Shown: piece by piece, positions 1 to 61,924 of the stretch
How positions within the stretch are numbered: position 1 is the first letter of the stretch
Layout: each line of letters begins with the position of its first letter
Assembly: GCA_024280855.1 (NCBI GenBank)
Contig: JAJRPG010000105.1
Coordinates: 1 to 61,924 of the forward strand
From: Planctomycetota bacterium
Lineage (GTDB): Bacteria; Planctomycetota; Phycisphaerae; UBA1845
Reading direction: 5' to 3'
Length of the DNA stretch: 61,924 nucleotides
Notes under the pieces: generated by a model
Told to the model about the DNA's origin: nothing
Database searches by the model: none
The model's input: only the letters and a program-made list of their open reading frames with translations
Position numbers and translations under genes: made by a program

Positions 1-488
1 AACGCCTCATCAGTGCCAAGAAGCCAGTCCTTAGACCGCAAGTGCTGGTCAGATAAATAGTCCGTCGTCCGGGCTAATCGGTCGTACCAAAGCTGACGGG
101 ATGTACCTATCAGCGAAGTCACGACAAAAAACGTCGCCTTCACATCCAAAGCTTCCAACACCCGGTACGCATGTTCATAATTATCCCAATACCCATCATC
201 AAACGTAATAGCTAGCAATGGGCCATGACTCTCGCCGCTGTTTAGTGTTTCTACGGCATCTCGCAACGTCAAACATGTATAATGTTTGGCACACAGCGTC
301 ACCTGCGATTCAAAAGCATCCGGCGTCACAGCTAAATCACGAAAAGGATAGGCCTCACGCTGCACGTCAGTCAAAACACGATGATAACAAAGCACCACGA
401 GTGTATCGCGCCGCGCATGCCGCACCAACGCTGACATGCCAGTCACATTCATCACCGACGCAATCGTGTTACGAATAAATCTTGACAT
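1..488 (-). CDS. Polysaccharide deacetylase (NodB-like), C-terminus beyond the left edge
   Basis: The reading frame is open from an ATG at 488 to base 1, about 162 codons with no stop, so the gene is cut by the window edge. An early LCYHRV segment and the motif TFDDGYWDNY near residues 97-106 are typical of NodB/CE4 polysaccharide deacetylases, in which the paired Asp residues bind metal and act in catalysis. The stretch ATFFVVTS follows, as expected for the second strand of the fold. The His-x3-His metal site should lie in the missing part. No N-terminal helix is clear. It starts 11 bases after the stop of the upstream glycosyltransferase, so it is probably the last or a late gene of that operon. 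Its likely role is trimming N-acetyl groups from the secreted glycan or its precursor. Confidence 0.88.
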   Translation of the reverse strand, partial: MSRFIRNTIASVMNVTGMSALVRHARRDTLVVLCYHRVLTDVQREAYPFRDLAVTPDAFESQVTLCAKHYTCLTLRDAVETLNSGESHGPLLAITFDDGYWDNYEHAYRVLEALDVKATFFVVTSLIGTSRQLWYDRLARTTDYLSDQHLRSKDWLLGTDEA

Positions 489-499
489 CAAATAGTCTG

Positions 500-1489
500 T
501 TACTTGTATTCAATTAAAGGCTGAGGTTTTCGGCCAAACAAGCCGCGTAACCAAAAGGAGCATGCCCCCACCGTCATGGGCAATTTAGCAAAATAATGAT
601 GGGCTGAATACACCAAACTTCCACTTAATGAACCGACCCGCTCACGCATCCGCCAAGCGTTGCGAAAAATAGCCGAGAATATCAACACAAACCACGCAAC
701 CATAGGCCAGGGAGACTGCCAAAATCCGGCCAATATCACCGCGACCAGAAAAATCAGTACATGAACCGGATTTCGCCATCGATTTCGCCGCCAGTGCATG
801 TCTGCGTACCGACCGCCTACCTCAGCATAAGCATGGCCTGTTCTTGTCGTTCGCCGCCAATACTGACCAAATCGCATCATGTTCATATCGTGATGCGTCA
901 TGAGATGGTCAACAGACAAAATGATTTTCTCCTGCTCACGACGGATGCGATAACACAAATCAGGCTCTTCCCCGGCTATGAGCGTCTCATCATACCCCTT
1001 AGCTTTCACCAGAACCTCGCGCCGAAATATCGCATCTCCCGCACAATGGTGAGTTGGCCCAGCCTCTGTATACCAATCATGGTGGGCGATAAAATTATAA
1101 ATGCTCGCCTGCGGATGAATCTCCGATCTCTGGCCAAAAACACAGGCCACCTTCGGGTCGTCCATTGCTTTTACAGCAACTCTAAGCCAATCCGGGGATA
1201 AAATGGTATCCCCGTCAAAAAAATGTACGAAATCATGAGTCGCAGCCGCGAAACCGGCATTGCGGGCAGTAGCAGCAGATGGTCGCTGTGGATTAATGGC
1301 TACGACTTTCGCGCCAAGCTGCTCAGCCCGAGCGCAACTGTCGTCCGTCGAAGCCGTGTCTACATAGATTAACTCCAGTTTGTCCTGGGAATAATCTGAC
1401 GCGCGAATCGACTCAAGACATCGGACCAAACGATCCCCCTCGTTTCGGCCAATCACCACAATAGATATAGCAGGTAATTCAGATGTCAT
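500..1489 (-). CDS. Family 2 glycosyltransferase with C-terminal membrane segments
   Basis: The N-terminal 220 residues are a GT-A fold of family GT2: ISIVVIGRNE at the start, the acidic VDTAST turn, and FFDGDT as the DxD-type metal/nucleotide-sugar site. After that come basic residues and one or two hydrophobic segments (FLVAVILAGFW and WFVLIFSAIF), so the enzyme probably works at the inner face of the membrane. ATG at 1489 is preferred over an in-frame TTG at 1495. The start overlaps the end of the upstream glycosyltransferase by 11 bases, indicating translational coupling. The donor sugar and linkage cannot be read from the sequence. Confidence 0.87.
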   Translation of the reverse strand: MTSELPAISIVVIGRNEGDRLVRCLESIRASDYSQDKLELIYVDTASTDDSCARAEQLGAKVVAINPQRPSAATARNAGFAAATHDFVHFFDGDTILSPDWLRVAVKAMDDPKVACVFGQRSEIHPQASIYNFIAHHDWYTEAGPTHHCAGDAIFRREVLVKAKGYDETLIAGEEPDLCYRIRREQEKIILSVDHLMTHHDMNMMRFGQYWRRTTRTGHAYAEVGGRYADMHWRRNRWRNPVHVLIFLVAVILAGFWQSPWPMVAWFVLIFSAIFRNAWRMRERVGSLSGSLVYSAHHYFAKLPMTVGACSFWLRGLFGRKPQPLIEYK

Positions 1490-2516
1490 GAACAAGATAG
1501 GGGTTGAAAAACAAGGGCATTTTTTCTAGCTTTCGGCGACCGCCAAGAACCCGGGCCACCACTCGGCCAGCCACGCGCGGAAGACGACGAAGCGTTCGCA
1601 AATTAATGGTAATCAGTAATTTCAATTCCATAACAGACACCGGGTCTCGCCCCGTGCCCAATAACTTTATCTTAGTCAGCAGTATCGAAGCGAGTACGAA
1701 ATGCAGCAATTCAATTAGAAATGCGTACAACCGGCCTCGATGTTTAATAAAGTACTTAGTACGGCTATTCCGCTCCACCGTCATATACTTGATTCGAGCC
1801 TCAGGCTTAGGATTCGCCTGCGGTTCACTTTGTCGATCGAGATGCTGAATCACCGCACTCGGCGTATACCAGACTTCAAACCCGGCTTTTTTGATTCGAT
1901 GACACCAATCCACTTCGTCGTAAGTCAGAAAAAAGTATGGATCAAGCCCGCCTACTTTTTCCAATGTCTTACGACGAACCATCAACACCGCGCCACAAGA
2001 CCAATCAACCTGCCGCTCAGAATCGCCATCCCAGTCCGTCATATTGAATTGGCCAAAAAATGGGCTGCTCGCAAAGCGTCTTGAAAGACCTGTAAAATTA
2101 AGGAAATACGTTAGTAAAGTCGGAAATCGACGGGCGGAAATCTGCCTGGAGCCATCGCCGTTTAACAGCTTACAACTCACGACACCAGCTTGCGGCTTGG
2201 TGTCCAAAAACGTCATCATATTCGCAATGGCATCAGGCTCAACGACCGTATCAGGATTCAGCAGCAACACATACCTGCCACTGGCCAAAGGCAACGCGCG
2301 ATTGTTCCCCTCTGCGAAGCCAAGATTCGCGTTGTTCTCAATAATACGAACCGTAGGATACGCACTGCACACCCAAGCCAACGAACCATCGGTGCTGCCA
2401 TTATCGCTAAGCAGCACCTCGGCATCGATACCTTCGAGCGAAGACATCAGCGCAGGCAAGCACCCGCGCAGTACACCATCGTTGTTAAAATTAACTATGA
2501 CGACAGATATGTCCAT
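1479..2516 (-). CDS. Family 2 glycosyltransferase, rhamnosyltransferase-like
   Basis: This is a soluble-type GT2 enzyme. It has the opening DISVVIVNFNN, the LLSDNGSTDGS loop, YVLLLNPDTV as the DxD-equivalent, and the later CGAVLMVRR and DEVDWCHRIKKAG segments that typify the WbbL/rhamnosyltransferase-like branch. The C-terminal third has a short hydrophobic stretch (LLHFVLASILL) that may touch the membrane. ATG at 2516 is chosen; a GTG directly before it at 2519 is the alternative. Upstream genes for dTDP-6-deoxyhexose enzymes (RmlC-like and RmlD-like) make a deoxyhexose donor plausible. That link is inferred from context only. Confidence 0.87.
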   Translation of the reverse strand: MDISVVIVNFNNDGVLRGCLPALMSSLEGIDAEVLLSDNGSTDGSLAWVCSAYPTVRIIENNANLGFAEGNNRALPLASGRYVLLLNPDTVVEPDAIANMMTFLDTKPQAGVVSCKLLNGDGSRQISARRFPTLLTYFLNFTGLSRRFASSPFFGQFNMTDWDGDSERQVDWSCGAVLMVRRKTLEKVGGLDPYFFLTYDEVDWCHRIKKAGFEVWYTPSAVIQHLDRQSEPQANPKPEARIKYMTVERNSRTKYFIKHRGRLYAFLIELLHFVLASILLTKIKLLGTGRDPVSVMELKLLITINLRTLRRLPRVAGRVVARVLGGRRKLEKMPLFFNPYLVHDI

Positions 2517-2564
2517 CACTTGATTGTCAACCTATGCTCACACTCGTCATTGTGCGAAACCATT

Positions 2565-3032
2565 TTACTTGGCAAAAATTTGCCACGGATTCGACCCAAT
2601 CAAATCGTCAAAGTGAGTCGGCGGGACGCGCGTTTCGTCTGGCTTCTCCGCGTTGTACTCATGGCTCGCCGTGCTACATAGCATCGTTTCAGGTGCAAGA
2701 GACATCCAACCGTGGTACACCCCTGGTGGCACAACAACTGTACTTGGCGTCTTCGATGAACCTGTAAGAATATCAAACTGACGATAGGTCGGGCTATCTT
2801 CACGATCGTCAACCAAAACGAACTTAGCCGCCCCGTTGACAATGCAAAACCAGTCATGCAACTCATGATGCTTATGATACGCTCGCGTCACATACGGAAT
2901 GCGATCACCCACCATGTACACCTGACCAAACTGCGTAACATAATCATCCGACCCGTGAAGCACTTCGTACAGATAGCCTCGATCGTCCTCGTGGACCTTC
3001 AAAAATACCTGTTGTACATCGTGAATATTCAT
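2565..3032 (-). CDS. RmlC-like cupin, dTDP-4-keto-6-deoxyhexose 3,5-epimerase family
   Basis: About 155 residues with the RmlC cupin pattern: DDRGYLYEV near the start, then RAYHKHHELHDWFCIVNG carrying the conserved histidines, then VVVPPGVYHGW. RmlC epimerises C3 and C5 of dTDP-4-keto-6-deoxyglucose. The short length and the sequence around the active site also fit WxcM/FdtA-like relatives, so the exact reaction is open. ATG at 3032 is preferred over GTG at 3047 because GGAA lies 5 bases before it. It follows the RmlD-like gene and precedes two GT2 genes, as in deoxysugar pathways. No RmlA or RmlB homologue is present in the window. Confidence 0.8.
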   Translation of the reverse strand: MNIHDVQQVFLKVHEDDRGYLYEVLHGSDDYVTQFGQVYMVGDRIPYVTRAYHKHHELHDWFCIVNGAAKFVLVDDREDSPTYRQFDILTGSSKTPSTVVVPPGVYHGWMSLAPETMLCSTASHEYNAEKPDETRVPPTHFDDLIGSNPWQIFAK

Positions 3033-3092
3033 AAGATTTCCGCACACCTTTCTTTTCTATATTACATAGCAGACTTCGTAGCTGCCTTTTGT

Positions 3093-3953
3093 TTAGATCA
3101 CACCTTTTTCGACTAAATAAGCCTGCAAACCCTCACGCCAGTGTCGCGGTTCTGGCACGTCAAATTTCGCCAATCGCTCACTATCAAGCCGGGAATAACA
3201 CGGGCGACTCGCCTTGGATGGAAACGCATCCGAACCACATGGCTCTATCTCATAATCAATCCCAGCTAGCTTCAAAGTCTCTTTCGCAAAATCGTACCAA
3301 GTGCAGCCATCCGCATTGGATACATGGACAATCCCGGTCGCATTCGCTTTAATTAAAGACAAAACCGTTGACACCAAATCTTTCGTATAAGTCGGCGACA
3401 TGTATTGATCGTTCACTACCTTCAAAGGCTGACCAGACTGCGCTCGCTGCATAATCATTTCTGGAAAGGTCCAACCCTTTTTACTTGTTGTGACGCCGAA
3501 CAAACTACTCGCCCGAATCACCAAATGATCCGCCGCAGCTACTGCGACTAACTGCTCACCGGAAACTTTACTCGCACCATAAACGCTCAATGGCCCAACA
3601 GGATCATTCTCAAAATAAGGCTTATCGCGGGAAGCATCCTGGCCAAACACATAATCGGAGCTAAAAAAGACAACCTTACGACCATGCTTCGCAGCCGCCG
3701 TTGCCACGTGATAAGCGCCGAGCGCGTTAACTTGAAACGCCTTTTGCGCATCATCCTCACAGCCATTGACATCATGAAACGCAGCCAGGTTCACAATCAC
3801 CTCGGCGTCAGTTTTCTCAACACACGCCTCGACCGAAGCCGAGTCCGTGATGTCAACCTGATCGCGCGTCAACAACACCAACTGGTCGGCGTCAACAAGC
3901 TTGCTAAATTCCTGGCCTACCTGACCAGCCGAACCAATCACCGCGAGTTTCAT
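3093..3953 (-). CDS. rmlD: RmlD-like dTDP-4-dehydrorhamnose reductase, extended SDR
   Basis: A 286-residue protein of the RmlD family. The N-terminal GSAGQVGQEF is the nucleotide-binding turn, VNLAAFHDVNGCEDD and FQVNALG are RmlD signatures, FFSSDYVF holds the catalytic Ser, and VYGASKVSGEQ holds the Tyr-x3-Lys pair. RmlD reduces the 4-keto group of dTDP-6-deoxy-L-lyxo-4-hexulose to give dTDP-L-rhamnose with NAD(P)H. A GGAG ribosome-binding site lies 6 bases before the ATG. The gene lies directly upstream of the RmlC-like cupin, supporting a deoxyhexose branch. Substrate identity is inferred from family and context. Confidence 0.85.
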   Translation of the reverse strand: MKLAVIGSAGQVGQEFSKLVDADQLVLLTRDQVDITDSASVEACVEKTDAEVIVNLAAFHDVNGCEDDAQKAFQVNALGAYHVATAAAKHGRKVVFFSSDYVFGQDASRDKPYFENDPVGPLSVYGASKVSGEQLVAVAAADHLVIRASSLFGVTTSKKGWTFPEMIMQRAQSGQPLKVVNDQYMSPTYTKDLVSTVLSLIKANATGIVHVSNADGCTWYDFAKETLKLAGIDYEIEPCGSDAFPSKASRPCYSRLDSERLAKFDVPEPRHWREGLQAYLVEKGVI

Positions 3954-3997
3954 GCTTACTCCGAAAGAAGAAATAATTTATGACCAGACGACGAATA

Positions 3998-4029
3998 CCC
4001 CATTCTTCGGGTACCCCCGAAGGGTGGGG
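3998..4029. repeat. Strong intergenic hairpin, 14-bp stem and 4-base loop
   Basis: Arms 3998-4011 and 4016-4029 pair over 14 positions, two of them G-T wobbles, around the loop TACC. The element lies between the epimerase gene and the rmlD-like gene. No T-tract follows on either strand, so it is a poor intrinsic terminator. The right flank reads GGGGGACAGTC, which recalls the GGGGACGGAGTC element found at 10437 and 58898. It could be a REP-like element or an mRNA-processing structure that sets relative expression of the two genes. Confidence 0.7.
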
Positions 4030-4048
4030 GACAGTCGCTAAGCGTTCT

Positions 4049-5071
4049 CTAAAATACGCTGCCGCCCATATCCTGAATCCGTTTTTCCATATCAGTAAGC
4101 AGCTCTAACCAACGAATGTTGTAGTAAATGGGATTATCAATATCCACACCCTCTTCAAGGTGATCCCACATGCCATCTACCGCCCCACTGATTCCATGCT
4201 CAGCCTTAAATCCTAGTGCATTATGAAGCTTGCTACCGTCCACAAAATAACTGCGCGAGACGCCCACAGGCTGAATATCCAAATCAAGTCGAATGCCTTT
4301 ATGCCCCTCCAGCGTGCGCCGAACTTCATGAGCCATCTTGATAACCTGAAAATTATCTGAAAGCACATTAAAAATCTGGCCGTGAACCTTATCCGTCGGC
4401 GCTTCCATCGCTAGCATGTACGCCGTCGCAGCATCATCAATATGAAGCATAGGCCGCCACATCCGCCCACCAGCATGAAGCGTCAACCGCCGCTTGGCAT
4501 AAGCATCGCGTGTGAAAGCATTGATAACTAAATCATATCTCATCCGAGGCGACTGCCCGTAAATCGTACCTTTACGCAACGAAACCGGGCAGAAATTTTC
4601 GTCCGCTAACTTAAACAGGCCAAGCTCCGCTTGATATTTTGACCACGAATACGGGGCTTTGGGATCAACAGGAAATTTTTCCGTGCGCTTTTCTTCGTCA
4701 GGCTTGAGCGTGTAATAAATCGAGCAGGACGAAGCAAATACGAACCGCTTCACCCCGCACTCTTTCGCCAACTCAGCCATGCGAATCGTCGCATCCAGGT
4801 TCATGGCTTTGTTCGCCGCAGGATTAAACTCAGCCGTCGGGTCGTTAGATAAACCCGCGAGGTGAATAATCGCGTCGATATCCGTCAGCGCCTCCTTGCC
4901 AATGGTGCAAACATCGCCGACGACCATCTCAATACGATCTTTATACTCATCCAGCCCTTCTCGACCGAAGACTAATTTGTCCACCACGCGCACATGATGC
5001 CCCGCATCGAGCAGCAGCGGAACCAGTCGGCTGCCTATATACCCGGCCCCGCCGGTAACCAAAACATTCAT
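4049..5071 (-). CDS. NAD-dependent epimerase/dehydratase, nucleotide-sugar modifying
   Basis: An extended SDR of about 340 residues. MNVLVTGGAGYIGS is the Rossmann GxxGxxG turn, VVGDV and IIHLAGLSNDP are typical of the family, FASSCSIYY holds the catalytic Ser and YSWSKYQAE the Tyr-x3-Lys pair. The family covers UDP-glucose 4-epimerases, 4,6-dehydratases and related enzymes; the sequence alone does not settle which. ATG at 5071 is chosen over GTG at 5086 because AAAGGAAG stands just before it. It is the first gene of the minus-strand run that continues through rmlD and rmlC, with the divergent FkbM gene on its other side. Confidence 0.87.
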   Translation of the reverse strand: MNVLVTGGAGYIGSRLVPLLLDAGHHVRVVDKLVFGREGLDEYKDRIEMVVGDVCTIGKEALTDIDAIIHLAGLSNDPTAEFNPAANKAMNLDATIRMAELAKECGVKRFVFASSCSIYYTLKPDEEKRTEKFPVDPKAPYSWSKYQAELGLFKLADENFCPVSLRKGTIYGQSPRMRYDLVINAFTRDAYAKRRLTLHAGGRMWRPMLHIDDAATAYMLAMEAPTDKVHGQIFNVLSDNFQVIKMAHEVRRTLEGHKGIRLDLDIQPVGVSRSYFVDGSKLHNALGFKAEHGISGAVDGMWDHLEEGVDIDNPIYYNIRWLELLTDMEKRIQDMGGSVF

Positions 5072-5128
5072 CAATCTTCCTTTCACTCAAAAGCAGGCAT
5101 AAGCTCCGCCAATAACGTGCTGGAGCAT

Positions 5129-5148
5129 GGGTAAGCGTTAGCCTACCC
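5129..5148. repeat. GGGTAAGC-type hairpin repeat, copy A
   Basis: GGGTAAGC (5129-5136) and GCCTACCC (5141-5148) form an 8-position stem with one mismatch and the loop GTTA; the flank upstream is GGAGCAT. The same core occurs at 6342-6375 and, in a longer folded form, at 25685-25738. Copies A and B are in the same orientation and flank the plus-strand FkbM gene. This looks like a dispersed palindromic element of the genome. Confidence 0.65.
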
Positions 5149-5388
5149 GATGTGTCATGTAACCACCCGAAGGCCAAAATCATCCAAAATCACATCTCTA
5201 CGAATATCGGCTCCCCAGTTCAGCCACGTTGACCCAAACCCCAGCTATCCCCTCGCATCCGGGATACCAGCGAGCCTAACGAAATATATCCTTATAACAA
5301 ACCCTATAAAATCGTCGATAGAAACGATAGCTACGGTAATCTGACGTTTACCGGTATCTCGATGCCCCTTAAGCCATCCAGAGGATGT

Positions 5389-6330
5389 ATGAACCTAACC
5401 GCTAGAGTCATTAAAAAACTGCTTCGCACTCAACCCCTAGGTCGGGCCATCTCGAAAACGCTCCACTTGGTCGGGGCTGACCAATTCAGTAGGGCTTCAT
5501 CCATCTACTCAGGTTTCGCCCCGGAAAATGTACCTATATGCATACCTCTGTCTAACGGAACCCAAAAAACCGTCCACATGGCCAGCGCCTTGGGCAGCGA
5601 TTACGTCGTCAAAAGCATCTGGAAGCACGGCTGGCTCGGACACGAAGCGCCACTGCCCCTGGTTTTCGCTCGTCTCGCGGAGCGCGCTAAAGTTATTCTC
5701 GGTGTTGGTGCGAATTCCGGCCTGTACGAAATCATCGCCGCAGCCGTCTCCAACGACTCTACCATGTACGCCTTCGAGCCGTTCCCCCCCGCGATTCGCT
5801 GGCTTAATCATAACATTAAACTCAATCATTTTGAACAGCGCATCCAGGTAATCGAGCGGGCCGTGTCCGATGAAGTTGGCACAGCTAAGTTATACATTCC
5901 CGAAAAACGTTTCGGCGACACACTCGAAACATCTGCATCGCTCAACGCAACCTTTCGTGAAAAGCATAGCGAAGTCGTCGAAGTCCCCGTCACCACCTTA
6001 GACCTTTTCGTTGAGAAACACGAAATTGATCGTGTTGACATTCTTCGAGCCGACGTTGAATCCGCTGAAGATTCTGTGCTTCGCGGCGCTGAAAATATTC
6101 TAGCAATCATGAAACCCTGGGTTCTCATTGAAGTTCTCGACTCAGCTAAGCTTGACGATCTTGAGCGCATGCGACGTGAACATAATTACCGCGTCTTCTG
6201 GTTGACCGAAACCGGATTGGTCGAGAAGGAAACAGTTTGCTACAGCCCTGAGTCGCCGAATCAATTACTTTGCCCCAAGGATAAATACGACTTACTCCGA
6301 CAGCTTCTACCAGAACTAGCCATAACCTAG
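5389..6330 (+). CDS. FkbM-family SAM-dependent methyltransferase
   Basis: About 313 residues with the FkbM fold: ILGVGANSGLYEI is the SAM-binding glycine loop, YAFEPFPPA carries the acidic ribose-binding residue at the end of strand 2, and VDILRADVESAEDSVLRGA is the FkbM hallmark usually written KIDVEGxE. FkbM proteins O-methylate hydroxyls on polyketides and, in glycan clusters, sugar hydroxyls. ATG at 5389, with GAGG just upstream, is favoured over ATG at 5362. It is the only plus-strand gene between 1 and 10338 and is flanked by two copies of the same hairpin repeat. It may therefore have been inserted or inverted into the minus-strand operon. Confidence 0.86.
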   Translation: MNLTARVIKKLLRTQPLGRAISKTLHLVGADQFSRASSIYSGFAPENVPICIPLSNGTQKTVHMASALGSDYVVKSIWKHGWLGHEAPLPLVFARLAERAKVILGVGANSGLYEIIAAAVSNDSTMYAFEPFPPAIRWLNHNIKLNHFEQRIQVIERAVSDEVGTAKLYIPEKRFGDTLETSASLNATFREKHSEVVEVPVTTLDLFVEKHEIDRVDILRADVESAEDSVLRGAENILAIMKPWVLIEVLDSAKLDDLERMRREHNYRVFWLTETGLVEKETVCYSPESPNQLLCPKDKYDLLRQLLPELAIT

Positions 6331-6341
6331 CGACGCTGTTC

Positions 6342-6375
6342 GGGTGGCATGGGTAAGCCACAGCTTACCCGTGTC
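6342..6375. repeat. GGGTAAGC-type hairpin repeat, copy B
   Basis: GGGTAAGC (6351-6358) and GCTTACCC (6363-6370) form a perfect 8-bp stem with loop CACA, preceded by GGGTGGCAT. It lies between the convergent stops of the FkbM gene and the polymerase gene. It could act as a bidirectional transcription stop, although no clear T-tract is present. It is the same family as copies at 5129 and 25685. Confidence 0.68.
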
Positions 6376-6422
6376 TTTCACCCCGCCGATCACTAGCCAA
6401 ACAAACCTATCTACACTTACCA

Positions 6423-7790
6423 TCACAAACTCGCCCGCATAGTCGCCGGCCTGCGCACCACACCCCGTGAAGTCTTTACAGGCTGAGGCGCTCTTGCCTG
6501 ATGGCGTAAATTCAACAACTGTGTAATCGCCCCGCCCATCAAGAAAATCAGCACTGAACTAACAAACGCATTAAACATAAAATTAGCCAACTGCATAGAC
6601 ATCGAAACAATAATCGCACCCAACACAGGATCACGATCGACTTGTAACTTCATTTTAGAAGCCATCACCAGCGGATAACTCCACCAGGCTAGAAACGTTA
6701 GTAAGCCCGCAAACCCAAACGCGGACAAATAAATAATCCACAATCCATCCACGGCTACAACATCATCACCATTCTCATCCTGAACCCGACTTCGGCCAAA
6801 CCCGCCGAACCCCCAAATCGGTTTCTGACGAGCAAGCTCTAACTGCACACCTTCCGCACGGAGTCGATAGTTAAAAGATTCCGCACGCAGTGGCGCAACC
6901 ACCGCTATGGTAGAGGTTATTGCTTCACCGCCCGTACTGTCCGTGTATCGTATGCCGATCCATAGCATAGAAAACAAAATGGGAAACAAAACTGTCCTTC
7001 GCCAGCCATGTCGATACCACGCCCAAAGCATAGCCATGCCCAACAAAAACATGCCCCACGGGCCTAGCGACATCGAGACCAACAGCCCCAACAATACCGC
7101 AGCTACGATGATAAATGGCGGTGCTCCCAACAACGGCTTCATTAACTTGCCGCGATATAGCGCAACCGCAAGGATCGCAGTCCATGCGAAGAATGTACCA
7201 ATCGCCAGCGGCGCTTGAAAACAAACGATAGGCCTAAACGCCCCCCATCGCGGCGTCGTCGCAAAGCCGTGTTGAAAAAAACCATAAACCGTCAAATGAA
7301 TGTTCGGACTCATCCGCCATTCCCACAGCGCGGGAATCGCATACAACGCCGTACCACACACCACAATATAACACGCCTGATGAAAATCAGGCCGACTTTT
7401 CAATACCAACCGACCAAGGAAATAAGGCACGCCATACATCAGCACCTTCAATAGCCATTGCGCCATCGCATCATGAATCCCCGTCTCATTGACTAGGGAT
7501 GTCATCACGATCGATCCGGAAAATATCACGAAGAGTAAATCGCAAAAACAAAATCGCAGCCCACCCCGCGTCGCGCTCGCACCAAACATGGCTACGCCCA
7601 GCGAAGCCCCCACACTGGTCACGAATACCTTGTCAATATCAGGCAAGCCCGCGATGCGCACCTGTGCCATCGGCAACAGCAACCACCCTGCCAATATAGC
7701 CACGGTACACGCCGCAACCGGCTTCATCTGCGTAAACAAAAATAAGCTGAGCGGAATCCATGCGAACAAAGTTAAAGAAACTACATCCAT
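6423..7790 (-). CDS. O-antigen polymerase/ligase-like membrane protein (Wzy/WaaL type)
   Basis: 455 residues with roughly ten to twelve hydrophobic helices and one longer soluble loop late in the protein. This loop contains RLRAEGVQLELARQ and then PIWGFGGFGRS, the arrangement seen in Wzy_C/O-antigen ligase domain proteins. Such enzymes join undecaprenyl-linked repeat units in the periplasm or transfer the polymer to an acceptor. It sits next to a flippase and a GT4 gene, so block polymerisation of a Wzx-exported unit is the natural reading. Polymerase versus ligase cannot be separated here. The stop faces the FkbM gene across hairpin copy B. Confidence 0.8.
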   Translation of the reverse strand: MDVVSLTLFAWIPLSLFLFTQMKPVAACTVAILAGWLLLPMAQVRIAGLPDIDKVFVTSVGASLGVAMFGASATRGGLRFCFCDLLFVIFSGSIVMTSLVNETGIHDAMAQWLLKVLMYGVPYFLGRLVLKSRPDFHQACYIVVCGTALYAIPALWEWRMSPNIHLTVYGFFQHGFATTPRWGAFRPIVCFQAPLAIGTFFAWTAILAVALYRGKLMKPLLGAPPFIIVAAVLLGLLVSMSLGPWGMFLLGMAMLWAWYRHGWRRTVLFPILFSMLWIGIRYTDSTGGEAITSTIAVVAPLRAESFNYRLRAEGVQLELARQKPIWGFGGFGRSRVQDENGDDVVAVDGLWIIYLSAFGFAGLLTFLAWWSYPLVMASKMKLQVDRDPVLGAIIVSMSMQLANFMFNAFVSSVLIFLMGGAITQLLNLRHQARAPQPVKTSRGVVRRPATMRASL

Positions 7791-7798
7791 ATATTCGT

Positions 7799-8899
7799 CT
7801 AAGCCTGACTAACCATATGATTGCGAGAAGCAGCCACCATTAGCGCCGCTTCAAACCGATCAGTCGCATCTACCCAGGTATAACTCGTAGCCCGCTTGTG
7901 CGCCGCGTCCGACATTTTCCGCCACGCATCCTCCGACATGCCGCACACGCGTTCAATCGCTTGCGACATGCTTGCAGGATTATCTTGATCTACCAACACG
8001 CCATGACCATCCGCCAACAGCTCCGGCGCAGCCCCAACTGGCGTCCCGATGACCGGCGTACGACAGGCCATCGCTTCCAATATAGGAAGGCCAAAACCTT
8101 CTCTCAGACTGCCAAACAGCCAGGCATCACAGCTTGCATATATCTCTCTGATCTTATCTTGCGATGGCTTCTGGAAAAATTCTGCACCTTCCGGCAACGG
8201 CAGTTCTTTCGTCGGCGTCATCACACCAAAGCATTGGACACGCAAATCGTCCAGCTTCTTAGCTGCTATTCGACACGCCTCGATCGTATTGGCACAACCC
8301 TTCCACGCAGTCGTCGAAAACATAAATCCAACGGTGGGCCTGCCCTGCTTCCCACGAGCCTCTGCTTGAAACATGTCGGGGTCAACAGCGTTCGCCACGA
8401 CAGAAACGTCCTCATCGCCAAACTCATCTTTCGCCACGTCCGCCAACCACTGCGCCACCACAATCTTGTGCATAGGCTGGCGCCAGGTCGCCCTCACGCG
8501 ATCACCTGGTTGCGATTCATGAACCTCATAATGCTGAAGGAAATACGCCTTAGCCCCTTTCGATTCGGACAATTCACCCACCCATTCCGCCGTCTCCCAC
8601 CAGGTAGCTACCACAACATCAGCATCAGGCACGTCTTCATCCGTAATAGGCCGAAACGTATCGACCACGTTATGTGCCACATTCATGTCATCAAAATGCG
8701 AAGGATGATCTCTACAAGAAGTAGGCCAACCGCGACCATGCAACAAACTGCTCATGCGACGCCTCAAGCCAGGCACTTTCTTCGGCGTCGAAACAACAAA
8801 GACTTCGTGACCGCGACGTCGCAACCCCTCCGCGTGAATCGCCGCAACCCGCGTGCCACCGCCATAACTAAGCCAGGGCAATACAAACGTGATCTTCAC
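7799..8899 (-). CDS. Family 4 glycosyltransferase (GT-B fold)
   Basis: 366 residues. The N-terminal FVLPWLSYGGGTRVAAIHAE is the acceptor-domain glycine-rich start. The C-terminal domain shows GFMFSTTAWKG, then REGFGLPILEAMACRTPVI, the E-x7-E nucleotide-sugar site of GT4. The start is GTG at 8899, with a 4-base GTGA overlap with the stop of the flippase gene, so translation is coupled. It is expected to add one sugar to the lipid-linked unit on the cytoplasmic face. Donor specificity is not visible. Confidence 0.88.
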   Translation of the reverse strand: MKITFVLPWLSYGGGTRVAAIHAEGLRRRGHEVFVVSTPKKVPGLRRRMSSLLHGRGWPTSCRDHPSHFDDMNVAHNVVDTFRPITDEDVPDADVVVATWWETAEWVGELSESKGAKAYFLQHYEVHESQPGDRVRATWRQPMHKIVVAQWLADVAKDEFGDEDVSVVANAVDPDMFQAEARGKQGRPTVGFMFSTTAWKGCANTIEACRIAAKKLDDLRVQCFGVMTPTKELPLPEGAEFFQKPSQDKIREIYASCDAWLFGSLREGFGLPILEAMACRTPVIGTPVGAAPELLADGHGVLVDQDNPASMSQAIERVCGMSEDAWRKMSDAAHKRATSYTWVDATDRFEAALMVAASRNHMVSQA

Positions 8900-10338
8900 G
8901 CCATCGCGCTCCTAACCACCGGAGACCGCTTGGCCCCGACCAACCACACCACGCCCAGAACAGTCATAACGCCGACCAACGCGCCTAAGTTTCCCCCGCC
9001 GCTTTGATAAATCCAGCGTCCGAGCCAGACGCCCGCACCAGCCGATATAGCCAACAACAATGTCATCAATACGTCAGTGCGCAACGTGTCAAAATGGTTC
9101 AATCGTACGCCGCAAACAGACGTGGCATATTTGAGCGTCTCAGACAATACAATCCCGCCAATCGCGCCATAAAATCCGTACCACATATACCCAAGGGGCA
9201 TAAAACATAGTAGCCCAACTAGCTTGGAGAGATTCCCCGCAGCGATCCACTTTGGCTTACCAATCGCCAGAATCGCGCTATTATTCGTACACTCCAAAAT
9301 CTGGAACCATGAGGCGATAGCTAAAATTTGCAACATATCCCCAGCCTCATGATATCGATCATCATACAACACGCGAATACCAAAAGGCCCGCAGGCAATC
9401 ACAATTGAAATAACGCCAGCTCCCAATATCAGCAGGCCTGACCGAGTTTTCGTGAAGGTGGATTGCAATTTACCCGTCTGTTCCAACACACGGCTATACG
9501 CCGGAAACACAACCGACGAACCAACCTTCATCATCACCTGCGTAGGCATCATCGCAAACAATATCGCGATACTGTATACACCCAGTTGCTCAAGCGTGAT
9601 TAACTTGCCAAACACCAGGCGATCCGACTGTGTCACCAGAAAAGTGGTTAGCGTACTGAGAAAAATCCACTTGCCAAAAGAGATTAACGAACGAGCCGCG
9701 CTAGCGTCCCAGTGAATTTTATTTCGCTGCCCCGGTAGCACGACATGGGTCATCAGCATCTTTGCCGCAACGCCAGCAAGCCCGCCGCCCACCAACGCCC
9801 ACACGCTTCGATACATCAGCGCCCAGGAAATCATCACTACCAGTGCCACCGCTTGGGCACTTATTTCTATCACCGTCATCCGCGCAATCATCAAGTGACG
9901 ATTCAGCGTAAAAATAGCTGTCGCGTTAAAACCAGCGATGAGCGCCGACAAACCTGCCACCGGCAGCAGCTTTCCCAGCATCGGCTGACCATAAAAATTC
10001 ATTACAGGCCAGGATAAGGCGCAGGCCATAGCAAACAACAAAAAACCGCGAATCACCTGCACCGTCCAAGCTGTATTCAAAAAATCAGGATCATCCCCCC
10101 GCTTATTCTGAATGATACTCGGACCAATGCCAAGATCAGAAAACATCGCCAGCCCCTGCATGAAAACATTGACGATAGCCATGATGCCAAACGCTTCGGG
10201 AAATAGCAGCCGACTAACGACAAGATTTCCCCCCAGCCTCAAACCCTGTTGGCCGGAATAACCCACAATCGTCCAAATAGACCCGCGTATAGCCCGAGAC
10301 TTAACTGACCCCAGGGATTCCTGACTCAACAATGTCAC
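8896..10338 (-). CDS. Wzx-type polysaccharide flippase (MATE/PST superfamily)
   Basis: 480 residues with 12 to 14 predicted membrane helices and little soluble sequence. The opening region RAIRGSIWTIVGYSGQQGLRLGGNLVVSRLL is typical of the PST/RfbX group: an amphipathic start, a first helix, then a conserved FPEAFG turn. Such proteins flip undecaprenyl-diphosphate-linked oligosaccharides to the periplasm. The start appears to be GTG at 10338; the nearest upstream ATG is in another frame and stops at once. It is the first gene of the minus-strand run that ends at the left edge. A second flippase is encoded at 48870-50261. Confidence 0.87.
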   Translation of the reverse strand: MTLLSQESLGSVKSRAIRGSIWTIVGYSGQQGLRLGGNLVVSRLLFPEAFGIMAIVNVFMQGLAMFSDLGIGPSIIQNKRGDDPDFLNTAWTVQVIRGFLLFAMACALSWPVMNFYGQPMLGKLLPVAGLSALIAGFNATAIFTLNRHLMIARMTVIEISAQAVALVVMISWALMYRSVWALVGGGLAGVAAKMLMTHVVLPGQRNKIHWDASAARSLISFGKWIFLSTLTTFLVTQSDRLVFGKLITLEQLGVYSIAILFAMMPTQVMMKVGSSVVFPAYSRVLEQTGKLQSTFTKTRSGLLILGAGVISIVIACGPFGIRVLYDDRYHEAGDMLQILAIASWFQILECTNNSAILAIGKPKWIAAGNLSKLVGLLCFMPLGYMWYGFYGAIGGIVLSETLKYATSVCGVRLNHFDTLRTDVLMTLLLAISAGAGVWLGRWIYQSGGGNLGALVGVMTVLGVVWLVGAKRSPVVRSAMA

Positions 10339-10436
10339 AGCGATAACACGACCCGCATGATTAACTCAAAATACAACGAAATGCCCCAACTTTTCGACCG
10401 AACGCTGAACCCGCCCCCCACCGGAATTGTGCCATC

Positions 10437-10470
10437 TGCGCAGACTCCGTCCCCGTCGGCTACCCAAAAT
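10437..10470. repeat. Dispersed GACGGGGACGGAGTCTGCGC repeat, copy 1
   Basis: On the minus strand this reads TTTTGGGTA, a few variable bases, then a 21-base core that is identical at 58898-58918. The core is half of a long palindrome centred on TGCGCA. Here it lies about 100 bases upstream of the flippase start codon, in the same orientation toward the gene as copy 2 has toward the UGM-like gene. It could be a REP-type mobile repeat or a shared control site. Confidence 0.7.
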
Positions 10471-11021
10471 CGTCGCGCCGCCTCCCAGACCTAATATCGA
10501 GAAAATCGAGCCGATGCTCCGCTATCAGACCAGCGAAACTCAACATTCACACAATTTATCAGGAAAGCAACGTCCGAAAACATTAGCAACCAACCAACAT
10601 TATACAGTCGAAGGCCCCAAAGTAGCTATCACCAGCGCGCCCAATTCTGCTACAACTATCTATATCATGGACTTTAGGCTAAGAAACGCTCCTGCGGGCG
10701 ATCCGGACCTTCACTCAGCCTGCCTCTTCACTTTGGATATAATTTGAAATATGAACTCAGTCGCCCCAAACAACCACACAGCGATCCCTACCCTCAATCA
10801 ATCAGCGTAACTTGTTCAATTATCAAGCCCCTGTATTCCATATTTCTACCGACTATTATCGCCGCAAACAAGACAGACAACCATCGATCGCCAACCTGTG
10901 AATAACTGCGGTTCATCAGGTTGCCCGAAAATCTCGTAAAAGCTTGTCTTTAACAGACTTAACCGTCCGTTAATGCTGTGAATTCATCGTGTGAACAATC
11001 GCAAAAAATAGTTATCGCCCG

Positions 11022-11049
11022 TTGACAGTTTCGTTATATTCGTTACAGT
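11022..11049 (+). promoter_or_regulatory. Candidate sigma-70-type promoter for the exosortase operon
   Basis: A perfect TTGACA at 11022-11027 is followed after 16 bases by TACAGT at 11044-11049, which matches 4 of 6 positions of the -10 consensus. It lies about 155 bases before the first start codon of the plus-strand operon. TATATT at 11035-11040 is too close to the -35 to pair with it. This is a by-eye match; the leader between it and the gene is not explained. Confidence 0.35.
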
Positions 11050-11202
11050 TCAGAGTGTCGATTGTTGTGCCCTCGGTCATGTGAATTTGGGCATTACTCG
11101 CCGCTTTGCGGATTACGACACCTGGAGCTGCTATCATTACTGGCTATGTCCTCATGCAGAGACAGGCCACGGGTTTGCGTCGCCAAGGGAAAGGGGCTGT
11201 AG

Positions 11203-13161
11203 TTGCACGTTTCGTCAAATCATGATGTCAGTGCCATCGTTGCGCCCGACGATTCCCAGGTATGCAACCGCACGAATCTTCTGGTATTAGCTGGGCGTGT
11301 AGGCCTGGATAATGACTGGTCGCACGGATTGCCTCTCTCGCTATTGCCCCTACCAAACGGTTCATTGTTAGACCACTTGCAAAAGCGTGTTAGCTCTGTG
11401 GTGAATGGTAAGGCTCTGTTGGTTGCCAACGAAAAGGCCAAAGCTTTCAAAGCGCACGCATCCGCCCAATGCCCGGATGGCTTACAGATACGGCTCGAAA
11501 CAGACCGGCTCCCTCGTGGCACTGCTGGCTGCCTCAAGCTTTGCGAAAACGATTTATCCACTGGCACAACCATCATCATCGGCGGCGCAGTCTGGCTGGA
11601 AGACGCCCCGGAATGGATGCTCGAACAACACCGCGCCCAGGGTAATGCCCTCACTGTATTCTGCATGGCCCAGGAAGTGTGCGGCGATAATGCCAGCGAA
11701 ACTCGCCTTCGCCCTGCGGGCATTTACTGCTGCGAACCGGAAGTCTTCAAGCACATACCTGATACGGGTTACGTTGATTTGAAGGAACAGCTTATCCCCG
11801 CGCTGCAGCGCGCAGGCCAGCGCGTCGGCGCGGTCAGGCTTCGTGGTCAATCTCAACAAGTGACTGATTGGTCCAGTTATTTACATGCCATTACGCGCGC
11901 GCTTTCTCATGGTCTGGCTGGCGAATACCAACAACTTGCACCTGCGATTTGGGTCGGTCGAGATGTTGAAATTGCTGCCGACGCGAGAATCGTAGGCCCG
12001 GCATTCATCGACCACGGATGCAAGCTTGAATCCGGGTCAGTCCTGATGGGGCCTGCCTACCTGAGTGAAGGCTGTCAACTACAGCGAGGCGCATGGGTCA
12101 TTCGTTCGATCGCGCACGCTAAAACCACCTTTTATAACGGCTCTTCTGTAAGCGACAGCTTTATTCATCAGGCCTCACCTGAAATTCAAAGCCGGTTTGA
12201 AAATGCCGAAGTCGCCGAGGCTATGTCCACCTCAGACGCAATCGATGCGAACGCCCTAGCTAAGCCAGCAGGAAAGTTATCCTATTCGACTATAGGCGCA
12301 GCGGTGGCAGTCGTCTGCGGCTTTGTATGGTCATTCTCGGAAAACTTTTCTTCTTTGTGGGAAACATGGCAAACCAAGCCTGACTATAGCGCAGGCATGC
12401 TCGTCCCGATAGCTGTTCTGTACATGCTATCCACAAAACGCAGCACGCTCAGTCAGCTACGCATCAATTTTTCGCCACTTGGCATAGCCTTATTTTCTGC
12501 TGGCCTGTGCATGAACCTCCTGGGAAGTTATTACCTTTACGAATCCATAGCCAACGCGGGCATGATTACTTGTGCGAGCGGTTTAGCTATGACCGCCATC
12601 GGCTTGCGCGGGTTCCGCCGCGTATGGCCTCCTTTTGCCATGCTGTTTCTAATGATGCCATTACCCAGTCGCATCCACGACGGCATTATGCTGCCTCTTC
12701 AGGATATTGGCGCTCGCATTTCAGCCACGATTCTAGAAATGGTGGGCGTCGCAGTCGCCCGCACAGGCCATATTCTTGTCGTTTCGGGCAAAAACGTCGC
12801 CGTCGCCGAAGCGTGCAACGGACTACGCATGGCCTTGGCTTTTCTTATCGTTACATGCGTCGTAGCCTACGTCATTCGACGCCCTACATGGCAGAAAGTC
12901 TTTATCATTTTATCCAGTGTACCCATCGCGTTAGCCTGTAACGTCGCGCGTATCGTTGGCACGGCTTACCTGTATAATATGGGACAGGACAGCTTGGCTC
13001 AGGGCTTTTTCCACGACGGCGCTGGCCTGATGATGATGCCCTTAGCCATGGTAATAATTTTGCTGGAGCTTCTGTTGCTCTCGAACCTGGAGCTTCCTTT
13101 TGCGTCCGAATCGCAACATGCGTCGGTGAATGAAGCCGGACCAACACTTGCGGCTCGCTAG
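11203..13161 (+). CDS. Exosortase fused to an N-terminal nucleotidyltransferase-like and beta-helix module
   Basis: 652 residues in three parts. Residues 25-230 resemble sugar-phosphate nucleotidyltransferases: PLPNGSLLDHL, PRGTAGCLK near 105-112, and LRPAGIYCCEPEVFKHIP at 169-186. The usual GGxGTRL loop and PKP lysine are replaced, so it is probably inactive. Residues 247-325 are hexapeptide-like repeats of a left-handed beta-helix. Residues 360-628 form about eight helices with the exosortase catalytic set: Cys538 in AEACNGLR, Arg583 in CNVARI and His604 in FFHDGAG. Exosortases cleave and transfer C-terminal sorting tails, and many co-occur with exopolysaccharide clusters. The start is TTG at 11203, 6 bases after AAGGGG. 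It heads the plus-strand operon and EpsI follows. Confidence 0.85.
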   Translation: MHVSSNHDVSAIVAPDDSQVCNRTNLLVLAGRVGLDNDWSHGLPLSLLPLPNGSLLDHLQKRVSSVVNGKALLVANEKAKAFKAHASAQCPDGLQIRLETDRLPRGTAGCLKLCENDLSTGTTIIIGGAVWLEDAPEWMLEQHRAQGNALTVFCMAQEVCGDNASETRLRPAGIYCCEPEVFKHIPDTGYVDLKEQLIPALQRAGQRVGAVRLRGQSQQVTDWSSYLHAITRALSHGLAGEYQQLAPAIWVGRDVEIAADARIVGPAFIDHGCKLESGSVLMGPAYLSEGCQLQRGAWVIRSIAHAKTTFYNGSSVSDSFIHQASPEIQSRFENAEVAEAMSTSDAIDANALAKPAGKLSYSTIGAAVAVVCGFVWSFSENFSSLWETWQTKPDYSAGMLVPIAVLYMLSTKRSTLSQLRINFSPLGIALFSAGLCMNLLGSYYLYESIANAGMITCASGLAMTAIGLRGFRRVWPPFAMLFLMMPLPSRIHDGIMLPLQDIGARISATILEMVGVAVARTGHILVVSGKNVAVAEACNGLRMALAFLIVTCVVAYVIRRPTWQKVFIILSSVPIALACNVARIVGTAYLYNMGQDSLAQGFFHDGAGLMMMPLAMVIILLELLLLSNLELPFASESQHASVNEAGPTLAAR

Positions 13162-13185
13162 TAAGCCGTACTGGTCACAATAATC

Positions 13186-13902
13186 ATGAACACGCCCAAA
13201 ATATCAATCATTATGGTTCTGGCTATCATGCTGCTAACGGCAGGCAGCCTCTCTCGCTGGGTACGCGCCTCGCGTGCTTCCTACGCGATGGAACGCACGC
13301 CTTTGGCTTCGCCTTTAAGTTCATTACCGGAATCAATCGGCGAGTATACTGGGTCGGACGTCCCGCTTAGCCTGGAGGTTCTCGAAGCCGCCCAGGTGGA
13401 AAGCTATGTGCATAGAGAATATATTTCAAACTCTTCCGGGCGACGCATCGGGGTCTACGTCGGATATTGGGGACGCGAGAACACCGGCATGGGACATGGC
13501 CCGGAAATATGCTATCCATCATCAGGCTGGAGCATTGACCGCCCTTCTACCAATATTTCTATTCCGGCATCGGGATTATCTGACGAAGATACAGGAGATA
13601 AGATAGAGGTGGCGATGCATCGTTTTGTTCGGGCAGAGCCAGAGGGCATCAGGCGTCGCTCAGTAGGCTTTGTAGCTGTGGTCGGAGGCCAATTCCGTAG
13701 CTCTTCAGTCGGCTTTTACTGGCATGAGCCTCGGTCTTCATCGCGTGGTTCATCACGGTATTTAGCGCAGGTCCATGTATCTGCTGTTCCTGAACCGAAT
13801 GGCTGGCAGGCAACGGAAACGGATATCATAGAGTTCATGGAGTTGTTGATCCCTGAACTGTCAAGAATTTTGCCAGGGCTTAACGGTCCGTCCGAAAACT
13901 AA
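13186..13902 (+). CDS. epsI: EpsI-family exosortase-associated protein
   Basis: 238 residues: one N-terminal membrane helix (residues 6-22), then a periplasmic domain with the EpsI signature GHGPEICYPSSGW (His104, Cys109). EpsI domains occur either fused to the C-terminus of exosortases or encoded next to them in exopolysaccharide clusters; the biochemical role is not firmly known. It begins 24 bases after the exosortase stop and precedes the Wzc-like gene by 31 bases, so all three are likely co-transcribed. No clear Shine-Dalgarno sequence is visible before the ATG. Confidence 0.88.
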   Translation: MNTPKISIIMVLAIMLLTAGSLSRWVRASRASYAMERTPLASPLSSLPESIGEYTGSDVPLSLEVLEAAQVESYVHREYISNSSGRRIGVYVGYWGRENTGMGHGPEICYPSSGWSIDRPSTNISIPASGLSDEDTGDKIEVAMHRFVRAEPEGIRRRSVGFVAVVGGQFRSSSVGFYWHEPRSSSRGSSRYLAQVHVSAVPEPNGWQATETDIIEFMELLIPELSRILPGLNGPSEN

Positions 13903-13933
13903 GTTAATTTCTCATTAAGGCAGCGCGTCGTCT

Positions 13934-16069
13934 ATGGTAGACACACACGATATTATCACGTCTCATTTTCCTGAGGCAGTTGAGGTTACCGCAGTAGGAA
14001 GTGAAGGCGAAGGCTTAGCCACAACCCTGCGAGAACGTTGGAAGAGTTTTGTATTGATCGCGGCAATCGTGGCTATTATATCACTGGGCACGATCGCGCT
14101 GACCGTCGAGCCTCAATATGAGGTACGCGCATTGGTTCGCGTCGCGCCGATTGTACGTCCGATTATGTCGCGCGATCTCGACACGGATATTTCACGCAAC
14201 TACAACAGCTATATCGCTACTCAACGCGGCATATTAACAAGTCCGGCGATTATCGATGAGGCGGTAAATCATCCGAGCATCAAATCATGTGCGTGGTTAG
14301 TTGATGCCGAAGACCCGGTACAAAGCGTTCTTGAACCTTTGAAAGTCACTCACCAGCGCAATTCGGAGCATCTTCGTGTGTCATTAACGGGGAGAAATCC
14401 ACAAGATTTGGCCAACGTCGTCAATCGTCTCATCACGGTCTATCTAAACCACCATGAAGACGAAAAAAGACAAGAGGACGAGCGCGCTCTAAGTTCACTT
14501 CGACGAGAAGAAGCTGATCTGGAAAATCGTCTTAAACTCAAAAGCGAAGAGCTGCGGCAACTTGCAGATGGTGGACTTATTGATGCCACAGACGGTTCGT
14601 CTGCCACATGGCTTGGCATGCCTGAATATCGCACCATGCTAACATCTGCCAAAAAGAACAACGCTTTCGCTAAGGCACAGTTAGCCGCGGTTCGCTCAAA
14701 TATTGATGAACAAGGCGCGGAGAAAATGAGATTGCCTGGGCTGGAGGAGTTTACTGGCAAAGACCCTGAACTATTGGAACTCAAGAAACAACTGCGCACC
14801 ATCCTGCTTTCTGCCCACACGGATGAAACGATGGGACGAGGGGCCTCGCACCCGGAAGTGCGTTCACGCCCGCATATGGTGGATGCCATTGAGGAATCGA
14901 TCGTGTCGCGCAAGCAAGTGTTGCGCGACGAATTTATCGCTCGCATGATTCGAGATTTAGAGGCCACGATCGACGAGGCTGCTATCACTGAAACGATCGT
15001 AGCTGACGCGCTTAGCTCTGCCAATGATGAACGCGTCGGCGCTGTGCGACAAGCCTTCCTGGTAGACGACATCAAACACGAACGCGCACAGGTCGAAAAA
15101 ACATTATTCCAGGTCCGCAATCAGATATGGACCGTCGAAGTAGAGCAAAACCGTATGTCGCGAGTTACTCTTAGATCTAAAGCGGTCGCCCCGTCTAAGC
15201 CTAATATCGATAAACGCTTAAAATACGCAGCCGTAGCATTATTGTTTAGCTTTTCTTGCGGCGCTGGCATCGCGTTGTTCCGTGGCCGAATGGATACACT
15301 CTTGAGACATCCCAGCCATGTGACGCAACAGCTTGGCGTTCCGCTTTTAGGAACGATTCAACAGGTGCCTAAAAAGAAAAGTTCGATTGAAGAACTTGAC
15401 GAAGCCATGACCGAACCTACGCGCAGCTTGTCTACTGCGCTAACTGCTAGTTGTAAAACAAAAGGGCCTAGAAAACTATTGATTACCAGCCCCACTTCCG
15501 GGAGCGGAAAATCATCTATGACATGGAACCTTGCGCGAAGCTTCGCCGATAGTGGTAGACGTGTTTTGGTTATTGATAGCGATAACGATCGTCAAGGCCT
15601 GACGCGCCGCCTCGACCTTTTCGGGAAAGTCGGCCTGCTAGAAACGCTAGCCAACAAAATTTCTGTGGAAAAAGCGATCATCAAAGACCATAAACACAGG
15701 CTAGACGTCTTACCAGCCGGTGAGCGATCTCCGGGATTTGGGGCGTTGCTTATGAATCGTGATGCCCAGGCATTGCTCTGCAAAGTGTTCGACCAGTACG
15801 ACGATATTTTGATAGACTCACCACCAGTGCTCGCCAATAGCCATGCTGTGATCCTAGCTGTACTTGCAGATGAAACCATACTGGTACTAAGGTCTGGTCA
15901 ATGCGAACAAGCCGAAGCGCGGGCAGCGTATAAATATCTTAGTACCGTCGGTGCCAATGTAGTCGGAGCGGTGCTGAATGGCGTAGATGCAAAACAGCAT
16001 GTTTACGGCTATGGTTACGGATATGGATACGGTGATCACGAGGCGGATAACGATCTCGCTTCAGTTTGA
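13934..16069 (+). CDS. Wzc-like polysaccharide co-polymerase with tyrosine-kinase domain
   Basis: 711 residues. A Wzz-type chain-length region is bounded by membrane helices near 39-57 and 429-448, with a long charged coiled coil between (about 175-400). The C-terminal BY-kinase domain has Walker A SPTSGSGKSS (near 519), Walker A' VLVIDSDND (near 545) and Walker B DDILIDSPPV (near 623). The tail has five Tyr alternating with Gly at 691-699, the expected autophosphorylation cluster. In Wzy-dependent systems cycles of Wzc phosphorylation control polymer length and export. Such proteins are often split in Gram-positives; here adaptor and kinase are fused, as in Gram-negatives. No export porin (Wza) is seen in the window. 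Confidence 0.92.
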   Translation: MVDTHDIITSHFPEAVEVTAVGSEGEGLATTLRERWKSFVLIAAIVAIISLGTIALTVEPQYEVRALVRVAPIVRPIMSRDLDTDISRNYNSYIATQRGILTSPAIIDEAVNHPSIKSCAWLVDAEDPVQSVLEPLKVTHQRNSEHLRVSLTGRNPQDLANVVNRLITVYLNHHEDEKRQEDERALSSLRREEADLENRLKLKSEELRQLADGGLIDATDGSSATWLGMPEYRTMLTSAKKNNAFAKAQLAAVRSNIDEQGAEKMRLPGLEEFTGKDPELLELKKQLRTILLSAHTDETMGRGASHPEVRSRPHMVDAIEESIVSRKQVLRDEFIARMIRDLEATIDEAAITETIVADALSSANDERVGAVRQAFLVDDIKHERAQVEKTLFQVRNQIWTVEVEQNRMSRVTLRSKAVAPSKPNIDKRLKYAAVALLFSFSCGAGIALFRGRMDTLLRHPSHVTQQLGVPLLGTIQQVPKKKSSIEELDEAMTEPTRSLSTALTASCKTKGPRKLLITSPTSGSGKSSMTWNLARSFADSGRRVLVIDSDNDRQGLTRRLDLFGKVGLLETLANKISVEKAIIKDHKHRLDVLPAGERSPGFGALLMNRDAQALLCKVFDQYDDILIDSPPVLANSHAVILAVLADETILVLRSGQCEQAEARAAYKYLSTVGANVVGAVLNGVDAKQHVYGYGYGYGYGDHEADNDLASV

Positions 16070-16130
16070 TTTCCTTTGACAGCATGATAAAAAGCTTAGT
16101 CCAGCATTAAGCAGAATAAGCACCTAGACA

Positions 16131-17618
16131 ATGGTATTCTTGCACTTTGACAAGCCTAGCGCCGACAGGATTCTCCAGAATAATGAATCCTCGCAGGCCC
16201 GTGCGCATGACCATTTTGGACACAACCTCGCCTGGTACACACGATCTGCTAATGGGTGGACGGAACCAGTCACCATTTTATTGCCAGCGTCCTTACGGGA
16301 TGCTCAAGACCAATTGGCCGAGCGGATAGGATCTAACCGGTTCAATTGGTACGATCAGACAGATGGCCATGTAGACATGCGCCTACCTGATGCGTCCCCA
16401 CTTTGGCTGGTGAACGCCAGCGCACTGCCCATTTTAGATTGGGACGCTGCCCACGCTTTGACACGATCATTGCAGCGTGAAGCCCTTGTCTTCGGGCCAC
16501 CGGGATCATCCACGCAATCACGATATCCCGAGACGTTACTGATCGACGAGACTGGCTCGGTTGTAAAAGTCGAACGACACTATTGCGATTCCAACAAAGG
16601 ACACTCGTTAATTTTTGGCCCTTCCTACTTTATTTACGCACCGCCCTCTGTAAGCGAGACGACTTTGCGCCATATCGTGCAGCATGGCTGGGGCGTAGAA
16701 AGCATGAGGGCGATGGAATCTACGATTCCTATGCGTTGGTCCCAGTCTCATTGCGTACTTTCCTCGATGGCAGCTTCGCATAGTCCACCGCTTGCATCAC
16801 CTAAGCCTGGCAACGGCCAAACGAGTAAAGCGTCTGTATCGAAAATATCTCAACGACCTGCAAGAAGTGAAGACCCAACCATCACGCCATCCCGGAAGAG
16901 CTGGCTGGCAAACACGATTACACGTTTGCTGGATATCGCATACGCATTAGTTGGCTTGATTGCAACTTCACCCATCATGCTGGTGACGGCGATCCTGGTT
17001 AAGTTAACATCTCGTGGCCCCATATTCTACGGAGACGTGAGACAGGGGCTTTCGGGGCGTGAGTTCCGATGCTTTAAGTTTCGCACAATGGTGGCAGACG
17101 CAGCTGAGATGCAGGCATCATTGCGTAATCAAAACGAAGTAGACGGGCCACAATTCAAAATTGATGACGACCCGCGATTAACGAAAATCGGCAATCTTCT
17201 CCGCCGTTACAACATCGACGAACTGCCGCAACTTTGGAACGTGCTAGCCGGGCAAATGAGTATGGTCGGACCGCGTCCTTCACCCGACCGCGAGAACCAG
17301 TTATGCCCCGGCTGGCGTCGCACCAGACTCTCGGTTCGACCGGGAATCACAGGACTATGGCAGGTTCTGCGTCTACGCGACGATGGGCAGTCGGATTTCC
17401 AGGAATGGATATATTACGACGTCGAATATGTAAAAAATCAGTCGTTCTGGCTAGATACCATGATTATTTTTTGTACGCCACTTACCATGTTCGTGCCTAA
17501 AATGGTCAATTCGCTCGCCCTTTACCTTGCCAATCAAGGCATATGCGTCCATTCGGACCGTGCCAAAAGAGCCAAATTACAGCTACATTCAGATAACCGC
17601 GTCACCGAGGCCAACTAG
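16131..17618 (+). CDS. Initiating sugar-phosphate transferase with an extra N-terminal domain
   Basis: 495 residues. The C-terminal half (about 258-465) is a bacterial sugar transferase of the PglC/WcaJ type. It has one re-entrant hydrophobic segment (LVGLIATSPIMLVTAILVKL), then FRCFKFRTMV, the conserved DDPRLTKIGNLLRRYNIDELPQLWNVL, and GPRPSPDRE and RPGITGLWQV. This enzyme puts the first sugar phosphate on undecaprenyl phosphate. The N-terminal 240 residues lack the four-helix domain of WbaP/WcaJ and instead form a soluble region that I do not recognise, with a Ser/Pro/Lys-rich linker at about 215-250. It follows the Wzc gene by 61 bases. Confidence 0.88.
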   Translation: MVFLHFDKPSADRILQNNESSQARAHDHFGHNLAWYTRSANGWTEPVTILLPASLRDAQDQLAERIGSNRFNWYDQTDGHVDMRLPDASPLWLVNASALPILDWDAAHALTRSLQREALVFGPPGSSTQSRYPETLLIDETGSVVKVERHYCDSNKGHSLIFGPSYFIYAPPSVSETTLRHIVQHGWGVESMRAMESTIPMRWSQSHCVLSSMAASHSPPLASPKPGNGQTSKASVSKISQRPARSEDPTITPSRKSWLANTITRLLDIAYALVGLIATSPIMLVTAILVKLTSRGPIFYGDVRQGLSGREFRCFKFRTMVADAAEMQASLRNQNEVDGPQFKIDDDPRLTKIGNLLRRYNIDELPQLWNVLAGQMSMVGPRPSPDRENQLCPGWRRTRLSVRPGITGLWQVLRLRDDGQSDFQEWIYYDVEYVKNQSFWLDTMIIFCTPLTMFVPKMVNSLALYLANQGICVHSDRAKRAKLQLHSDNRVTEAN

Positions 17619-17699
17619 CCCGCTCTGCCGATGTCATTGATTGCTTTCCGTTTAGCCGATAAGTCGCATATAGTAGTGGTTTTGCGGAGGTAGCAAAGT

Positions 17700-20600
17700 A
17701 TGGCTCGGGGTGTTTCATCATCAGGCAGGCGTCGTATTCGCTTGCGCTGGCTTATCGGATGTATCTTCGGTGTAGCTGTCGTACTTGTGGGTGCTTACGC
17801 GCTATACACCTACCAGTGGAATCATAACACGCAGCGACTACTAGCCAGCGCTGACGAGGCCGCTAACAAACAAGATTGGCGAAATGCCGTAAAGGATTAT
17901 CGTACATACCTATTCCGTGTCCCATCAGATCCGAATGTACTAGCTAGTTACGCTCGCTCTTTAATTGAATTAGCGAAAGAAGACCCCAGGGTCATCGGTG
18001 TTACGCTAAAGACATTAAAAAAACTTAATCGTCTCGCCCCGGATGATATTTTCGGCATCGCGGAATTAGCCAAGCTGTATATCGCGCTTCGGGAATATCG
18101 GCCAGCAGATCAACTCGCCCAGCAATGGGTCAGTGTAGCTGGCCATGATCCTGAGGCGCACGCTATCTTAGCTGCTGCCCGCCATGGCCTGGGCGAATTT
18201 GAACTCGCTGCAACTGGTCTCATAGATGCTATCGAACAGAGACCTGATGAAGCTACGTTGTATCCCCTGCTCGTTTCAACATACCTCTTTGATCTGGACG
18301 ATAAAGAATCCGCTCGCAACTGGTTGCAGCATGGCCTCAAAAATGTGCCTGATTCTCCCGAAATTCATCTAGCGGCTCACACTTTCTTTCTTCGCGAGAA
18401 AAACGCCGAGAAAGCTCAGCAGCATTTGGGCCAGGCATTAAATCTAGGGCCTCGAAACGTGCCGGTACTTCTATCTGCCGCTCATGTGGAGCTTGAACGA
18501 AACAACCCCGACGCGGCTAAATCGCTCCTGGACCGGGTTGAAAAAATTGAGCCATCTCATCGCAGGCGTCTGCAGCTACTCTCTACCTGGGCACGCACGA
18601 CGAAAAACGCAGATAGCCTCATCCTGGTAGCCGACGAGATGGTTCTGAAGGCCAATGAAGTAGACATTGAGCTAATCGCCCGCGCAGCCGAGCTTTATCT
18701 GGATGCTCGACAAACAATAAAAGCGGATAGCTGCATCGAAATTATTGCTCAAAAGCGTTCCCGCTCACCCGGTATTCAAATTTGGTTTCATGCGCTCAAG
18801 GGAACACGCGCGTTGCTGGAACAAAACCCGATTGAAGCATCCCAAGAGTTCGAGATGGTACTCAAGCTTTCACCCAACGATGAAAAAACGCTGGAGCTAG
18901 CCGCCCTCTCCTATCGCGATGCAAAAAATTTCGGCGCCGCAGCTACGATGTACCGTCGCTTGTTGCTGGTCAACGGTCGATCAGTATCGGCTAGGCTGGG
19001 GCTTGCTCAAATCGATTGGATTCAAGGCAATCGAAACAATATCCACGCCTGGCTAGACAACATCCGTCCATCGACTGATCGGCAACAACAATTATTCGAA
19101 CTGTTTACAGTCGCCGCAGAGCTAACCTCAACCCCATTTGCCACACTATCGCAGCAGCGCCAACAAGACATTCAAAATAGCCTCGTAGCAAGTGCCACCC
19201 GCATGACGTCGAACAGTATAGCCTCTTACATTCTAACAGATTGTTTTGCGCTAACTGATTTCGCACCTGCGTGCGGCGCATGGATTAACGAGCATCTTCA
19301 AGATCATGACGTCGCATTGACACTAGCCCTTCGATATGCCGTTTTTCTACAAGCAGGCCACGCTGAGCAGGCGATCGTACTTAGAAATAAAATTATCCGT
19401 GCGTACCCGAATTCTTCACGCGCTCACCTCATGCAGTTGCGCGCACTATTATCCGAAGATGATCCAGGGAAAATCCATCAATACACCGACGCGCTCGAGC
19501 TTGACTCAGACACTATGGGTGAGATTTGGCGAGGCCTAGCCTCTATGCAGCGAACGTTAGGTCAATCCGAAAACGCCTGTGAATCACTACGCCAGGCGAT
19601 TCATATTAACGCGAAAGATTCGATCGCATCTACATGGCTGGCAGAGCTAACGCCAGACCGCGAGGAGTCTATAAAGATAGCTGAAAACCTACGCCAACAA
19701 TTTGGCGAAGAGGATTTGCAATGGCGCGTCATTCGGGCAGCCGCTCTTCTTCAAGGTAACGGCCAGCCAGATCAAATTCGTGAAGCCATTCAACTATTGC
19801 AACACTGCAACAACAAGCGGCCTCGCTGGGTACAGTCTCGAATTTTGCTCGGCGACGCCTTCGCCCTACAAGGCAAACTGAATCAGTCAGTCGAAATTTA
19901 TCGTTCAGCTATTTCCGAACAACCGGAACTAGCTGGCGGACCAGTAGCTGCTCGTCTGGTGACGGCGTTAAACAGGTCAGGACGATTCATCGAGGCTGAT
20001 GCGGTACTAAATGATTTGGCTCGCAATAACCCCGACGAGCCAGCCGTGTTGCGACTTCGCACAGAATACTACTCACGCACGAATGACATCTCCTCAGCCA
20101 TCGAAACTGCTGAGCGATTATTAGCCAGCAGCGGCGATGACCCGGTGTGGGCGGCTACAACTTCGAGCTTACAGTGGCGCAGTGGCCACAACGAACGGGC
20201 AGAGGCCATCGCCAGAGATTATATACAACGGCATCCGCAAGCACCGGCGCTTTGGTGGTCATTAACAAGAGCGCTCGTGGCCCAAGAAAAAAATGAAGAG
20301 GCGATTACTTCTCTTGAGCAGGCCGCTAAAACGCATCAAAATGGCGAACTATACGTCCTTTTAGCTCAATTACACATTGGCTTGGATCATACTGCCAAGG
20401 CTGAGTCCTCCATCGCCAAGGCGATTGAGTTAGGCACAGATAACGCAGTCGTGCTAGCAAACTGCGCCCAATTTTGGGCAGTGAACGGCCGGCCTGACAA
20501 GCATCGGGCACTCATGGAGCGGGCACTTATTGCAGGAGGAGAAGACCCGAAGTCGTCGATAAGTCTCGCCAAACTGTTTATTGCGGGAGGCTCGCGTGAA

Positions 20601-21872
20601 GACCTTCGCAACTCAGCCAAAATCGTTCAGCATCGACTAGAAAAATCGCCCGAAGACGCGCAGGCATTAGCCCTCAAAGGGCAATTAGCTGGTCTAAGTC
20701 AGCCGCCAGATTACGATGCCGCGGAACGTTGGCTTCAAGACGCGGTAAATTCGGATCAACCAGTTCAGCAGGCACATCACATACTTGCGTCCGTACAAAT
20801 TCGTCAGGGAAAGTTCATCGAGGCTGACAAAACAGTTTCCGCAGGCCTAGCGATTGATCCCGACGATACGGACTTATTGCTCGCCTCGGCAGAATTAGCC
20901 GTGTATCGAGGGCAACATGCTCGCGCGATCGCTCCGCTTCGCCGAGTGCTGGAAAAAAAAGCAAACGATTACGCCGCGTTAGACCTGTTAGCTACCTCTT
21001 ATATGGCGCTAGGACAAAGAGACCAGGCGATTAGATTCATTAAACAAATAACGCCTAAGGACCGTGGCTCATTAGGCGCGATCATTTCATTGGCTCGGCT
21101 TTATGAATCAAAAGGGGAAGTGGAAAATTCTCGCAAGCTGTGGGATCAGATCGACCCAGCGACGACTGATTCCAGTGCCGCGTTCCAAGCACTACTCAGA
21201 TTCCACGCCCGACAAAACGACTGGACACGATTGCAGGAAATTTCCCAAGCGCGGCGTAGCGCCTATCCGCAGGATATAGCTTCACTAAAATTTGCGGCAC
21301 AGGTACTTGGCCTGCGCCAGGATAATGCCGAAGCGCGTGCTGTGGGCATGGATTGGCTGCGAGAAATTGTGCAATCTCATCCAGCCCATAGTGCAGATGC
21401 GATTTATCGACTTGGTTTGTGTTACTATGAATCTCAGCAATATGCCGACGCGGAGTCACAATTTCTACAAGCTATCGGCATGAATCCTGACTCGGCTGAT
21501 GTAGTCAACGCACTCGCTTGGCTATATTGCGAACATATGGATAATGCAGAAAAGGGTTCGCATTTGATTGATCGTTTCCTGGCTGCGGGCGGTTTACCCA
21601 ACGCACAAATGCTCGATACTCACGGTGTCATTTTGGCAAGATTAGGTCAAACCACCAAAGCAAAGTCCGTCATGAGGATGTGCATCCGCGTAGCTGGTCA
21701 GACCCCGACTTTGACAGCGGCGACTTACCATCTTGGTATGATACTCGATCAAGCTGGTGAGCATGAACTGGTGGATCGACAATACCGTGAAGCGCTCAAC
21801 CTAAATAACCGTCTAGGGGGGCTTACCGATCAGGAAAAAGATTCGATTGAAAAAGCGTTAGGCGACGAATAA
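17700..21872 (+). CDS. Very large TPR-repeat protein anchored by one N-terminal helix
   Basis: 1390 residues. A basic start is followed by a membrane helix at about 18-40 (CIFGVAVVLVGAYALYTY). The rest is tetratricopeptide-like helix pairs, for example repeats with DWRNAVKDYRTYLFRVPSDP and FIEADKTVSAGLAIDPDDTD. The domain should lie in the periplasm. Large TPR proteins next to exosortase and Wzc genes are a known feature of exosortase/EPS loci (PrsT-type) and are thought to scaffold export or secretion. GGAGG at 17683-17687 is the ribosome-binding site, 12 bases before the ATG. No enzymatic domain is visible. The final repeats (residues about 1220-1380) are the best conserved. Confidence 0.87.
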   Translation: MARGVSSSGRRRIRLRWLIGCIFGVAVVLVGAYALYTYQWNHNTQRLLASADEAANKQDWRNAVKDYRTYLFRVPSDPNVLASYARSLIELAKEDPRVIGVTLKTLKKLNRLAPDDIFGIAELAKLYIALREYRPADQLAQQWVSVAGHDPEAHAILAAARHGLGEFELAATGLIDAIEQRPDEATLYPLLVSTYLFDLDDKESARNWLQHGLKNVPDSPEIHLAAHTFFLREKNAEKAQQHLGQALNLGPRNVPVLLSAAHVELERNNPDAAKSLLDRVEKIEPSHRRRLQLLSTWARTTKNADSLILVADEMVLKANEVDIELIARAAELYLDARQTIKADSCIEIIAQKRSRSPGIQIWFHALKGTRALLEQNPIEASQEFEMVLKLSPNDEKTLELAALSYRDAKNFGAAATMYRRLLLVNGRSVSARLGLAQIDWIQGNRNNIHAWLDNIRPSTDRQQQLFELFTVAAELTSTPFATLSQQRQQDIQNSLVASATRMTSNSIASYILTDCFALTDFAPACGAWINEHLQDHDVALTLALRYAVFLQAGHAEQAIVLRNKIIRAYPNSSRAHLMQLRALLSEDDPGKIHQYTDALELDSDTMGEIWRGLASMQRTLGQSENACESLRQAIHINAKDSIASTWLAELTPDREESIKIAENLRQQFGEEDLQWRVIRAAALLQGNGQPDQIREAIQLLQHCNNKRPRWVQSRILLGDAFALQGKLNQSVEIYRSAISEQPELAGGPVAARLVTALNRSGRFIEADAVLNDLARNNPDEPAVLRLRTEYYSRTNDISSAIETAERLLASSGDDPVWAATTSSLQWRSGHNERAEAIARDYIQRHPQAPALWWSLTRALVAQEKNEEAITSLEQAAKTHQNGELYVLLAQLHIGLDHTAKAESSIAKAIELGTDNAVVLANCAQFWAVNGRPDKHRALMERALIAGGEDPKSSISLAKLFIAGGSREDLRNSAKIVQHRLEKSPEDAQALALKGQLAGLSQPPDYDAAERWLQDAVNSDQPVQQAHHILASVQIRQGKFIEADKTVSAGLAIDPDDTDLLLASAELAVYRGQHARAIAPLRRVLEKKANDYAALDLLATSYMALGQRDQAIRFIKQITPKDRGSLGAIISLARLYESKGEVENSRKLWDQIDPATTDSSAAFQALLRFHARQNDWTRLQEISQARRSAYPQDIASLKFAAQVLGLRQDNAEARAVGMDWLREIVQSHPAHSADAIYRLGLCYYESQQYADAESQFLQAIGMNPDSADVVNALAWLYCEHMDNAEKGSHLIDRFLAAGGLPNAQMLDTHGVILARLGQTTKAKSVMRMCIRVAGQTPTLTAATYHLGMILDQAGEHELVDRQYREALNLNNRLGGLTDQEKDSIEKALGDE

Positions 21873-21913
21873 AACCGATAACGGTAAGCAATTATGAAGG
21901 CTTCTTTCTTATC

Positions 21914-22902
21914 ATGACAAGTATTGAATCCAACAACGACAATGCCAAGCCAGCGGCATCTTTTGCCATAGGCGATCTTGTCTCGCTACTGCGTCCGCAT
22001 CAATGGGTGAAAAACATCATCATATTTGCCGGACCAGCAGCTAGCCTGAAGTTATCGTCACCGCAGTCGCTCTATCATGCGATGCTAGCCTTCGTGTCTT
22101 TCTGTTTAGCGGCTAGCTCGATTTACGCTATTAACGATGCCATCGACCGAAATGCCGATGCGTTACATCCGACCAAACGCTTTCGCCCCATTGCTCGAGG
22201 CGCGATTTCTCCCGCGACGGCCTATGCCCTCGCCGCCGTACTTATCTCCACGGCTTTGCTCATCGCTACCACGTTTCTAAACGGAACGGTCACAGCTATC
22301 TTAGGAACCTACTTCGTTCTGATGATGGCCTATTCTTTAGCGTTAAAAAACCAGGCCTTGTTAGACGTCATCATTCTGGCCACTGGCTTTGTGCTGCGTG
22401 CCTGGGCGGGTGCGGCTTCAGTAGATGTCGTTGCGTCGCAATGGCTAATCGGCTGTGTATTCACGCTCTGCCTCTTTTTTGGTTTTGGAAAAGGCAATGC
22501 GAACTCTCCATGCTAGGCGACGAAGAGACAGCCGCGAAGCACCGGCCGACGCTAATCCGTTACACACCGCGATTGCTTAGCCATCTTCTAACCACTTCCG
22601 CAGCCGTTGCGGTCATGACTTTCCTAATCTACACCATGGAACCCGGACGCGTCGCAACCCCGTTCCATAAAGAACATTTATTCTACACCTTGCCCATCGT
22701 GATCTACGGTATTTTCCGTTACACCATGTGCGCCGAATTGGGCAAGTTCGCCGGGCCTACGGAAATCCTGCTCAAAGATAAAATGATGATCGCCAGCATT
22801 GTACTTTGGCTATCCATCGCGATGTTTATCGCTTATCACGATCCTATCGTAACAGCCATGGGGCTGGAAAGACTAACCTGGGATCCGATTCCCCAGCCGT
22901 GA
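21914..22902 (+). pseudogene. UbiA-type polyprenyl-phosphate transferase, interrupted by a frameshift
   Basis: The first frame (21914-22516) gives a membrane protein with LRPHQWVKNI and the motif NDAIDRNADALHPTKRFRPIA, the Asp-rich site of the decaprenyl-phosphate phosphoribosyltransferase-like branch of UbiA. It then runs from FGFGK into a stop. The -1 frame continues the same family as KRQCELSMLGDEE and further helices to 22902. The break is at GGAAAAGG (22487-22494); one extra A would restore a single protein of about 330 residues. The cause could be a real deletion, a sequencing error or ribosomal slippage on the A-run. If functional, it would transfer a phospho-sugar to a polyprenyl phosphate and supply a lipid-linked donor for the GT-C enzymes nearby. 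Confidence 0.8.
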
Positions 22903-22965
22903 AACGGCACTATAGTTTTCAGCGCATACCTCAGGCCCGGTGGGATCCCGCCCATCGAGCAAACT

Positions 22966-24384
22966 CTAATCTTCTACAACATGAGACTTAAACGCTTCGC
23001 GATATGAGGCCCAGCTAGACAGATCGAATGTCCCGTCAGCAGACAGGCACTCGACAGCGGCATAAGCCATAGCTAGCGCATGGTGGGTATTGTCGTGGGC
23101 AAAAAGACCTTGCCTACCGAAAGTTAAGACATGATCCAGCGTACTCGACCAGTCATCGAGCGCTTGGAAATGTTTTTCGTAGCCAGTCAGATAGACCGGA
23201 TACGCATGGGGCAACCGACGCGTGACAACCTCGCGAACTCGACTTTTCACTGGCAAGCCAGATTGCGACAAGGCATCGCACATCATTTCACCTAGCTGCT
23301 CGTCCGTCGAATTCCACACCTCATCGCCAACCTGGCAGGGAATTTCTCCACAAAGCACAGTACAATCCGCAGGCTCTTTCCGAACGCTATAATTTTTCGG
23401 CTCCGATAGTCTGGTCAATTTAATATGGGCCTCAGGAAAATAATGCGCATCAAAAGGTGTGAACTGAGATTGCTCAAGAACCAGATAGGCCAGAACCATC
23501 GCCCGCGACGATAAGCCATCTGCCGCCTGTAAAACCGATTGATCTGGCGTCGGCGAAATAACCTTAGACAAAACCGCCAAAGGAATCGTCGACCAAACAT
23601 AATCAGCTTCGATTATTTCATCTTTCTCATCGACACGCACATGCACTTGATGCGGACTGCCCATTTCGATTTTCGTAACGGACGCCCCCAATCGCAACGC
23701 AGCCCCTTCATCCTTAGCCGCTTGGGCAATCGTATCACAGATTTGGCCAAAGCCTTTCCGCAAATAATAAAATCGCCCCGAACCAGGCGGCTTCAAACCC
23801 GGTACCGCTGAGAGAACTTTTTTCACCATCTTCCCTAGCGAACCCGCAGACACACGCCGACGCGCCTGAATCGCGGATAACACCTCAGGCTCTAAGCCCC
23901 AAATTTTTCTGGCATAGGGAAAGTAAAAGTCTTCACATATCGTGCGGCCCAAACCCGCGCGAAGCACCGTAGCGAATGTTTCTTCCTGCGTTTTTTGACT
24001 GCCGGAAAATATTTTCTTGACGGAGTCACAAGCCACGCCAAATCCAAACGACCAAGGCAGCCGCAACACCAGATCAACAGGCTTTAATGGAAAGTGAATC
24101 CATCGGCCACGCAATCGAATACGACCGTGACGAGGTCGATCAAGAAGGTCGTCGCCCAATAGCTTTCGCAAGTCGTCAAGAATATGCGCGTCGCAGGCGG
24201 GATGCAATCGATGGCTACCAAAATCTACCGGGATACCAGCTAATTCAAAACTACCTGTATTACCGCCAACCTGGCCAAGTTTTTCTAATACCACCACGTT
24301 GGCTTTGTCTTGAAGACACAACTGCCACGCCGCGCCAAGCCCAGCAGGTCCACCTCCAATAATTACAACCGTTGGCTTTTTCAT
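22966..24384 (-). CDS. FAD-dependent UGM/amine-oxidase-like oxidoreductase
   Basis: 472 residues. VVIIGGGPAGLGAAWQL near the N-terminus is the FAD-binding GxGxxG motif, followed by VVVLEK and GGNTGSFELAG, then HRLHP. This matches the protoporphyrinogen-oxidase/UDP-galactopyranose-mutase-like superfamily common in glycan clusters. It is related to, but clearly diverged from, the larger protein at 57010-58857. A nucleotide-sugar mutase or lipid oxidase role is possible; the substrate is unknown. It is the last gene of the long minus-strand run and converges on the UbiA-like gene, with only 63 bases between stops and a short GCCGT/ACGGC hairpin there. Confidence 0.8.
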   Translation of the reverse strand: MKKPTVVIIGGGPAGLGAAWQLCLQDKANVVVLEKLGQVGGNTGSFELAGIPVDFGSHRLHPACDAHILDDLRKLLGDDLLDRPRHGRIRLRGRWIHFPLKPVDLVLRLPWSFGFGVACDSVKKIFSGSQKTQEETFATVLRAGLGRTICEDFYFPYARKIWGLEPEVLSAIQARRRVSAGSLGKMVKKVLSAVPGLKPPGSGRFYYLRKGFGQICDTIAQAAKDEGAALRLGASVTKIEMGSPHQVHVRVDEKDEIIEADYVWSTIPLAVLSKVISPTPDQSVLQAADGLSSRAMVLAYLVLEQSQFTPFDAHYFPEAHIKLTRLSEPKNYSVRKEPADCTVLCGEIPCQVGDEVWNSTDEQLGEMMCDALSQSGLPVKSRVREVVTRRLPHAYPVYLTGYEKHFQALDDWSSTLDHVLTFGRQGLFAHDNTHHALAMAYAAVECLSADGTFDLSSWASYREAFKSHVVED

Positions 24385-24411
24385 AAATTACTCAATCGCA
24401 ACAAAATATAT

Positions 24412-25632
24412 TTAACGTTGGCTAATAGTCTCGATCATGCCCGATTGCACAATCGTATCAGCTACACTCACCGCCACTTGTCTGGCACCTTCTGGCGTAT
24501 AATGCACGTCATCCACAAAGTACTTCAAACTCTTTTCAACACCAGATTCCGCATCCGCAAGCCAAGTGTTTTTCTCATCCGCAATGCCCCGCGTGATGGC
24601 GTGAATTTCCTTCATCGCCCGCCGTAGTGACTGCCCCGTGGGATATTCCTGATGGAAATAATCGTGACGCACCAGGCTAAAGTACTTCCCAAACTTCAGA
24701 CGTCGCAACTCCTCAATAGGCATTTCATCTTTGAAAATCGATGGCTGCAATACCAGAACGACGTGCGGTGTATCTCGCTTTACCAGCTCAACCAGCGTAC
24801 TTAGATGTTCCTCATATGCAGGCAAGGACAAGTAACGAGTCAATGGATAATCCATTTCTTTCACGCGCTTCGCATAATACCAACGCTTAGCAGCCCGTGC
24901 GAAAAACCCTCGCAGCGCAACCATTTCATAAGGCTCAGGACGAGCGGCCCCCATAGCTGGGCCGTAATAATGCGACCACAATTCATCGTATTCGCCCATT
25001 CCAAAACGACCCGGCGTAAACGATCGACACACGTCATTAATCGCGTGCATAATGACCACGACATCAGGCTCCCACCGCCGACAATACGTCACATAATTGA
25101 TAAGCGAATGCTTCGTCGTGTAGTATTCCTTACCCGCATTAAGCACTTCGATGGTCGTATCTGGATAACGTTCGTCGAGAAATTTCTTCACGAAAGTTGG
25201 ATACTGGTCCTCATCCCGCGCCTTGCCCCATTGCGTAGTCGAACCGCCAAGAAATAATATCCGCACCGTACCCGCAGCCTTCTCTTTTAGCACGTCATCA
25301 AAACGAGGCGGCGGATTTTGTAAAAAAGGATCAAAGGGGTGTACCTGCGAATAGTAATAATGAACCGCACACACCGCGTACAACATCGCTAGCACGCCCG
25401 CGATAGGAACCAACATAAACATCATTCGCTTTACAAACACAAAGCGACGAGCCATCGCAGGTAATAATGGAATCACAAACGGAATAGCCATCAACGCCAG
25501 AAACAGGTAGTAGCCACGATTGAGTGGCGCGGGCACTACCGTCTCAGGCTGATACCAAATCCAGCCTGCATATACCGCAGCATAAGCTCCCACATACAGC
25601 AAATACATTAACCATGATAACGCAATTGGCAT
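24412..25632 (-). CDS. Membrane-anchored SGNH/GDSL hydrolase
   Basis: 406 residues: three hydrophobic helices within the first 95 residues, then a periplasmic SGNH domain. FLGGSTTQWG carries the nucleophile Ser131, HAIND is block III, and DDVHYTPEG carries Asp374 and His377. SGNH proteins in glycan loci act as O-acyltransferases or as acyl-esterases. It lies downstream of the FkbH-like and acyl-carrier genes, separated from the carrier gene by a strong hairpin. It is one of three SGNH proteins in this cluster served by a single MBOAT. Transfer versus removal of acyl groups cannot be told from the motifs. Confidence 0.82.
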   Translation of the reverse strand: MPIALSWLMYLLYVGAYAAVYAGWIWYQPETVVPAPLNRGYYLFLALMAIPFVIPLLPAMARRFVFVKRMMFMLVPIAGVLAMLYAVCAVHYYYSQVHPFDPFLQNPPPRFDDVLKEKAAGTVRILFLGGSTTQWGKARDEDQYPTFVKKFLDERYPDTTIEVLNAGKEYYTTKHSLINYVTYCRRWEPDVVVIMHAINDVCRSFTPGRFGMGEYDELWSHYYGPAMGAARPEPYEMVALRGFFARAAKRWYYAKRVKEMDYPLTRYLSLPAYEEHLSTLVELVKRDTPHVVLVLQPSIFKDEMPIEELRRLKFGKYFSLVRHDYFHQEYPTGQSLRRAMKEIHAITRGIADEKNTWLADAESGVEKSLKYFVDDVHYTPEGARQVAVSVADTIVQSGMIETISQR

Positions 25633-25684
25633 TAGCAGTTCCGAAAATTCAACACGCGGGAAAAGTCTTAAAATGGGGTGGCAT

Positions 25685-25738
25685 GGGTAACTCCAGGTTT
25701 CGATGCAAATCGGAACATGGACATACCCGTGAAGATTG
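25685..25738. repeat. GGGTAAGC-type hairpin repeat, copy C, long nested stem
   Basis: After GGGGTGGCAT, GGGTA (25685-25689) pairs with TACCC (25734-25738). Inside it TCCA pairs with TGGA, and GTTTCGAT (25697-25704) pairs with ATCGGAAC (25709-25716) around the loop GCAA. The nested pairing makes a stable structure of about 54 bases. It lies in the 177-base gap between the acyl carrier gene and the SGNH gene and may lower or terminate read-through. Outer arms match copies A and B. Confidence 0.68.
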
Positions 25739-25809
25739 TATGTAACCTACAGAAATTTTTCATCTTCAAAAAATTAAATGTGATTCACTTATTCAATACC
25801 GACGATAAC

Positions 25810-26052
25810 CTAATTCACCTTAGAAGCAATCAACTCAATCATAGCTCCCACATCAGCAAGCCCGGCTACTTCCCCCGTGTTAAACCGAACTTCAAACGTC
25901 TGCTCGAGCGCAACAAGCAACTGTATATGCGTCAACGAATCCCAATCCAAAACATCCTTGGCTGTGGTTTCTGAACGAACGACCAAATCAGGTTCATCAA
26001 AAACCTCGCGAAAGGTCTCAGTTAATTTTTCCCATATCGCTTCTTGATTCAT
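25810..26052 (-). CDS. Acyl carrier protein
   Basis: 80 acidic residues with the carrier signature DWDSLTHIQL; Ser39 is the 4'-phosphopantetheine attachment site. Length and helix pattern are those of stand-alone ACPs. Stand-alone ACPs next to FkbH-like proteins accept a glyceryl or related acyl group from the HAD-IIIC enzyme, as known for methoxymalonate and tetronate pathways. Here the adjacent MBOAT, shuttle-like microprotein and SGNH genes suggest that the carrier delivers its acyl group to the membrane, as DltC does for D-alanine. It follows the FkbH-like gene by 87 bases. Confidence 0.9.
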   Translation of the reverse strand: MNQEAIWEKLTETFREVFDEPDLVVRSETTAKDVLDWDSLTHIQLLVALEQTFEVRFNTGEVAGLADVGAMIELIASKVN

Positions 26053-26139
26053 AGTAACCCATCGTTGCTAAATATAGTACATCTCATCAAACTCTTATCG
26101 CGCACCGCCACACTAATCGACGTTCTAACTCCCAAGAGT

Positions 26140-27990
26140 TTAATAATCGTCCACTATCGCAATCGGTGCCGAAAATGGATCATAATTTTCGATAGCTAAT
26201 CCAAACTTCTTACCGCCGTCGTGCATGTCGCCAGCGTCCTGAAAACCTAGCGTAGGATAAAGATTTTTCACCAGCCCATTTTTAGGCGTAGGCAAATACA
26301 TTCCCTGAAGACTTACCGCCCCTCGAGACCGTGCCATATCCACCACATGATTCAGCAATAGCATCTCAACATTTCGTTTCAATACGCGGCAGCTCATGAG
26401 CCAAAGTTCAATCTCAATAACTTCGTCAACATGCTTACCAATCAGTACTGAGATCAATCCGTTATCGCCAAACCGGTCAGCCAACCGCACATATACCGTC
26501 ACATAACTATCGTCGTTCATAATGGCTTCAACTTGAGACCGAGTCAGTCGCAGCGTCGTCAAGTTGAATTGATTACTCTTATTGATAAGTTGCGTAATAC
26601 GCTCAATGTGTTTTTTTTCAAACGGACGAATCACAGCTCGTTGGTCTAAGGATTTCAAATAATCCTGATAGTCCCCTGCTGACTCTTGAAGTTGGCTGCG
26701 CTCAGCATTCTGTTGATACTGCTGCGTTCGTGCTTGATCTTCAGCGCTGATCGACATAACTTCAAAACAGCCTGCGTCATCTAAAATCCTGGGATAATCA
26801 GCAGGGTCATCGGATAGCTCAACGACCCGCACCTCCGGCCATCGCTGTCGAACGTGTTCGCGCTCCGCAGGATTGTCATCCACAAAAACCATCACGCTTA
26901 ATCCGATATTAAGTTGCGAAGCGATAGCTGCGATATTGTCGGGCTTAGGCTCCCAATTAGCGACAAAGGCAACGAAATCATCTCGCTTGAGAACCATATC
27001 CGACAATTCTTGAAAGGGTGCTAACGCATTCGCCTCTTCATTTTTACTACACACCGCAAGCATGACGCCCCGCTGTTTGAGTTTTAGTACATATTCCTGA
27101 AAAGCCTTGAACGCTTCACCGACGGCATCCCCTTCGCCGATACGAATCCCCTCAACCCCATCATCACCAACGACTCCGCCCCAAAGCGTGTTATCCAAAT
27201 CCAATACCAAACACTTGGCCGAACATCCAAACAACGCACCAACCATGCGCGCCAGATTGCGAACGTAGGGTATCAGACAATCAAACGACACCGGCTGTTT
27301 AGCATGAAACCAATATCGCGGATCAAACCAGTTACGCACACCATACTGATTAGCCAATTGCGCAACATCGTTGATATGCACATACGCAGGCGATTTTTCA
27401 CCCAAACGAAGATTCACGCGTGCCAAAAACTGGCTCGACTCCCAAGGCGTCTTCGCAGCGAGATTCCCCATAGGTCGTGTTGGCATGGCATGGAAGTTGT
27501 CAAGGATAATTTCGCAAGATGTTTGTTTATGAAGTCGCGCACAAAGGTTAAGCCAATAATCAGCCACCTCATCAACCGTGTGATTCACAGCATTTACATC
27601 GTCCCCCGACTTAGGCCAGCGTGGAATATTCGCCGCAGTCACCATCAACAACGCCACATCCGGCTTAAACGCTATCGTCTCACTCGTAGGGTCCAAAATT
27701 TCCTGAACAAACGTGTTGTATTCGCTGCATTGAAGAACAACATCCAATCCCTGCGACTCAATGAGTAACCGCAAAGGATCTTCCAACAGCTCTGTTGACG
27801 CCCCACCAAGAACCGCTATCCGCACCACGCGGCGCGAACCAGGCCGTTGACCAACATCACCCAACTTTTTTCTTAAGCGACACAAGCTTGTCAGTGACGG
27901 GTAATCTGACACCGTATCAGCCAGCGCCATGAGACGCGACCACGCGGATACATAATCTTTAGCCTTGATAGATGCTTTTAATTGTTGCAT
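26140..27990 (-). CDS. FkbH-like HAD-IIIC protein with SGNH-like and GNAT-like parts
   Basis: 616 residues in the usual FkbH layout. An N-terminal SGNH-like region begins around IAVLGGASTELL. A HAD domain carries CLVLDLDNTLWGGVVGDDG (Asp residues near 257-259), NWEPKPDN and VFVDDNPAEREHV. A GNAT-like C-terminal domain (about 450-600) contains NKSNQFNLTTLR. FkbH enzymes take D-1,3-bisphosphoglycerate and load a glyceryl group on a carrier protein. The gene lies directly upstream of the ACP gene and downstream of SDR, MaoC, SGNH and MBOAT genes, so it is the likely loader of the acylation cassette. Whether the group is glyceryl or another short hydroxyacyl is inference. Confidence 0.9.
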   Translation of the reverse strand: MQQLKASIKAKDYVSAWSRLMALADTVSDYPSLTSLCRLRKKLGDVGQRPGSRRVVRIAVLGGASTELLEDPLRLLIESQGLDVVLQCSEYNTFVQEILDPTSETIAFKPDVALLMVTAANIPRWPKSGDDVNAVNHTVDEVADYWLNLCARLHKQTSCEIILDNFHAMPTRPMGNLAAKTPWESSQFLARVNLRLGEKSPAYVHINDVAQLANQYGVRNWFDPRYWFHAKQPVSFDCLIPYVRNLARMVGALFGCSAKCLVLDLDNTLWGGVVGDDGVEGIRIGEGDAVGEAFKAFQEYVLKLKQRGVMLAVCSKNEEANALAPFQELSDMVLKRDDFVAFVANWEPKPDNIAAIASQLNIGLSVMVFVDDNPAEREHVRQRWPEVRVVELSDDPADYPRILDDAGCFEVMSISAEDQARTQQYQQNAERSQLQESAGDYQDYLKSLDQRAVIRPFEKKHIERITQLINKSNQFNLTTLRLTRSQVEAIMNDDSYVTVYVRLADRFGDNGLISVLIGKHVDEVIEIELWLMSCRVLKRNVEMLLLNHVVDMARSRGAVSLQGMYLPTPKNGLVKNLYPTLGFQDAGDMHDGGKKFGLAIENYDPFSAPIAIVDDY

Positions 27991-28040
27991 TAATTACTTG
28001 CTCGCCGTTGACGATTCAAAAAGGTGTTCCATCATAGACA

Positions 28041-28781
28041 TCACATCACCGCCCCCGCTGTTATGGGCAGATTGCATCCCGTTATCTCATGCCCATCTTG
28101 AGAGGTAAACCAAATAATTGCCTTAGCTACTACCACCGGGTCAATCCACGCCTCGCCAGGAAGCGATTCACGCATCTGATCCAGCATCAGAGACGGCAAA
28201 TCTTTCAGCAGACCAGTATTCATTGCCCCCGGCGATATCGTGTTCGCCGTAATTCCGCGTCCCACATATTCCGCAGCCAGGCTTTTCATATATCCCGCCA
28301 GCGCATACTTCGCCGCAGTATAAGCCGCGAAACCCCGTGGCGGAGTCCCCATCACAACCGACGACAGCACCGCAATGATTTGTCCGCGCCCGTGTTTTGA
28401 CATGCGCTTGAGCAAAGGCTGCGTTAATTGCACGATGGTTTTTAGGGAGCCATCCATCTGCCTCTGATATTCATCCCACTTCACCCGCTGAATAGGCTGA
28501 ATATCCATAGCACTAGCCGCGAGGTGGACAATGGCATCCGGACAAAATTCAGCGCCAAGCGTATCTAGTAATTTTGTTACTTGCGAAGCGTCAGCTAGGT
28601 CACAGGCGTGAACCACAAGGCCATCTTTTTCACCAAGCCATGCGTCCTGCAACTCTTTAACTCGGCTATCTTCTCTACGACAAATCCCCACAACCTGCCA
28701 GCCAGCTTCGCCCGCGAGCTTGGTCAATGCTTGACCCACCCCACCAGCGACACCAGATATTAACATCGTTGATTTATTCAT
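28041..28781 (-). CDS. Short-chain dehydrogenase/reductase, FabG-like
   Basis: About 246 residues. GVAGGVGQALT is the NAD(P)-binding turn, VHLAASA the family block, AVLSSVV the catalytic Ser region and YTAAKYALAG the Tyr-x3-Lys pair; ISPGAMNT follows. The set is complete, so an active oxidoreductase is expected. Next to MaoC, FkbH and ACP genes it most likely acts on a carrier-bound or CoA-bound acyl group (3-keto/3-hydroxy interconversion), but a sugar substrate is not excluded. ATG at 28781 (or 28784) overlaps the end of the MaoC gene by 8 to 11 bases, so translation is coupled. Confidence 0.85.
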   Translation of the reverse strand: MNKSTMLISGVAGGVGQALTKLAGEAGWQVVGICRREDSRVKELQDAWLGEKDGLVVHACDLADASQVTKLLDTLGAEFCPDAIVHLAASAMDIQPIQRVKWDEYQRQMDGSLKTIVQLTQPLLKRMSKHGRGQIIAVLSSVVMGTPPRGFAAYTAAKYALAGYMKSLAAEYVGRGITANTISPGAMNTGLLKDLPSLMLDQMRESLPGEAWIDPVVVAKAIIWFTSQDGHEITGCNLPITAGAVM

Positions 28782-29202
28782 CATCGCTCTCAACACGAAC
28801 CGTAGCCGACCCTCTTGCACGCACTTCTTCGCCGCAAGTGACAGACATTTTCATCATCACCACGCCCTGCGACGGATGAATACTTTTCACACTACCACTC
28901 ACAACGACCGTATCTCCAGGATATGTCGGCGCTACAAAATCCATTTTCAAGCTCAGCAGAAAACTCCGTCGCCCAGGTAGATGCACGCCAATCAACTGCG
29001 AAACCAAGGCCGCTAACAACGCGCCATGCACTACCCGGTCACGATGCCCTTGCGACTTTGCAAAATCAGCATCCACATGCAAAGGATTTGCATCCCCCGA
29101 CAATCGGGCAAACGCGTCAACATCCGCGGCTTCAACGCACCGCTCGAAACTAGCCGAGCTGCCAACCGTCAACGTATCTAATGTCCATTCACCAATCGCC
29201 AT
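28774..29202 (-). CDS. MaoC-like (R)-specific enoyl hydratase/hot-dog protein
   Basis: 142 residues with the MaoC hot-dog pattern FARLSGDANPLHVD, FAKSQGHRDRVVHG and GALLAALVSQLIG; the Asp and His of the hydratase motif are present. MaoC-like enzymes hydrate or dehydrate acyl chains bound to CoA or ACP, giving (R)-3-hydroxyacyl groups. A GAGG sequence lies about 9 bases upstream of the ATG. Pairing with the SDR gene that overlaps its 3' end suggests a two-step conversion of the acyl group used by the neighbouring carrier and MBOAT. The acyl chain itself is unknown. Confidence 0.86.
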   Translation of the reverse strand: MAIGEWTLDTLTVGSSASFERCVEAADVDAFARLSGDANPLHVDADFAKSQGHRDRVVHGALLAALVSQLIGVHLPGRRSFLLSLKMDFVAPTYPGDTVVVSGSVKSIHPSQGVVMMKMSVTCGEEVRARGSATVRVESDDE

Positions 29203-29276
29203 CAGTGCAAGCCTCGCGGTACAACTTTTGCAAGATGATTTTAACTTTTCGCATTACAACCATCAACTTTGAACCA

Positions 29277-30431
29277 TTACTTAGATGAAAACACGTCCTC
29301 ATCTTCCAAAAACGCTATCACCTTAGTCGTCACACGCTGCGCCCCCGCCAACGTCGCATGACCCACATCATAATACTCACTCGCCTCAAGCATATTCCGC
29401 AGGTCAAGATATGGTGTATCGCCGATCGCCTGCTGAATTATATCCTGATAACGCTCGTATCTTCCGGGATAATAACCCGCACGATTCATCGGATGCTCAG
29501 GCAGGTTTACGACATACAACTCGATGCCCAATCGATCAACAACAGCTAACAACCGAGCCAACCGACCTCTAATCATTTCCGCAGCATCATCAGGCTGCCA
29601 TTGATGCACTTCATACCAAAACGAAGACGTCGCGTTCATCCACTCCGCCATCGCCTCTTGCCGCATAGGCCGAAGATTATGATATTTATAAGGCATCGTA
29701 TAAATGCGAAGCTTTCGATCCACACGATCTAACATGCCTTGAGGCTTATATTGATAACTCATCCACGCAGTCGAAAAATTTTCTTTATCAGCTTCCTCGT
29801 TATGATTATTTCTTGAAACAGGAGACCACCGCAGCGCCTGACCAATCAAGCCAGCCTTAAAACGTTTCTGCTGTTTCATCAAGAACCGACCGCGCGAAGC
29901 CATACTCTGAGCCAATGACTTCGACTCAAGTGTAGGGCCGTCCTCACCATCAACCACTGTAAACTCAGCACTATACCGATTTATCGCAGCTACCAACGGC
30001 GAACTGTTTTCTGGGATGTTCGCCACAAATCGAGCCGTAAGTCCCAGCACCATCACTTTCGGCATCGCCTCTTGGCCAAACGCTCGCTCGACATATTCCA
30101 GCGTTAGCAAAAAGTCATCCATCGTGCCCAGACTCAGCGCTCCTTGATAAGCCTGCAACTTCGGAAAACGCTCATCAAAATCCTCGGCTAACAAATCCTC
30201 CCGCGCTTCACTAGGCCCGACCAACCACAAACGCTCTTTCTCGCCGGGCGTAAAAATACTCGGTAGCATATATCGCAACACGTCCTCATCACGCCAGGGA
30301 TAAACCTCTAGCTGACGCTCAACATTCCCAGCGATAGCCATCAAGCCGACGTTGATACCAAGGTACAATACCAATACCACGCCCACAGCTATCGAAACTT
30401 GGTTAAGTTTTTTAGAATCCCGTATAAACAA
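29277..30431 (-). CDS. DltD/AlgX-like SGNH acyltransferase candidate
   Basis: 384 residues: one membrane helix at about 12-33, then a periplasmic domain. LWLVGPSEARED places a candidate nucleophile Ser at 74 in a GxSxxR context, and YYDVGHATLAG near the C-terminus gives Asp355 and His358, the D-x2-H of SGNH acyltransferases such as DltD and AlgX/AlgJ. The start appears to be TTG at 30431, inside the coding region of the microprotein; a later start would remove the anchor. It directly follows the MBOAT and microprotein genes, as DltD follows DltB. It probably receives the acyl group and transfers it to the polymer. Confidence 0.8.
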   Translation of the reverse strand: MFIRDSKKLNQVSIAVGVVLVLYLGINVGLMAIAGNVERQLEVYPWRDEDVLRYMLPSIFTPGEKERLWLVGPSEAREDLLAEDFDERFPKLQAYQGALSLGTMDDFLLTLEYVERAFGQEAMPKVMVLGLTARFVANIPENSSPLVAAINRYSAEFTVVDGEDGPTLESKSLAQSMASRGRFLMKQQKRFKAGLIGQALRWSPVSRNNHNEEADKENFSTAWMSYQYKPQGMLDRVDRKLRIYTMPYKYHNLRPMRQEAMAEWMNATSSFWYEVHQWQPDDAAEMIRGRLARLLAVVDRLGIELYVVNLPEHPMNRAGYYPGRYERYQDIIQQAIGDTPYLDLRNMLEASEYYDVGHATLAGAQRVTTKVIAFLEDEDVFSSK

Positions 30432-30516
30432 AATCTAATTCCGTAGCCGCGAATAAAATCAACACCAATAGCAGCGCCGTTGCGGCTACCAATCGCCATA
30501 TCATAGACTTATTCAT
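30412..30516 (-). CDS. 34-residue single-helix microprotein with a DltX-like C-terminal Tyr motif
   Basis: The ATG at 30516 overlaps the MBOAT stop as ATGA, and the TAA at 30412 lies inside the next gene, so it is coupled on both sides. Residues 1-8 carry Lys3 and Arg8, residues 9-24 form one hydrophobic helix, and the last ten residues are outside by the positive-inside rule. The chain ends in F-V-Y-T-G-F (29-34), an F-x-Y-x2-F hexapeptide. In the Dlt pathway the MBOAT DltB acylates the Tyr of such a C-terminal hexapeptide on the microprotein DltX, which passes the group to Ser of DltD. Position, topology and motif all match. The function is inferred by analogy. Confidence 0.82.
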   Translation of the reverse strand: MNKSMIWRLVAATALLLVLILFAATELDFVYTGF

Positions 30517-31727
30517 AGGCCCAACAATCTCGCAAACACGCGCATCGCCAAACCAGCGTCTAATCGAAAAAACACCAATGACAATGCGACTGCAGTCAAT
30601 GTCGCAACAACGCTCAGCAGATGTACCATGCGCCTCTGCCGCCACTTCCGCAGCCAAGGCTTCCCAAATCGTTTCGCCGCTAAAGATTCCCACGTCCTAA
30701 ATACCACAAACAATAGCCCATGCACCAATCCGAACAGTAGAAAACTAATCGTCGTACCGTGCCATAAACCTGACACTACCATCGTAAGTAGCAGCGCCGC
30801 ATTCATAGCTAGCAGCGGCCGCGCACCAAAAAATGAGGATGTCAACGCCTTCTTATAAACCGGCGTAAACACATAATTCGTCAGCCATTGCGTGAGCGAG
30901 CGATGAAACCGGAACCAAAAGTCTGAGATATTTCGGGCTAGGAACGGCTTATCAAAATTCTCTGGCGGACGAATCCCCATCAAACTCCCCAGCCCAATCA
31001 CCACATCACAGTATCCTGCGAAATTAAAATACAGAAAAAAGTAAAACGCATACACTCGCCCCATAAGCGTCAGCCGGGAGACCGTCAAAAGATCAGCCGA
31101 ATCTAAAAGCGCATACGCCCCAAGTCGATCAGCAATCACATACGCCTTAACTAATCCAACCAACACGCGCAATACCGCATCAATATGCGCCGTCATTGTC
31201 GGCGCAATCGCTTGCTCACGTCCCGACCATTGAACCGCGTAATCCTGATACCGCTGAATCGGCCCCATCATGAATGTCGTAAAGTTCAGCGAATAATTAC
31301 TATATGTAAGAAAATCGATCGGACCAAGCGTACCGCTGCTTGCCTCAATCATCACATGAACAATTTTGAAAAACAAAAAGCTCAGGCCAACGGTCGCAAA
31401 TTGGTTATGCGAAATCGCGTTCGCAGGAAGCACCCAGCCAAGAAAATCGTAGTTGCGCAAATAGACAAAAAATAATATATAAACCGTTAACCCGACGGGA
31501 AGCGACAGCCGCGAGCCTCGCAAAATCCACTGCACCAAGACGTAGCCAAAAATAATAAACAGCACGGTAGACACCGCACCTTCAGGAGACAGCAACATGC
31601 CACCGACAAACAACACATTCGCAGCTAAGAAAACTAACTGACGAGCAGCGCCACCCAGCACAGCCAGGCACAGCGCCGACGCAATCGCCAGGCCAAGAAA
31701 CGACGGTGACATAAGCGAAAAGGGCAT
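30513..31727 (-). CDS. MBOAT-family O-acyltransferase (AlgI/DltB-like)
   Basis: 404 residues with about ten membrane helices. Landmarks are NFDKPFLARNISDFWFRFHRSL and SGLWHGTTISFLLFGLVHG; His323 in LWHG is the catalytic His of MBOAT enzymes. AlgI and DltB move an acyl group from a cytoplasmic donor across the membrane. Some MBOATs carry a C-terminal Tyr hexapeptide themselves; this one ends in VFARLLGL without it, which fits a separate shuttle peptide encoded just downstream. It begins 3 bases after the esterase stop and overlaps the microprotein start by 4 bases. Confidence 0.92.
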   Translation of the reverse strand: MPFSLMSPSFLGLAIASALCLAVLGGAARQLVFLAANVLFVGGMLLSPEGAVSTVLFIIFGYVLVQWILRGSRLSLPVGLTVYILFFVYLRNYDFLGWVLPANAISHNQFATVGLSFLFFKIVHVMIEASSGTLGPIDFLTYSNYSLNFTTFMMGPIQRYQDYAVQWSGREQAIAPTMTAHIDAVLRVLVGLVKAYVIADRLGAYALLDSADLLTVSRLTLMGRVYAFYFFLYFNFAGYCDVVIGLGSLMGIRPPENFDKPFLARNISDFWFRFHRSLTQWLTNYVFTPVYKKALTSSFFGARPLLAMNAALLLTMVVSGLWHGTTISFLLFGLVHGLLFVVFRTWESLAAKRFGKPWLRKWRQRRMVHLLSVVATLTAVALSLVFFRLDAGLAMRVFARLLGL

Positions 31728-31730
31728 AAA

Positions 31731-32918
31731 CTAAGGCTTTATCGGTAACATCTTTTTCAGAAACGTAATAGCAGGCGCGTTATCAAACTCATGCCCCATC
31801 GATTCAGTGATGTAGTATTTCAATGCGCCCGCTGAGCCAGCTACGTCGTAAATTTTCTTAACCGCTTCGTAAGTGGGCATCGAACCGTCATTAAACGCAG
31901 CCGAATGTTGCACCACGTCCGTATCCAACCGCCCCCACTGAACCAACATACCTCGAGGCGCAATAAGCCCCATGCAATCACTGAAAGATAGCCACTGCCC
32001 CAATTGAGGAATCGCTTCATAAGCGTCATGCCGACTATGCAAAAAATTATGCGCGTAATCAGTCACACAACCGCTAGCTACAACTACATCAACCCGATCA
32101 TCCAACGCGGCTAGATATATAGCTGTCTTACCACCAGAACTAAAACCTACAACGCCAACTTGATCCGCAGCCACTTCATCCCGCGATTCGAGATAACTAA
32201 CACCATTCATAAGATCGCCGACTACACCACCCATAGCCGTGCGACCGCTGTTGAGCAAGTGAGCGACATAAGAATCAAGCACAACAAGATCGCCGTCATG
32301 GGTCATGCGCCCCAAATATCCAAACCCACGAACTTCCATCGTCAAAACAACATAACCCGCCTCCGCAATGCGCAATGCGTTGGCATGTTGATAATCCTCA
32401 ACAATACCGCCAGTAGCTACAATGCCACGGCTATGACCCGGCACAACAACAACCGCCGGTCGCGTGGCATTCACATTCGGCAAAAACAAAAACGCCGGAA
32501 CCTCCGCACCGTCAAGCCGAGCAAAAACCAATGTCTCGCGCATAATCGTACCAATTTTTTCGCTGGCGACCACACGCACGCTAAGCAAATCCGACATGGG
32601 CGAAGGATGAATCAACGTTCGCAGCTTTTCTTTGCCTGCTTGCTGCCAGATTGTTAATTCAGCTTGATTCGTAATGTTTTCCGGAAATCCCAACTCCGGC
32701 GTCAACATCGGCGCTTGATATTCCGTTGCTATAGAAAGCTCCGGAATCGGATCGCTGATGTCAGCCACTTGTTTCCAAAAACTTCCAGGCAAACGATAAT
32801 GTACCATCCCCCACACAAGCATTGAAACAGCACCTATAAAGGCAGCGCTTAACAAAATAATAGCGACAAGAAGCCGCCTGGAATTCTGAGAAGTAGGGTT
32901 AGCTGGTTCAGTCGTCAT
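31731..32918 (-). CDS. Membrane-anchored alpha/beta hydrolase, esterase-like
   Basis: 395 residues. A single N-terminal helix (about 15-38) suggests periplasmic exposure. The hydrolase core has VVVVPGHSRG (oxyanion region), VGVVGFSSGGKT with nucleophile Ser260, and a late ESMGHEFDN with His376. It resembles acetyl-xylan-esterase/dienelactone-hydrolase-type enzymes. The stop is 3 bases before the MBOAT start, so they are co-transcribed. A natural reading is an esterase that removes or edits the acyl group installed by the cassette. An unrelated ester substrate is possible. Confidence 0.82.
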   Translation of the reverse strand: MTTEPANPTSQNSRRLLVAIILLSAAFIGAVSMLVWGMVHYRLPGSFWKQVADISDPIPELSIATEYQAPMLTPELGFPENITNQAELTIWQQAGKEKLRTLIHPSPMSDLLSVRVVASEKIGTIMRETLVFARLDGAEVPAFLFLPNVNATRPAVVVVPGHSRGIVATGGIVEDYQHANALRIAEAGYVVLTMEVRGFGYLGRMTHDGDLVVLDSYVAHLLNSGRTAMGGVVGDLMNGVSYLESRDEVAADQVGVVGFSSGGKTAIYLAALDDRVDVVVASGCVTDYAHNFLHSRHDAYEAIPQLGQWLSFSDCMGLIAPRGMLVQWGRLDTDVVQHSAAFNDGSMPTYEAVKKIYDVAGSAGALKYYITESMGHEFDNAPAITFLKKMLPIKP

Positions 32919-32956
32919 AAAAGAAAAAGGGAATGCGAAGTCGGCAACAATTTATA

Positions 32957-33568
32957 TTAAACAACGAAAGGAATGAATCTAGTAGTTTCGGTGCAATACG
33001 CTGCATAGCCTTCAAGTTCGTCCATCAACATCGTCTCTTCCTGAACAGCCTTGCGCATTACAATCGGCATCAAAAGAAAAACGCCCAGTACCAACCAACT
33101 ATTCAGCGCCAGCTCAAGCCCGCACAACAGCATCAAATCGCCGGTATAAATGGGGTGTCGAATAAAACGATACAGCCCGCGCGACACCACACGTTGCTTC
33201 TCAATCACTTGTGCCGTTTCGATGTCAGACCAATTATCGCCTAACTGCGTGCGACCCAGGATAGCCACCGTCAATCCAAACATATACAGCACCGTACCGA
33301 CAACAACCAATACGGATGAGTCATCTGCAATTATTAAAAAAGCTAGCCACGACTGATCTGCTATCCAAGATTCTGGAATCATCGTTTGAGCCAAGATACT
33401 TAACAAAATCGTCAACTTGCACGCCTTCACAAGCTTTGTCTTCAGCGGCAATGGACCTGAGTCATTCACATGCTTTCCGCCCTGTCGTCGCTTGAGAAAA
33501 ATCCACACGAGCTTATGCCCGACCAGCCCAGCTAAAAGAAACACGCGATGTATCATGATGAGGTTCAT
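32957..33568 (-). CDS. ICMT-like/phospholipid-methyltransferase-type membrane protein
   Basis: 203 residues with about four to five membrane helices and the ICMT/PEMT family signature VSRGLYRFIRHPIYTGDLML near residues 130-150. It is followed by a GLELAL helix and an acidic EETMLMDELEGY helix, as in bacterial isoprenylcysteine-methyltransferase-like proteins. Such proteins methylate small or lipid substrates using SAM; no prenylated protein is expected here. The gene lies between the polyprenyl-linked GT2 and the esterase. Methylation of a lipid carrier or of a carboxyl/hydroxyl on the glycan is conceivable. The true substrate cannot be read. Confidence 0.78.
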   Translation of the reverse strand: MNLIMIHRVFLLAGLVGHKLVWIFLKRRQGGKHVNDSGPLPLKTKLVKACKLTILLSILAQTMIPESWIADQSWLAFLIIADDSSVLVVVGTVLYMFGLTVAILGRTQLGDNWSDIETAQVIEKQRVVSRGLYRFIRHPIYTGDLMLLCGLELALNSWLVLGVFLLMPIVMRKAVQEETMLMDELEGYAAYCTETTRFIPFVV

Positions 33569-33574
33569 AATGTG

Positions 33575-34534
33575 TTAAGATTTATTTTCCACAGCGTCAG
33601 ACTCAACCGTCGCTCCAGGATGATATTCAAACGCATCCTTCGTATCCACCCCGGCTATGTTGTTGGCATTAAGCCTGCCTAATCGCGTCGCTAGCGCATC
33701 GCCAAGCATACCAATTAACAGCACCAACAGCGCACTCAACAATCCCAGGATTGCAGTAATTGAGATATTCTTATCCCCCGTCACCCACAAATCGACGCAC
33801 GTTTTGACAATACCATATGAAAAACAGACACCCACAATCGGTAAAAACACACGCAAAGGCCGAAACAAAATAGCCATGCGCAGTATCAACACTAGAAAAT
33901 TACCAGCATCCATCGCGACAATTTTTGATTTCCCCGTGCGCTGCAAATAATCAATCGGGATATACTCCAACGTATACCGATCACAAAGCATCGCCAGCGT
34001 AATCGTTGTCGTCCAACTGAACTGGTCCGGCAGAATAGAAAAATACTGCATCACGATATTACGACGAAACACACGCAAGCCGCTGTTAAGATCAGGAATA
34101 CTAAAGGCCGTCACATAGTTAGCCACCATATTCAAACACCATTTCGCAGGCCTACGAATTAGCGGTATATGAACATTATCACCAGTCCTTGCGCCAATCA
34201 CCATATCCGCCCGGTCCAGTGCCTTCAGCATGGCAGGCAAATACTTCGCCGGATACGTTCCATCCGCATCGGTAATAGCTACGATATCATGCTTCGCTGC
34301 GGCAATGCCCGTCTTCAGAGAAGCGCCATATCCCCGATTGCGACGATGGCGAATCACGCGAACACCAGCCGCGTGGGCATTGTCTCCGGTATCATCGGCT
34401 GAACCATCATCCACGACAATGATTTCAGCCTCAATGCCCTGCTTCTCCAGTGTCGCCTTGAGTTCTTCAAGAACAGGCGCGACCGCTGGCCCTTCGTTGT
34501 ACGCTGGTATCACTATACTAATTGGTAACGACAT
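33575..34534 (-). CDS. Family 2 glycosyltransferase, DPM1/GtrB-like, with two C-terminal helices
   Basis: 319 residues. ISIVIPAYNEGPAVAPVLEEL, IIVVDDGSADDT, VAITDADGTYP (metal site) and the later LNSGLRVFRRN are typical of polyprenyl-phosphate glycosyltransferases. These are followed by two membrane helices near 225-245 and 258-282. Such enzymes load one sugar on polyprenyl phosphate at the cytoplasmic face, making the donor for GT-C transferases in the periplasm. Several GT-C genes are upstream in the same run, which fits. The stop is 6 bases before the ICMT-like gene. Confidence 0.88.
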   Translation of the reverse strand: MSLPISIVIPAYNEGPAVAPVLEELKATLEKQGIEAEIIVVDDGSADDTGDNAHAAGVRVIRHRRNRGYGASLKTGIAAAKHDIVAITDADGTYPAKYLPAMLKALDRADMVIGARTGDNVHIPLIRRPAKWCLNMVANYVTAFSIPDLNSGLRVFRRNIVMQYFSILPDQFSWTTTITLAMLCDRYTLEYIPIDYLQRTGKSKIVAMDAGNFLVLILRMAILFRPLRVFLPIVGVCFSYGIVKTCVDLWVTGDKNISITAILGLLSALLVLLIGMLGDALATRLGRLNANNIAGVDTKDAFEYHPGATVESDAVENKS

Positions 34535-34616
34535 AATTTTTTCATAAAAAGACGGCTAATCCATTGACCGCTAAGTTTACATTTATTCAGAAACACTAAA
34601 TCCAGAAGCTAATCGC

Positions 34617-36380
34617 TTACTGCCCCTGAGTTACTTTCATCGACCCGGCAAGCCTGCGACGACACACATTTATTTCCCCACCGCCTAACGTGCCGTAAAA
34701 GGTCTTTTCTATCTCAAATTCGTCCTTAATCACATCCCAAATTTCTGGGACGAAAGCCTTCAGTTGCGGATCCAGCGTATAAACCAACCGCAATCTATCG
34801 TGCTTACTCATCAATAACCGAAGCTCCTCAACCGTCCTAGGCCAAGACCACTCCGGGGCAAAATATATACGATACGCTTTACCCGCCAGCCCCACAGCCA
34901 CCACTTCCTCATCCGCGACCCGAGTCTGCTCTACATAATCCTTCGCGCCGATATAATCCTGTTTAGGCAATGCGTAACATCGCGGAATCGTGTACGCCGA
35001 ACCCGCAATCACCATCATGGCTGCGACAGTTGCTAAACGCAAACTCCAAACCTCACGATTCGACGACCGCACACAAACGCGCACCAAACCATCAACCACA
35101 ATAAAGCCGCCGCGAATTGCTACGAGCAGCAAAAACCCCATGCAAAAGAAGAAGAATCTAGGCCAAAGGTTATGCTGGAGCGCAATCATTGAACCGCCAC
35201 CAAGCAGCGCAGGCAACACCATAAGCAGTCCCGCCCGCCAATCACGTCGCGTCATACTCAGCCAGCCAACCAACATCACCAGCACGCACACCATCAGACC
35301 AACACCCATAACACCAGTATCCGCCAATCTGCGAACGGTTTCCTTCACCACCCACATCAGATTCGTCCACTCCGAATCGCGCGACTCTTCGTGCAACGCG
35401 CTACGAAAAAATTCTGGAAGCGAAACCGCATACAATTGCAATGTGGCCGTCGCAGCAAGCACATACGTCACAATTCCCTTAATTGCAAAGCCCGAATCTA
35501 TTTCGTTGGAAGATCTCGTCTCGCGGTTAAATATACCACCCAGAACCATGATGGCATAAACGAAAACCTGCGCAGCAATTACAAAAGCCATCGTCATATG
35601 CACCCATAATCCCAGGCTCATACTCACGCCATACCACACCCACCATCGCCGACCGCCTCGCTCTAAAGCCTCAAGAAATAGCCAAGTGGACAGCATCGAG
35701 AAAAATAGCAAGCCGGAATAACCACGAGCGTTTTGAGAAAACCAGATATGATGATACGAAAATGTCATCAGCCCCGTCGCCAGTAACGACTCGCGCGTCC
35801 CCACAACCTTTCGCCCTAGCAAAAACATCGCAGCAATACCAGCCACACCAAACATCACCGCCGGAACCCTCGCCGCAGCTGCACTTTCACCGAACACCGT
35901 AAAGGACAAACTACCCATCACGGAAAATAACATGTGCTGATTCTGCGAAGAAAATGTCGCCACAACCTCGGATAGCGGCAAACGCAACAATTCCACTACG
36001 GTCATAACTTCATCAAACCACAGACATGTGTCTAAACGATAAAGTCGAAGCGCGGTCCCAATGATAAGTAAGCCCAACAAGGCCAGCATCACACTACGAC
36101 CACATGATGGATCCACGTTATTAGTTTTTGATTTTGCTTCGAACGCTAAACCTACATCAGCTTCACGACCAATCCAACCCAATGCAAGTAACGCCACCCC
36201 ATGAAAAACTAACAGCGCACGAAAAAGCGCAGGCCCCCAGGCTAGTTGACCTTCAGAAGTCCCCAATAAAAACTGTTCGATCGAAGAACTAGAAAATAGC
36301 CCCCCTCCAACAGCCAACAATACTCCAACTACTATTAAAGCAGGTTGAGATCGCCTAGTTGATGTATTAGCTATAGACAT
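34617..36380 (-). CDS. GT-C glycosyltransferase, ArnT/PMT (GT39/GT83)-like
   Basis: 587 residues with about eleven membrane helices and a C-terminal soluble tail. The first extracytoplasmic loop has DTCLWFDEVMTVVE, where the acidic pair after Trp-Phe matches the catalytic site of PMT-like enzymes, followed later by FSYHHIWFSQNARGY. These proteins use polyprenyl-phosphate sugars to glycosylate proteins, lipids or polysaccharides in the periplasm. Its donor may come from the downstream DPM1-like enzyme. It follows a sulfatase-family gene by 8 bases. Confidence 0.86.
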   Translation of the reverse strand: MSIANTSTRRSQPALIVVGVLLAVGGGLFSSSSIEQFLLGTSEGQLAWGPALFRALLVFHGVALLALGWIGREADVGLAFEAKSKTNNVDPSCGRSVMLALLGLLIIGTALRLYRLDTCLWFDEVMTVVELLRLPLSEVVATFSSQNQHMLFSVMGSLSFTVFGESAAAARVPAVMFGVAGIAAMFLLGRKVVGTRESLLATGLMTFSYHHIWFSQNARGYSGLLFFSMLSTWLFLEALERGGRRWWVWYGVSMSLGLWVHMTMAFVIAAQVFVYAIMVLGGIFNRETRSSNEIDSGFAIKGIVTYVLAATATLQLYAVSLPEFFRSALHEESRDSEWTNLMWVVKETVRRLADTGVMGVGLMVCVLVMLVGWLSMTRRDWRAGLLMVLPALLGGGSMIALQHNLWPRFFFFCMGFLLLVAIRGGFIVVDGLVRVCVRSSNREVWSLRLATVAAMMVIAGSAYTIPRCYALPKQDYIGAKDYVEQTRVADEEVVAVGLAGKAYRIYFAPEWSWPRTVEELRLLMSKHDRLRLVYTLDPQLKAFVPEIWDVIKDEFEIEKTFYGTLGGGEINVCRRRLAGSMKVTQGQ

Positions 36381-36388
36381 GCGACCGC

Positions 36389-38488
36389 CTAATCACCAAG
36401 ATAGCCTAGCGAACGAAGCTTACGCAATTCATCCACGCTAAACGAATCATCATCATCGTTGCCCCGCGAAACATAATCCGGCTGCAACGCCCACTGCTGC
36501 TCAAGTAATTCCAAAAGCTTCTTACCAATCTCTGGTTCTTTATCCAAAATGTTCGTAGCCTCGTCTGGATCATACGGTAAATCGTAAAGCTGATGATTCC
36601 CATCAGAAGACCACACAAACTTATACTGATCCGTTCTTACGCATCGCAGGTGTGAAGTGAAATCAGCCGTATCTTTTTTAAGCCCCACAACACCAGCCAT
36701 GCGTTCAAGATGGCCATAATACGGATGCACCTGCGAAAAAGTTTGGTCACGCGCCTCAAACTGCGCAGGCACTAAAGTTCGTCCCGGCAAATCGCTCATA
36801 GATGTTCCATGCCCCAGGACATTCAAAATTGTAGGTACAATGTCGACAGTCTGGCACATCCCCTTCACACGAGTCCCAGCCGGGAACTGCTTAGGATATC
36901 GAACAATTAATGGCACATGGATCAGATGATCGTTCACCGCAAACACATGATCCCACCGGCCAGCTTCGCCAAGATTTTCGCCATGATCCGCCGTGACAAT
37001 CAGCAACGTATCGTCAAGGTCTACCCTCTCTGCAATCAAATCCAACACATGTTGAAGCTCGTGATCTTGATAAGCCACGCTCCCCGCATACATCGCCCGA
37101 ACACAATCGGCATCACACGTCGAATGCGACGCCCCAGCCAACCAATGCGGACCATAAAATCGCCCCGACGCCCGCGTCGCAGAAACATACCCCGCGCAAG
37201 ATGGCAAGTGTTTCTGCCGCCATTTCATCGGAGGATACAAAGGCCAATGCGCTTCCATCAAATTGATAAACAAAAAGAACGGTTTTTCATCATCATACTT
37301 ATCTTCAAACCATTCCTGAAGCACTTGTCCCGTCTCAATCACACCATGATCAGCCCACTTCGACGGCGCACCTAACTTCATCAACACATCATGAAACGCC
37401 GAACCGCGAACCCTGTCCCAAGTTTCCAAATGATCGGTAAAACCTTGCAATTGGTTACTGTTTTTCAGATACACATTACCCGCTAGAGAAACAGTTTGAT
37501 AACCTGACGCCCCCAGCATTTCAGCCAGGGTTAAAAATCCGCCATCCAACCAGCGATGATGCTCGAAACTACAGCCATGCGTCTTGGGATACAAACCTGT
37601 AAATAGCGAGGCATGAGACGGAACCGTCCACGGCGACGTGCTTATCATATCTTCGTACACGACGCCTTCGCTTGCGAGCTTATCAACAACGGGCGTCAAA
37701 CCTCGATCATCGCCATAACAACCAAAGTGATCGCGCCGCGTGGTATCCAGAACCACCATGACGATATTGGGCGATTGTTTTTCTTCGCCCTGAATTCTAG
37801 ATGTCTTGCTATCTTCGACTTTGGCGAAACTAGACCAAGCCGGTGAAGCTGTGCCCAGAAATTGTACAGCTATCAGCACGACGACTTGAACACCGGCCAC
37901 AGCCAAGCATTTCTTTAATGACTGCCGCTGAGCAAAGTATACAACAGCTAGTGTGACGGCGATGGCCCCCATTCGTGTCAATGCGCCTTGCGAAGCTAGC
38001 CCATAAGCAACGATAAGAGGAACCAACCACGCCCCCGCAGCTACGATAGCCACGCCCCGCTTGAGTACGGCTGCGCCGCGCGAATCATTGAACCGGTACA
38101 TCGTCCACGCCAACAGCCAGGGTACGGGAACCGTGGCTAGTAATTGCCTGCCGGTCATTATTTTGAAAAACACAATTTGTGCAGCCAACCCGCAGGCCAC
38201 AGCCACCAACGCAGCCAGGCTGGGCTTTGGATTTATAAATCTAGCCAGAAAAACCATGACCGCAAAAGCGGGTAAACCAAGCAATGCCCCAAACCCCGCG
38301 AACCAAAGCACCAGTTGCGAAGCTTCCGAAGCTGGCATGGCGTTTTGATGAACCAGCAAATCAACGCATAGAAAAAACGCCCCGTACACGCCCCCCACAC
38401 CAACACCAGCCAGTACCGCATCTACCATACAAATTGGCTGCGTACTGCTTTGTATTCCTTGACTAGGTGCGCTTTCCGAAGCGTTCAT
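36389..38488 (-). CDS. Membrane sulfatase-family (alkaline phosphatase superfamily) protein, Thr nucleophile
   Basis: 699 residues. The first 215 hold about six membrane helices; the rest is a sulfatase-fold domain with NIVMVVLDTTRRDHFGCYG (metal Asp), SPWTVPSHASLFTG and VTADHGENLGE. Classical sulfatases need Cys or Ser in C/S-x-P-x-R to make formylglycine; here the position is Thr288 and the Arg is His. That, with the N-terminal helices, recalls LtaS and EptA-type phospho-group transferases. It ends in LGYLGD like the two paralogues upstream. It overlaps the GT-C gene by 4 bases. Phosphotransferase versus phosphodiesterase or sulfatase action is open. Confidence 0.84.
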   Translation of the reverse strand: MNASESAPSQGIQSSTQPICMVDAVLAGVGVGGVYGAFFLCVDLLVHQNAMPASEASQLVLWFAGFGALLGLPAFAVMVFLARFINPKPSLAALVAVACGLAAQIVFFKIMTGRQLLATVPVPWLLAWTMYRFNDSRGAAVLKRGVAIVAAGAWLVPLIVAYGLASQGALTRMGAIAVTLAVVYFAQRQSLKKCLAVAGVQVVVLIAVQFLGTASPAWSSFAKVEDSKTSRIQGEEKQSPNIVMVVLDTTRRDHFGCYGDDRGLTPVVDKLASEGVVYEDMISTSPWTVPSHASLFTGLYPKTHGCSFEHHRWLDGGFLTLAEMLGASGYQTVSLAGNVYLKNSNQLQGFTDHLETWDRVRGSAFHDVLMKLGAPSKWADHGVIETGQVLQEWFEDKYDDEKPFFLFINLMEAHWPLYPPMKWRQKHLPSCAGYVSATRASGRFYGPHWLAGASHSTCDADCVRAMYAGSVAYQDHELQHVLDLIAERVDLDDTLLIVTADHGENLGEAGRWDHVFAVNDHLIHVPLIVRYPKQFPAGTRVKGMCQTVDIVPTILNVLGHGTSMSDLPGRTLVPAQFEARDQTFSQVHPYYGHLERMAGVVGLKKDTADFTSHLRCVRTDQYKFVWSSDGNHQLYDLPYDPDEATNILDKEPEIGKKLLELLEQQWALQPDYVSRGNDDDDSFSVDELRKLRSLGYLGD

Positions 38489-40098
38489 GATTTTTTCCGA
38501 TAAAAAGTGAAATATTGAAACGGGCCAGCGTCGCTAAGGCGAACCGATTGCAATTTGTAAGTTTCATGAAACGCCGGAGTCGCCCAAATCTCATGCTCAG
38601 AGCGTAGACACAAATCACGCTCTATATCTTCTTCACTCATCGGCTCGCGACCTACCGCGACATTCCCCAACAAAATAAACTCTGGCTTCTTCGATAAAAC
38701 ATACGCCCCGTCACCCTTTTCGTGACCGGCTCGGCCTTTACCAGGTTTTTTTGTCGGTACACGGGCGATGTGCTGATCGGTCAAACCCAACATATCAATC
38801 ACGCTGCGATTAGAAAAATACGAGATAGCCCCAGCCGGTGTCGAAGCGATGACATCATCTTCCTCAGAATTCTCCGCCAGCCACCTGCCCGCAGCCGAGC
38901 ATCGCTCTATAAAATAATTATCAAAGTGATGATACGGCGCGATGGCTTTATTAGCATATCTCAGCACATGATTCGACTGCTGCGTACCCAGCCCAGCCGT
39001 CAGCAATACAACAGCAGTTAGCGCGATGCGCAACTTTAGCCAAGAGACCTCTTGAGAATGCGCCTTCGCCCAGGACATAATCTCATACAATCCAGTGGCT
39101 GCCAACATGTAGAGAACGGGCATGATATATCCAAAGAATCGAAAGAAAGCCAGACCGTCACCACCGACTTGAATGATGTAAGCGAACCAACCAAGCGCAA
39201 TCAATATGCCGCCGCGTACCCAAGGCGCAGCGTCACGCTTGATCCAGGAAAACGCGATAAGCGTCATCCATAATGCGCCGCCATATAGCGAGAGAAAATG
39301 TTTGGTATAGCGAAGGCCGCGCATATACAAATCAAAGCTGCCGCCGACTTTGGCGTAATAAGTATTGGGTAATGGATAGCCATAATACCACATGCGCCAG
39401 CCAATATAGGGTACGAGCACAGAGAAAAATACGCCGCACCAGATAATAGATCGCCGGTTTATTGGTGATTCACCTCGTTTTATATGCTCGAAAATTCTAA
39501 CGACACTAAATAATGCGAACCATACAAAACCATCGCCGCGCACCAGCGATAATAGCGCAATTGGAATAACCGAACCTAACGCACCCTGGCCTGTGCGGAA
39601 TTCTTTGTCGTGCATAACTAATGCGAGAAAAATCAAGAAGGCATAAACGGTGCTGGCTAACCCGCCTGTTGACCATGCACAAAAAGACGAATTACAGGCT
39701 AACATCAACGGACCAGCCAACCACAACCAAGGCGATGCCTTAAAACTACGCCGTGCGAAAATGAACATCAACGCCAGAGTCAAAACGCCAAACGCTAATG
39801 AAATCGCTTGAGCCACGACGAGTAAATCAACACTAGGAATGATCCGTGCAATAATCCCCAAAGATAAAACCCATAGGAAATTTGTGTACCCCTCAACGCG
39901 GTCTCCCACGTTGTAGACTAAGCCATGCCCTTCAGCAAAATTATGCGCATAACGCAGAGAGATATAAGCGTCATCTACTACATAGCCGATGCTTAGCGCA
40001 TGCCATAGATAAAGGCCAACTATGGCTACAAAACCCAACGCAACAATGGCGCTTGGCTTTTGAGATTCACCGGCAGTTAAAGAGGGACTATGGCTCAT
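38485..40098 (-). CDS. GT-C membrane glycosyltransferase
   Basis: About 537 residues with ten or more membrane helices. The N-terminal loop reads VVDDAYISLRYAHNF and VEGYTNFLWVLSLG, a pattern seen in GT-C mannosyl/arabinosyltransferase-like proteins, with the acidic pair as the probable catalytic centre. The last 130 residues form a soluble domain with SNRSVIDMLGLTDQHIA. ATG at 40098 overlaps the stop of the SGNH gene as ATGA; an upstream TTG at 40116 is less likely. The 3' end overlaps the sulfatase-family gene in the same way, so the three genes are translationally coupled. Confidence 0.82.
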   Translation of the reverse strand: MSHSPSLTAGESQKPSAIVALGFVAIVGLYLWHALSIGYVVDDAYISLRYAHNFAEGHGLVYNVGDRVEGYTNFLWVLSLGIIARIIPSVDLLVVAQAISLAFGVLTLALMFIFARRSFKASPWLWLAGPLMLACNSSFCAWSTGGLASTVYAFLIFLALVMHDKEFRTGQGALGSVIPIALLSLVRGDGFVWFALFSVVRIFEHIKRGESPINRRSIIWCGVFFSVLVPYIGWRMWYYGYPLPNTYYAKVGGSFDLYMRGLRYTKHFLSLYGGALWMTLIAFSWIKRDAAPWVRGGILIALGWFAYIIQVGGDGLAFFRFFGYIMPVLYMLAATGLYEIMSWAKAHSQEVSWLKLRIALTAVVLLTAGLGTQQSNHVLRYANKAIAPYHHFDNYFIERCSAAGRWLAENSEEDDVIASTPAGAISYFSNRSVIDMLGLTDQHIARVPTKKPGKGRAGHEKGDGAYVLSKKPEFILLGNVAVGREPMSEEDIERDLCLRSEHEIWATPAFHETYKLQSVRLSDAGPFQYFTFYRKKS

Positions 40099-41303
40099 GG
40101 CGCGGGCTGTAACCAATTATTATCTCGAATGAAATGTTCGATTTCTTTTGCGGCGACTGCATTCCCTTTTGCGTTCCAATGGCCATCGTCCAGGAAATAT
40201 ACAAGCTGCCCCGTCGCGGCTTTCGTGTGCAGTGCATCGGTGAGATTAAGAAAAGCAATGTCGTTATCGAGTGCCCAGTGAGAAATTCGGTTAATCATAC
40301 TCGATGGCGACCACGTCGAGGCCTTGGACCCTGGCTTAAAAGTACATAAATCATGGTATACGCGATACTTGATCGGCGCGAACGCGACCAGGAATTTAAT
40401 GCCACGCTGCCGACATGCCAGTGAAGCTTTGGCGATCACATCAAGCCCACGATTTATGGACGCTTCATCTTTTGTACTTAGTTTCGCAGCGTTATAACCA
40501 AAGTACATTCGACCGCCTTCGAGCTGGCCGGGCATCGCCAGTACGCCAGACCGCTCCAACCCAAACCGTTGATCGCGCCTCGTCGGTAAAACTATGCGAG
40601 AAAGTCGAACATAAACATTTCGCAAGAAACTTCGTTTACGAAATCCGTGCATCTTCGAGACGAACTGATCCCAATCTTTCGTATAACGTTCGTATCGAAG
40701 TAAATCGCGGGTTAAATCATTCCCTTCAAATATCAACCAAACAACAATTTTCGTATCCACTGAAAAACCATATCGCTGCAGCGCGACAAGCTCCTGCTGC
40801 GGGCCATATGCAGATTGGCCAAGGTTAAGCACCCGACAATCCAGCGAGGCCGCTAACAATTCGCTCGCCATATTTTTCTTCAAAATTATCGGGGCTTCCA
40901 CGAACGAATCACCCACGAGTACCATATCCGCAGATGTCATATCCGTGTCATTGCGAAACCCGTGCCAATCATATTCAACTTTTACAGGATAGGTTGTTCC
41001 TGTAGGCAATCCATACCAGGTGGCAAGGTCACCGCGAATCTCACCTTCAAACGCCCCGTGTGATTGATGCACATGAATCAGCTCCGGGTCAAGTCGATTC
41101 CTCGGATTCTCCCACGCCCGCCCACCTGGCGCAGATAGCACGAGGCGGTAATCAACCAGATTAGCCAAAGCCAAGGCTTCCAAAAACAAAATGAACAGCA
41201 ACACCGAAAGACTTGCTGCGCATAACCTAAAAGCCCATTTACGCCTCGTCGTAACTTCGCCGACAACTTGCTCACTTTCAGAAATATTTGCGTCACTGGC
41301 CAT
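40095..41303 (-). CDS. AlgX/AlgJ-like SGNH protein with one N-terminal anchor
   Basis: 402 residues: a helix at about 25-48, then a periplasmic SGNH domain. MVLVGDSFVEAP places the nucleophile Ser at 133, FEGNDL is the Asn block, and DDGHWNAKG gives Asp372 and His375; the D-x2-H-W/L-N form is that of alginate acetyltransferase-like proteins. No second MBOAT lies beside it, so it may take acyl groups from the MBOAT at 30513 or act as an esterase. It sits between a sulfatase-family gene and a GT-C gene and overlaps the latter by 4 bases. Confidence 0.82.
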   Translation of the reverse strand: MASDANISESEQVVGEVTTRRKWAFRLCAASLSVLLFILFLEALALANLVDYRLVLSAPGGRAWENPRNRLDPELIHVHQSHGAFEGEIRGDLATWYGLPTGTTYPVKVEYDWHGFRNDTDMTSADMVLVGDSFVEAPIILKKNMASELLAASLDCRVLNLGQSAYGPQQELVALQRYGFSVDTKIVVWLIFEGNDLTRDLLRYERYTKDWDQFVSKMHGFRKRSFLRNVYVRLSRIVLPTRRDQRFGLERSGVLAMPGQLEGGRMYFGYNAAKLSTKDEASINRGLDVIAKASLACRQRGIKFLVAFAPIKYRVYHDLCTFKPGSKASTWSPSSMINRISHWALDNDIAFLNLTDALHTKAATGQLVYFLDDGHWNAKGNAVAAKEIEHFIRDNNWLQPAP

Positions 41304-41356
41304 GATGGTTTTGCATAACTCTTATATGTGCCGTGTTCGTGACACCTATACTGACC

Positions 41357-43435
41357 TCAGTCGCCGATATAGCCAATGCTTTTAAGCATTTCGATGGAAT
41401 GCTGGTCCAGCGGTTTATCGTCCAACACTTCCGAATGCTTGTAATCCGGTTGCTGACGCCACCAAGCCCATAACCGCTCATCAAGCTGCTTGGCGATTTC
41501 AGGCTCCTGCATAATGACATTAAACGCTTCGTCCTTATCAAGCTTAATGTCATACAAAACATGATGACCATCTGACGACCAAATGTATTTGTAATCCTGA
41601 TTTCTTATCACGCGAAGGTGTGCCGTCCACGAAGCGAGCGCAGCCTGACGCCCCAATGACCCCATAGAAGTCCGAAGTCCCCAGTGGTTTGGCCACCATT
41701 GAGCATATATGTCCTTGGTCGGCTTGAACGATGCAGGAACAATCGAGCTTCCTGGCAACTGTTCGATCGGACAGTCCACTTCCAACACATCAAAAATTGT
41801 TGGGACTAAATCAGTCAACTGACACAAGCCCGGCACACGTTTAGCCGCTGGAAATTGTTTCGGATATCGAATCATCAGAGGCACATGCAACAAATAATCG
41901 TTGACCGCAAATAAATGGCCCCAGCGTTTCGCTTCACCAAGATTATCGCCGTGGTCTGACGTGATGATGACCATCGTCTCATCGAGATCAACCTGCCGGG
42001 AAAGCATTTCAAGCATTTGGCCAATCTGTTCGTCCTGATAGGCAACTTCCGCCGCGTACATGGCTCGAACCAATTCAATTTTCTTTGGATCATCCTCCTG
42101 TCGTGCATGCCAGGCTAGCCCATCGTATTCTTTCGCACCCAAACGAGCGACTTCGAGATGACTTCGCCCTGGCGGAAGATGAGCATGCAGATACTTAAAG
42201 GGAGGCTGATGACGCTGATGAGGCTCCATGACATTCACAAACAGGAAAAATGGATTGTTCGGATCGTATTTATTTTGAAACCAATCTCCAAGCTCAATAA
42301 CCGACGCGGCTGACCCCTTGTCCATCCAACGGGCGGGAAAGCCAAGCTGCTGTAATAACGGTGTAAGAATAAGTGAACCATTCAATTTTGGGCGGCGCAA
42401 AAATCGATGATAATCAAAGCCTTGATCGAAATTTGCCGTTTCAATCGTCACATTCGCCGTAATAGATACTGTTTGAAACCCTTGGTCCTTCAACATTTCA
42501 GGAAGTGTCAACAACGCGTCATCCAGCCATAAATGATCTTCTGAAGAAGCGCCATGCGTTTTCGGATAATACCCCGTAAACATCGACCCATGTGATGGAA
42601 CCGTCCACGGCGCGGTCGAAAAAGCCTCTTCGTATAACGTGCTTTCAGATGCAAAGCGATCCAAATTCGGGGTCAACCCGCCGTCATGTCCGTAAGCGCC
42701 CAAATAATCGCGTCTTAGTGTATCTATAACGATTAGCACCACATTGGGATGTCCATTGCCTCTTCGAATAGCCAATGATTCAGGGACATTTCGCATAGGT
42801 TGATTGAACGTCTGAAACGACCAGGCAACCATAACTAGAAAACTTACAGCACATGTCACGGTGACTGCCGTAGCCATTTGCTGACACATGCGTCTTCCCA
42901 ACGTGAGCCAAACACCAACCAAAGCTAACGACATAACGCCCACGAGCATCGAACTTTGAGGTAGACATCCAGACACGCGAGCGATACTGAGCGTCATCGC
43001 GGCACAAGCCAGCAGGAACCACCAGGCGATGGAGGTTCGCCAACTAACGCTTAGCCAACCTCTTGTGATAACCAGCGCCGTCAACACGGCAGCGGGGACG
43101 CTGATAATTGTCACCATTCGCCCGCAAACAATCAATGCAAAAAAGCATAACCCCATCCCCGCCATCAACGCGAGCATATGCCGCATCGACATCGGCCATC
43201 TGGCGAGGCGTTGTATGCAAATTGCACTAATGGCAAGTACGATTCCGAATCCGCCGCCCAGGGCCATATAAAAAATCATGGCGACTATTACAAAATCTAC
43301 CTGGAGAAGTGGCGCTCGAAACATGACATCGTAAGCACCAGCCACGATTCCCATAGCTCCGCCCAGCATCAGGCCAGCTAGAACGGTTGGCCAGAACGTC
43401 GCGGTCGATTCTGAATTGGTTATTTTACGATTCAT
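41357..43435 (-). CDS. Membrane sulfatase-family protein, Thr nucleophile, paralogue 2
   Basis: About 692 residues, closely similar along its length to the product of 43474-45558 and more distantly to 36389-38488. N-terminal membrane helices cover about 200 residues. The catalytic domain has NVVLIVIDTLRRDYLGAYG, APWTVPSHGSMFTG with Thr at about 278, and ITSDHGDNLGEAKRWGH. Thr in place of Cys/Ser and His in place of Arg argue against a formylglycine sulfatase. The C-terminus is LKSIGYIGD. ATG at 43435 is preferred to TTG at 43441. The pair probably arose by tandem duplication. Confidence 0.84.
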   Translation of the reverse strand: MNRKITNSESTATFWPTVLAGLMLGGAMGIVAGAYDVMFRAPLLQVDFVIVAMIFYMALGGGFGIVLAISAICIQRLARWPMSMRHMLALMAGMGLCFFALIVCGRMVTIISVPAAVLTALVITRGWLSVSWRTSIAWWFLLACAAMTLSIARVSGCLPQSSMLVGVMSLALVGVWLTLGRRMCQQMATAVTVTCAVSFLVMVAWSFQTFNQPMRNVPESLAIRRGNGHPNVVLIVIDTLRRDYLGAYGHDGGLTPNLDRFASESTLYEEAFSTAPWTVPSHGSMFTGYYPKTHGASSEDHLWLDDALLTLPEMLKDQGFQTVSITANVTIETANFDQGFDYHRFLRRPKLNGSLILTPLLQQLGFPARWMDKGSAASVIELGDWFQNKYDPNNPFFLFVNVMEPHQRHQPPFKYLHAHLPPGRSHLEVARLGAKEYDGLAWHARQEDDPKKIELVRAMYAAEVAYQDEQIGQMLEMLSRQVDLDETMVIITSDHGDNLGEAKRWGHLFAVNDYLLHVPLMIRYPKQFPAAKRVPGLCQLTDLVPTIFDVLEVDCPIEQLPGSSIVPASFKPTKDIYAQWWPNHWGLRTSMGSLGRQAALASWTAHLRVIRNQDYKYIWSSDGHHVLYDIKLDKDEAFNVIMQEPEIAKQLDERLWAWWRQQPDYKHSEVLDDKPLDQHSIEMLKSIGYIGD

Positions 43436-43473
43436 TAGCAAAGATTAAATTGTACTACATAATTTCGCATGGG

Positions 43474-45558
43474 CTAGTCGCCTATGTATCCGATGCTCTT
43501 GAGCATTTCAATGGCTTGGGCATCTAGCGGCTGATCATCTTCTGTTTCCGTATGTTGATAGTCAGGCTGCTCGTTCCACCATTTCCACAATCGCTCGTTA
43601 AGACGTTTTGCAATTTCAGGTTCCTGCGTGATGATGTTAAACGCCTCATCTTCATCATGCTTTACGTCGTATAAACTATGGCGGCCATCTGACGACCAAA
43701 TGTATTTGTAGTCCTGCGTTCGCACAACCCTGTAATGGGCGGTCCACTTTTCGCGTGAAGCTTGCCTGCCAATGTTCTTGATTATATCCGGGAACATCCA
43801 ATGAAAAGGCCACCATTGTGCAAATATCGCATCTGCCGGTTCAAATTTTTCTGGCACGAGGGATTGGCCTGGCAAATTTTCTACCGGACAGGGTATGTCC
43901 AAAACATCAAATACGGTAGGCAAAAGATCAGTCAATTGACACAAGCCGTTTATTCGTTTTGCTGGCGGGAATTTTTCTGGATAACGCATCAACAAAGGCA
44001 CATGAAGCAAGTAATCGTTAATCGAGAATAAATGCCCCCAGCGCTTGGCTTCGCCAAGATTTTCTCCATGATCCGATGTGATTATCAACAAAGTTTCATC
44101 TAGATCAACGGTTTTTTTCAATAGCTGAATCATCCGTCCGACTTGCTCATCTTGATAAGCAACCTCAGCCGAATACATAGCGCGGGCAAGTTCAATTTTT
44201 CTCGGATCATCTACTTGGCTCGCGTGCCACGCAGTCGCGTCGTGGCCTATCGCGCCAAGTCTGGCGGCTTCAATTAAACTTCGCCCATGTGGCAATTGCG
44301 CCAGGCGATGCTTAATTGGCGGTTGATAGGGTTCGTGAGAATCCATGATATTAACGAACAAAAATAAAGGCTTTTCAGGATCATAATCGGATTGAAACCA
44401 ATTTCCCAATTCGACAATCGAAGACGCTGACCCCTTATCCATCCATTGACAAGGTAAACCCAATAGCCGTATCAACGGCGTGAGCATTAGCGAAACCCTC
44501 GATTTTGGGGCATGGAGAAAAACATGCTGATCAAAACCTTTATCAAAATTAGCCTGCTCAATCGTCACATTGGCTACGACAGAAATCGTCTGATACCCCT
44601 CCAAACGCATCGCTTCGGGCATGGTCAATAATACGTCGTCCAGCCATAGATGATCCTGCGAAGATGCGCCATGCGTTTTCGGGTAAAAACCTGTAAACAT
44701 GGAACCATGAGAGGGCACGGTCCAAGGGGCTGTTGAGAATGCCGATTCGTACACTGTACTTTCAGTAGCAAGTTGATCCAGGTTTGGAGTCAGACCACCG
44801 TCATGGCCATACACGCCGAGATAATCTTGTCTCAATGTGTCTAGCACAATAATCACGACATTAGGATGTCCGCTGCCACGATGATGGGGTGTATCTGGCA
44901 AATTACGCAACGATTGACTAAACGTACTTATCGACCACATCGCCGACAGAAGGATACAAGCCGTCGTACATACAGAAACGGCCTTTGATGATCGTTCACA
45001 CAAACGCCTGCCCTGAGTCAGCACAGCGACCGCCAATGCCAAATATATGACACCTGATAGGAATATACTATCGGGCATAACTCCAGACGCACAGGCCAGA
45101 CTTAAAGCGATAGCCACGAACAACGACAGCAACCACCAGGCAATCAATACGCGCCAGGTTACGCAAGGCCAACTTCTCACTATTAACAGAGCGATGAATA
45201 TTGAAACGGGGAAAGCGACCAATGTCATTTTACGACCGCTAACGACTAACACAACGAGGCACATCGCCAACCCGGTCATCAAAGCTGCAATGTTTCGTAG
45301 AGTCGCGGGGTTATGCGTGATGCGCAGCGCCAACATCGATCCCAAAGCCATCAAAAAACCCGCACCGCTACCTACAGCCATATAAAAAAACATGACTACA
45401 GTAACGTAATCGGCCGAAATGTTAGGCGCACGAAAGACGATATCATAAGCGCCTACCACATAGCCGTAGGTAGCGCCAATCATCAGCCCAGCGCATACCG
45501 TTGACCAGACAGTCGCCTGTGGTTCTAAAATATTTGATTTATTATCCAAATTCATCAT
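43474..45558 (-). CDS. Membrane sulfatase-family protein, Thr nucleophile, paralogue 3
   Basis: 694 residues, the same length and layout as its downstream neighbour. It has about six N-terminal helices, then NVVIIVLDTLRQDYLGVYG, APWTVPSHGSMFTG with Thr280, the same HLWLDD loop and ITSDHGENLGEAKRWGH, and ends in LKSIGYIGD. Aligned positions around the metal site are the same in both copies, so both may be active. Divergence is greatest in the membrane part. It is 2 bases from the GT-C gene upstream. A role in adding or removing a phospho- or sulfo-substituent on the exported glycan is likely; which one is unknown. Confidence 0.84.
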   Translation of the reverse strand: MMNLDNKSNILEPQATVWSTVCAGLMIGATYGYVVGAYDIVFRAPNISADYVTVVMFFYMAVGSGAGFLMALGSMLALRITHNPATLRNIAALMTGLAMCLVVLVVSGRKMTLVAFPVSIFIALLIVRSWPCVTWRVLIAWWLLSLFVAIALSLACASGVMPDSIFLSGVIYLALAVAVLTQGRRLCERSSKAVSVCTTACILLSAMWSISTFSQSLRNLPDTPHHRGSGHPNVVIIVLDTLRQDYLGVYGHDGGLTPNLDQLATESTVYESAFSTAPWTVPSHGSMFTGFYPKTHGASSQDHLWLDDVLLTMPEAMRLEGYQTISVVANVTIEQANFDKGFDQHVFLHAPKSRVSLMLTPLIRLLGLPCQWMDKGSASSIVELGNWFQSDYDPEKPLFLFVNIMDSHEPYQPPIKHRLAQLPHGRSLIEAARLGAIGHDATAWHASQVDDPRKIELARAMYSAEVAYQDEQVGRMIQLLKKTVDLDETLLIITSDHGENLGEAKRWGHLFSINDYLLHVPLLMRYPEKFPPAKRINGLCQLTDLLPTVFDVLDIPCPVENLPGQSLVPEKFEPADAIFAQWWPFHWMFPDIIKNIGRQASREKWTAHYRVVRTQDYKYIWSSDGRHSLYDVKHDEDEAFNIITQEPEIAKRLNERLWKWWNEQPDYQHTETEDDQPLDAQAIEMLKSIGYIGD

Positions 45559-45560
45559 GG

Positions 45561-47294
45561 TTATGGTGTCAATCGAAACGCAGCGATATGTTCGACAACA
45601 AACGAAGGCTCACCATAGGCACGGCGAAGCTCATCTAGTCGATGTACATCTTCTGCGATTAATGATGTTATATACATGGGTCGCGCGAACCCCTTGAGAT
45701 AATCGCGATCACTTTCGGTCATAGGCTGACCTAATGCCAGACTTTTCGAAAGGGCTGCCCGATACTGAAAATCGGCATACACGTCCGTCATGTACGAAGC
45801 CTGGTCAGTCAGCAGACATCGCTGCGTGAACGCGGGAAAGTCGGACACGTTGCACAGCCGTTTTGGCGCCTCCTCCGGCGATATGATAAAGATGGCATCT
45901 GGTTCTGTGTTTGCAGTGATCCAGTTATAAAATTGAGCCGTAGGTAAAGTCTTGTCCAGCCACGAGATGCCATCTCGATCGAGCGATACCTGCACAGGTG
46001 CGCGACCACGGTACGACGACATGATGAGTAGCGTGGTGGGTAGGAAAAATATAAACATCGCAATCACCCGCCATGTCACCAGCGACGAGCGATTGTCGGA
46101 TTTTTCAGATGTTCTAAAACGCATGACAGCTCCAGATGCAGGAACAGCCAATAGCACCATCGCGGTATTGAACAAATTGTGCTCATTACCCGTGCGGCCG
46201 GTTTCGCTTAACGTGCCCGGCATCGCAAGTAATAGCGTTCCCACTATTAATAGAACAACGCCGGTGATCGCAACGCGGCCAAATCCGATAGATCGCGCGG
46301 GTAATTTTCGATAGCCAAACCACGCTAGCAGTGCGAGAATCGACATATTGACTAAAACAATTCCATATAATTTCCAGCGAAACGGGGCTATATGGATGCC
46401 GGAACTACTCCCCCCGGTTAATAAATGGGAAAAAGTTGGCCAGGCGATTGCCGCTCCCAGAATAATCGCGCCGCATGTCAGCAGCGTAGTATTCACGGGG
46501 TCGCGGGCGAGTGAATTTGGCGGTGTATCGTGCAACGGAAGCATTTGATTTATTATCAATCCACCAACCAACGCCCCGCCTGCCGCGAGTCCGATTAATG
46601 GATTAAAAGCTACGCAACACGCCGTCGAAACGCAAAGCAGCATGGCAGCGACGAACGAGCGTTTTTGAAATAGCCAATAGACGCAGCCGACCATGGCCAG
46701 GGTGAGCGTTAGGGCTAAGGGTCGTGACGTCATGTGCATGTAATAAGTAAAGTTTGGCCCATAACGATGATCCCCAAACTGTACCTGCAACAATAAAGGA
46801 CTGATTACAACCGAGGCCGGTGCGTTCATGATCTGCGGACCATCACGAATTATTTTTGCCAGTAATACTAACCAGCCTAATCCGTTCGCACCCACCAACA
46901 CGAGAAAACCGAGGCACGCGCCAGCGATTGAAGAACCCCACAATTTTCGACCCAATGCGACCGCGACAGCGACTAATCCCACTAAAGCGACCAGACTCAA
47001 TAACTCGATGGCGTGAAGTACGTCGGTATGCAGCACGCTGGCGACTAAGTAACTTATGTAATGAAAAAACCAGTAGTAACCAACCGGCTCGCCTGCGTAA
47101 AAAGGATTCTCTGGCGGAAATTGTCCTTGACTAAATTGGCTCGCGATGGCTACATGTAACGTGCCGTGAAAAGAAATTAAGTTTCGAAGACTATCATAAT
47201 GGAACCACAACATCGGTCCGGCAAACGCCAACGACAATAGAAATATGATCAGCAAAGCGCTCAAACTCGAAGATGGCTTTTCTTCCTGGCTCAT
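45561..47294 (-). CDS. Polytopic membrane protein, GT-C-like
   Basis: 577 residues with about eleven helices. A first extracytoplasmic loop contains YDSLRNLISFHGTLHVAI and GEPVGYYWFFHYISYL, as in GT-C-like families annotated as YYY or DUF2298-type membrane proteins. A soluble C-terminal part carries NTEPDAIFIISPEEAP. The loop suits a periplasmic glycosyltransferase that uses lipid-linked sugars, but the family is not one I can name exactly. ATG overlaps the upstream gene's stop as ATGA, and the stop is 2 bases before the sulfatase-family gene. Confidence 0.72.
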   Translation of the reverse strand: MSQEEKPSSSLSALLIIFLLSLAFAGPMLWFHYDSLRNLISFHGTLHVAIASQFSQGQFPPENPFYAGEPVGYYWFFHYISYLVASVLHTDVLHAIELLSLVALVGLVAVAVALGRKLWGSSIAGACLGFLVLVGANGLGWLVLLAKIIRDGPQIMNAPASVVISPLLLQVQFGDHRYGPNFTYYMHMTSRPLALTLTLAMVGCVYWLFQKRSFVAAMLLCVSTACCVAFNPLIGLAAGGALVGGLIINQMLPLHDTPPNSLARDPVNTTLLTCGAIILGAAIAWPTFSHLLTGGSSSGIHIAPFRWKLYGIVLVNMSILALLAWFGYRKLPARSIGFGRVAITGVVLLIVGTLLLAMPGTLSETGRTGNEHNLFNTAMVLLAVPASGAVMRFRTSEKSDNRSSLVTWRVIAMFIFFLPTTLLIMSSYRGRAPVQVSLDRDGISWLDKTLPTAQFYNWITANTEPDAIFIISPEEAPKRLCNVSDFPAFTQRCLLTDQASYMTDVYADFQYRAALSKSLALGQPMTESDRDYLKGFARPMYITSLIAEDVHRLDELRRAYGEPSFVVEHIAAFRLTP

Positions 47295-48835
47295 GCTTTG
47301 ATGACTGCCTGATTATTTGTCGTTGTAGATTCGATGTTTTTTTCTGAACCACGCTTTACCGTCCAGACAAGCGATACCGCGCTGACAAGTACCACTAAGA
47401 TGAACCAGGGAGATAAGACGAAGCTTAGATATCCCGGCAAAGAAATCGACATGCGGCTAATCGTCACCAACCACGGGAATTGCACGCCGTCGGTAAATAG
47501 TGCGATGACCGAATCGAATACGCCGTATGGGCCTGACTCAACTTCGCGGTGCATGGCTAAGCTCCACGACCAGAATGTTGCCGATGCCCCAACGCCTATC
47601 GCCAACCCTCTTGGCCACTGCCTCAGCGTGCCTGCTACCAATAGAAACAGAAACGGTGTCACTGGTATGACATGTCTAACGCCCGTATTAAATTGCATGC
47701 GCCCGTATTGATTGGCGCTGCAAAAAAGAAAAAACAATATGCAAAATGCCAAAATCGTTTGAAACTCTAATTGGCCAACGAGTCTTCGTTTGGCTGACCA
47801 AGAGGGGAAATACATGGCTAACAGTAGCAATGGCGCGGAGACGAATAAGCCATAACGTGCGTTAAATATAGTAGCCCAGAGCAAATCCAACTGCGGGAAA
47901 CTCATGCCTTGATACCCTTGCTCGGTGAAATTTGCGGCGGGCATGTAGTGTTGGGCAGGGTAAAGCGGATGGCCAAAGCATGACCACTGATAGGCCATGA
48001 GTACGAATCCGCTAATCAACACGCCTGATACAAACCGAAGGGCGTCGCTTGATGCTCGTTCGTTTTTTGGCAAAGTTTTTCGATGCAACAAGCCATAGAC
48101 CCCGATAACCACGGGGACAATGAGGCCGCTATAATCGCAAACTACCGCCCAACCGCTCAACAAGCCCGCTAGAAAATACCAGGGCTTGGTTGATTGTTTT
48201 TCGCTATTTCCTGGTTGCCATAACAATACCCATGCGAAAAACGCGCAGTGCATGACGAGCAAATTTTGGTTTAGTTGTGCTGTACGATAAAAAATGGGCG
48301 TTGCAAAAGCGTACAAAATAGAAAGCCATAGTGCAGTGCGATTGCATTGGGTGAGTGAAAATAAAACCTGGAACATCACTACGACGCATAACGCAGATAG
48401 CGGTGCCATGAGCGCCGCCTGCATGAGTCCTGCGCCGATGCCGAATTTTATGTCCAAACCTCGTTCGTAAGATTTACGAAAAAACTCCCGTGCCATTGGC
48501 CAGGGCGAGTCCAACGTCGGCGGCTTGACGCCGTCGCGTTTTGCTTGCTCTCGTGTTTCAAGTACGCCCGCAACGAGGCGGTCGGTAAACGGCCTCGAAA
48601 CGAGATACGGCACTGCGCCTAATATCGAAGCGCCGGGATTATTATTGATAAACGAACCTCGGCCTGGGATTTCAAAAATATCCGGGTGCAGGCCTTGATA
48701 TTCTGATACATCAAAACTGCCGTTGTCCGCGAGGCTTAACGCGGGATAAATTTCGCGCACGGTATTTGTGGCGAAATGACAACCATAAACTAGCCAGCAG
48801 GTTAAGAACAATCGGATGGTAATAGTTTTATTCAA
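47291..48835 (-). CDS. Polytopic membrane protein, GT-C-like
   Basis: 514 residues with about ten to eleven helices. The first loop has REIYPALSLADNGSFDVSEY and SFINNNPGASILGAVPYL; acidic residues in this loop are where GT-C enzymes keep their catalytic Asp/Glu. The start seems to be TTG at 48835; no ATG occurs early enough to keep the first helix, and no strong ribosome-binding site is seen. It follows a flippase gene by 34 bases and overlaps the next GT-C-like gene by 4 bases. The function is inferred from topology and context. Confidence 0.7.
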   Translation of the reverse strand: MNKTITIRLFLTCWLVYGCHFATNTVREIYPALSLADNGSFDVSEYQGLHPDIFEIPGRGSFINNNPGASILGAVPYLVSRPFTDRLVAGVLETREQAKRDGVKPPTLDSPWPMAREFFRKSYERGLDIKFGIGAGLMQAALMAPLSALCVVVMFQVLFSLTQCNRTALWLSILYAFATPIFYRTAQLNQNLLVMHCAFFAWVLLWQPGNSEKQSTKPWYFLAGLLSGWAVVCDYSGLIVPVVIGVYGLLHRKTLPKNERASSDALRFVSGVLISGFVLMAYQWSCFGHPLYPAQHYMPAANFTEQGYQGMSFPQLDLLWATIFNARYGLFVSAPLLLLAMYFPSWSAKRRLVGQLEFQTILAFCILFFLFCSANQYGRMQFNTGVRHVIPVTPFLFLLVAGTLRQWPRGLAIGVGASATFWSWSLAMHREVESGPYGVFDSVIALFTDGVQFPWLVTISRMSISLPGYLSFVLSPWFILVVLVSAVSLVWTVKRGSEKNIESTTTNNQAVIKA

Positions 48836-48869
48836 CAGAAATTTATTTATCCCATCGAGCCGTAAACTG

Positions 48870-50261
48870 TTACGTTACTAGATTTTTTACCCAACATCTG
48901 ATACTCGCTTCGCTTGCGTACGCGATACCGCTAATACTTACGGCTGCGATGATTACGGTTAGTATTGGTTTCGTCGAGCCAAAGCCTACGAGTAAGGCGG
49001 AGATAGCGGCTACAGTTATCACGGGTTTTATCAGAGATAGTATATGGCCATCCACGCGAAGGCGCTTTCGCGCAGCGGCCCAGGACGCTAACCAAACGGC
49101 TGCTTCTGCTCCGACAAGTGACATCGCAGCCCCTTGAATTCCGCCGTAATGATAGCCAACCGGAAGCATCGTTAAGGCTATGACCGCACCAACCGCCTGC
49201 GTCCACATTTCTGCTTTTTGATATCCGGTTCCGATGAGGCCGAATCTAAAATGGCCACTGAGGGCAGCCAGCACGCCAACCCCGGCTAAAATTTTCAATA
49301 CGGATACCGCAGGATAAAAACTGTCGCCATAACATGCGTGGATAACCACGTCAGCTAGGACGACCCATAGCAGTCCACCGCCAATAGCTAACCAACCCAC
49401 CACCCGCATGGAGCGATGTACAAGCTCCCGAAATGACTCCGGTTCTTGCTGCCATGTTCTTGACATAGACGGAAGCAGGTTGATGTAATAAAGGAATACG
49501 AACATGTGCAAGGCTACTAAGATACGCATCGCCCCGCCGAAATAGCCCATCTCTTCGCTGCTGGCGATGAGGCCAAAGACGATGGTCGCGCCGAACATTT
49601 TCACCGACCATAGCATTTGTGATAGGCCGATGACCAGGCCGTCTTTAAGAAGCTCTTTTGATGCGCCCAGTTTGAGGCGAAAAGGATATCCCAAAACCTT
49701 GACGTACATCCACCAACCGAAAATCGCGCCGGCGACTACGCCACCAACTTCGGCGATACCGATGACCCAAATGGTGTCGATGTTTCGCAGGCCAAGGAAT
49801 ACGATGAGCGCAAAACCGAATTGCCGAATCACCTGGATGCCCGCAGCTATGGGCATTTTTTCTAAACCCTGGAACACCCACTTTAGAATTAAAGGCATGC
49901 CGACTAGGCTTAGGGATAAAATAATCAGCAACTGGGTTTGGACGGCGGGTCGATGCAAAGCCCACGCGGTCGCCAGAATAACTGCGATAGCTACGACGGC
50001 TAAGAGGAATCGTATAAAAACTATTTGCGAGACTAACTGCGGAACCGAAGATGGCGCTTTGGCAATCTCGCGAGCGCCCAGCGAATCAAAACCCTGATCG
50101 ATGACCAACGAGCCTATCATGATAATAGCGTAAGCAAACTCGACATAACCTAGCCCTACAGCGCCGGTCTTACGGGCGATGAAAGCGAAAGCCGCGAAGG
50201 TAGCTACTTTGCTAAGCACCTCCGCGCTGGCTAATGAAAGGAAATTTCCGACCAATTTCAA
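48870..50261 (-). CDS. Second Wzx-type flippase (MATE/PST superfamily)
   Basis: 463 residues with 12 to 14 helices. GNFLSLASAEVLSKVATFAAFAFIARKTG and VEFAYAI open the chain in the way of RfbX/Wzx proteins. The start seems to be TTG at 50261. It is diverged from the flippase at 8896-10338, so the window encodes two exporters and perhaps two different lipid-linked units. It lies downstream of GT and deacetylase genes in the long minus-strand run, with a 64-base gap after the Gfo/Idh gene. Confidence 0.86.
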   Translation of the reverse strand: MKLVGNFLSLASAEVLSKVATFAAFAFIARKTGAVGLGYVEFAYAIIMIGSLVIDQGFDSLGAREIAKAPSSVPQLVSQIVFIRFLLAVVAIAVILATAWALHRPAVQTQLLIILSLSLVGMPLILKWVFQGLEKMPIAAGIQVIRQFGFALIVFLGLRNIDTIWVIGIAEVGGVVAGAIFGWWMYVKVLGYPFRLKLGASKELLKDGLVIGLSQMLWSVKMFGATIVFGLIASSEEMGYFGGAMRILVALHMFVFLYYINLLPSMSRTWQQEPESFRELVHRSMRVVGWLAIGGGLLWVVLADVVIHACYGDSFYPAVSVLKILAGVGVLAALSGHFRFGLIGTGYQKAEMWTQAVGAVIALTMLPVGYHYGGIQGAAMSLVGAEAAVWLASWAAARKRLRVDGHILSLIKPVITVAAISALLVGFGSTKPILTVIIAAVSISGIAYASEASIRCWVKNLVT

Positions 50262-50325
50262 ATGGATAATCCGTTATCTAATAGCGTTTGGCATCGTAAT
50301 AATCCATAACTGCGAAGCCTTAGGA

Positions 50326-51354
50326 TCAGGAACTTTTTTCACATTTTAGATGAGCGGCTGACCGGGCAGCCTCTACGGCGTAAAGACCATCCACGCCCGT
50401 AGCGCCGACGCCAGCTCCCCCGCCTACGCGCAGCATAAAATCCAACTGCTCCGCGATGAAACTTTCTACAATCGTCCAACGATAAGATTTTAGTCGCTCT
50501 TTAATCTGAAAAGTCGGGAACCAAAAGCTCTTCTTGCGCCCGCGCTTGGCATTGCCCACAGGCTTTTTTCTGATGCTGCACGTCATCGGTGGATAAGACG
50601 CGCGAACACACCCTTCTGTGCCGTATATTTCAACATTAAACTGATAGCCTCGCCATTCTGTCCAGGATGCCTGCACAGACGCGACGTTGCCCTGCTCGTT
50701 TCGCATGAGTAGAAAACCGTTGTCTTCACTTTGGCCAAACGACCAGGTGTGATCGGTAGCCATGCCCATCATGTCGATTGGCTTGCCCAGAAAATGGAGT
50801 GTCAGGTCGATGACATGGATACCATTATCCATTAACGCGCCGCCGCCCATGATTTCAGGCTTATGCACCCAGGGATGCGTAAATTCCGGGCCGCCCGGAT
50901 GCCCGGCAAAGCTGCGTACATGATCGATGTCACCAATGTCTCCCGCGTTTATGAGTTCTCGGATTTTTGCAATCGCAGGGTAGAATCGATAATTAAATCC
51001 CGTGCCCAATACGCGGCCCGCCTTCTTGGCTGCCTCGACGATGGCTTGGGCATCTTCATTATTCGTGGCTAATGGCTTTTCACACAGCACATGCTTTCCG
51101 TGTGCAAAGGCTGCTTCGCAGTGCGCCCGGTGCAGGTTAGGCGGAGTCGATACGATGACAACGTCTACTTCATCGTTAGCTAGCATCTCATCATAGTTGT
51201 TTGTTGTCTTAGCGCTGAATTTTTCTGCGGCTTTAGCGAGAAGTTTTGCATCTCGTTCACAAATCATCGTCAGCTTCGCGCCGGTCGTTTGCAACAGCGA
51301 CTCCGCTCGGAATTGACCAATCGCCCCGAAACCTAATAGGCCAAATCTTATCAT
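50326..51354 (-). CDS. Gfo/Idh/MocA-family oxidoreductase
   Basis: 342 residues. RFGLLGFGAIGQFRAESL is the NAD(P) Rossmann turn, VVIVSTPPNLHRAH and HVLCEKPLATN carry the family's conserved Glu-Lys-Pro, and GGGALMDNGIHVIDLTLHF holds the conserved His. Enzymes of this family oxidise or reduce sugars, inositols or nucleotide-sugars; in glycan clusters they often make 3-keto or amino-sugar precursors. ATGA overlap with the upstream GT2 gene shows coupling. The specific substrate is not visible. Confidence 0.88.
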   Translation of the reverse strand: MIRFGLLGFGAIGQFRAESLLQTTGAKLTMICERDAKLLAKAAEKFSAKTTNNYDEMLANDEVDVVIVSTPPNLHRAHCEAAFAHGKHVLCEKPLATNNEDAQAIVEAAKKAGRVLGTGFNYRFYPAIAKIRELINAGDIGDIDHVRSFAGHPGGPEFTHPWVHKPEIMGGGALMDNGIHVIDLTLHFLGKPIDMMGMATDHTWSFGQSEDNGFLLMRNEQGNVASVQASWTEWRGYQFNVEIYGTEGCVRASYPPMTCSIRKKPVGNAKRGRKKSFWFPTFQIKERLKSYRWTIVESFIAEQLDFMLRVGGGAGVGATGVDGLYAVEAARSAAHLKCEKSS

Positions 51355-52298
51355 TCAACACGTTCCAAACTTTGCTGGCTACCGAAAAAATATCCAGCCA
51401 TTTCCCCCAATGCGCCAGCTACATAATAGAGAGAAATTAACGGAGACAGACAAACATACCGCAAGACAAATCTTTTTTTCTTCATTAACACACGCAAGCT
51501 ACGCAGCCAAAGCATAGGCGGCAATACTGCGCTTCCAAATCCGTATATCATACGTTGCTTCAAAGTCGGATTCGCCCAGCGCATGCCTGCGTATGATCGA
51601 CAGAAATAAAATCGCTGCGACAAAAAATATAAAAAATCGAACGAACGATTGTGGCTCACGACCATTTTCGGGTCCAGCCAAAAAACCTTACCGCTCTCTA
51701 TGATTTGACCGTAACGAAACGATTCCCATCGCTGGTCTTTTAAGGTTTGCACCAGCCCATCACAAAGCTCTCGACGATAAGCCACGTTGTTACCCGGTAG
51801 GCCGCCTGTTGGCCCCGCCTCACAAGGACTGATGGCGAAAGCGTATTCAGTCAAAAACGCGGCCCAATCTCGCAGCCGTTGAAACGTTCCCTGCTCCACA
51901 GGCCCGCCCACAGCAGCCACATCTTTGGCCATTGCACGCTGGATACAACCGATCCAATCCTCACATGGCAGGCAATGATCTTCAGTCACCGCAATAACTT
52001 GCCCACTTGATTTTTCAATCGCAATAGCACGTAGCGTTGGGATGGTGTCATGTGCAAGACACTCGATTAACTGCACCGTTGGATACTGCGCTCGCATATT
52101 CTCAACGACCGCTCCTTGGTGTCTCGTGGCCACGATGACTTCATGCGGCGATACTTTTTGTTCTCGCGTCAACGCGGCTAGCACAGCGCTGATCAAACCA
52201 GAATCGTTCACCCACGCAATAATAACTGAAACGCTACATGGCTCTGCTGCAGTAGTCGAGGGTGATCCCTCTACTTGTTGAGTTTGTCCTGTCATCAT
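51351..52298 (-). CDS. Family 2 glycosyltransferase
   Basis: 315 residues. VSVIIAWVNDSGLISAVLAAL begins the GT-A fold, and VIAVTEDHCLPCEDW is the DxD-equivalent region, with Glu-Asp-His in place of the usual Asp-x-Asp. GLPGNNVAYRR follows, as in GT2 proteins that act on secreted polysaccharides. The C-terminus has one or two hydrophobic segments near 255-300. The altered DxD motif means metal binding may differ. Both ends overlap neighbours by 4 bases. Confidence 0.8.
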   Translation of the reverse strand: MMTGQTQQVEGSPSTTAAEPCSVSVIIAWVNDSGLISAVLAALTREQKVSPHEVIVATRHQGAVVENMRAQYPTVQLIECLAHDTIPTLRAIAIEKSSGQVIAVTEDHCLPCEDWIGCIQRAMAKDVAAVGGPVEQGTFQRLRDWAAFLTEYAFAISPCEAGPTGGLPGNNVAYRRELCDGLVQTLKDQRWESFRYGQIIESGKVFWLDPKMVVSHNRSFDFLYFLSQRFYFCRSYAGMRWANPTLKQRMIYGFGSAVLPPMLWLRSLRVLMKKKRFVLRYVCLSPLISLYYVAGALGEMAGYFFGSQQSLERVE

Positions 52299-53053
52299 GA
52301 AGTGGTCAACGTGCTTTTAAATTTTCTCGCCCAACGTCTCATCGTGAGATAGCTATCCAACGTGCCGTCTATTAGCTTATCGAACATGTCCAATGATCGG
52401 ATATAATACATATCCACACGCGGCAGGGCATGTAGCGGTTCGTGCTGCGCCCGCCGCAATATAGTCGTACAAACGTACAGAAATTTTTTCTGCGTCGCGG
52501 CCTCTATGCTTGGGTTATAAGAGCCAAAGGGATACGCAAAGCTTTTTGGCTTATCGCCAAACCGATGCGAGAGTTCATCGCACGAAACCAATAGCTCTCG
52601 CGCGACCTCATCTTCCGACAATTCCAATAAACTAGGATGCGAAACTGTATGAGGCGCTAACTCATGCCCATCACCATGAAGTTGATCGACCTGCGACCAG
52701 GAAAGCATCGGCAATTTACCAAGCGACGGCGGTGGCGATGCCCAATCATTGCTGCCATCAATATGTCCCGTCACAAGAAACACCGTCGCAGTAAATCCCA
52801 ACGACTTTAACACCGCTGCGCCCTGGCTATGCACATTCGCAAATCCATCATCAAAAGTTATGACGACCGACTTTTCAGGCCAATGCCCCTTCGCCTCGTG
52901 AATCTCACCCGCCTCCTTGAGCGTTATCCCGCGCCAACCTCGCTCCGCTAATCGCTGCATCTGTTGCGCAAAAAAATCAGGCGACACGGACACGACAGAG
53001 CCGCTATCGTCCAGTGAGTGATACATCAAAATCGGTATGGCGACTTCACTCAT
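52295..53053 (-). CDS. Polysaccharide deacetylase (NodB-like)
   Basis: 252 residues with a complete CE4 core: ILMYHSLDD, VVITFDDGF (Asp68, Asp69), HTVSHPSL (His135 and His139, the metal pair) and FAYPFGSYNP. It has no signal peptide or membrane helix that I can see, so it may act in the cytoplasm on the lipid-linked or sugar-nucleotide stage, or reach the periplasm by another route. It is coupled to the downstream GT2 gene by a 4-base overlap. A second deacetylase is cut by the left edge of the window. Confidence 0.9.
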   Translation of the reverse strand: MSEVAIPILMYHSLDDSGSVVSVSPDFFAQQMQRLAERGWRGITLKEAGEIHEAKGHWPEKSVVITFDDGFANVHSQGAAVLKSLGFTATVFLVTGHIDGSNDWASPPPSLGKLPMLSWSQVDQLHGDGHELAPHTVSHPSLLELSEDEVARELLVSCDELSHRFGDKPKSFAYPFGSYNPSIEAATQKKFLYVCTTILRRAQHEPLHALPRVDMYYIRSLDMFDKLIDGTLDSYLTMRRWARKFKSTLTTS

Positions 53054-53083
53054 GCGGAATTCGTATGGCTGAAAAAAGTTTCA

Positions 53084-54142
53084 TCAAGAAGAAGCATTCA
53101 CGGCTGAGGGGGGTGAGCTGTGCTTGTCGCCATTAAGATGATATTGCACGACGCCGACAAACGCGCCAAAACCACAATACCAAAAATAGAGCCAATGTAA
53201 TGGCACTACACGCAACGTAAACCACAGGCCTTGCTTTCTTAAATAGTAAGCGTAAAAATCGATGTTGATTAGCGTCAGCGCCGCGGCTACTACACCCAAT
53301 GCGACAAACCCCCAAGCATTCCATACGGCAACAGGCAGCAACAACAACGCGATTAGTGAGAGCATCACGCTAATGCGCTGGGATACTTTCACATTGAGCG
53401 TATTATCAATCGCCCCCGCCCGCATCATAAGCCTGGTCCAAGGAATCGCACGATCAAAAATGTCTGTCTTGAGCAAATTCTTGAAAGTCCATCGCTTGAG
53501 ATGCTTACATTTCACTCGATTATCCAGCACGATGCGATGCCCCGCAGCCGCTAGCCAAGTACCTAGCTCGATGTCTTCAATGGCTGGTCGGCGATAACGC
53601 ACTTCATCAAACCCACCAAACTGCTCGAACAAATCTCGTCGCATCGCTCCACAGCCGCTCCAAAACGTCCCCACATCTCCGTGGGCTGTCTGATGCACGT
53701 AGTGGTGAAAGATATTTTTATATTGCGAGATAAAACCAGGGTCAGCCGGCGCGTCGTCGTAAGTGCCGATGGCGGCGTCAATAGTTTCATCGCTTGAAAA
53801 CACTTCGGCAAATCGCTCCAGCGTATCAGCATGCACAACCACATCCGCATCAATAAACACGACATATTTCCCATGCACCTCAGCTACGCCGATATTACGC
53901 GCCCTCGCCGGTCCACTAGGCCCATCAATGCGCATGTACTTGTAATCGTGCTGTTTAACGATCGGTTCAATCTTCTCGGTCGAACCATCATCAACGACCA
54001 GCACATCAAAATCTCGATAACTCGACGAAGCTAACCCGGCTAAGCATTGCCGAAGATCGGCGCTGGAGTTGTACACTGGCACCACCACCGAAAGATAGGG
54101 GCTGTTCTGATTTTCTTTTTTACTCGTAGATGTCGTCATCAT
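53084..54142 (-). CDS. Family 2 glycosyltransferase with C-terminal membrane segments
   Basis: 352 residues. LSVVVPVYNSSADLRQCLAGL, VLVVDDGSTEK and YVVFIDADVV (DxD) define GT2; CGAMRRDLFEQFGGFDE follows, and RRPAIEDIELGTWL contains the catalytic Glu-Asp region. Two hydrophobic stretches near 260-295 suggest a membrane-associated C-terminus. It is positioned 30 bases upstream of the deacetylase gene. Linkage specificity is unknown. Confidence 0.88.
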   Translation of the reverse strand: MMTTSTSKKENQNSPYLSVVVPVYNSSADLRQCLAGLASSSYRDFDVLVVDDGSTEKIEPIVKQHDYKYMRIDGPSGPARARNIGVAEVHGKYVVFIDADVVVHADTLERFAEVFSSDETIDAAIGTYDDAPADPGFISQYKNIFHHYVHQTAHGDVGTFWSGCGAMRRDLFEQFGGFDEVRYRRPAIEDIELGTWLAAAGHRIVLDNRVKCKHLKRWTFKNLLKTDIFDRAIPWTRLMMRAGAIDNTLNVKVSQRISVMLSLIALLLLPVAVWNAWGFVALGVVAAALTLINIDFYAYYLRKQGLWFTLRVVPLHWLYFWYCGFGAFVGVVQYHLNGDKHSSPPSAVNASS

Positions 54143-54174
54143 TTATATAGTACTTATACCAATCTGACGCCGCT

Positions 54175-55455
54175 TCAATAAAACACCGGACGACCCGCGA
54201 ACAAATCGCTTTGACTGCGCCCACTTGTAGACAATGATTGTCCCGCTCGCTTACTCTCTAGTAATTCGTTCACTACATTCAAGTAATGAGCCAAAAAAGA
54301 ATCTTCCGCAAATTCCTTTTCATACGCCAGCCGTCCCTGTTTCCCCAGCGAATTACGCAACCCCTCATCGGTCGCAAGCTGATGAATAGCCACTTTCAAA
54401 TCTCGCTCAGTTTCATAAGTTAGCCCGCCGCCATGCGTTTCTACAAGCTCCTTTAACGAGCTTTGCGCATAAACAATCACCGGCGTAGAAGCACAAAACG
54501 ATTCCGCGACGATGATCCCAAAGGTTTCATAACACAGCGATGGCACGAGCGTCGCATTCGCATATTGATAATAAGTGTGAAGCTGATTCGCACCGAGCCT
54601 CCCAATAAACTTTATATTCGTAGCGCCCTGAGCCTGCGTGCGTAGCGTTTCGCCGTAATTCCCATCGCCAGCGATAATCAAATCTACGTCCGGCGATTCA
54701 CGAAATACCGGTATCAGATTCTGCACGCCCTTAATTTTTTCCAGCCGACCGACAAAAAAGAAGTACGGGCGGCCTTCGTTAGGCAGGGATTCTTTTTCGC
54801 TTACGACCTTTGGCTGGGGATGAAACAACGGCAGTTGAATCATGGTCCCTTGTAGCCCGCGCTCTCGGTGCATGCCCATCGTAAACAAGCTAGGACCGAT
54901 GAACGCATCAATCTCTCTCGTCGCCCGCTTCATCAAACCCGTATATCGCCACAACTGCGGCGGACGTTTGCCGTGAAGGGTGCAGGCTAGGCAACTTGGC
55001 TTTTTGCAAACTTCTCGATCAAACTTCCACAACACATGCATCGGACACACCAGCCAATGTTCGATCAGGGTGCATAGTTTGAGCGCACTTCCGTATCTAA
55101 AAACATGAGGCCCGCCCAACAGCGAAACATTGTTATAATGAATAACGTCGTAGTCGCCTTGATCGAGATAGCGCCGCAGCTCGCGTCCTTGAAAACAAGG
55201 GCTTCCAAACTGCTGCACCGCGAGCAAACCGAATTTGCCAAGTGGCGTGCGAATGGCGTGTACATGCACATTTTCGTGATCGTCGTAATCCCCCGTTGGC
55301 CCACGCCGGGCTAATTGTTCATACGCCGTCGGACTATGCAACACCGTCACATCATGGCCCAAGCGAGCTAAACCATTAGCCAGGCGATAAGCATAAATGC
55401 CATCACCGCCGAAATTGTATGGCGGGTAAAATGTAGAAACGATACAAAATCGCAC
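54175..55455 (-). CDS. Family 4 glycosyltransferase (GT-B fold)
   Basis: 426 residues. FCIVSTFYPPYNFGGDGIYAYRLA is a standard GT4 start. In the C-terminal domain FFVGRLEKIKGVQNLI, then CYETFGIIVAESFCASTPVI give the E-x7-E donor site. A cysteine-rich loop (CKKPSCLACTLHGKR) near residue 150 recalls small metal-binding inserts found in some GT4 enzymes. The start is GTG at 55455, 3 bases after the stop of the preceding GT4 gene. Confidence 0.88.
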   Translation of the reverse strand: MRFCIVSTFYPPYNFGGDGIYAYRLANGLARLGHDVTVLHSPTAYEQLARRGPTGDYDDHENVHVHAIRTPLGKFGLLAVQQFGSPCFQGRELRRYLDQGDYDVIHYNNVSLLGGPHVFRYGSALKLCTLIEHWLVCPMHVLWKFDREVCKKPSCLACTLHGKRPPQLWRYTGLMKRATREIDAFIGPSLFTMGMHRERGLQGTMIQLPLFHPQPKVVSEKESLPNEGRPYFFFVGRLEKIKGVQNLIPVFRESPDVDLIIAGDGNYGETLRTQAQGATNIKFIGRLGANQLHTYYQYANATLVPSLCYETFGIIVAESFCASTPVIVYAQSSLKELVETHGGGLTYETERDLKVAIHQLATDEGLRNSLGKQGRLAYEKEFAEDSFLAHYLNVVNELLESKRAGQSLSTSGRSQSDLFAGRPVFY

Positions 55456-55458
55456 GGG

Positions 55459-56646
55459 CTAATCCGTTGTCCTGGAAGGCTTATACTCGTGAAAAATTTC
55501 CACAAGCTCACGGGCGGCGGTCTCCCAGGAAAAATCTTTACCCCGCTTAATGCACTGCGTGGTTATTTGATTTCGGTATGACTTATCTGAAAGAAAATCC
55601 GTAAGCACCTTAGCCAATGACTGTGGACTATCAGGGTCAAACAAAATTCCCGCCCCACCCAAAACTTCCGGCAGGGAACCTCGATCACTAGCAATGACCG
55701 CTGTCCCACATTTCATCGCCTCGACGGCAGGCAGGCCAAACCCTTCTAAAAATGAAGGAAAAACCAAGGCCTCCGAACCTGCATATAAATGTACCAAATC
55801 ATCATCGGGCACATAACCAAGAAATCGCACGCGCGACTCAAGCTTATGCTTCCGAACGCTCGCCATTAACTCTTCATGGCAGGTGCGAAATACATCACCC
55901 TTATAATCACCAACCAACAGCAATTGCACGTCTTGCACACTGTCGCCAACCGATGAAAAACCCTCAATGAGTGTGCGCAAATTCTTGTGCGGGCTAATGC
56001 CTCCGACATAGAGCAAGTATCTATCTTGAGCAGCTAACTCGTATCGTTTTAACGATTGCAGATGCGATTCGGAATCAACATCTACAGACTTAAAAACATC
56101 GCTCGGCGCTTCTGAAATGACCCGCACGCGATCTTCATCAAGCTTAAAGTAGTCTACCAGGCCTTTTTTTGACGCCTCTGAAACTGTCACAATTTTCGAT
56201 GACCGACGAATCGCTAACTTACTCTTCATATTCCAGAAGAATTGGCTTCGCTTATTGTGAAAAATCAAATGAGGTAGTGTCTCGGCTATGACATCATGAA
56301 ACGTAACCAGGCACGGAAACTTTCCTCCAACCGGAAAGTAAGTATAGACAGCCGGGAAGAACATCAAGTCGATGCACTCTGCGCGAACCGCTTTGCGCAT
56401 AGCTAACATATCACCGATAGACCTTCGCCCATCAGCCGACGCGGCCTGCGCTGCCCCTACCTGCGTCTGCCCGATTACCCTGCGCCAATCTTTGGGAAGC
56501 TCGTCACTTTCCGCGCACTGACCATCGCAAAAAAGCGTGTAGTCATCGCCGGTGTCCAAGGCCTCGAGCGCAAAGAAAAGCTCGCGTGCGAATCGCCCAA
56601 ATCCACGACGATTAGCTGTACAGGTAGCATCTAGTCCGATGTGCAT
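55459..56646 (-). CDS. Family 4 glycosyltransferase (GT-B fold)
   Basis: 395 residues. HIGLDATCTANRRGFGRFARE starts a GT-B enzyme of the mannosyltransferase-like branch of GT4. YLLYVGGISPHKNLRTLIEGF opens the donor domain and FPSFLEGFGLPAVEAMKCGTAVI carries the E-x7-E pair. No membrane helix is present. It lies 36 bases after the small membrane gene and directly precedes another GT4 gene, so the two may act in sequence on one acceptor. Confidence 0.89.
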   Translation of the reverse strand: MHIGLDATCTANRRGFGRFARELFFALEALDTGDDYTLFCDGQCAESDELPKDWRRVIGQTQVGAAQAASADGRRSIGDMLAMRKAVRAECIDLMFFPAVYTYFPVGGKFPCLVTFHDVIAETLPHLIFHNKRSQFFWNMKSKLAIRRSSKIVTVSEASKKGLVDYFKLDEDRVRVISEAPSDVFKSVDVDSESHLQSLKRYELAAQDRYLLYVGGISPHKNLRTLIEGFSSVGDSVQDVQLLLVGDYKGDVFRTCHEELMASVRKHKLESRVRFLGYVPDDDLVHLYAGSEALVFPSFLEGFGLPAVEAMKCGTAVIASDRGSLPEVLGGAGILFDPDSPQSLAKVLTDFLSDKSYRNQITTQCIKRGKDFSWETAARELVEIFHEYKPSRTTD

Positions 56647-56682
56647 ATCGAGCTGGTATGAAAAGGCGAGTAAAAATCAAAC

Positions 56683-57006
56683 TCAGGAAGCGGAGGGAAC
56701 ACCGACAATGCGGTTGTAAACGATACCGATACACCAGCCGATAATCGCGCCAGTTACCGCGCCGTACAAAAGCCCCACGAACGCACCAGGCCAACTGACG
56801 GAATATCCGATGAAAAAATGCCCCAGCAGATTCAACGTCTTTCCCACCTGCGGGCCACCCTTAATTAGCAGCCAGGCGGTCATGACGAAAAGCCCACCAC
56901 CGCCGAGCATGGCAAAAATGAAGGCGAGTATCCCAGCCTTCATGCGGGCAATAGCATGACTAACTTCTTGGTCGGCACTTCGTGCTGACATGACAACTTC
57001 CTCCAT
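56683..57006 (-). CDS. Small membrane protein homologous to the tail of the UGM-like enzyme
   Basis: 107 residues with two to three hydrophobic segments (about 24-48 and 58-98). LNLLGHFFIGYSVSWPGAF matches, position by position, [19 protein letters not shown] in the C-terminal region of the protein encoded just upstream. The same membrane module thus exists once as a fusion and once alone. It starts 3 bases after that gene's stop. It may assemble with the flavoprotein at the membrane. I know no function for this module. Confidence 0.8.
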   Translation of the reverse strand: MEEVVMSARSADQEVSHAIARMKAGILAFIFAMLGGGGLFVMTAWLLIKGGPQVGKTLNLLGHFFIGYSVSWPGAFVGLLYGAVTGAIIGWCIGIVYNRIVGVPSAS

Positions 57007-57009
57007 GAT

Positions 57010-58857
57010 TTAGACTTTGTCTAACAAATCTTTGCTCTCGTCCAGATCAGCCCGTCGCTTCAGCAGATTCGTATACGATGACATCGTCCAATTTCTCAGA
57101 CCTGCGCCAACGTATCCCAACAAAAACCCACCAATCCCTGCTTCAATCAGCCCTAAGAAAGCACCGGACCAGGAAACCTTATAGCCAATAAGATAATGCC
57201 CCAACAGTGACAAATGCGGGCCAACGACCTCGCCACCTTTCAAAATCAAAGCTGTGGTAGCTAGAAACAGACTGATAGCGAAAACCAGGCCCATCGCCGA
57301 ACCTAATGCAAAGGGGTCCAACTTGGCAAAAGCCGCTCGGATGACAGCGTCCGATGCCACGGATTCGGCATCATCGTCGGGCACAAGCCTGCGCGGAATC
57401 ATGCGGTCGCCGGTAGCCTTCTCATCGCTGACTGTTTCTTCGTGATATTCTTTCTCGACGTTCACTGCCCAGATGTTATACTTCGCGCCCATCACATTAC
57501 GCGCAGCGTAGATACCGGTGAGCATTGAGTGGTCCTGGTTGTTGTATCGATGTTGACCATTTCGGCCTATCGTTTGCAAGTTAGGAATGGTATCCAAGTA
57601 ACGACGAATCACATCAAGATGCGATTGATAATGCTGATCGTAAATCGGATACGCTTTCTTCATCCGCACGACTGTGCCATCCTCCACCTCATTTTCTTCG
57701 ATAAGCTTGAGCGTTACGGTTTCCTTTAGGCCAAGATCAATAAGACGATCGTCCGACCACGTCCATTCATCATCCACATCCCAAAGAAAATATTCGAGAC
57801 CCAACGAAGTGCGCGAATAATCCGGAACCATCTCCGGACTCCAGTTCTTGTAGTTTTGAATACGCCCCATTTTCACTTCGGGCGAATGAATGTAAATCCA
57901 GTTATCCGGGAAGATTTCGGCTCGCTTTATCATCAAAACAACGGTCAAATAATCGCGATATGCCAAGCTATTCGCAGCTTTAATCACCTCGTCAGGCGGC
58001 GCAGGGTCCATCATATTGACGAGTTCGCGAAGCGGCATGGTGGAAAAGAACTGGTCACCGGAAAACTCTTCCAGCTCGCCATTTTCGTCACGAGCGTAAA
58101 CACATTCGACCTTCCCGTGAGAATGACGAATACGTTCCACACGCCGGCCCATCTTGGTATGATTACCCTGCGATTCAAGATTCGATTGACAGCACTCCCA
58201 CATCATCCCAGGCCCTAATCGCGGATACTTAAACTCGTCGATTAGCGTGGTAATAATTTTGCCATCTTTGGTTTTACCACCGCCACCCAATAGGGCGTTA
58301 CGCACGGCTTCGACCAAAGACAAATTCTTAATACGCTGGGCAGCCCAGTCCGCAGAAATTTCGGTGCAAGGAATGCCCCACACTTTTTCGGTATATGTCT
58401 TAAAAAATATGTTGTAAAGGCGATACCCAAAACGATTGGACACCCACTCTTCAAAGTTGCGCTCTTGCCGGGAAGGAAACACCTTGGTTCGGGCAAAACT
58501 AAGGCCAATCATGCACGCTTCAAAAAGCCCTAGCCCTGTCAGCGCATTTTTCGCTTGCAAGGGATAATCGAAAAAATGGTTGCGATATAGAATCCGCGAA
58601 AGACGAGGACGCAGCAGCATATCTTCGTCGATGATGTCGTCCCACACCTCGTTGATTAGCGGCACTTTGGAGAAAAATCTGTGGCCGCCAATGTCGAAGC
58701 GATACCCTTTGTAATTCACCGTGCGCGAAATGCCGCCCACAAGCTGGTCCGCTTCCAGAATGGTTGAGCGAATGCCATTTTTAGCAAGCTCATACGCTGC
58801 GGTGAGACCAGCAGGGCCTGCCCCGATGACTACGGCATTTTTTACTTCAGTACTCAA
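57010..58857 (-). CDS. UGM-like FAD/NAD-binding oxidoreductase with C-terminal membrane domain
   Basis: 615 residues. [17 protein letters not shown] is the FAD-binding turn, and [14 protein letters not shown] and [17 protein letters not shown] mark the UDP-galactopyranose-mutase-like group common in exopolysaccharide clusters; [15 protein letters not shown] closes the FAD domain. After about residue 510 come two to three membrane helices, an addition unusual for this family. The same module is encoded separately by the next gene. The start is TTG at 58857 with GAAGGA 10 bases before it. It is the first gene of the 36-kb minus-strand run. Mutase activity is not proven by sequence. Confidence 0.85.
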
Positions 58858-59468
58858 TTGCGAATCGTCCTTCTATCGTCCCGGCTAGGAGCTTTTTTGC
58901 GCAGACTCCGTCCCCGTCATGTGCCCAAATTCCTGCTACTTTCCACCACTTTCCAGCCCGATACCCAGCGGTTAGACCAGTACCCCATATGCACCCTACG
59001 CCATCCTTGTGGAAAGGAGATTAGACACTTCTATCATATTGTCGCGCCACCAATATACACACCCGACTCAACGCGACCTACTACCGCATGAAACAGTCGC
59101 GGAGTATACGCTTAATCGACTAAATCTGGCAAGAATAATAACAGGACAATGACCAAGTAAGGTCCGGATAGTTTGTCTCTAATTTGCGCCAGGAGTGACA
59201 TTAATAGTTCGCCCTACTGTCGCCTCGATTCATCACCTTAACGACCTGCACGTGATCACCTTGCATTTACCCTTTCTCATAGGCCAAAACGATCACCTGT
59301 ACATGGTTACGATTGTCAGCCCTGCAGCCTGGTAGTAAGTTATCGGCACAAAATTTAGCGCACAGTGACCACGAACCTATGCTAGAAAACCCGATGACGG
59401 TATAAGCTAGACATATATAAGGCGAATATATAGTTACTCGAAATCGCCGAAGCACTTATTTTTTAGCG
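58858..59468. other. Non-coding divergent region
   Basis: 611 bases between the UGM-like gene and the plus-strand GT-C gene. It contains copy 2 of the dispersed 21-base repeat 40 bases before the UGM-like start codon. The stretch at about 59385-59440 is AT-rich with several TATA-like words, which may hold the promoter of the GT-C gene, but no convincing -35/-10 pair stands out. Small open frames here have no ribosome-binding sites and no recognisable product. I see no RNA gene. Confidence 0.55.
58898..58930. repeat. Dispersed GACGGGGACGGAGTCTGCGC repeat, copy 2
   Basis: On the minus strand AATTTGGGCACAT is followed by a 21-base core identical to that at 10437-10457. It stands just upstream of the first gene of a minus-strand operon, as copy 1 does. 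Conservation extends weakly to the flanking TTTGGG. Either a REP-type element or a shared regulatory site fits. Confidence 0.7.
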
Positions 59469-61241
59469 ATGAAACGACGGCAACGCTTGAGCGAAACGGC
59501 TGAAAACAATCTTATCGCACCTACCGATGAGCGCGGCAACACGTCCACACTCTGCTATCGTCTGTTAGTTATGCTGATTGTCGTCACAGTGCTACTTTAC
59601 GGACATCGCATCACACACAGCCTGGGCGATTTCTCCGACGCTTCTCACCATGTGGCCAACGGTGTTTTTCTTGTCGACGCTTTCCATGACCGAGCAGAGG
59701 CACTAGCCAGCCCCATGGCATACGCCGAAAAGTATTATAGCCATTACCCTGCCGTTAATCTGGGCTATTACCCGCCCTTGTTTCACATATGCGAAGCCGC
59801 CGTCATGATGGTCTGCGGGATTACCAGCGTGTCAGGCCAAATCACCGTTCTCTTATTCGCGATACTGCTCACCTATTTCACTTTTTCATGGCTGCTCCTT
59901 AGGCTCTCTCCTTGGTGGTCAGCCGCCGGGACGCTGCTGGTCATGTCAACACCGTTCCTGGTCTATTGGGGCCAGGACATCATGATCGAAATCCCGGTAC
60001 TCGCTTTCGTCACCGGCGCGATGTGGCTATTCGAATCGCTACTCCAATCGAAAAAGCCTCGCTGGACGACCTGTCTTTGGTGGGCGGTGCTAACTTCGCT
60101 GGCGATATGGACCAAGCAACACGCTTTGGTCCTGCTGCCGATTTACTTTTTCACCACTCTTACAACTTGGCAATGGCGCAAACTTACGCATCCAGCTATC
60201 ATTGTATCAATCGTCATTATCGTGCTGGCATCCATTGGCCAAGTCGTTGTCATGCTCAAGTTCATCGGTGGCGACGCGGTTGGCCATTCCATTGGCTTCA
60301 CCAAACAACATGTGTTCGACCGCTTCAATCTCGCCCAGTGGACTTTCTACTTCGATAGAGCCACGCAAATCATAAACTGGCCAATCATCATTGCTTCTAT
60401 TTTGGGTATCGTGGTGGTGATTTTCCGTCGCTGGCGACAAGACTCCCCCCTGCTGGTGTGGCTGGCCTCCTTCTACCTCATGCATTCTTACATGAAAGCT
60501 CAGGACGTTCGCTATGCGTGCATGATAGTACTACCGCTATGCGTACTAGCTACTTTGGGCGTTAAGTATACGCTCTCATTTGTAGGCGGCATGCCGATGG
60601 GGAAATCTCGAAAAATGATCGCCCGCATAGTCATGGCTCTGCTGCTTGCATACCAACTTTACGATGCATCTCTGGTTCATGTACCACATCAATCCTCATC
60701 GTGTTGCCAGGTAGCTAACGACTTGAGTACCCAGATGGGGCCATTCGCCTGCCTGTCTTTTGCACCACAGGAACCCGCGCGGCTAGCTACGCTTTATCGC
60801 TTGTCTGTAGAACATGATCGAAACGAGAAACCAAACATCTTCGATCACGGCAGTATCTACCGAGCTGATCAGGTATTAAGAGATTGGAAATCTCGCTGGG
60901 AAAACGCGGCGGCACTGGCGGCGTCTCTGAAAAACTGGAACGTCAAATACATTCTCGTCGAATGGCCCACTAATATGGTTGAGCGGCGCGGGGATATGGA
61001 GATTAAAGAGGCTATTGACGCGGTCATCGCATTAAATGAATTCAAAGAAGTGCGACAGTATTCCGTAGGCCCTACGGCTCCAAGATATCCGGTACGCCTC
61101 ACACGCTTCAAAGTGCCGAGACGGACGCTGCATCTTTACGAACGCATCGAACCGATGACGTTTACTCCGAAATCTTCGCCACCGCTCCACCCCAAGCGCG
61201 TGAACTTTACGATCAATGGAGAAGCTGATTCGGCTAAGTAA
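59469..61241 (+). CDS. GT-C glycosyltransferase, ArnT/PMT-like
   Basis: 590 residues with about ten to eleven helices after a charged N-terminus. The first loop contains LGDFSDASHHVANGVFL and NLGYYPPLFHICEA; TPFLVYWGQDIMIEIPVLAF is the usual second landmark of GT39-like proteins. A soluble C-terminal region of about 170 residues follows. The enzyme is expected to use a polyprenyl-phosphate sugar in the periplasm. It is transcribed divergently from the long minus-strand run and stands alone, with the repeat-rich mobile region after it. Confidence 0.82.
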   Translation: MKRRQRLSETAENNLIAPTDERGNTSTLCYRLLVMLIVVTVLLYGHRITHSLGDFSDASHHVANGVFLVDAFHDRAEALASPMAYAEKYYSHYPAVNLGYYPPLFHICEAAVMMVCGITSVSGQITVLLFAILLTYFTFSWLLLRLSPWWSAAGTLLVMSTPFLVYWGQDIMIEIPVLAFVTGAMWLFESLLQSKKPRWTTCLWWAVLTSLAIWTKQHALVLLPIYFFTTLTTWQWRKLTHPAIIVSIVIIVLASIGQVVVMLKFIGGDAVGHSIGFTKQHVFDRFNLAQWTFYFDRATQIINWPIIIASILGIVVVIFRRWRQDSPLLVWLASFYLMHSYMKAQDVRYACMIVLPLCVLATLGVKYTLSFVGGMPMGKSRKMIARIVMALLLAYQLYDASLVHVPHQSSSCCQVANDLSTQMGPFACLSFAPQEPARLATLYRLSVEHDRNEKPNIFDHGSIYRADQVLRDWKSRWENAAALAASLKNWNVKYILVEWPTNMVERRGDMEIKEAIDAVIALNEFKEVRQYSVGPTAPRYPVRLTRFKVPRRTLHLYERIEPMTFTPKSSPPLHPKRVNFTINGEADSAK

Positions 61242-61312
61242 ATAACGCCGTCATGATGCCATTGGATTGGCGGGTGGCCCAGCCTTGCTGTAGGGCGGGG
61301 ATCGAATCCGTC

Positions 61313-61332
61313 ATTCCTGCGAAGGCGGGAAT
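61313..61332. repeat. Short palindrome ATTCCTGC-GAAG-GCGGGAAT
   Basis: Arms 61313-61320 and 61325-61332 pair over 8 positions with one G-T wobble around GAAG. The surrounding word GTCATTCCTGCGAAGGCGGG is a variant of a small palindromic repeat widespread in bacterial genomes. It lies 70 bases after the stop of the GT-C gene and immediately before the long inverted repeat. Confidence 0.7.
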
Positions 61333-61335
61333 CCA

Positions 61336-61499
61336 GGTAGGGCATGGCTATTGCCTGCCGTCTTCGACAACCAACCACTCGCCCGTCATGCCATACGTTT
61401 CAACGAACGATGATTGATGCCATTCACACAGCACCTAACATGGTTAAGTTTATATACATTTAGACATTCGCCATCGGCAGGCAATAGCCATGCCCTACC
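61336..61499. repeat. Perfect 25-bp inverted repeat flanking a 114-base spacer
   Basis: 61336-61360 (beginning GGTAGGGCATGGC) and 61475-61499 (ending GCCATGCCCTACC) are exact reverse complements over 25 bases. The right arm runs into the 3' end of the truncated RAYT frame and supplies its last codons and stop. This arrangement is typical of a REP/BIME-like element mobilised by a RAYT transposase. The 114-base spacer shows no gene. Confidence 0.85.
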
Positions 61500-61743
61500 G
61501 ACTGGAAACAGGAATCGGCGTATCGTTTTCGCGGGCGTGCGGATAGACAATCACATGCACATGGTCCGGCATGATAACGTATCCGACTAGACATACACTT
61601 AATCGCTGCTGTAACACACGCAGTCCATCAACAACAATTCGCTTCATGCCATCGTCGTGGAAAAATGTTAGACGCCGTCGGCAGGAAATCGTCCAGAAGT
61701 GAGTATCGCCCGGTTCGTCATATTTGCGTAAGTGAGCAGGCAT
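61495..61743 (-). pseudogene. Truncated REP-associated tyrosine transposase (RAYT, Y1 family)
   Basis: 82 codons. HLRKYDEPGDTHFWTISCRRRLTFF is the RAYT N-terminus, and VGYVIMPDHVHVIV holds the His-x-His metal motif of the HUH/Y1 nuclease fold. RAYTs are usually 150 residues or longer, with the catalytic Tyr further on; here the frame ends in the inverted repeat and the Tyr is missing. It is therefore a remnant, probably cut by insertion or recombination at the repeat. RAYTs are thought to spread REP palindromes, which accords with the elements beside it. Confidence 0.82.
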
Positions 61744-61889
61744 AACGTTTAGCGTACATCATCGACTCCCCCAGGTCCAAAAAGAAGGGCCTGATTCCAT
61801 GAAAGAGAGTTCTCCTGCAGAATTCATTGGACGGCGTATCCTCGTGGGACCGCCAAAAACAGAATTCTTTTACGCAGGAGAACTCAGCT
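61744..61889 (+). mobile_element. Probable left end of an IS110-family element, non-coding
   Basis: The 146 bases before the transposase start contain a 12-bp inverted repeat, GAGTTCTCCTGC (61807-61818) and GCAGGAGAACTC (61874-61885), with AGAATTC/GAATTCT just inside. In the IS110 group the non-coding left end encodes the bridge RNA that guides target choice, so this structured stretch is a candidate. The exact element boundary is not visible; insertion near a REP/RAYT locus is common for this family. Confidence 0.5.
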
Positions 61890-61924
61890 ATGTTGTTTAT
61901 GGGAATCGATCAGCACAAGCGTCA
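61890..61924 (+). CDS. IS110-family transposase, N-terminal fragment at the right edge
   Basis: Only 11 codons are present before the window ends: M-L-F-M-G-I-D-Q-H-K-R. GIDxHK(R) at the very start is typical of DEDD transposases of the IS110 family; the Asp is the first catalytic acidic residue of the RuvC-like domain. GCAGGAG lies 9 bases before the ATG and forms one arm of the upstream hairpin, so translation may be controlled by that structure. The call rests on a short sequence. Confidence 0.62.
   Translation, partial: MLFMGIDQHKR

Follow-up and report, generated by a model that had tools for sequence, protein, structure and literature searches.

A predicted stand-alone acyl-shuttle microprotein beside a DltB-like MBOAT in a Gram-negative glycan locus

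In the Dlt pathway, as described in PMC12148441, the MBOAT protein DltB moves D-Ala from the carrier protein DltC to a tyrosine of DltX, from which it passes to DltD; the carrier protein is also given as the acyl source of DltB in PMC11035591. Another MBOAT, PatA, uses acetyl-CoA as its acyl donor, and the tyrosine of its motif becomes acetylated, again according to PMC12148441. This 2025 paper states that MBOAT/SGNH pathways other than Dlt are without a DltX-like microprotein. Although Dlt is a Gram-positive pathway, Dlt genes are known in a few Gram-negatives, as noted in PMC5541007. In a separate context, a proposal for the tetromadurin pathway is that FkbH and an acyl carrier protein (ACP) together give rise to glyceryl-ACP (PMC7489565), and glyceryl groups are present on exopolysaccharides (PMC4432689).

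We analyzed a stretch of 61,924 nucleotides from a Planctomycetota assembly (contig JAJRPG010000105.1; hereafter, the window), which contains a gene set that is Dlt-like in design and whose MBOAT is DltB-like. Five proposed roles are shared with the Dlt pathway: a loader, a carrier, a tail-less DltB-like MBOAT, a single-helix microprotein ending F-x-Y-x-x-F, and an SGNH protein. In contrast to the Gram-positive pathway, the named hosts here are assemblies labelled Planctomycetota, Binatia, and Gammaproteobacteria; the loader DltA scored above its cut-off in none of nine genomes, eight of which carry FkbH instead, and the loading enzyme is apparently different from that of Dlt. The shuttle gene comes after that of the MBOAT; dltX, by contrast, lies before dltA in the loci L053 and L065. 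The PatA/PatB and AlgI-type systems share the MBOAT-SGNH pair and the same terminal F-x-Y-x-x-F, but the motif is fused to the MBOAT there and sits on a separate peptide here. The FkbH-ACP glyceryl units of polyketide pathways likewise combine an FkbH-family protein with a stand-alone ACP; in the window, however, they stand in a glycan locus with an MBOAT, a microprotein, and an SGNH enzyme as partners, and no polyketide synthase domain was found among the part of the window ORFs that was scanned with Pfam.

A membrane microprotein between the MBOAT and SGNH genes

The initial annotation had proposed a short DltX-like frame between an MBOAT gene and an SGNH gene. The features concerned are as follows.

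30412..30516, minus strand: stand-alone acyl-shuttle microprotein (predicted), 34 aa, based on ORF translation, recurrence, and pN<pS
30415..30432, minus strand: codons of the hexapeptide F-V-Y-T-G-F, with the Tyr31 codon at 30424-30426
30513..31727, minus strand: DltB-like MBOAT acyltransferase, tail not fused, 404 aa (PF03062, E 4.6e-22)
29277..30431, minus strand: SGNH acyltransferase (predicted) with one N-terminal helix, based on an alignment of nine sequences and a structure model

The microprotein is read on the minus strand from 30516 to 30412 as 34 codons followed by a stop; its sequence is MNKSMIWRLVAATALLLVLILFAATELDFVYTGF and its C-terminus is D-F-V-Y-T-G-F. Frame 1 of the plus strand over the same interval contains stops. 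As annotated, the microprotein ATG lies inside the same ATGA as the MBOAT stop codon (TGA). The next gene was also said to begin within the last microprotein codons, and a possible start of the SGNH ORF, a TTG at 30431, does lie 20 nt inside the microprotein ORF. The window microprotein is not preceded by a Shine-Dalgarno-like 4-mer; such a 4-mer is present in five of nine loci, compared with 16% of random positions, which is a weak signal. A single hydrophobic 18-mer at residues 5-22 (mean Kyte-Doolittle 2.46) corresponds to the one membrane helix described earlier, with a net charge of +1 on its N-terminal side and -2 on its C-terminal side. These charges fit an N-in/C-out orientation, which would place the hexapeptide outside the membrane, as had been suggested.

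The likeness to DltX, as first claimed, held for the architecture and did not extend to the sequence family. Three real DltX proteins used as controls match PF12459 at 8.6e-16 to 1.8e-20, whereas neither the window peptide nor its counterpart in the locus L061 gave a match at E<=1. For seven further microproteins (the scan covered these without L051), there was no PF12459 match at E<=10 and one weak OppC_N hit. Comparison of the microprotein profile with the three DltX sequences was not significant (prob 1.5), and a profile search with the microproteins against the PDB found nothing. An NCBIfam match of the window peptide to a caa3 oxidase subunit was sub-threshold (E 0.017, 15.9 bits vs 37.25). 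Because real DltX proteins match PF12459 and the window peptide does not, we regard the peptide as DltX-like in architecture only, that is, in its one helix and C-terminal F-x-Y-x-x-F.

Recurrence of and selection on the free frame

We gathered relatives by MBOAT similarity alone, and the microprotein was not used as a criterion. Among 60 related genomes, 43 had an MBOAT match at E<=0.001; two of these were window-type (G001, 83%; G011, 48%), the next was at 36%, and MBOATs at or below this low identity were excluded from the window-type set. Five loci came from one scan of named genome contigs. In the phylum, four of 392 genomes, one of them that of the window, had a match at E<=1e-60. The 369 genomes in the class of G453 gave one match, G453 itself, and the 297 genomes in the phylum of G454 gave two, G454 included. 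No relative of the window MBOAT was found in viral contigs. G001, G451, and L033 share the same contig and coordinates and were therefore counted as one genome. After removal of repeats, ten genomes remained: the window's, G001 (L033, L051), G011 (L005, L049), L034 (G452, L050), L035 (G453, L047), L036 (G454, L048), L037 (G433, L046), G442 (L044), G414 (L045), and G1031 (L061). The five relatives that carry labels are metagenome assemblies of Phycisphaerae, Planctomycetota, Gammaproteobacteria, Candidatus Binatia, and Candidatus Scalindua.

As a result, a stand-alone ORF ending F-x-Y-x-x-F was identified in all ten genomes, beside an MBOAT without that tail, so that the recurrence anticipated for a short one-helix frame is borne out. 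In nine of the ten, the ORF encodes 34-40 aa, lies directly 3' of the tail-less MBOAT gene, and ends D-F-[VI]-Y-x-x-F. In the tenth, G1031, the gene order is MBOAT, SGNH-like ORF, and then the following shuttle-like ORF.

L061:2101-2238, plus strand: free shuttle-like ORF, 46 residues, ending P-F-V-Y-V-R-F, after the SGNH-like gene

The tail-less MBOAT of this genome is 31% identical to that of the window, and its N-terminus is cut by the contig end. The nine aligned microproteins share invariant D28, F29, Y31, and F34, and each contains a single hydrophobic 18-mer with a net positive N-terminal side; the C-terminal F-x-Y-x-x-F is found in all nine and in L061. In eight of the nine loci, the MBOAT stop overlaps the microprotein ATG, and in L050 the two frames are in phase, with the stop and three codons between them. 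Scanning the window and eight loci for the motif gave two further frames, one of 127 residues in L044 (FIYTIF) and one of nine residues in L046, both of which were treated as chance.

To evaluate coding constraint, we compared codon changes between loci. Between the window and L051, the 34 codons hold 10 synonymous and 9 non-synonymous differences (pS 0.405, pN 0.116). The other two frames, compared over the first 84 nt, gave pS of 0.256 and 0.135 and pN of 0.233 and 0.277, and show no such bias. Over the 27 codons before the hexapeptide, pN was below pS in 35 of the 36 pairs of the nine loci, and second codon positions varied least. These codon changes show purifying selection on the microprotein frame. 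Loss of the tyrosine or of the frame in related loci had been named as evidence against the annotation; instead, Tyr31 is invariant and the frame is constrained.

The hexapeptide itself could be shaped by the next gene, since the last codons of the microprotein overlap the SGNH frame in eight of nine loci with the start codons as chosen (in L045, the SGNH start may fall within or after the motif). The residues that the SGNH frame encodes across the motif are LFIRDS in the window, SYTRHF in L049, SSTPGF in L044, and TSCTVP in L045. Because these residues diverge while F-x-Y-x-x-F stays, conservation of the motif is not a by-product of the SGNH overlap. We conclude that the 34-residue ORF is real and most likely encodes a membrane microprotein.

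Partner proteins and carrier genes

The best NCBIfam model for the window MBOAT was that of DltB (TIGR04091, E 1.5e-57), at a score below the equivalog cut-off (195.6 bits vs 375). A profile of the MBOAT from six relatives, searched against the PDB, found only DltB at E<=0.001, as two distinct sequences (6bug/8jem, E 6.7e-45), and aligned positions 16-387 of 403 to 6bug. Counted on this profile alignment, His323 is aligned to DltB His336, the active-site histidine according to PMC11035591. By sequence comparison, the window MBOAT is thus closest to DltB. Its structure model (pLDDT 64) was set aside as too poor.

The C-terminus of the window MBOAT has no F-x-Y-x-x-F, in agreement with the initial annotation. 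The motif was fused in 27 of 32 other MBOATs, taken from loci that were fetched from relatives and plasmids and are neither window-type nor Dlt-type; the five exceptions are L014, L022, and L032, which are tail-less, L024, which is cut by a contig end, and L057, which ends FLYYRY. All 29 fetched loci related to the L061 MBOAT (of 45 matches besides G1031) had the fused motif, and so did the second MBOAT of the window genome, L001 (FIYFQF). That every tail-less MBOAT has a free shuttle is ruled out by L014, L022, and L032: searching 13 kb around each with a loose pattern gave a single frame, of 32 residues (L063, around L022), which lies on the opposite strand and lacks a hydrophobic helix.

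An unrooted phylogenetic tree was constructed with 44 MBOATs, without L024 and the N-terminal piece of L046, and with partial rows for L046 and L061. The nine MBOATs fell into one group (100/99), and the first row to join them was a fused-tail MBOAT from Tistrella mobilis plasmid pTM1 (98/95, long branch). This plasmid (L055:1-5470) resembles the window in bringing together homologues of the FkbH (35%; its gene is HAD-IIIC/FkbH), the ACP (41%), and the MBOAT (31%), but the motif is fused to its MBOAT (FIYAGF), and the 7 kb examined contained no separate shuttle-like ORF. It is possibly a carrier-fed system with a fused shuttle, and it rules out that a carrier donor forces the shuttle to be split. 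Because a fused-tail MBOAT accompanied by FkbH and ACP joins the nine first, the shuttle may have undergone fusion or fission within a carrier-fed group, although the long branches leave this uncertain. In the Candidatus Scalindua assembly (L046:8586-9799, plus strand), the MBOAT frame is broken in two and the microprotein and SGNH frames are open, representing either a decaying system or an assembly error.

The SGNH protein gave no confident Pfam family match. Ser74, Asp355, and His358 are invariant in the nine aligned sequences and correspond to a Ser-Asp-His triad. With an AlphaFold model of pLDDT 86.9, comparison by VIA ranked four DltD entries first (Z 13.4-14.4, 280-301 residues, rmsd 5.4-6.1), and Foldseek placed DltD chains at all of ranks 1-10, with TM-scores of only about 0.4-0.5. 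Since other SGNH enzymes came within about one Z unit of DltD over 161-192 residues, it is the extent of the alignment rather than Z that favours DltD, and the model suggests a DltD-like fold. Real DltD proteins match PF04914 (2e-125) and TIGR04092 (9e-145), whereas the window SGNH matches neither of these DltD models. The SGNH profile was not significantly similar to four DltD sequences (E 0.14) and gave weak, unrelated matches only in the PDB. In the absence of model matches and of significant profile comparisons, the peptide and the SGNH protein cannot be filed as DltX and DltD.

Downstream of the SGNH gene lie the proposed carrier genes and several accessory genes.

28774..29202, minus strand: MaoC-like dehydratase, accessory (PF01575)
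28041..28787, minus strand: short-chain dehydrogenase, accessory (PF13561)
26140..27990, minus strand: FkbH-family enzyme, proposed acyl loader in place of DltA (TIGR01686, E 2.8e-94)
25810..26052, minus strand: acyl carrier protein, 80 aa, with a D-S-L phosphopantetheine site (PF00550, E 1.5e-5, above cut-off)
24412..25632, minus strand: second membrane GDSL/SGNH protein, adjoining the ACP gene (PF13472)

The FkbH protein scores above the TIGR01686 cut-off (315.9 bits vs 146.65) and is the sole TIGR01686 match in the window's genome. Of the eight core genomes with an FkbH gene, seven have one TIGR01686 match; in the eighth, G011, two partial matches at contig ends resemble one split gene. All eight carry FkbH, or at minimum its N-terminal part, on the same contig as the MBOAT gene. 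In G011 and L034 (G452), FkbH runs to the contig end and the remainder is on another contig, and L034 has a second FkbH-like N-terminal fragment. An ACP homologue lies beside FkbH in all eight FkbH-bearing genomes, the window's included. The ninth core genome, that of Candidatus Scalindua, has the microprotein and the broken MBOAT frame, and no FkbH was found in it. The set stays together in two gene orders, MBOAT-microprotein-SGNH-FkbH-ACP in L044 and FkbH-ACP-MBOAT-microprotein-SGNH in L045. No DltA above the TIGR01734 cut-off was detected in any of the nine genomes, all of which gave weaker adenylation-domain matches; two of 14 control genomes scored above it. The FkbH and ACP genes suggest that, as in Dlt, the acyl donor is a carrier protein. 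The stand-alone shuttle proposed in the initial annotation is supported; these two genes of the pathway had been overlooked there.

Among the seven other loci searched, the MaoC-like and short-chain dehydrogenase genes of the window were found only in L051, its nearest relative. Homologues of the second GDSL/SGNH protein occur in L051 (85%) and, weakly, in L045 (25%); it may act in the pathway as an esterase or as a second transferase. The surrounding genes, which encode several glycosyltransferases, a sugar-phosphate transferase, a flippase-type protein, a deacetylase, and sulfatase-like proteins, support the view that this is a Gram-negative polysaccharide locus, as originally described. An AlgX-type SGNH acetyltransferase is encoded at 40095-41303 on the minus strand (PF16822, E 2.1e-14), adjoining a sulfatase-like protein at 41357-43441; positions 36389-38488 encode another sulfatase-like protein. 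These genes hint that the glycan locus contains more than one decoration system. Elsewhere in the window, a UbiA-family ORF at 21914-22516 on the plus strand has a possible, hydrophobic continuation at 22441-22902 in another frame, and the split (21914-22902) looks like a frameshift or a sequencing error.

A proposed acyl relay, its rivals, and its meaning

Taken as a whole, the locus is likely to encode a Dlt-like machine with a stand-alone acyl shuttle, in which an acyl group would pass from FkbH and the ACP to the MBOAT, to Tyr31, to the SGNH enzyme, and on to a surface glycan. FkbH, its function taken from its family, would make an acyl-ACP, most likely D-glyceryl-ACP. The DltB-like MBOAT, with His323, would pass the acyl group across the membrane to Tyr31 in the F-V-Y-T-G-F of the microprotein. 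The shuttle would then swing to the SGNH enzyme, which would take the acyl group on Ser74 and transfer it to the surface polysaccharide made by the surrounding genes. The peptide probably ferries a small acid group over the membrane for attachment to a sugar polymer at the surface, and the glycan of this locus is the likely target. We infer the acylation of the tyrosine, the glyceryl identity, the direction of transfer, and the target polymer; the glyceryl substrate is read from FkbH-family membership only, and by analogy glyceryl or a close derivative is proposed as the cargo. A further-reaching reading, which we put forward tentatively, is that of an envelope glycerylation machine built on the Dlt plan in Gram-negative phyla, with a free microprotein ferrying glyceryl on its terminal tyrosine.

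Among the alternatives, the one that survives best, although we consider it unlikely, is that the shuttle is real and its donor is acetyl-CoA or another CoA, as in PatA/AlgI-like systems, while FkbH and the ACP belong to a separate nearby pathway. The use of acetyl-CoA by PatA (PMC12148441), the MaoC and short-chain dehydrogenase genes that intervene in the window, and the Scalindua genome, which has a shuttle without FkbH, are in its favour. However, a single FkbH is found at this locus in eight of nine core genomes, with the ACP in eight of eight and in two gene orders, and the MBOAT resembles DltB, whose acyl group comes from a carrier protein (PMC11035591).

Short single-helix proteins are often assembly factors, and the microprotein could also be a structural or regulatory subunit of an MBOAT-SGNH complex whose tyrosine is not acylated. 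A regulatory role of DltX on DltB has been suggested in PMC11035591. This reading is improbable, as constraint peaks at the terminal F-x-Y-x-x-F, the element fused to most other MBOATs examined, and the tyrosine of the same motif is acetylated in PatA (PMC12148441).

A still smaller chance attaches to the stop/start overlap being a recoding site, at which a -1 shift or readthrough would give a fused MBOAT-tail protein. The ATG does overlap the MBOAT stop in eight of nine loci and the L050 frames are in phase, but the L061 shuttle is placed after the SGNH gene; the geometry also varies, with an other-frame overlap in eight loci and an in-phase, spaced arrangement in L050, so that no one recoding mechanism is shared by all of them. 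That the ORF is untranslated, its conservation stemming from the overlapping SGNH start or from translational coupling, is scarcely credible, for although its last codons overlap the SGNH frame in those eight loci (with the chosen start codons), 35 of 36 pairs show pN below pS in the codons ahead of the hexapeptide, where second positions vary least, the SGNH frame encodes different residues across the motif from locus to locus, and L061 has the motif downstream of its SGNH gene.

The preferred reading, a carrier-fed relay through a free shuttle, bears on what has been described so far. In the literature covered, with subscription papers outside its scope, there was no recognisable pairing of FkbH with an MBOAT-SGNH system; FkbH and MBOAT occur together in literature on cyanobacterial natural products. 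Nor was there a recognisable free shuttle outside Dlt, the 2023 paper on the mechanism of D-alanine transfer lying outside the scope. The envelope glycerylation machine, if true, is previously undescribed. In ten genomes, the locus looks like a counter-example to the statement on DltX-like microproteins in PMC12148441.

With this locus, split shuttles can be compared with fused ones in a natural setting, and a class of genes of 34-46 residues becomes findable beside tail-less MBOATs. The locus also hints at the enzyme that may place glyceryl-type groups on surface glycans. If the proposed reading is true, the free shuttle, found also after the SGNH gene in L061, would be a recurring module and not a peculiarity of teichoic acid alanylation.
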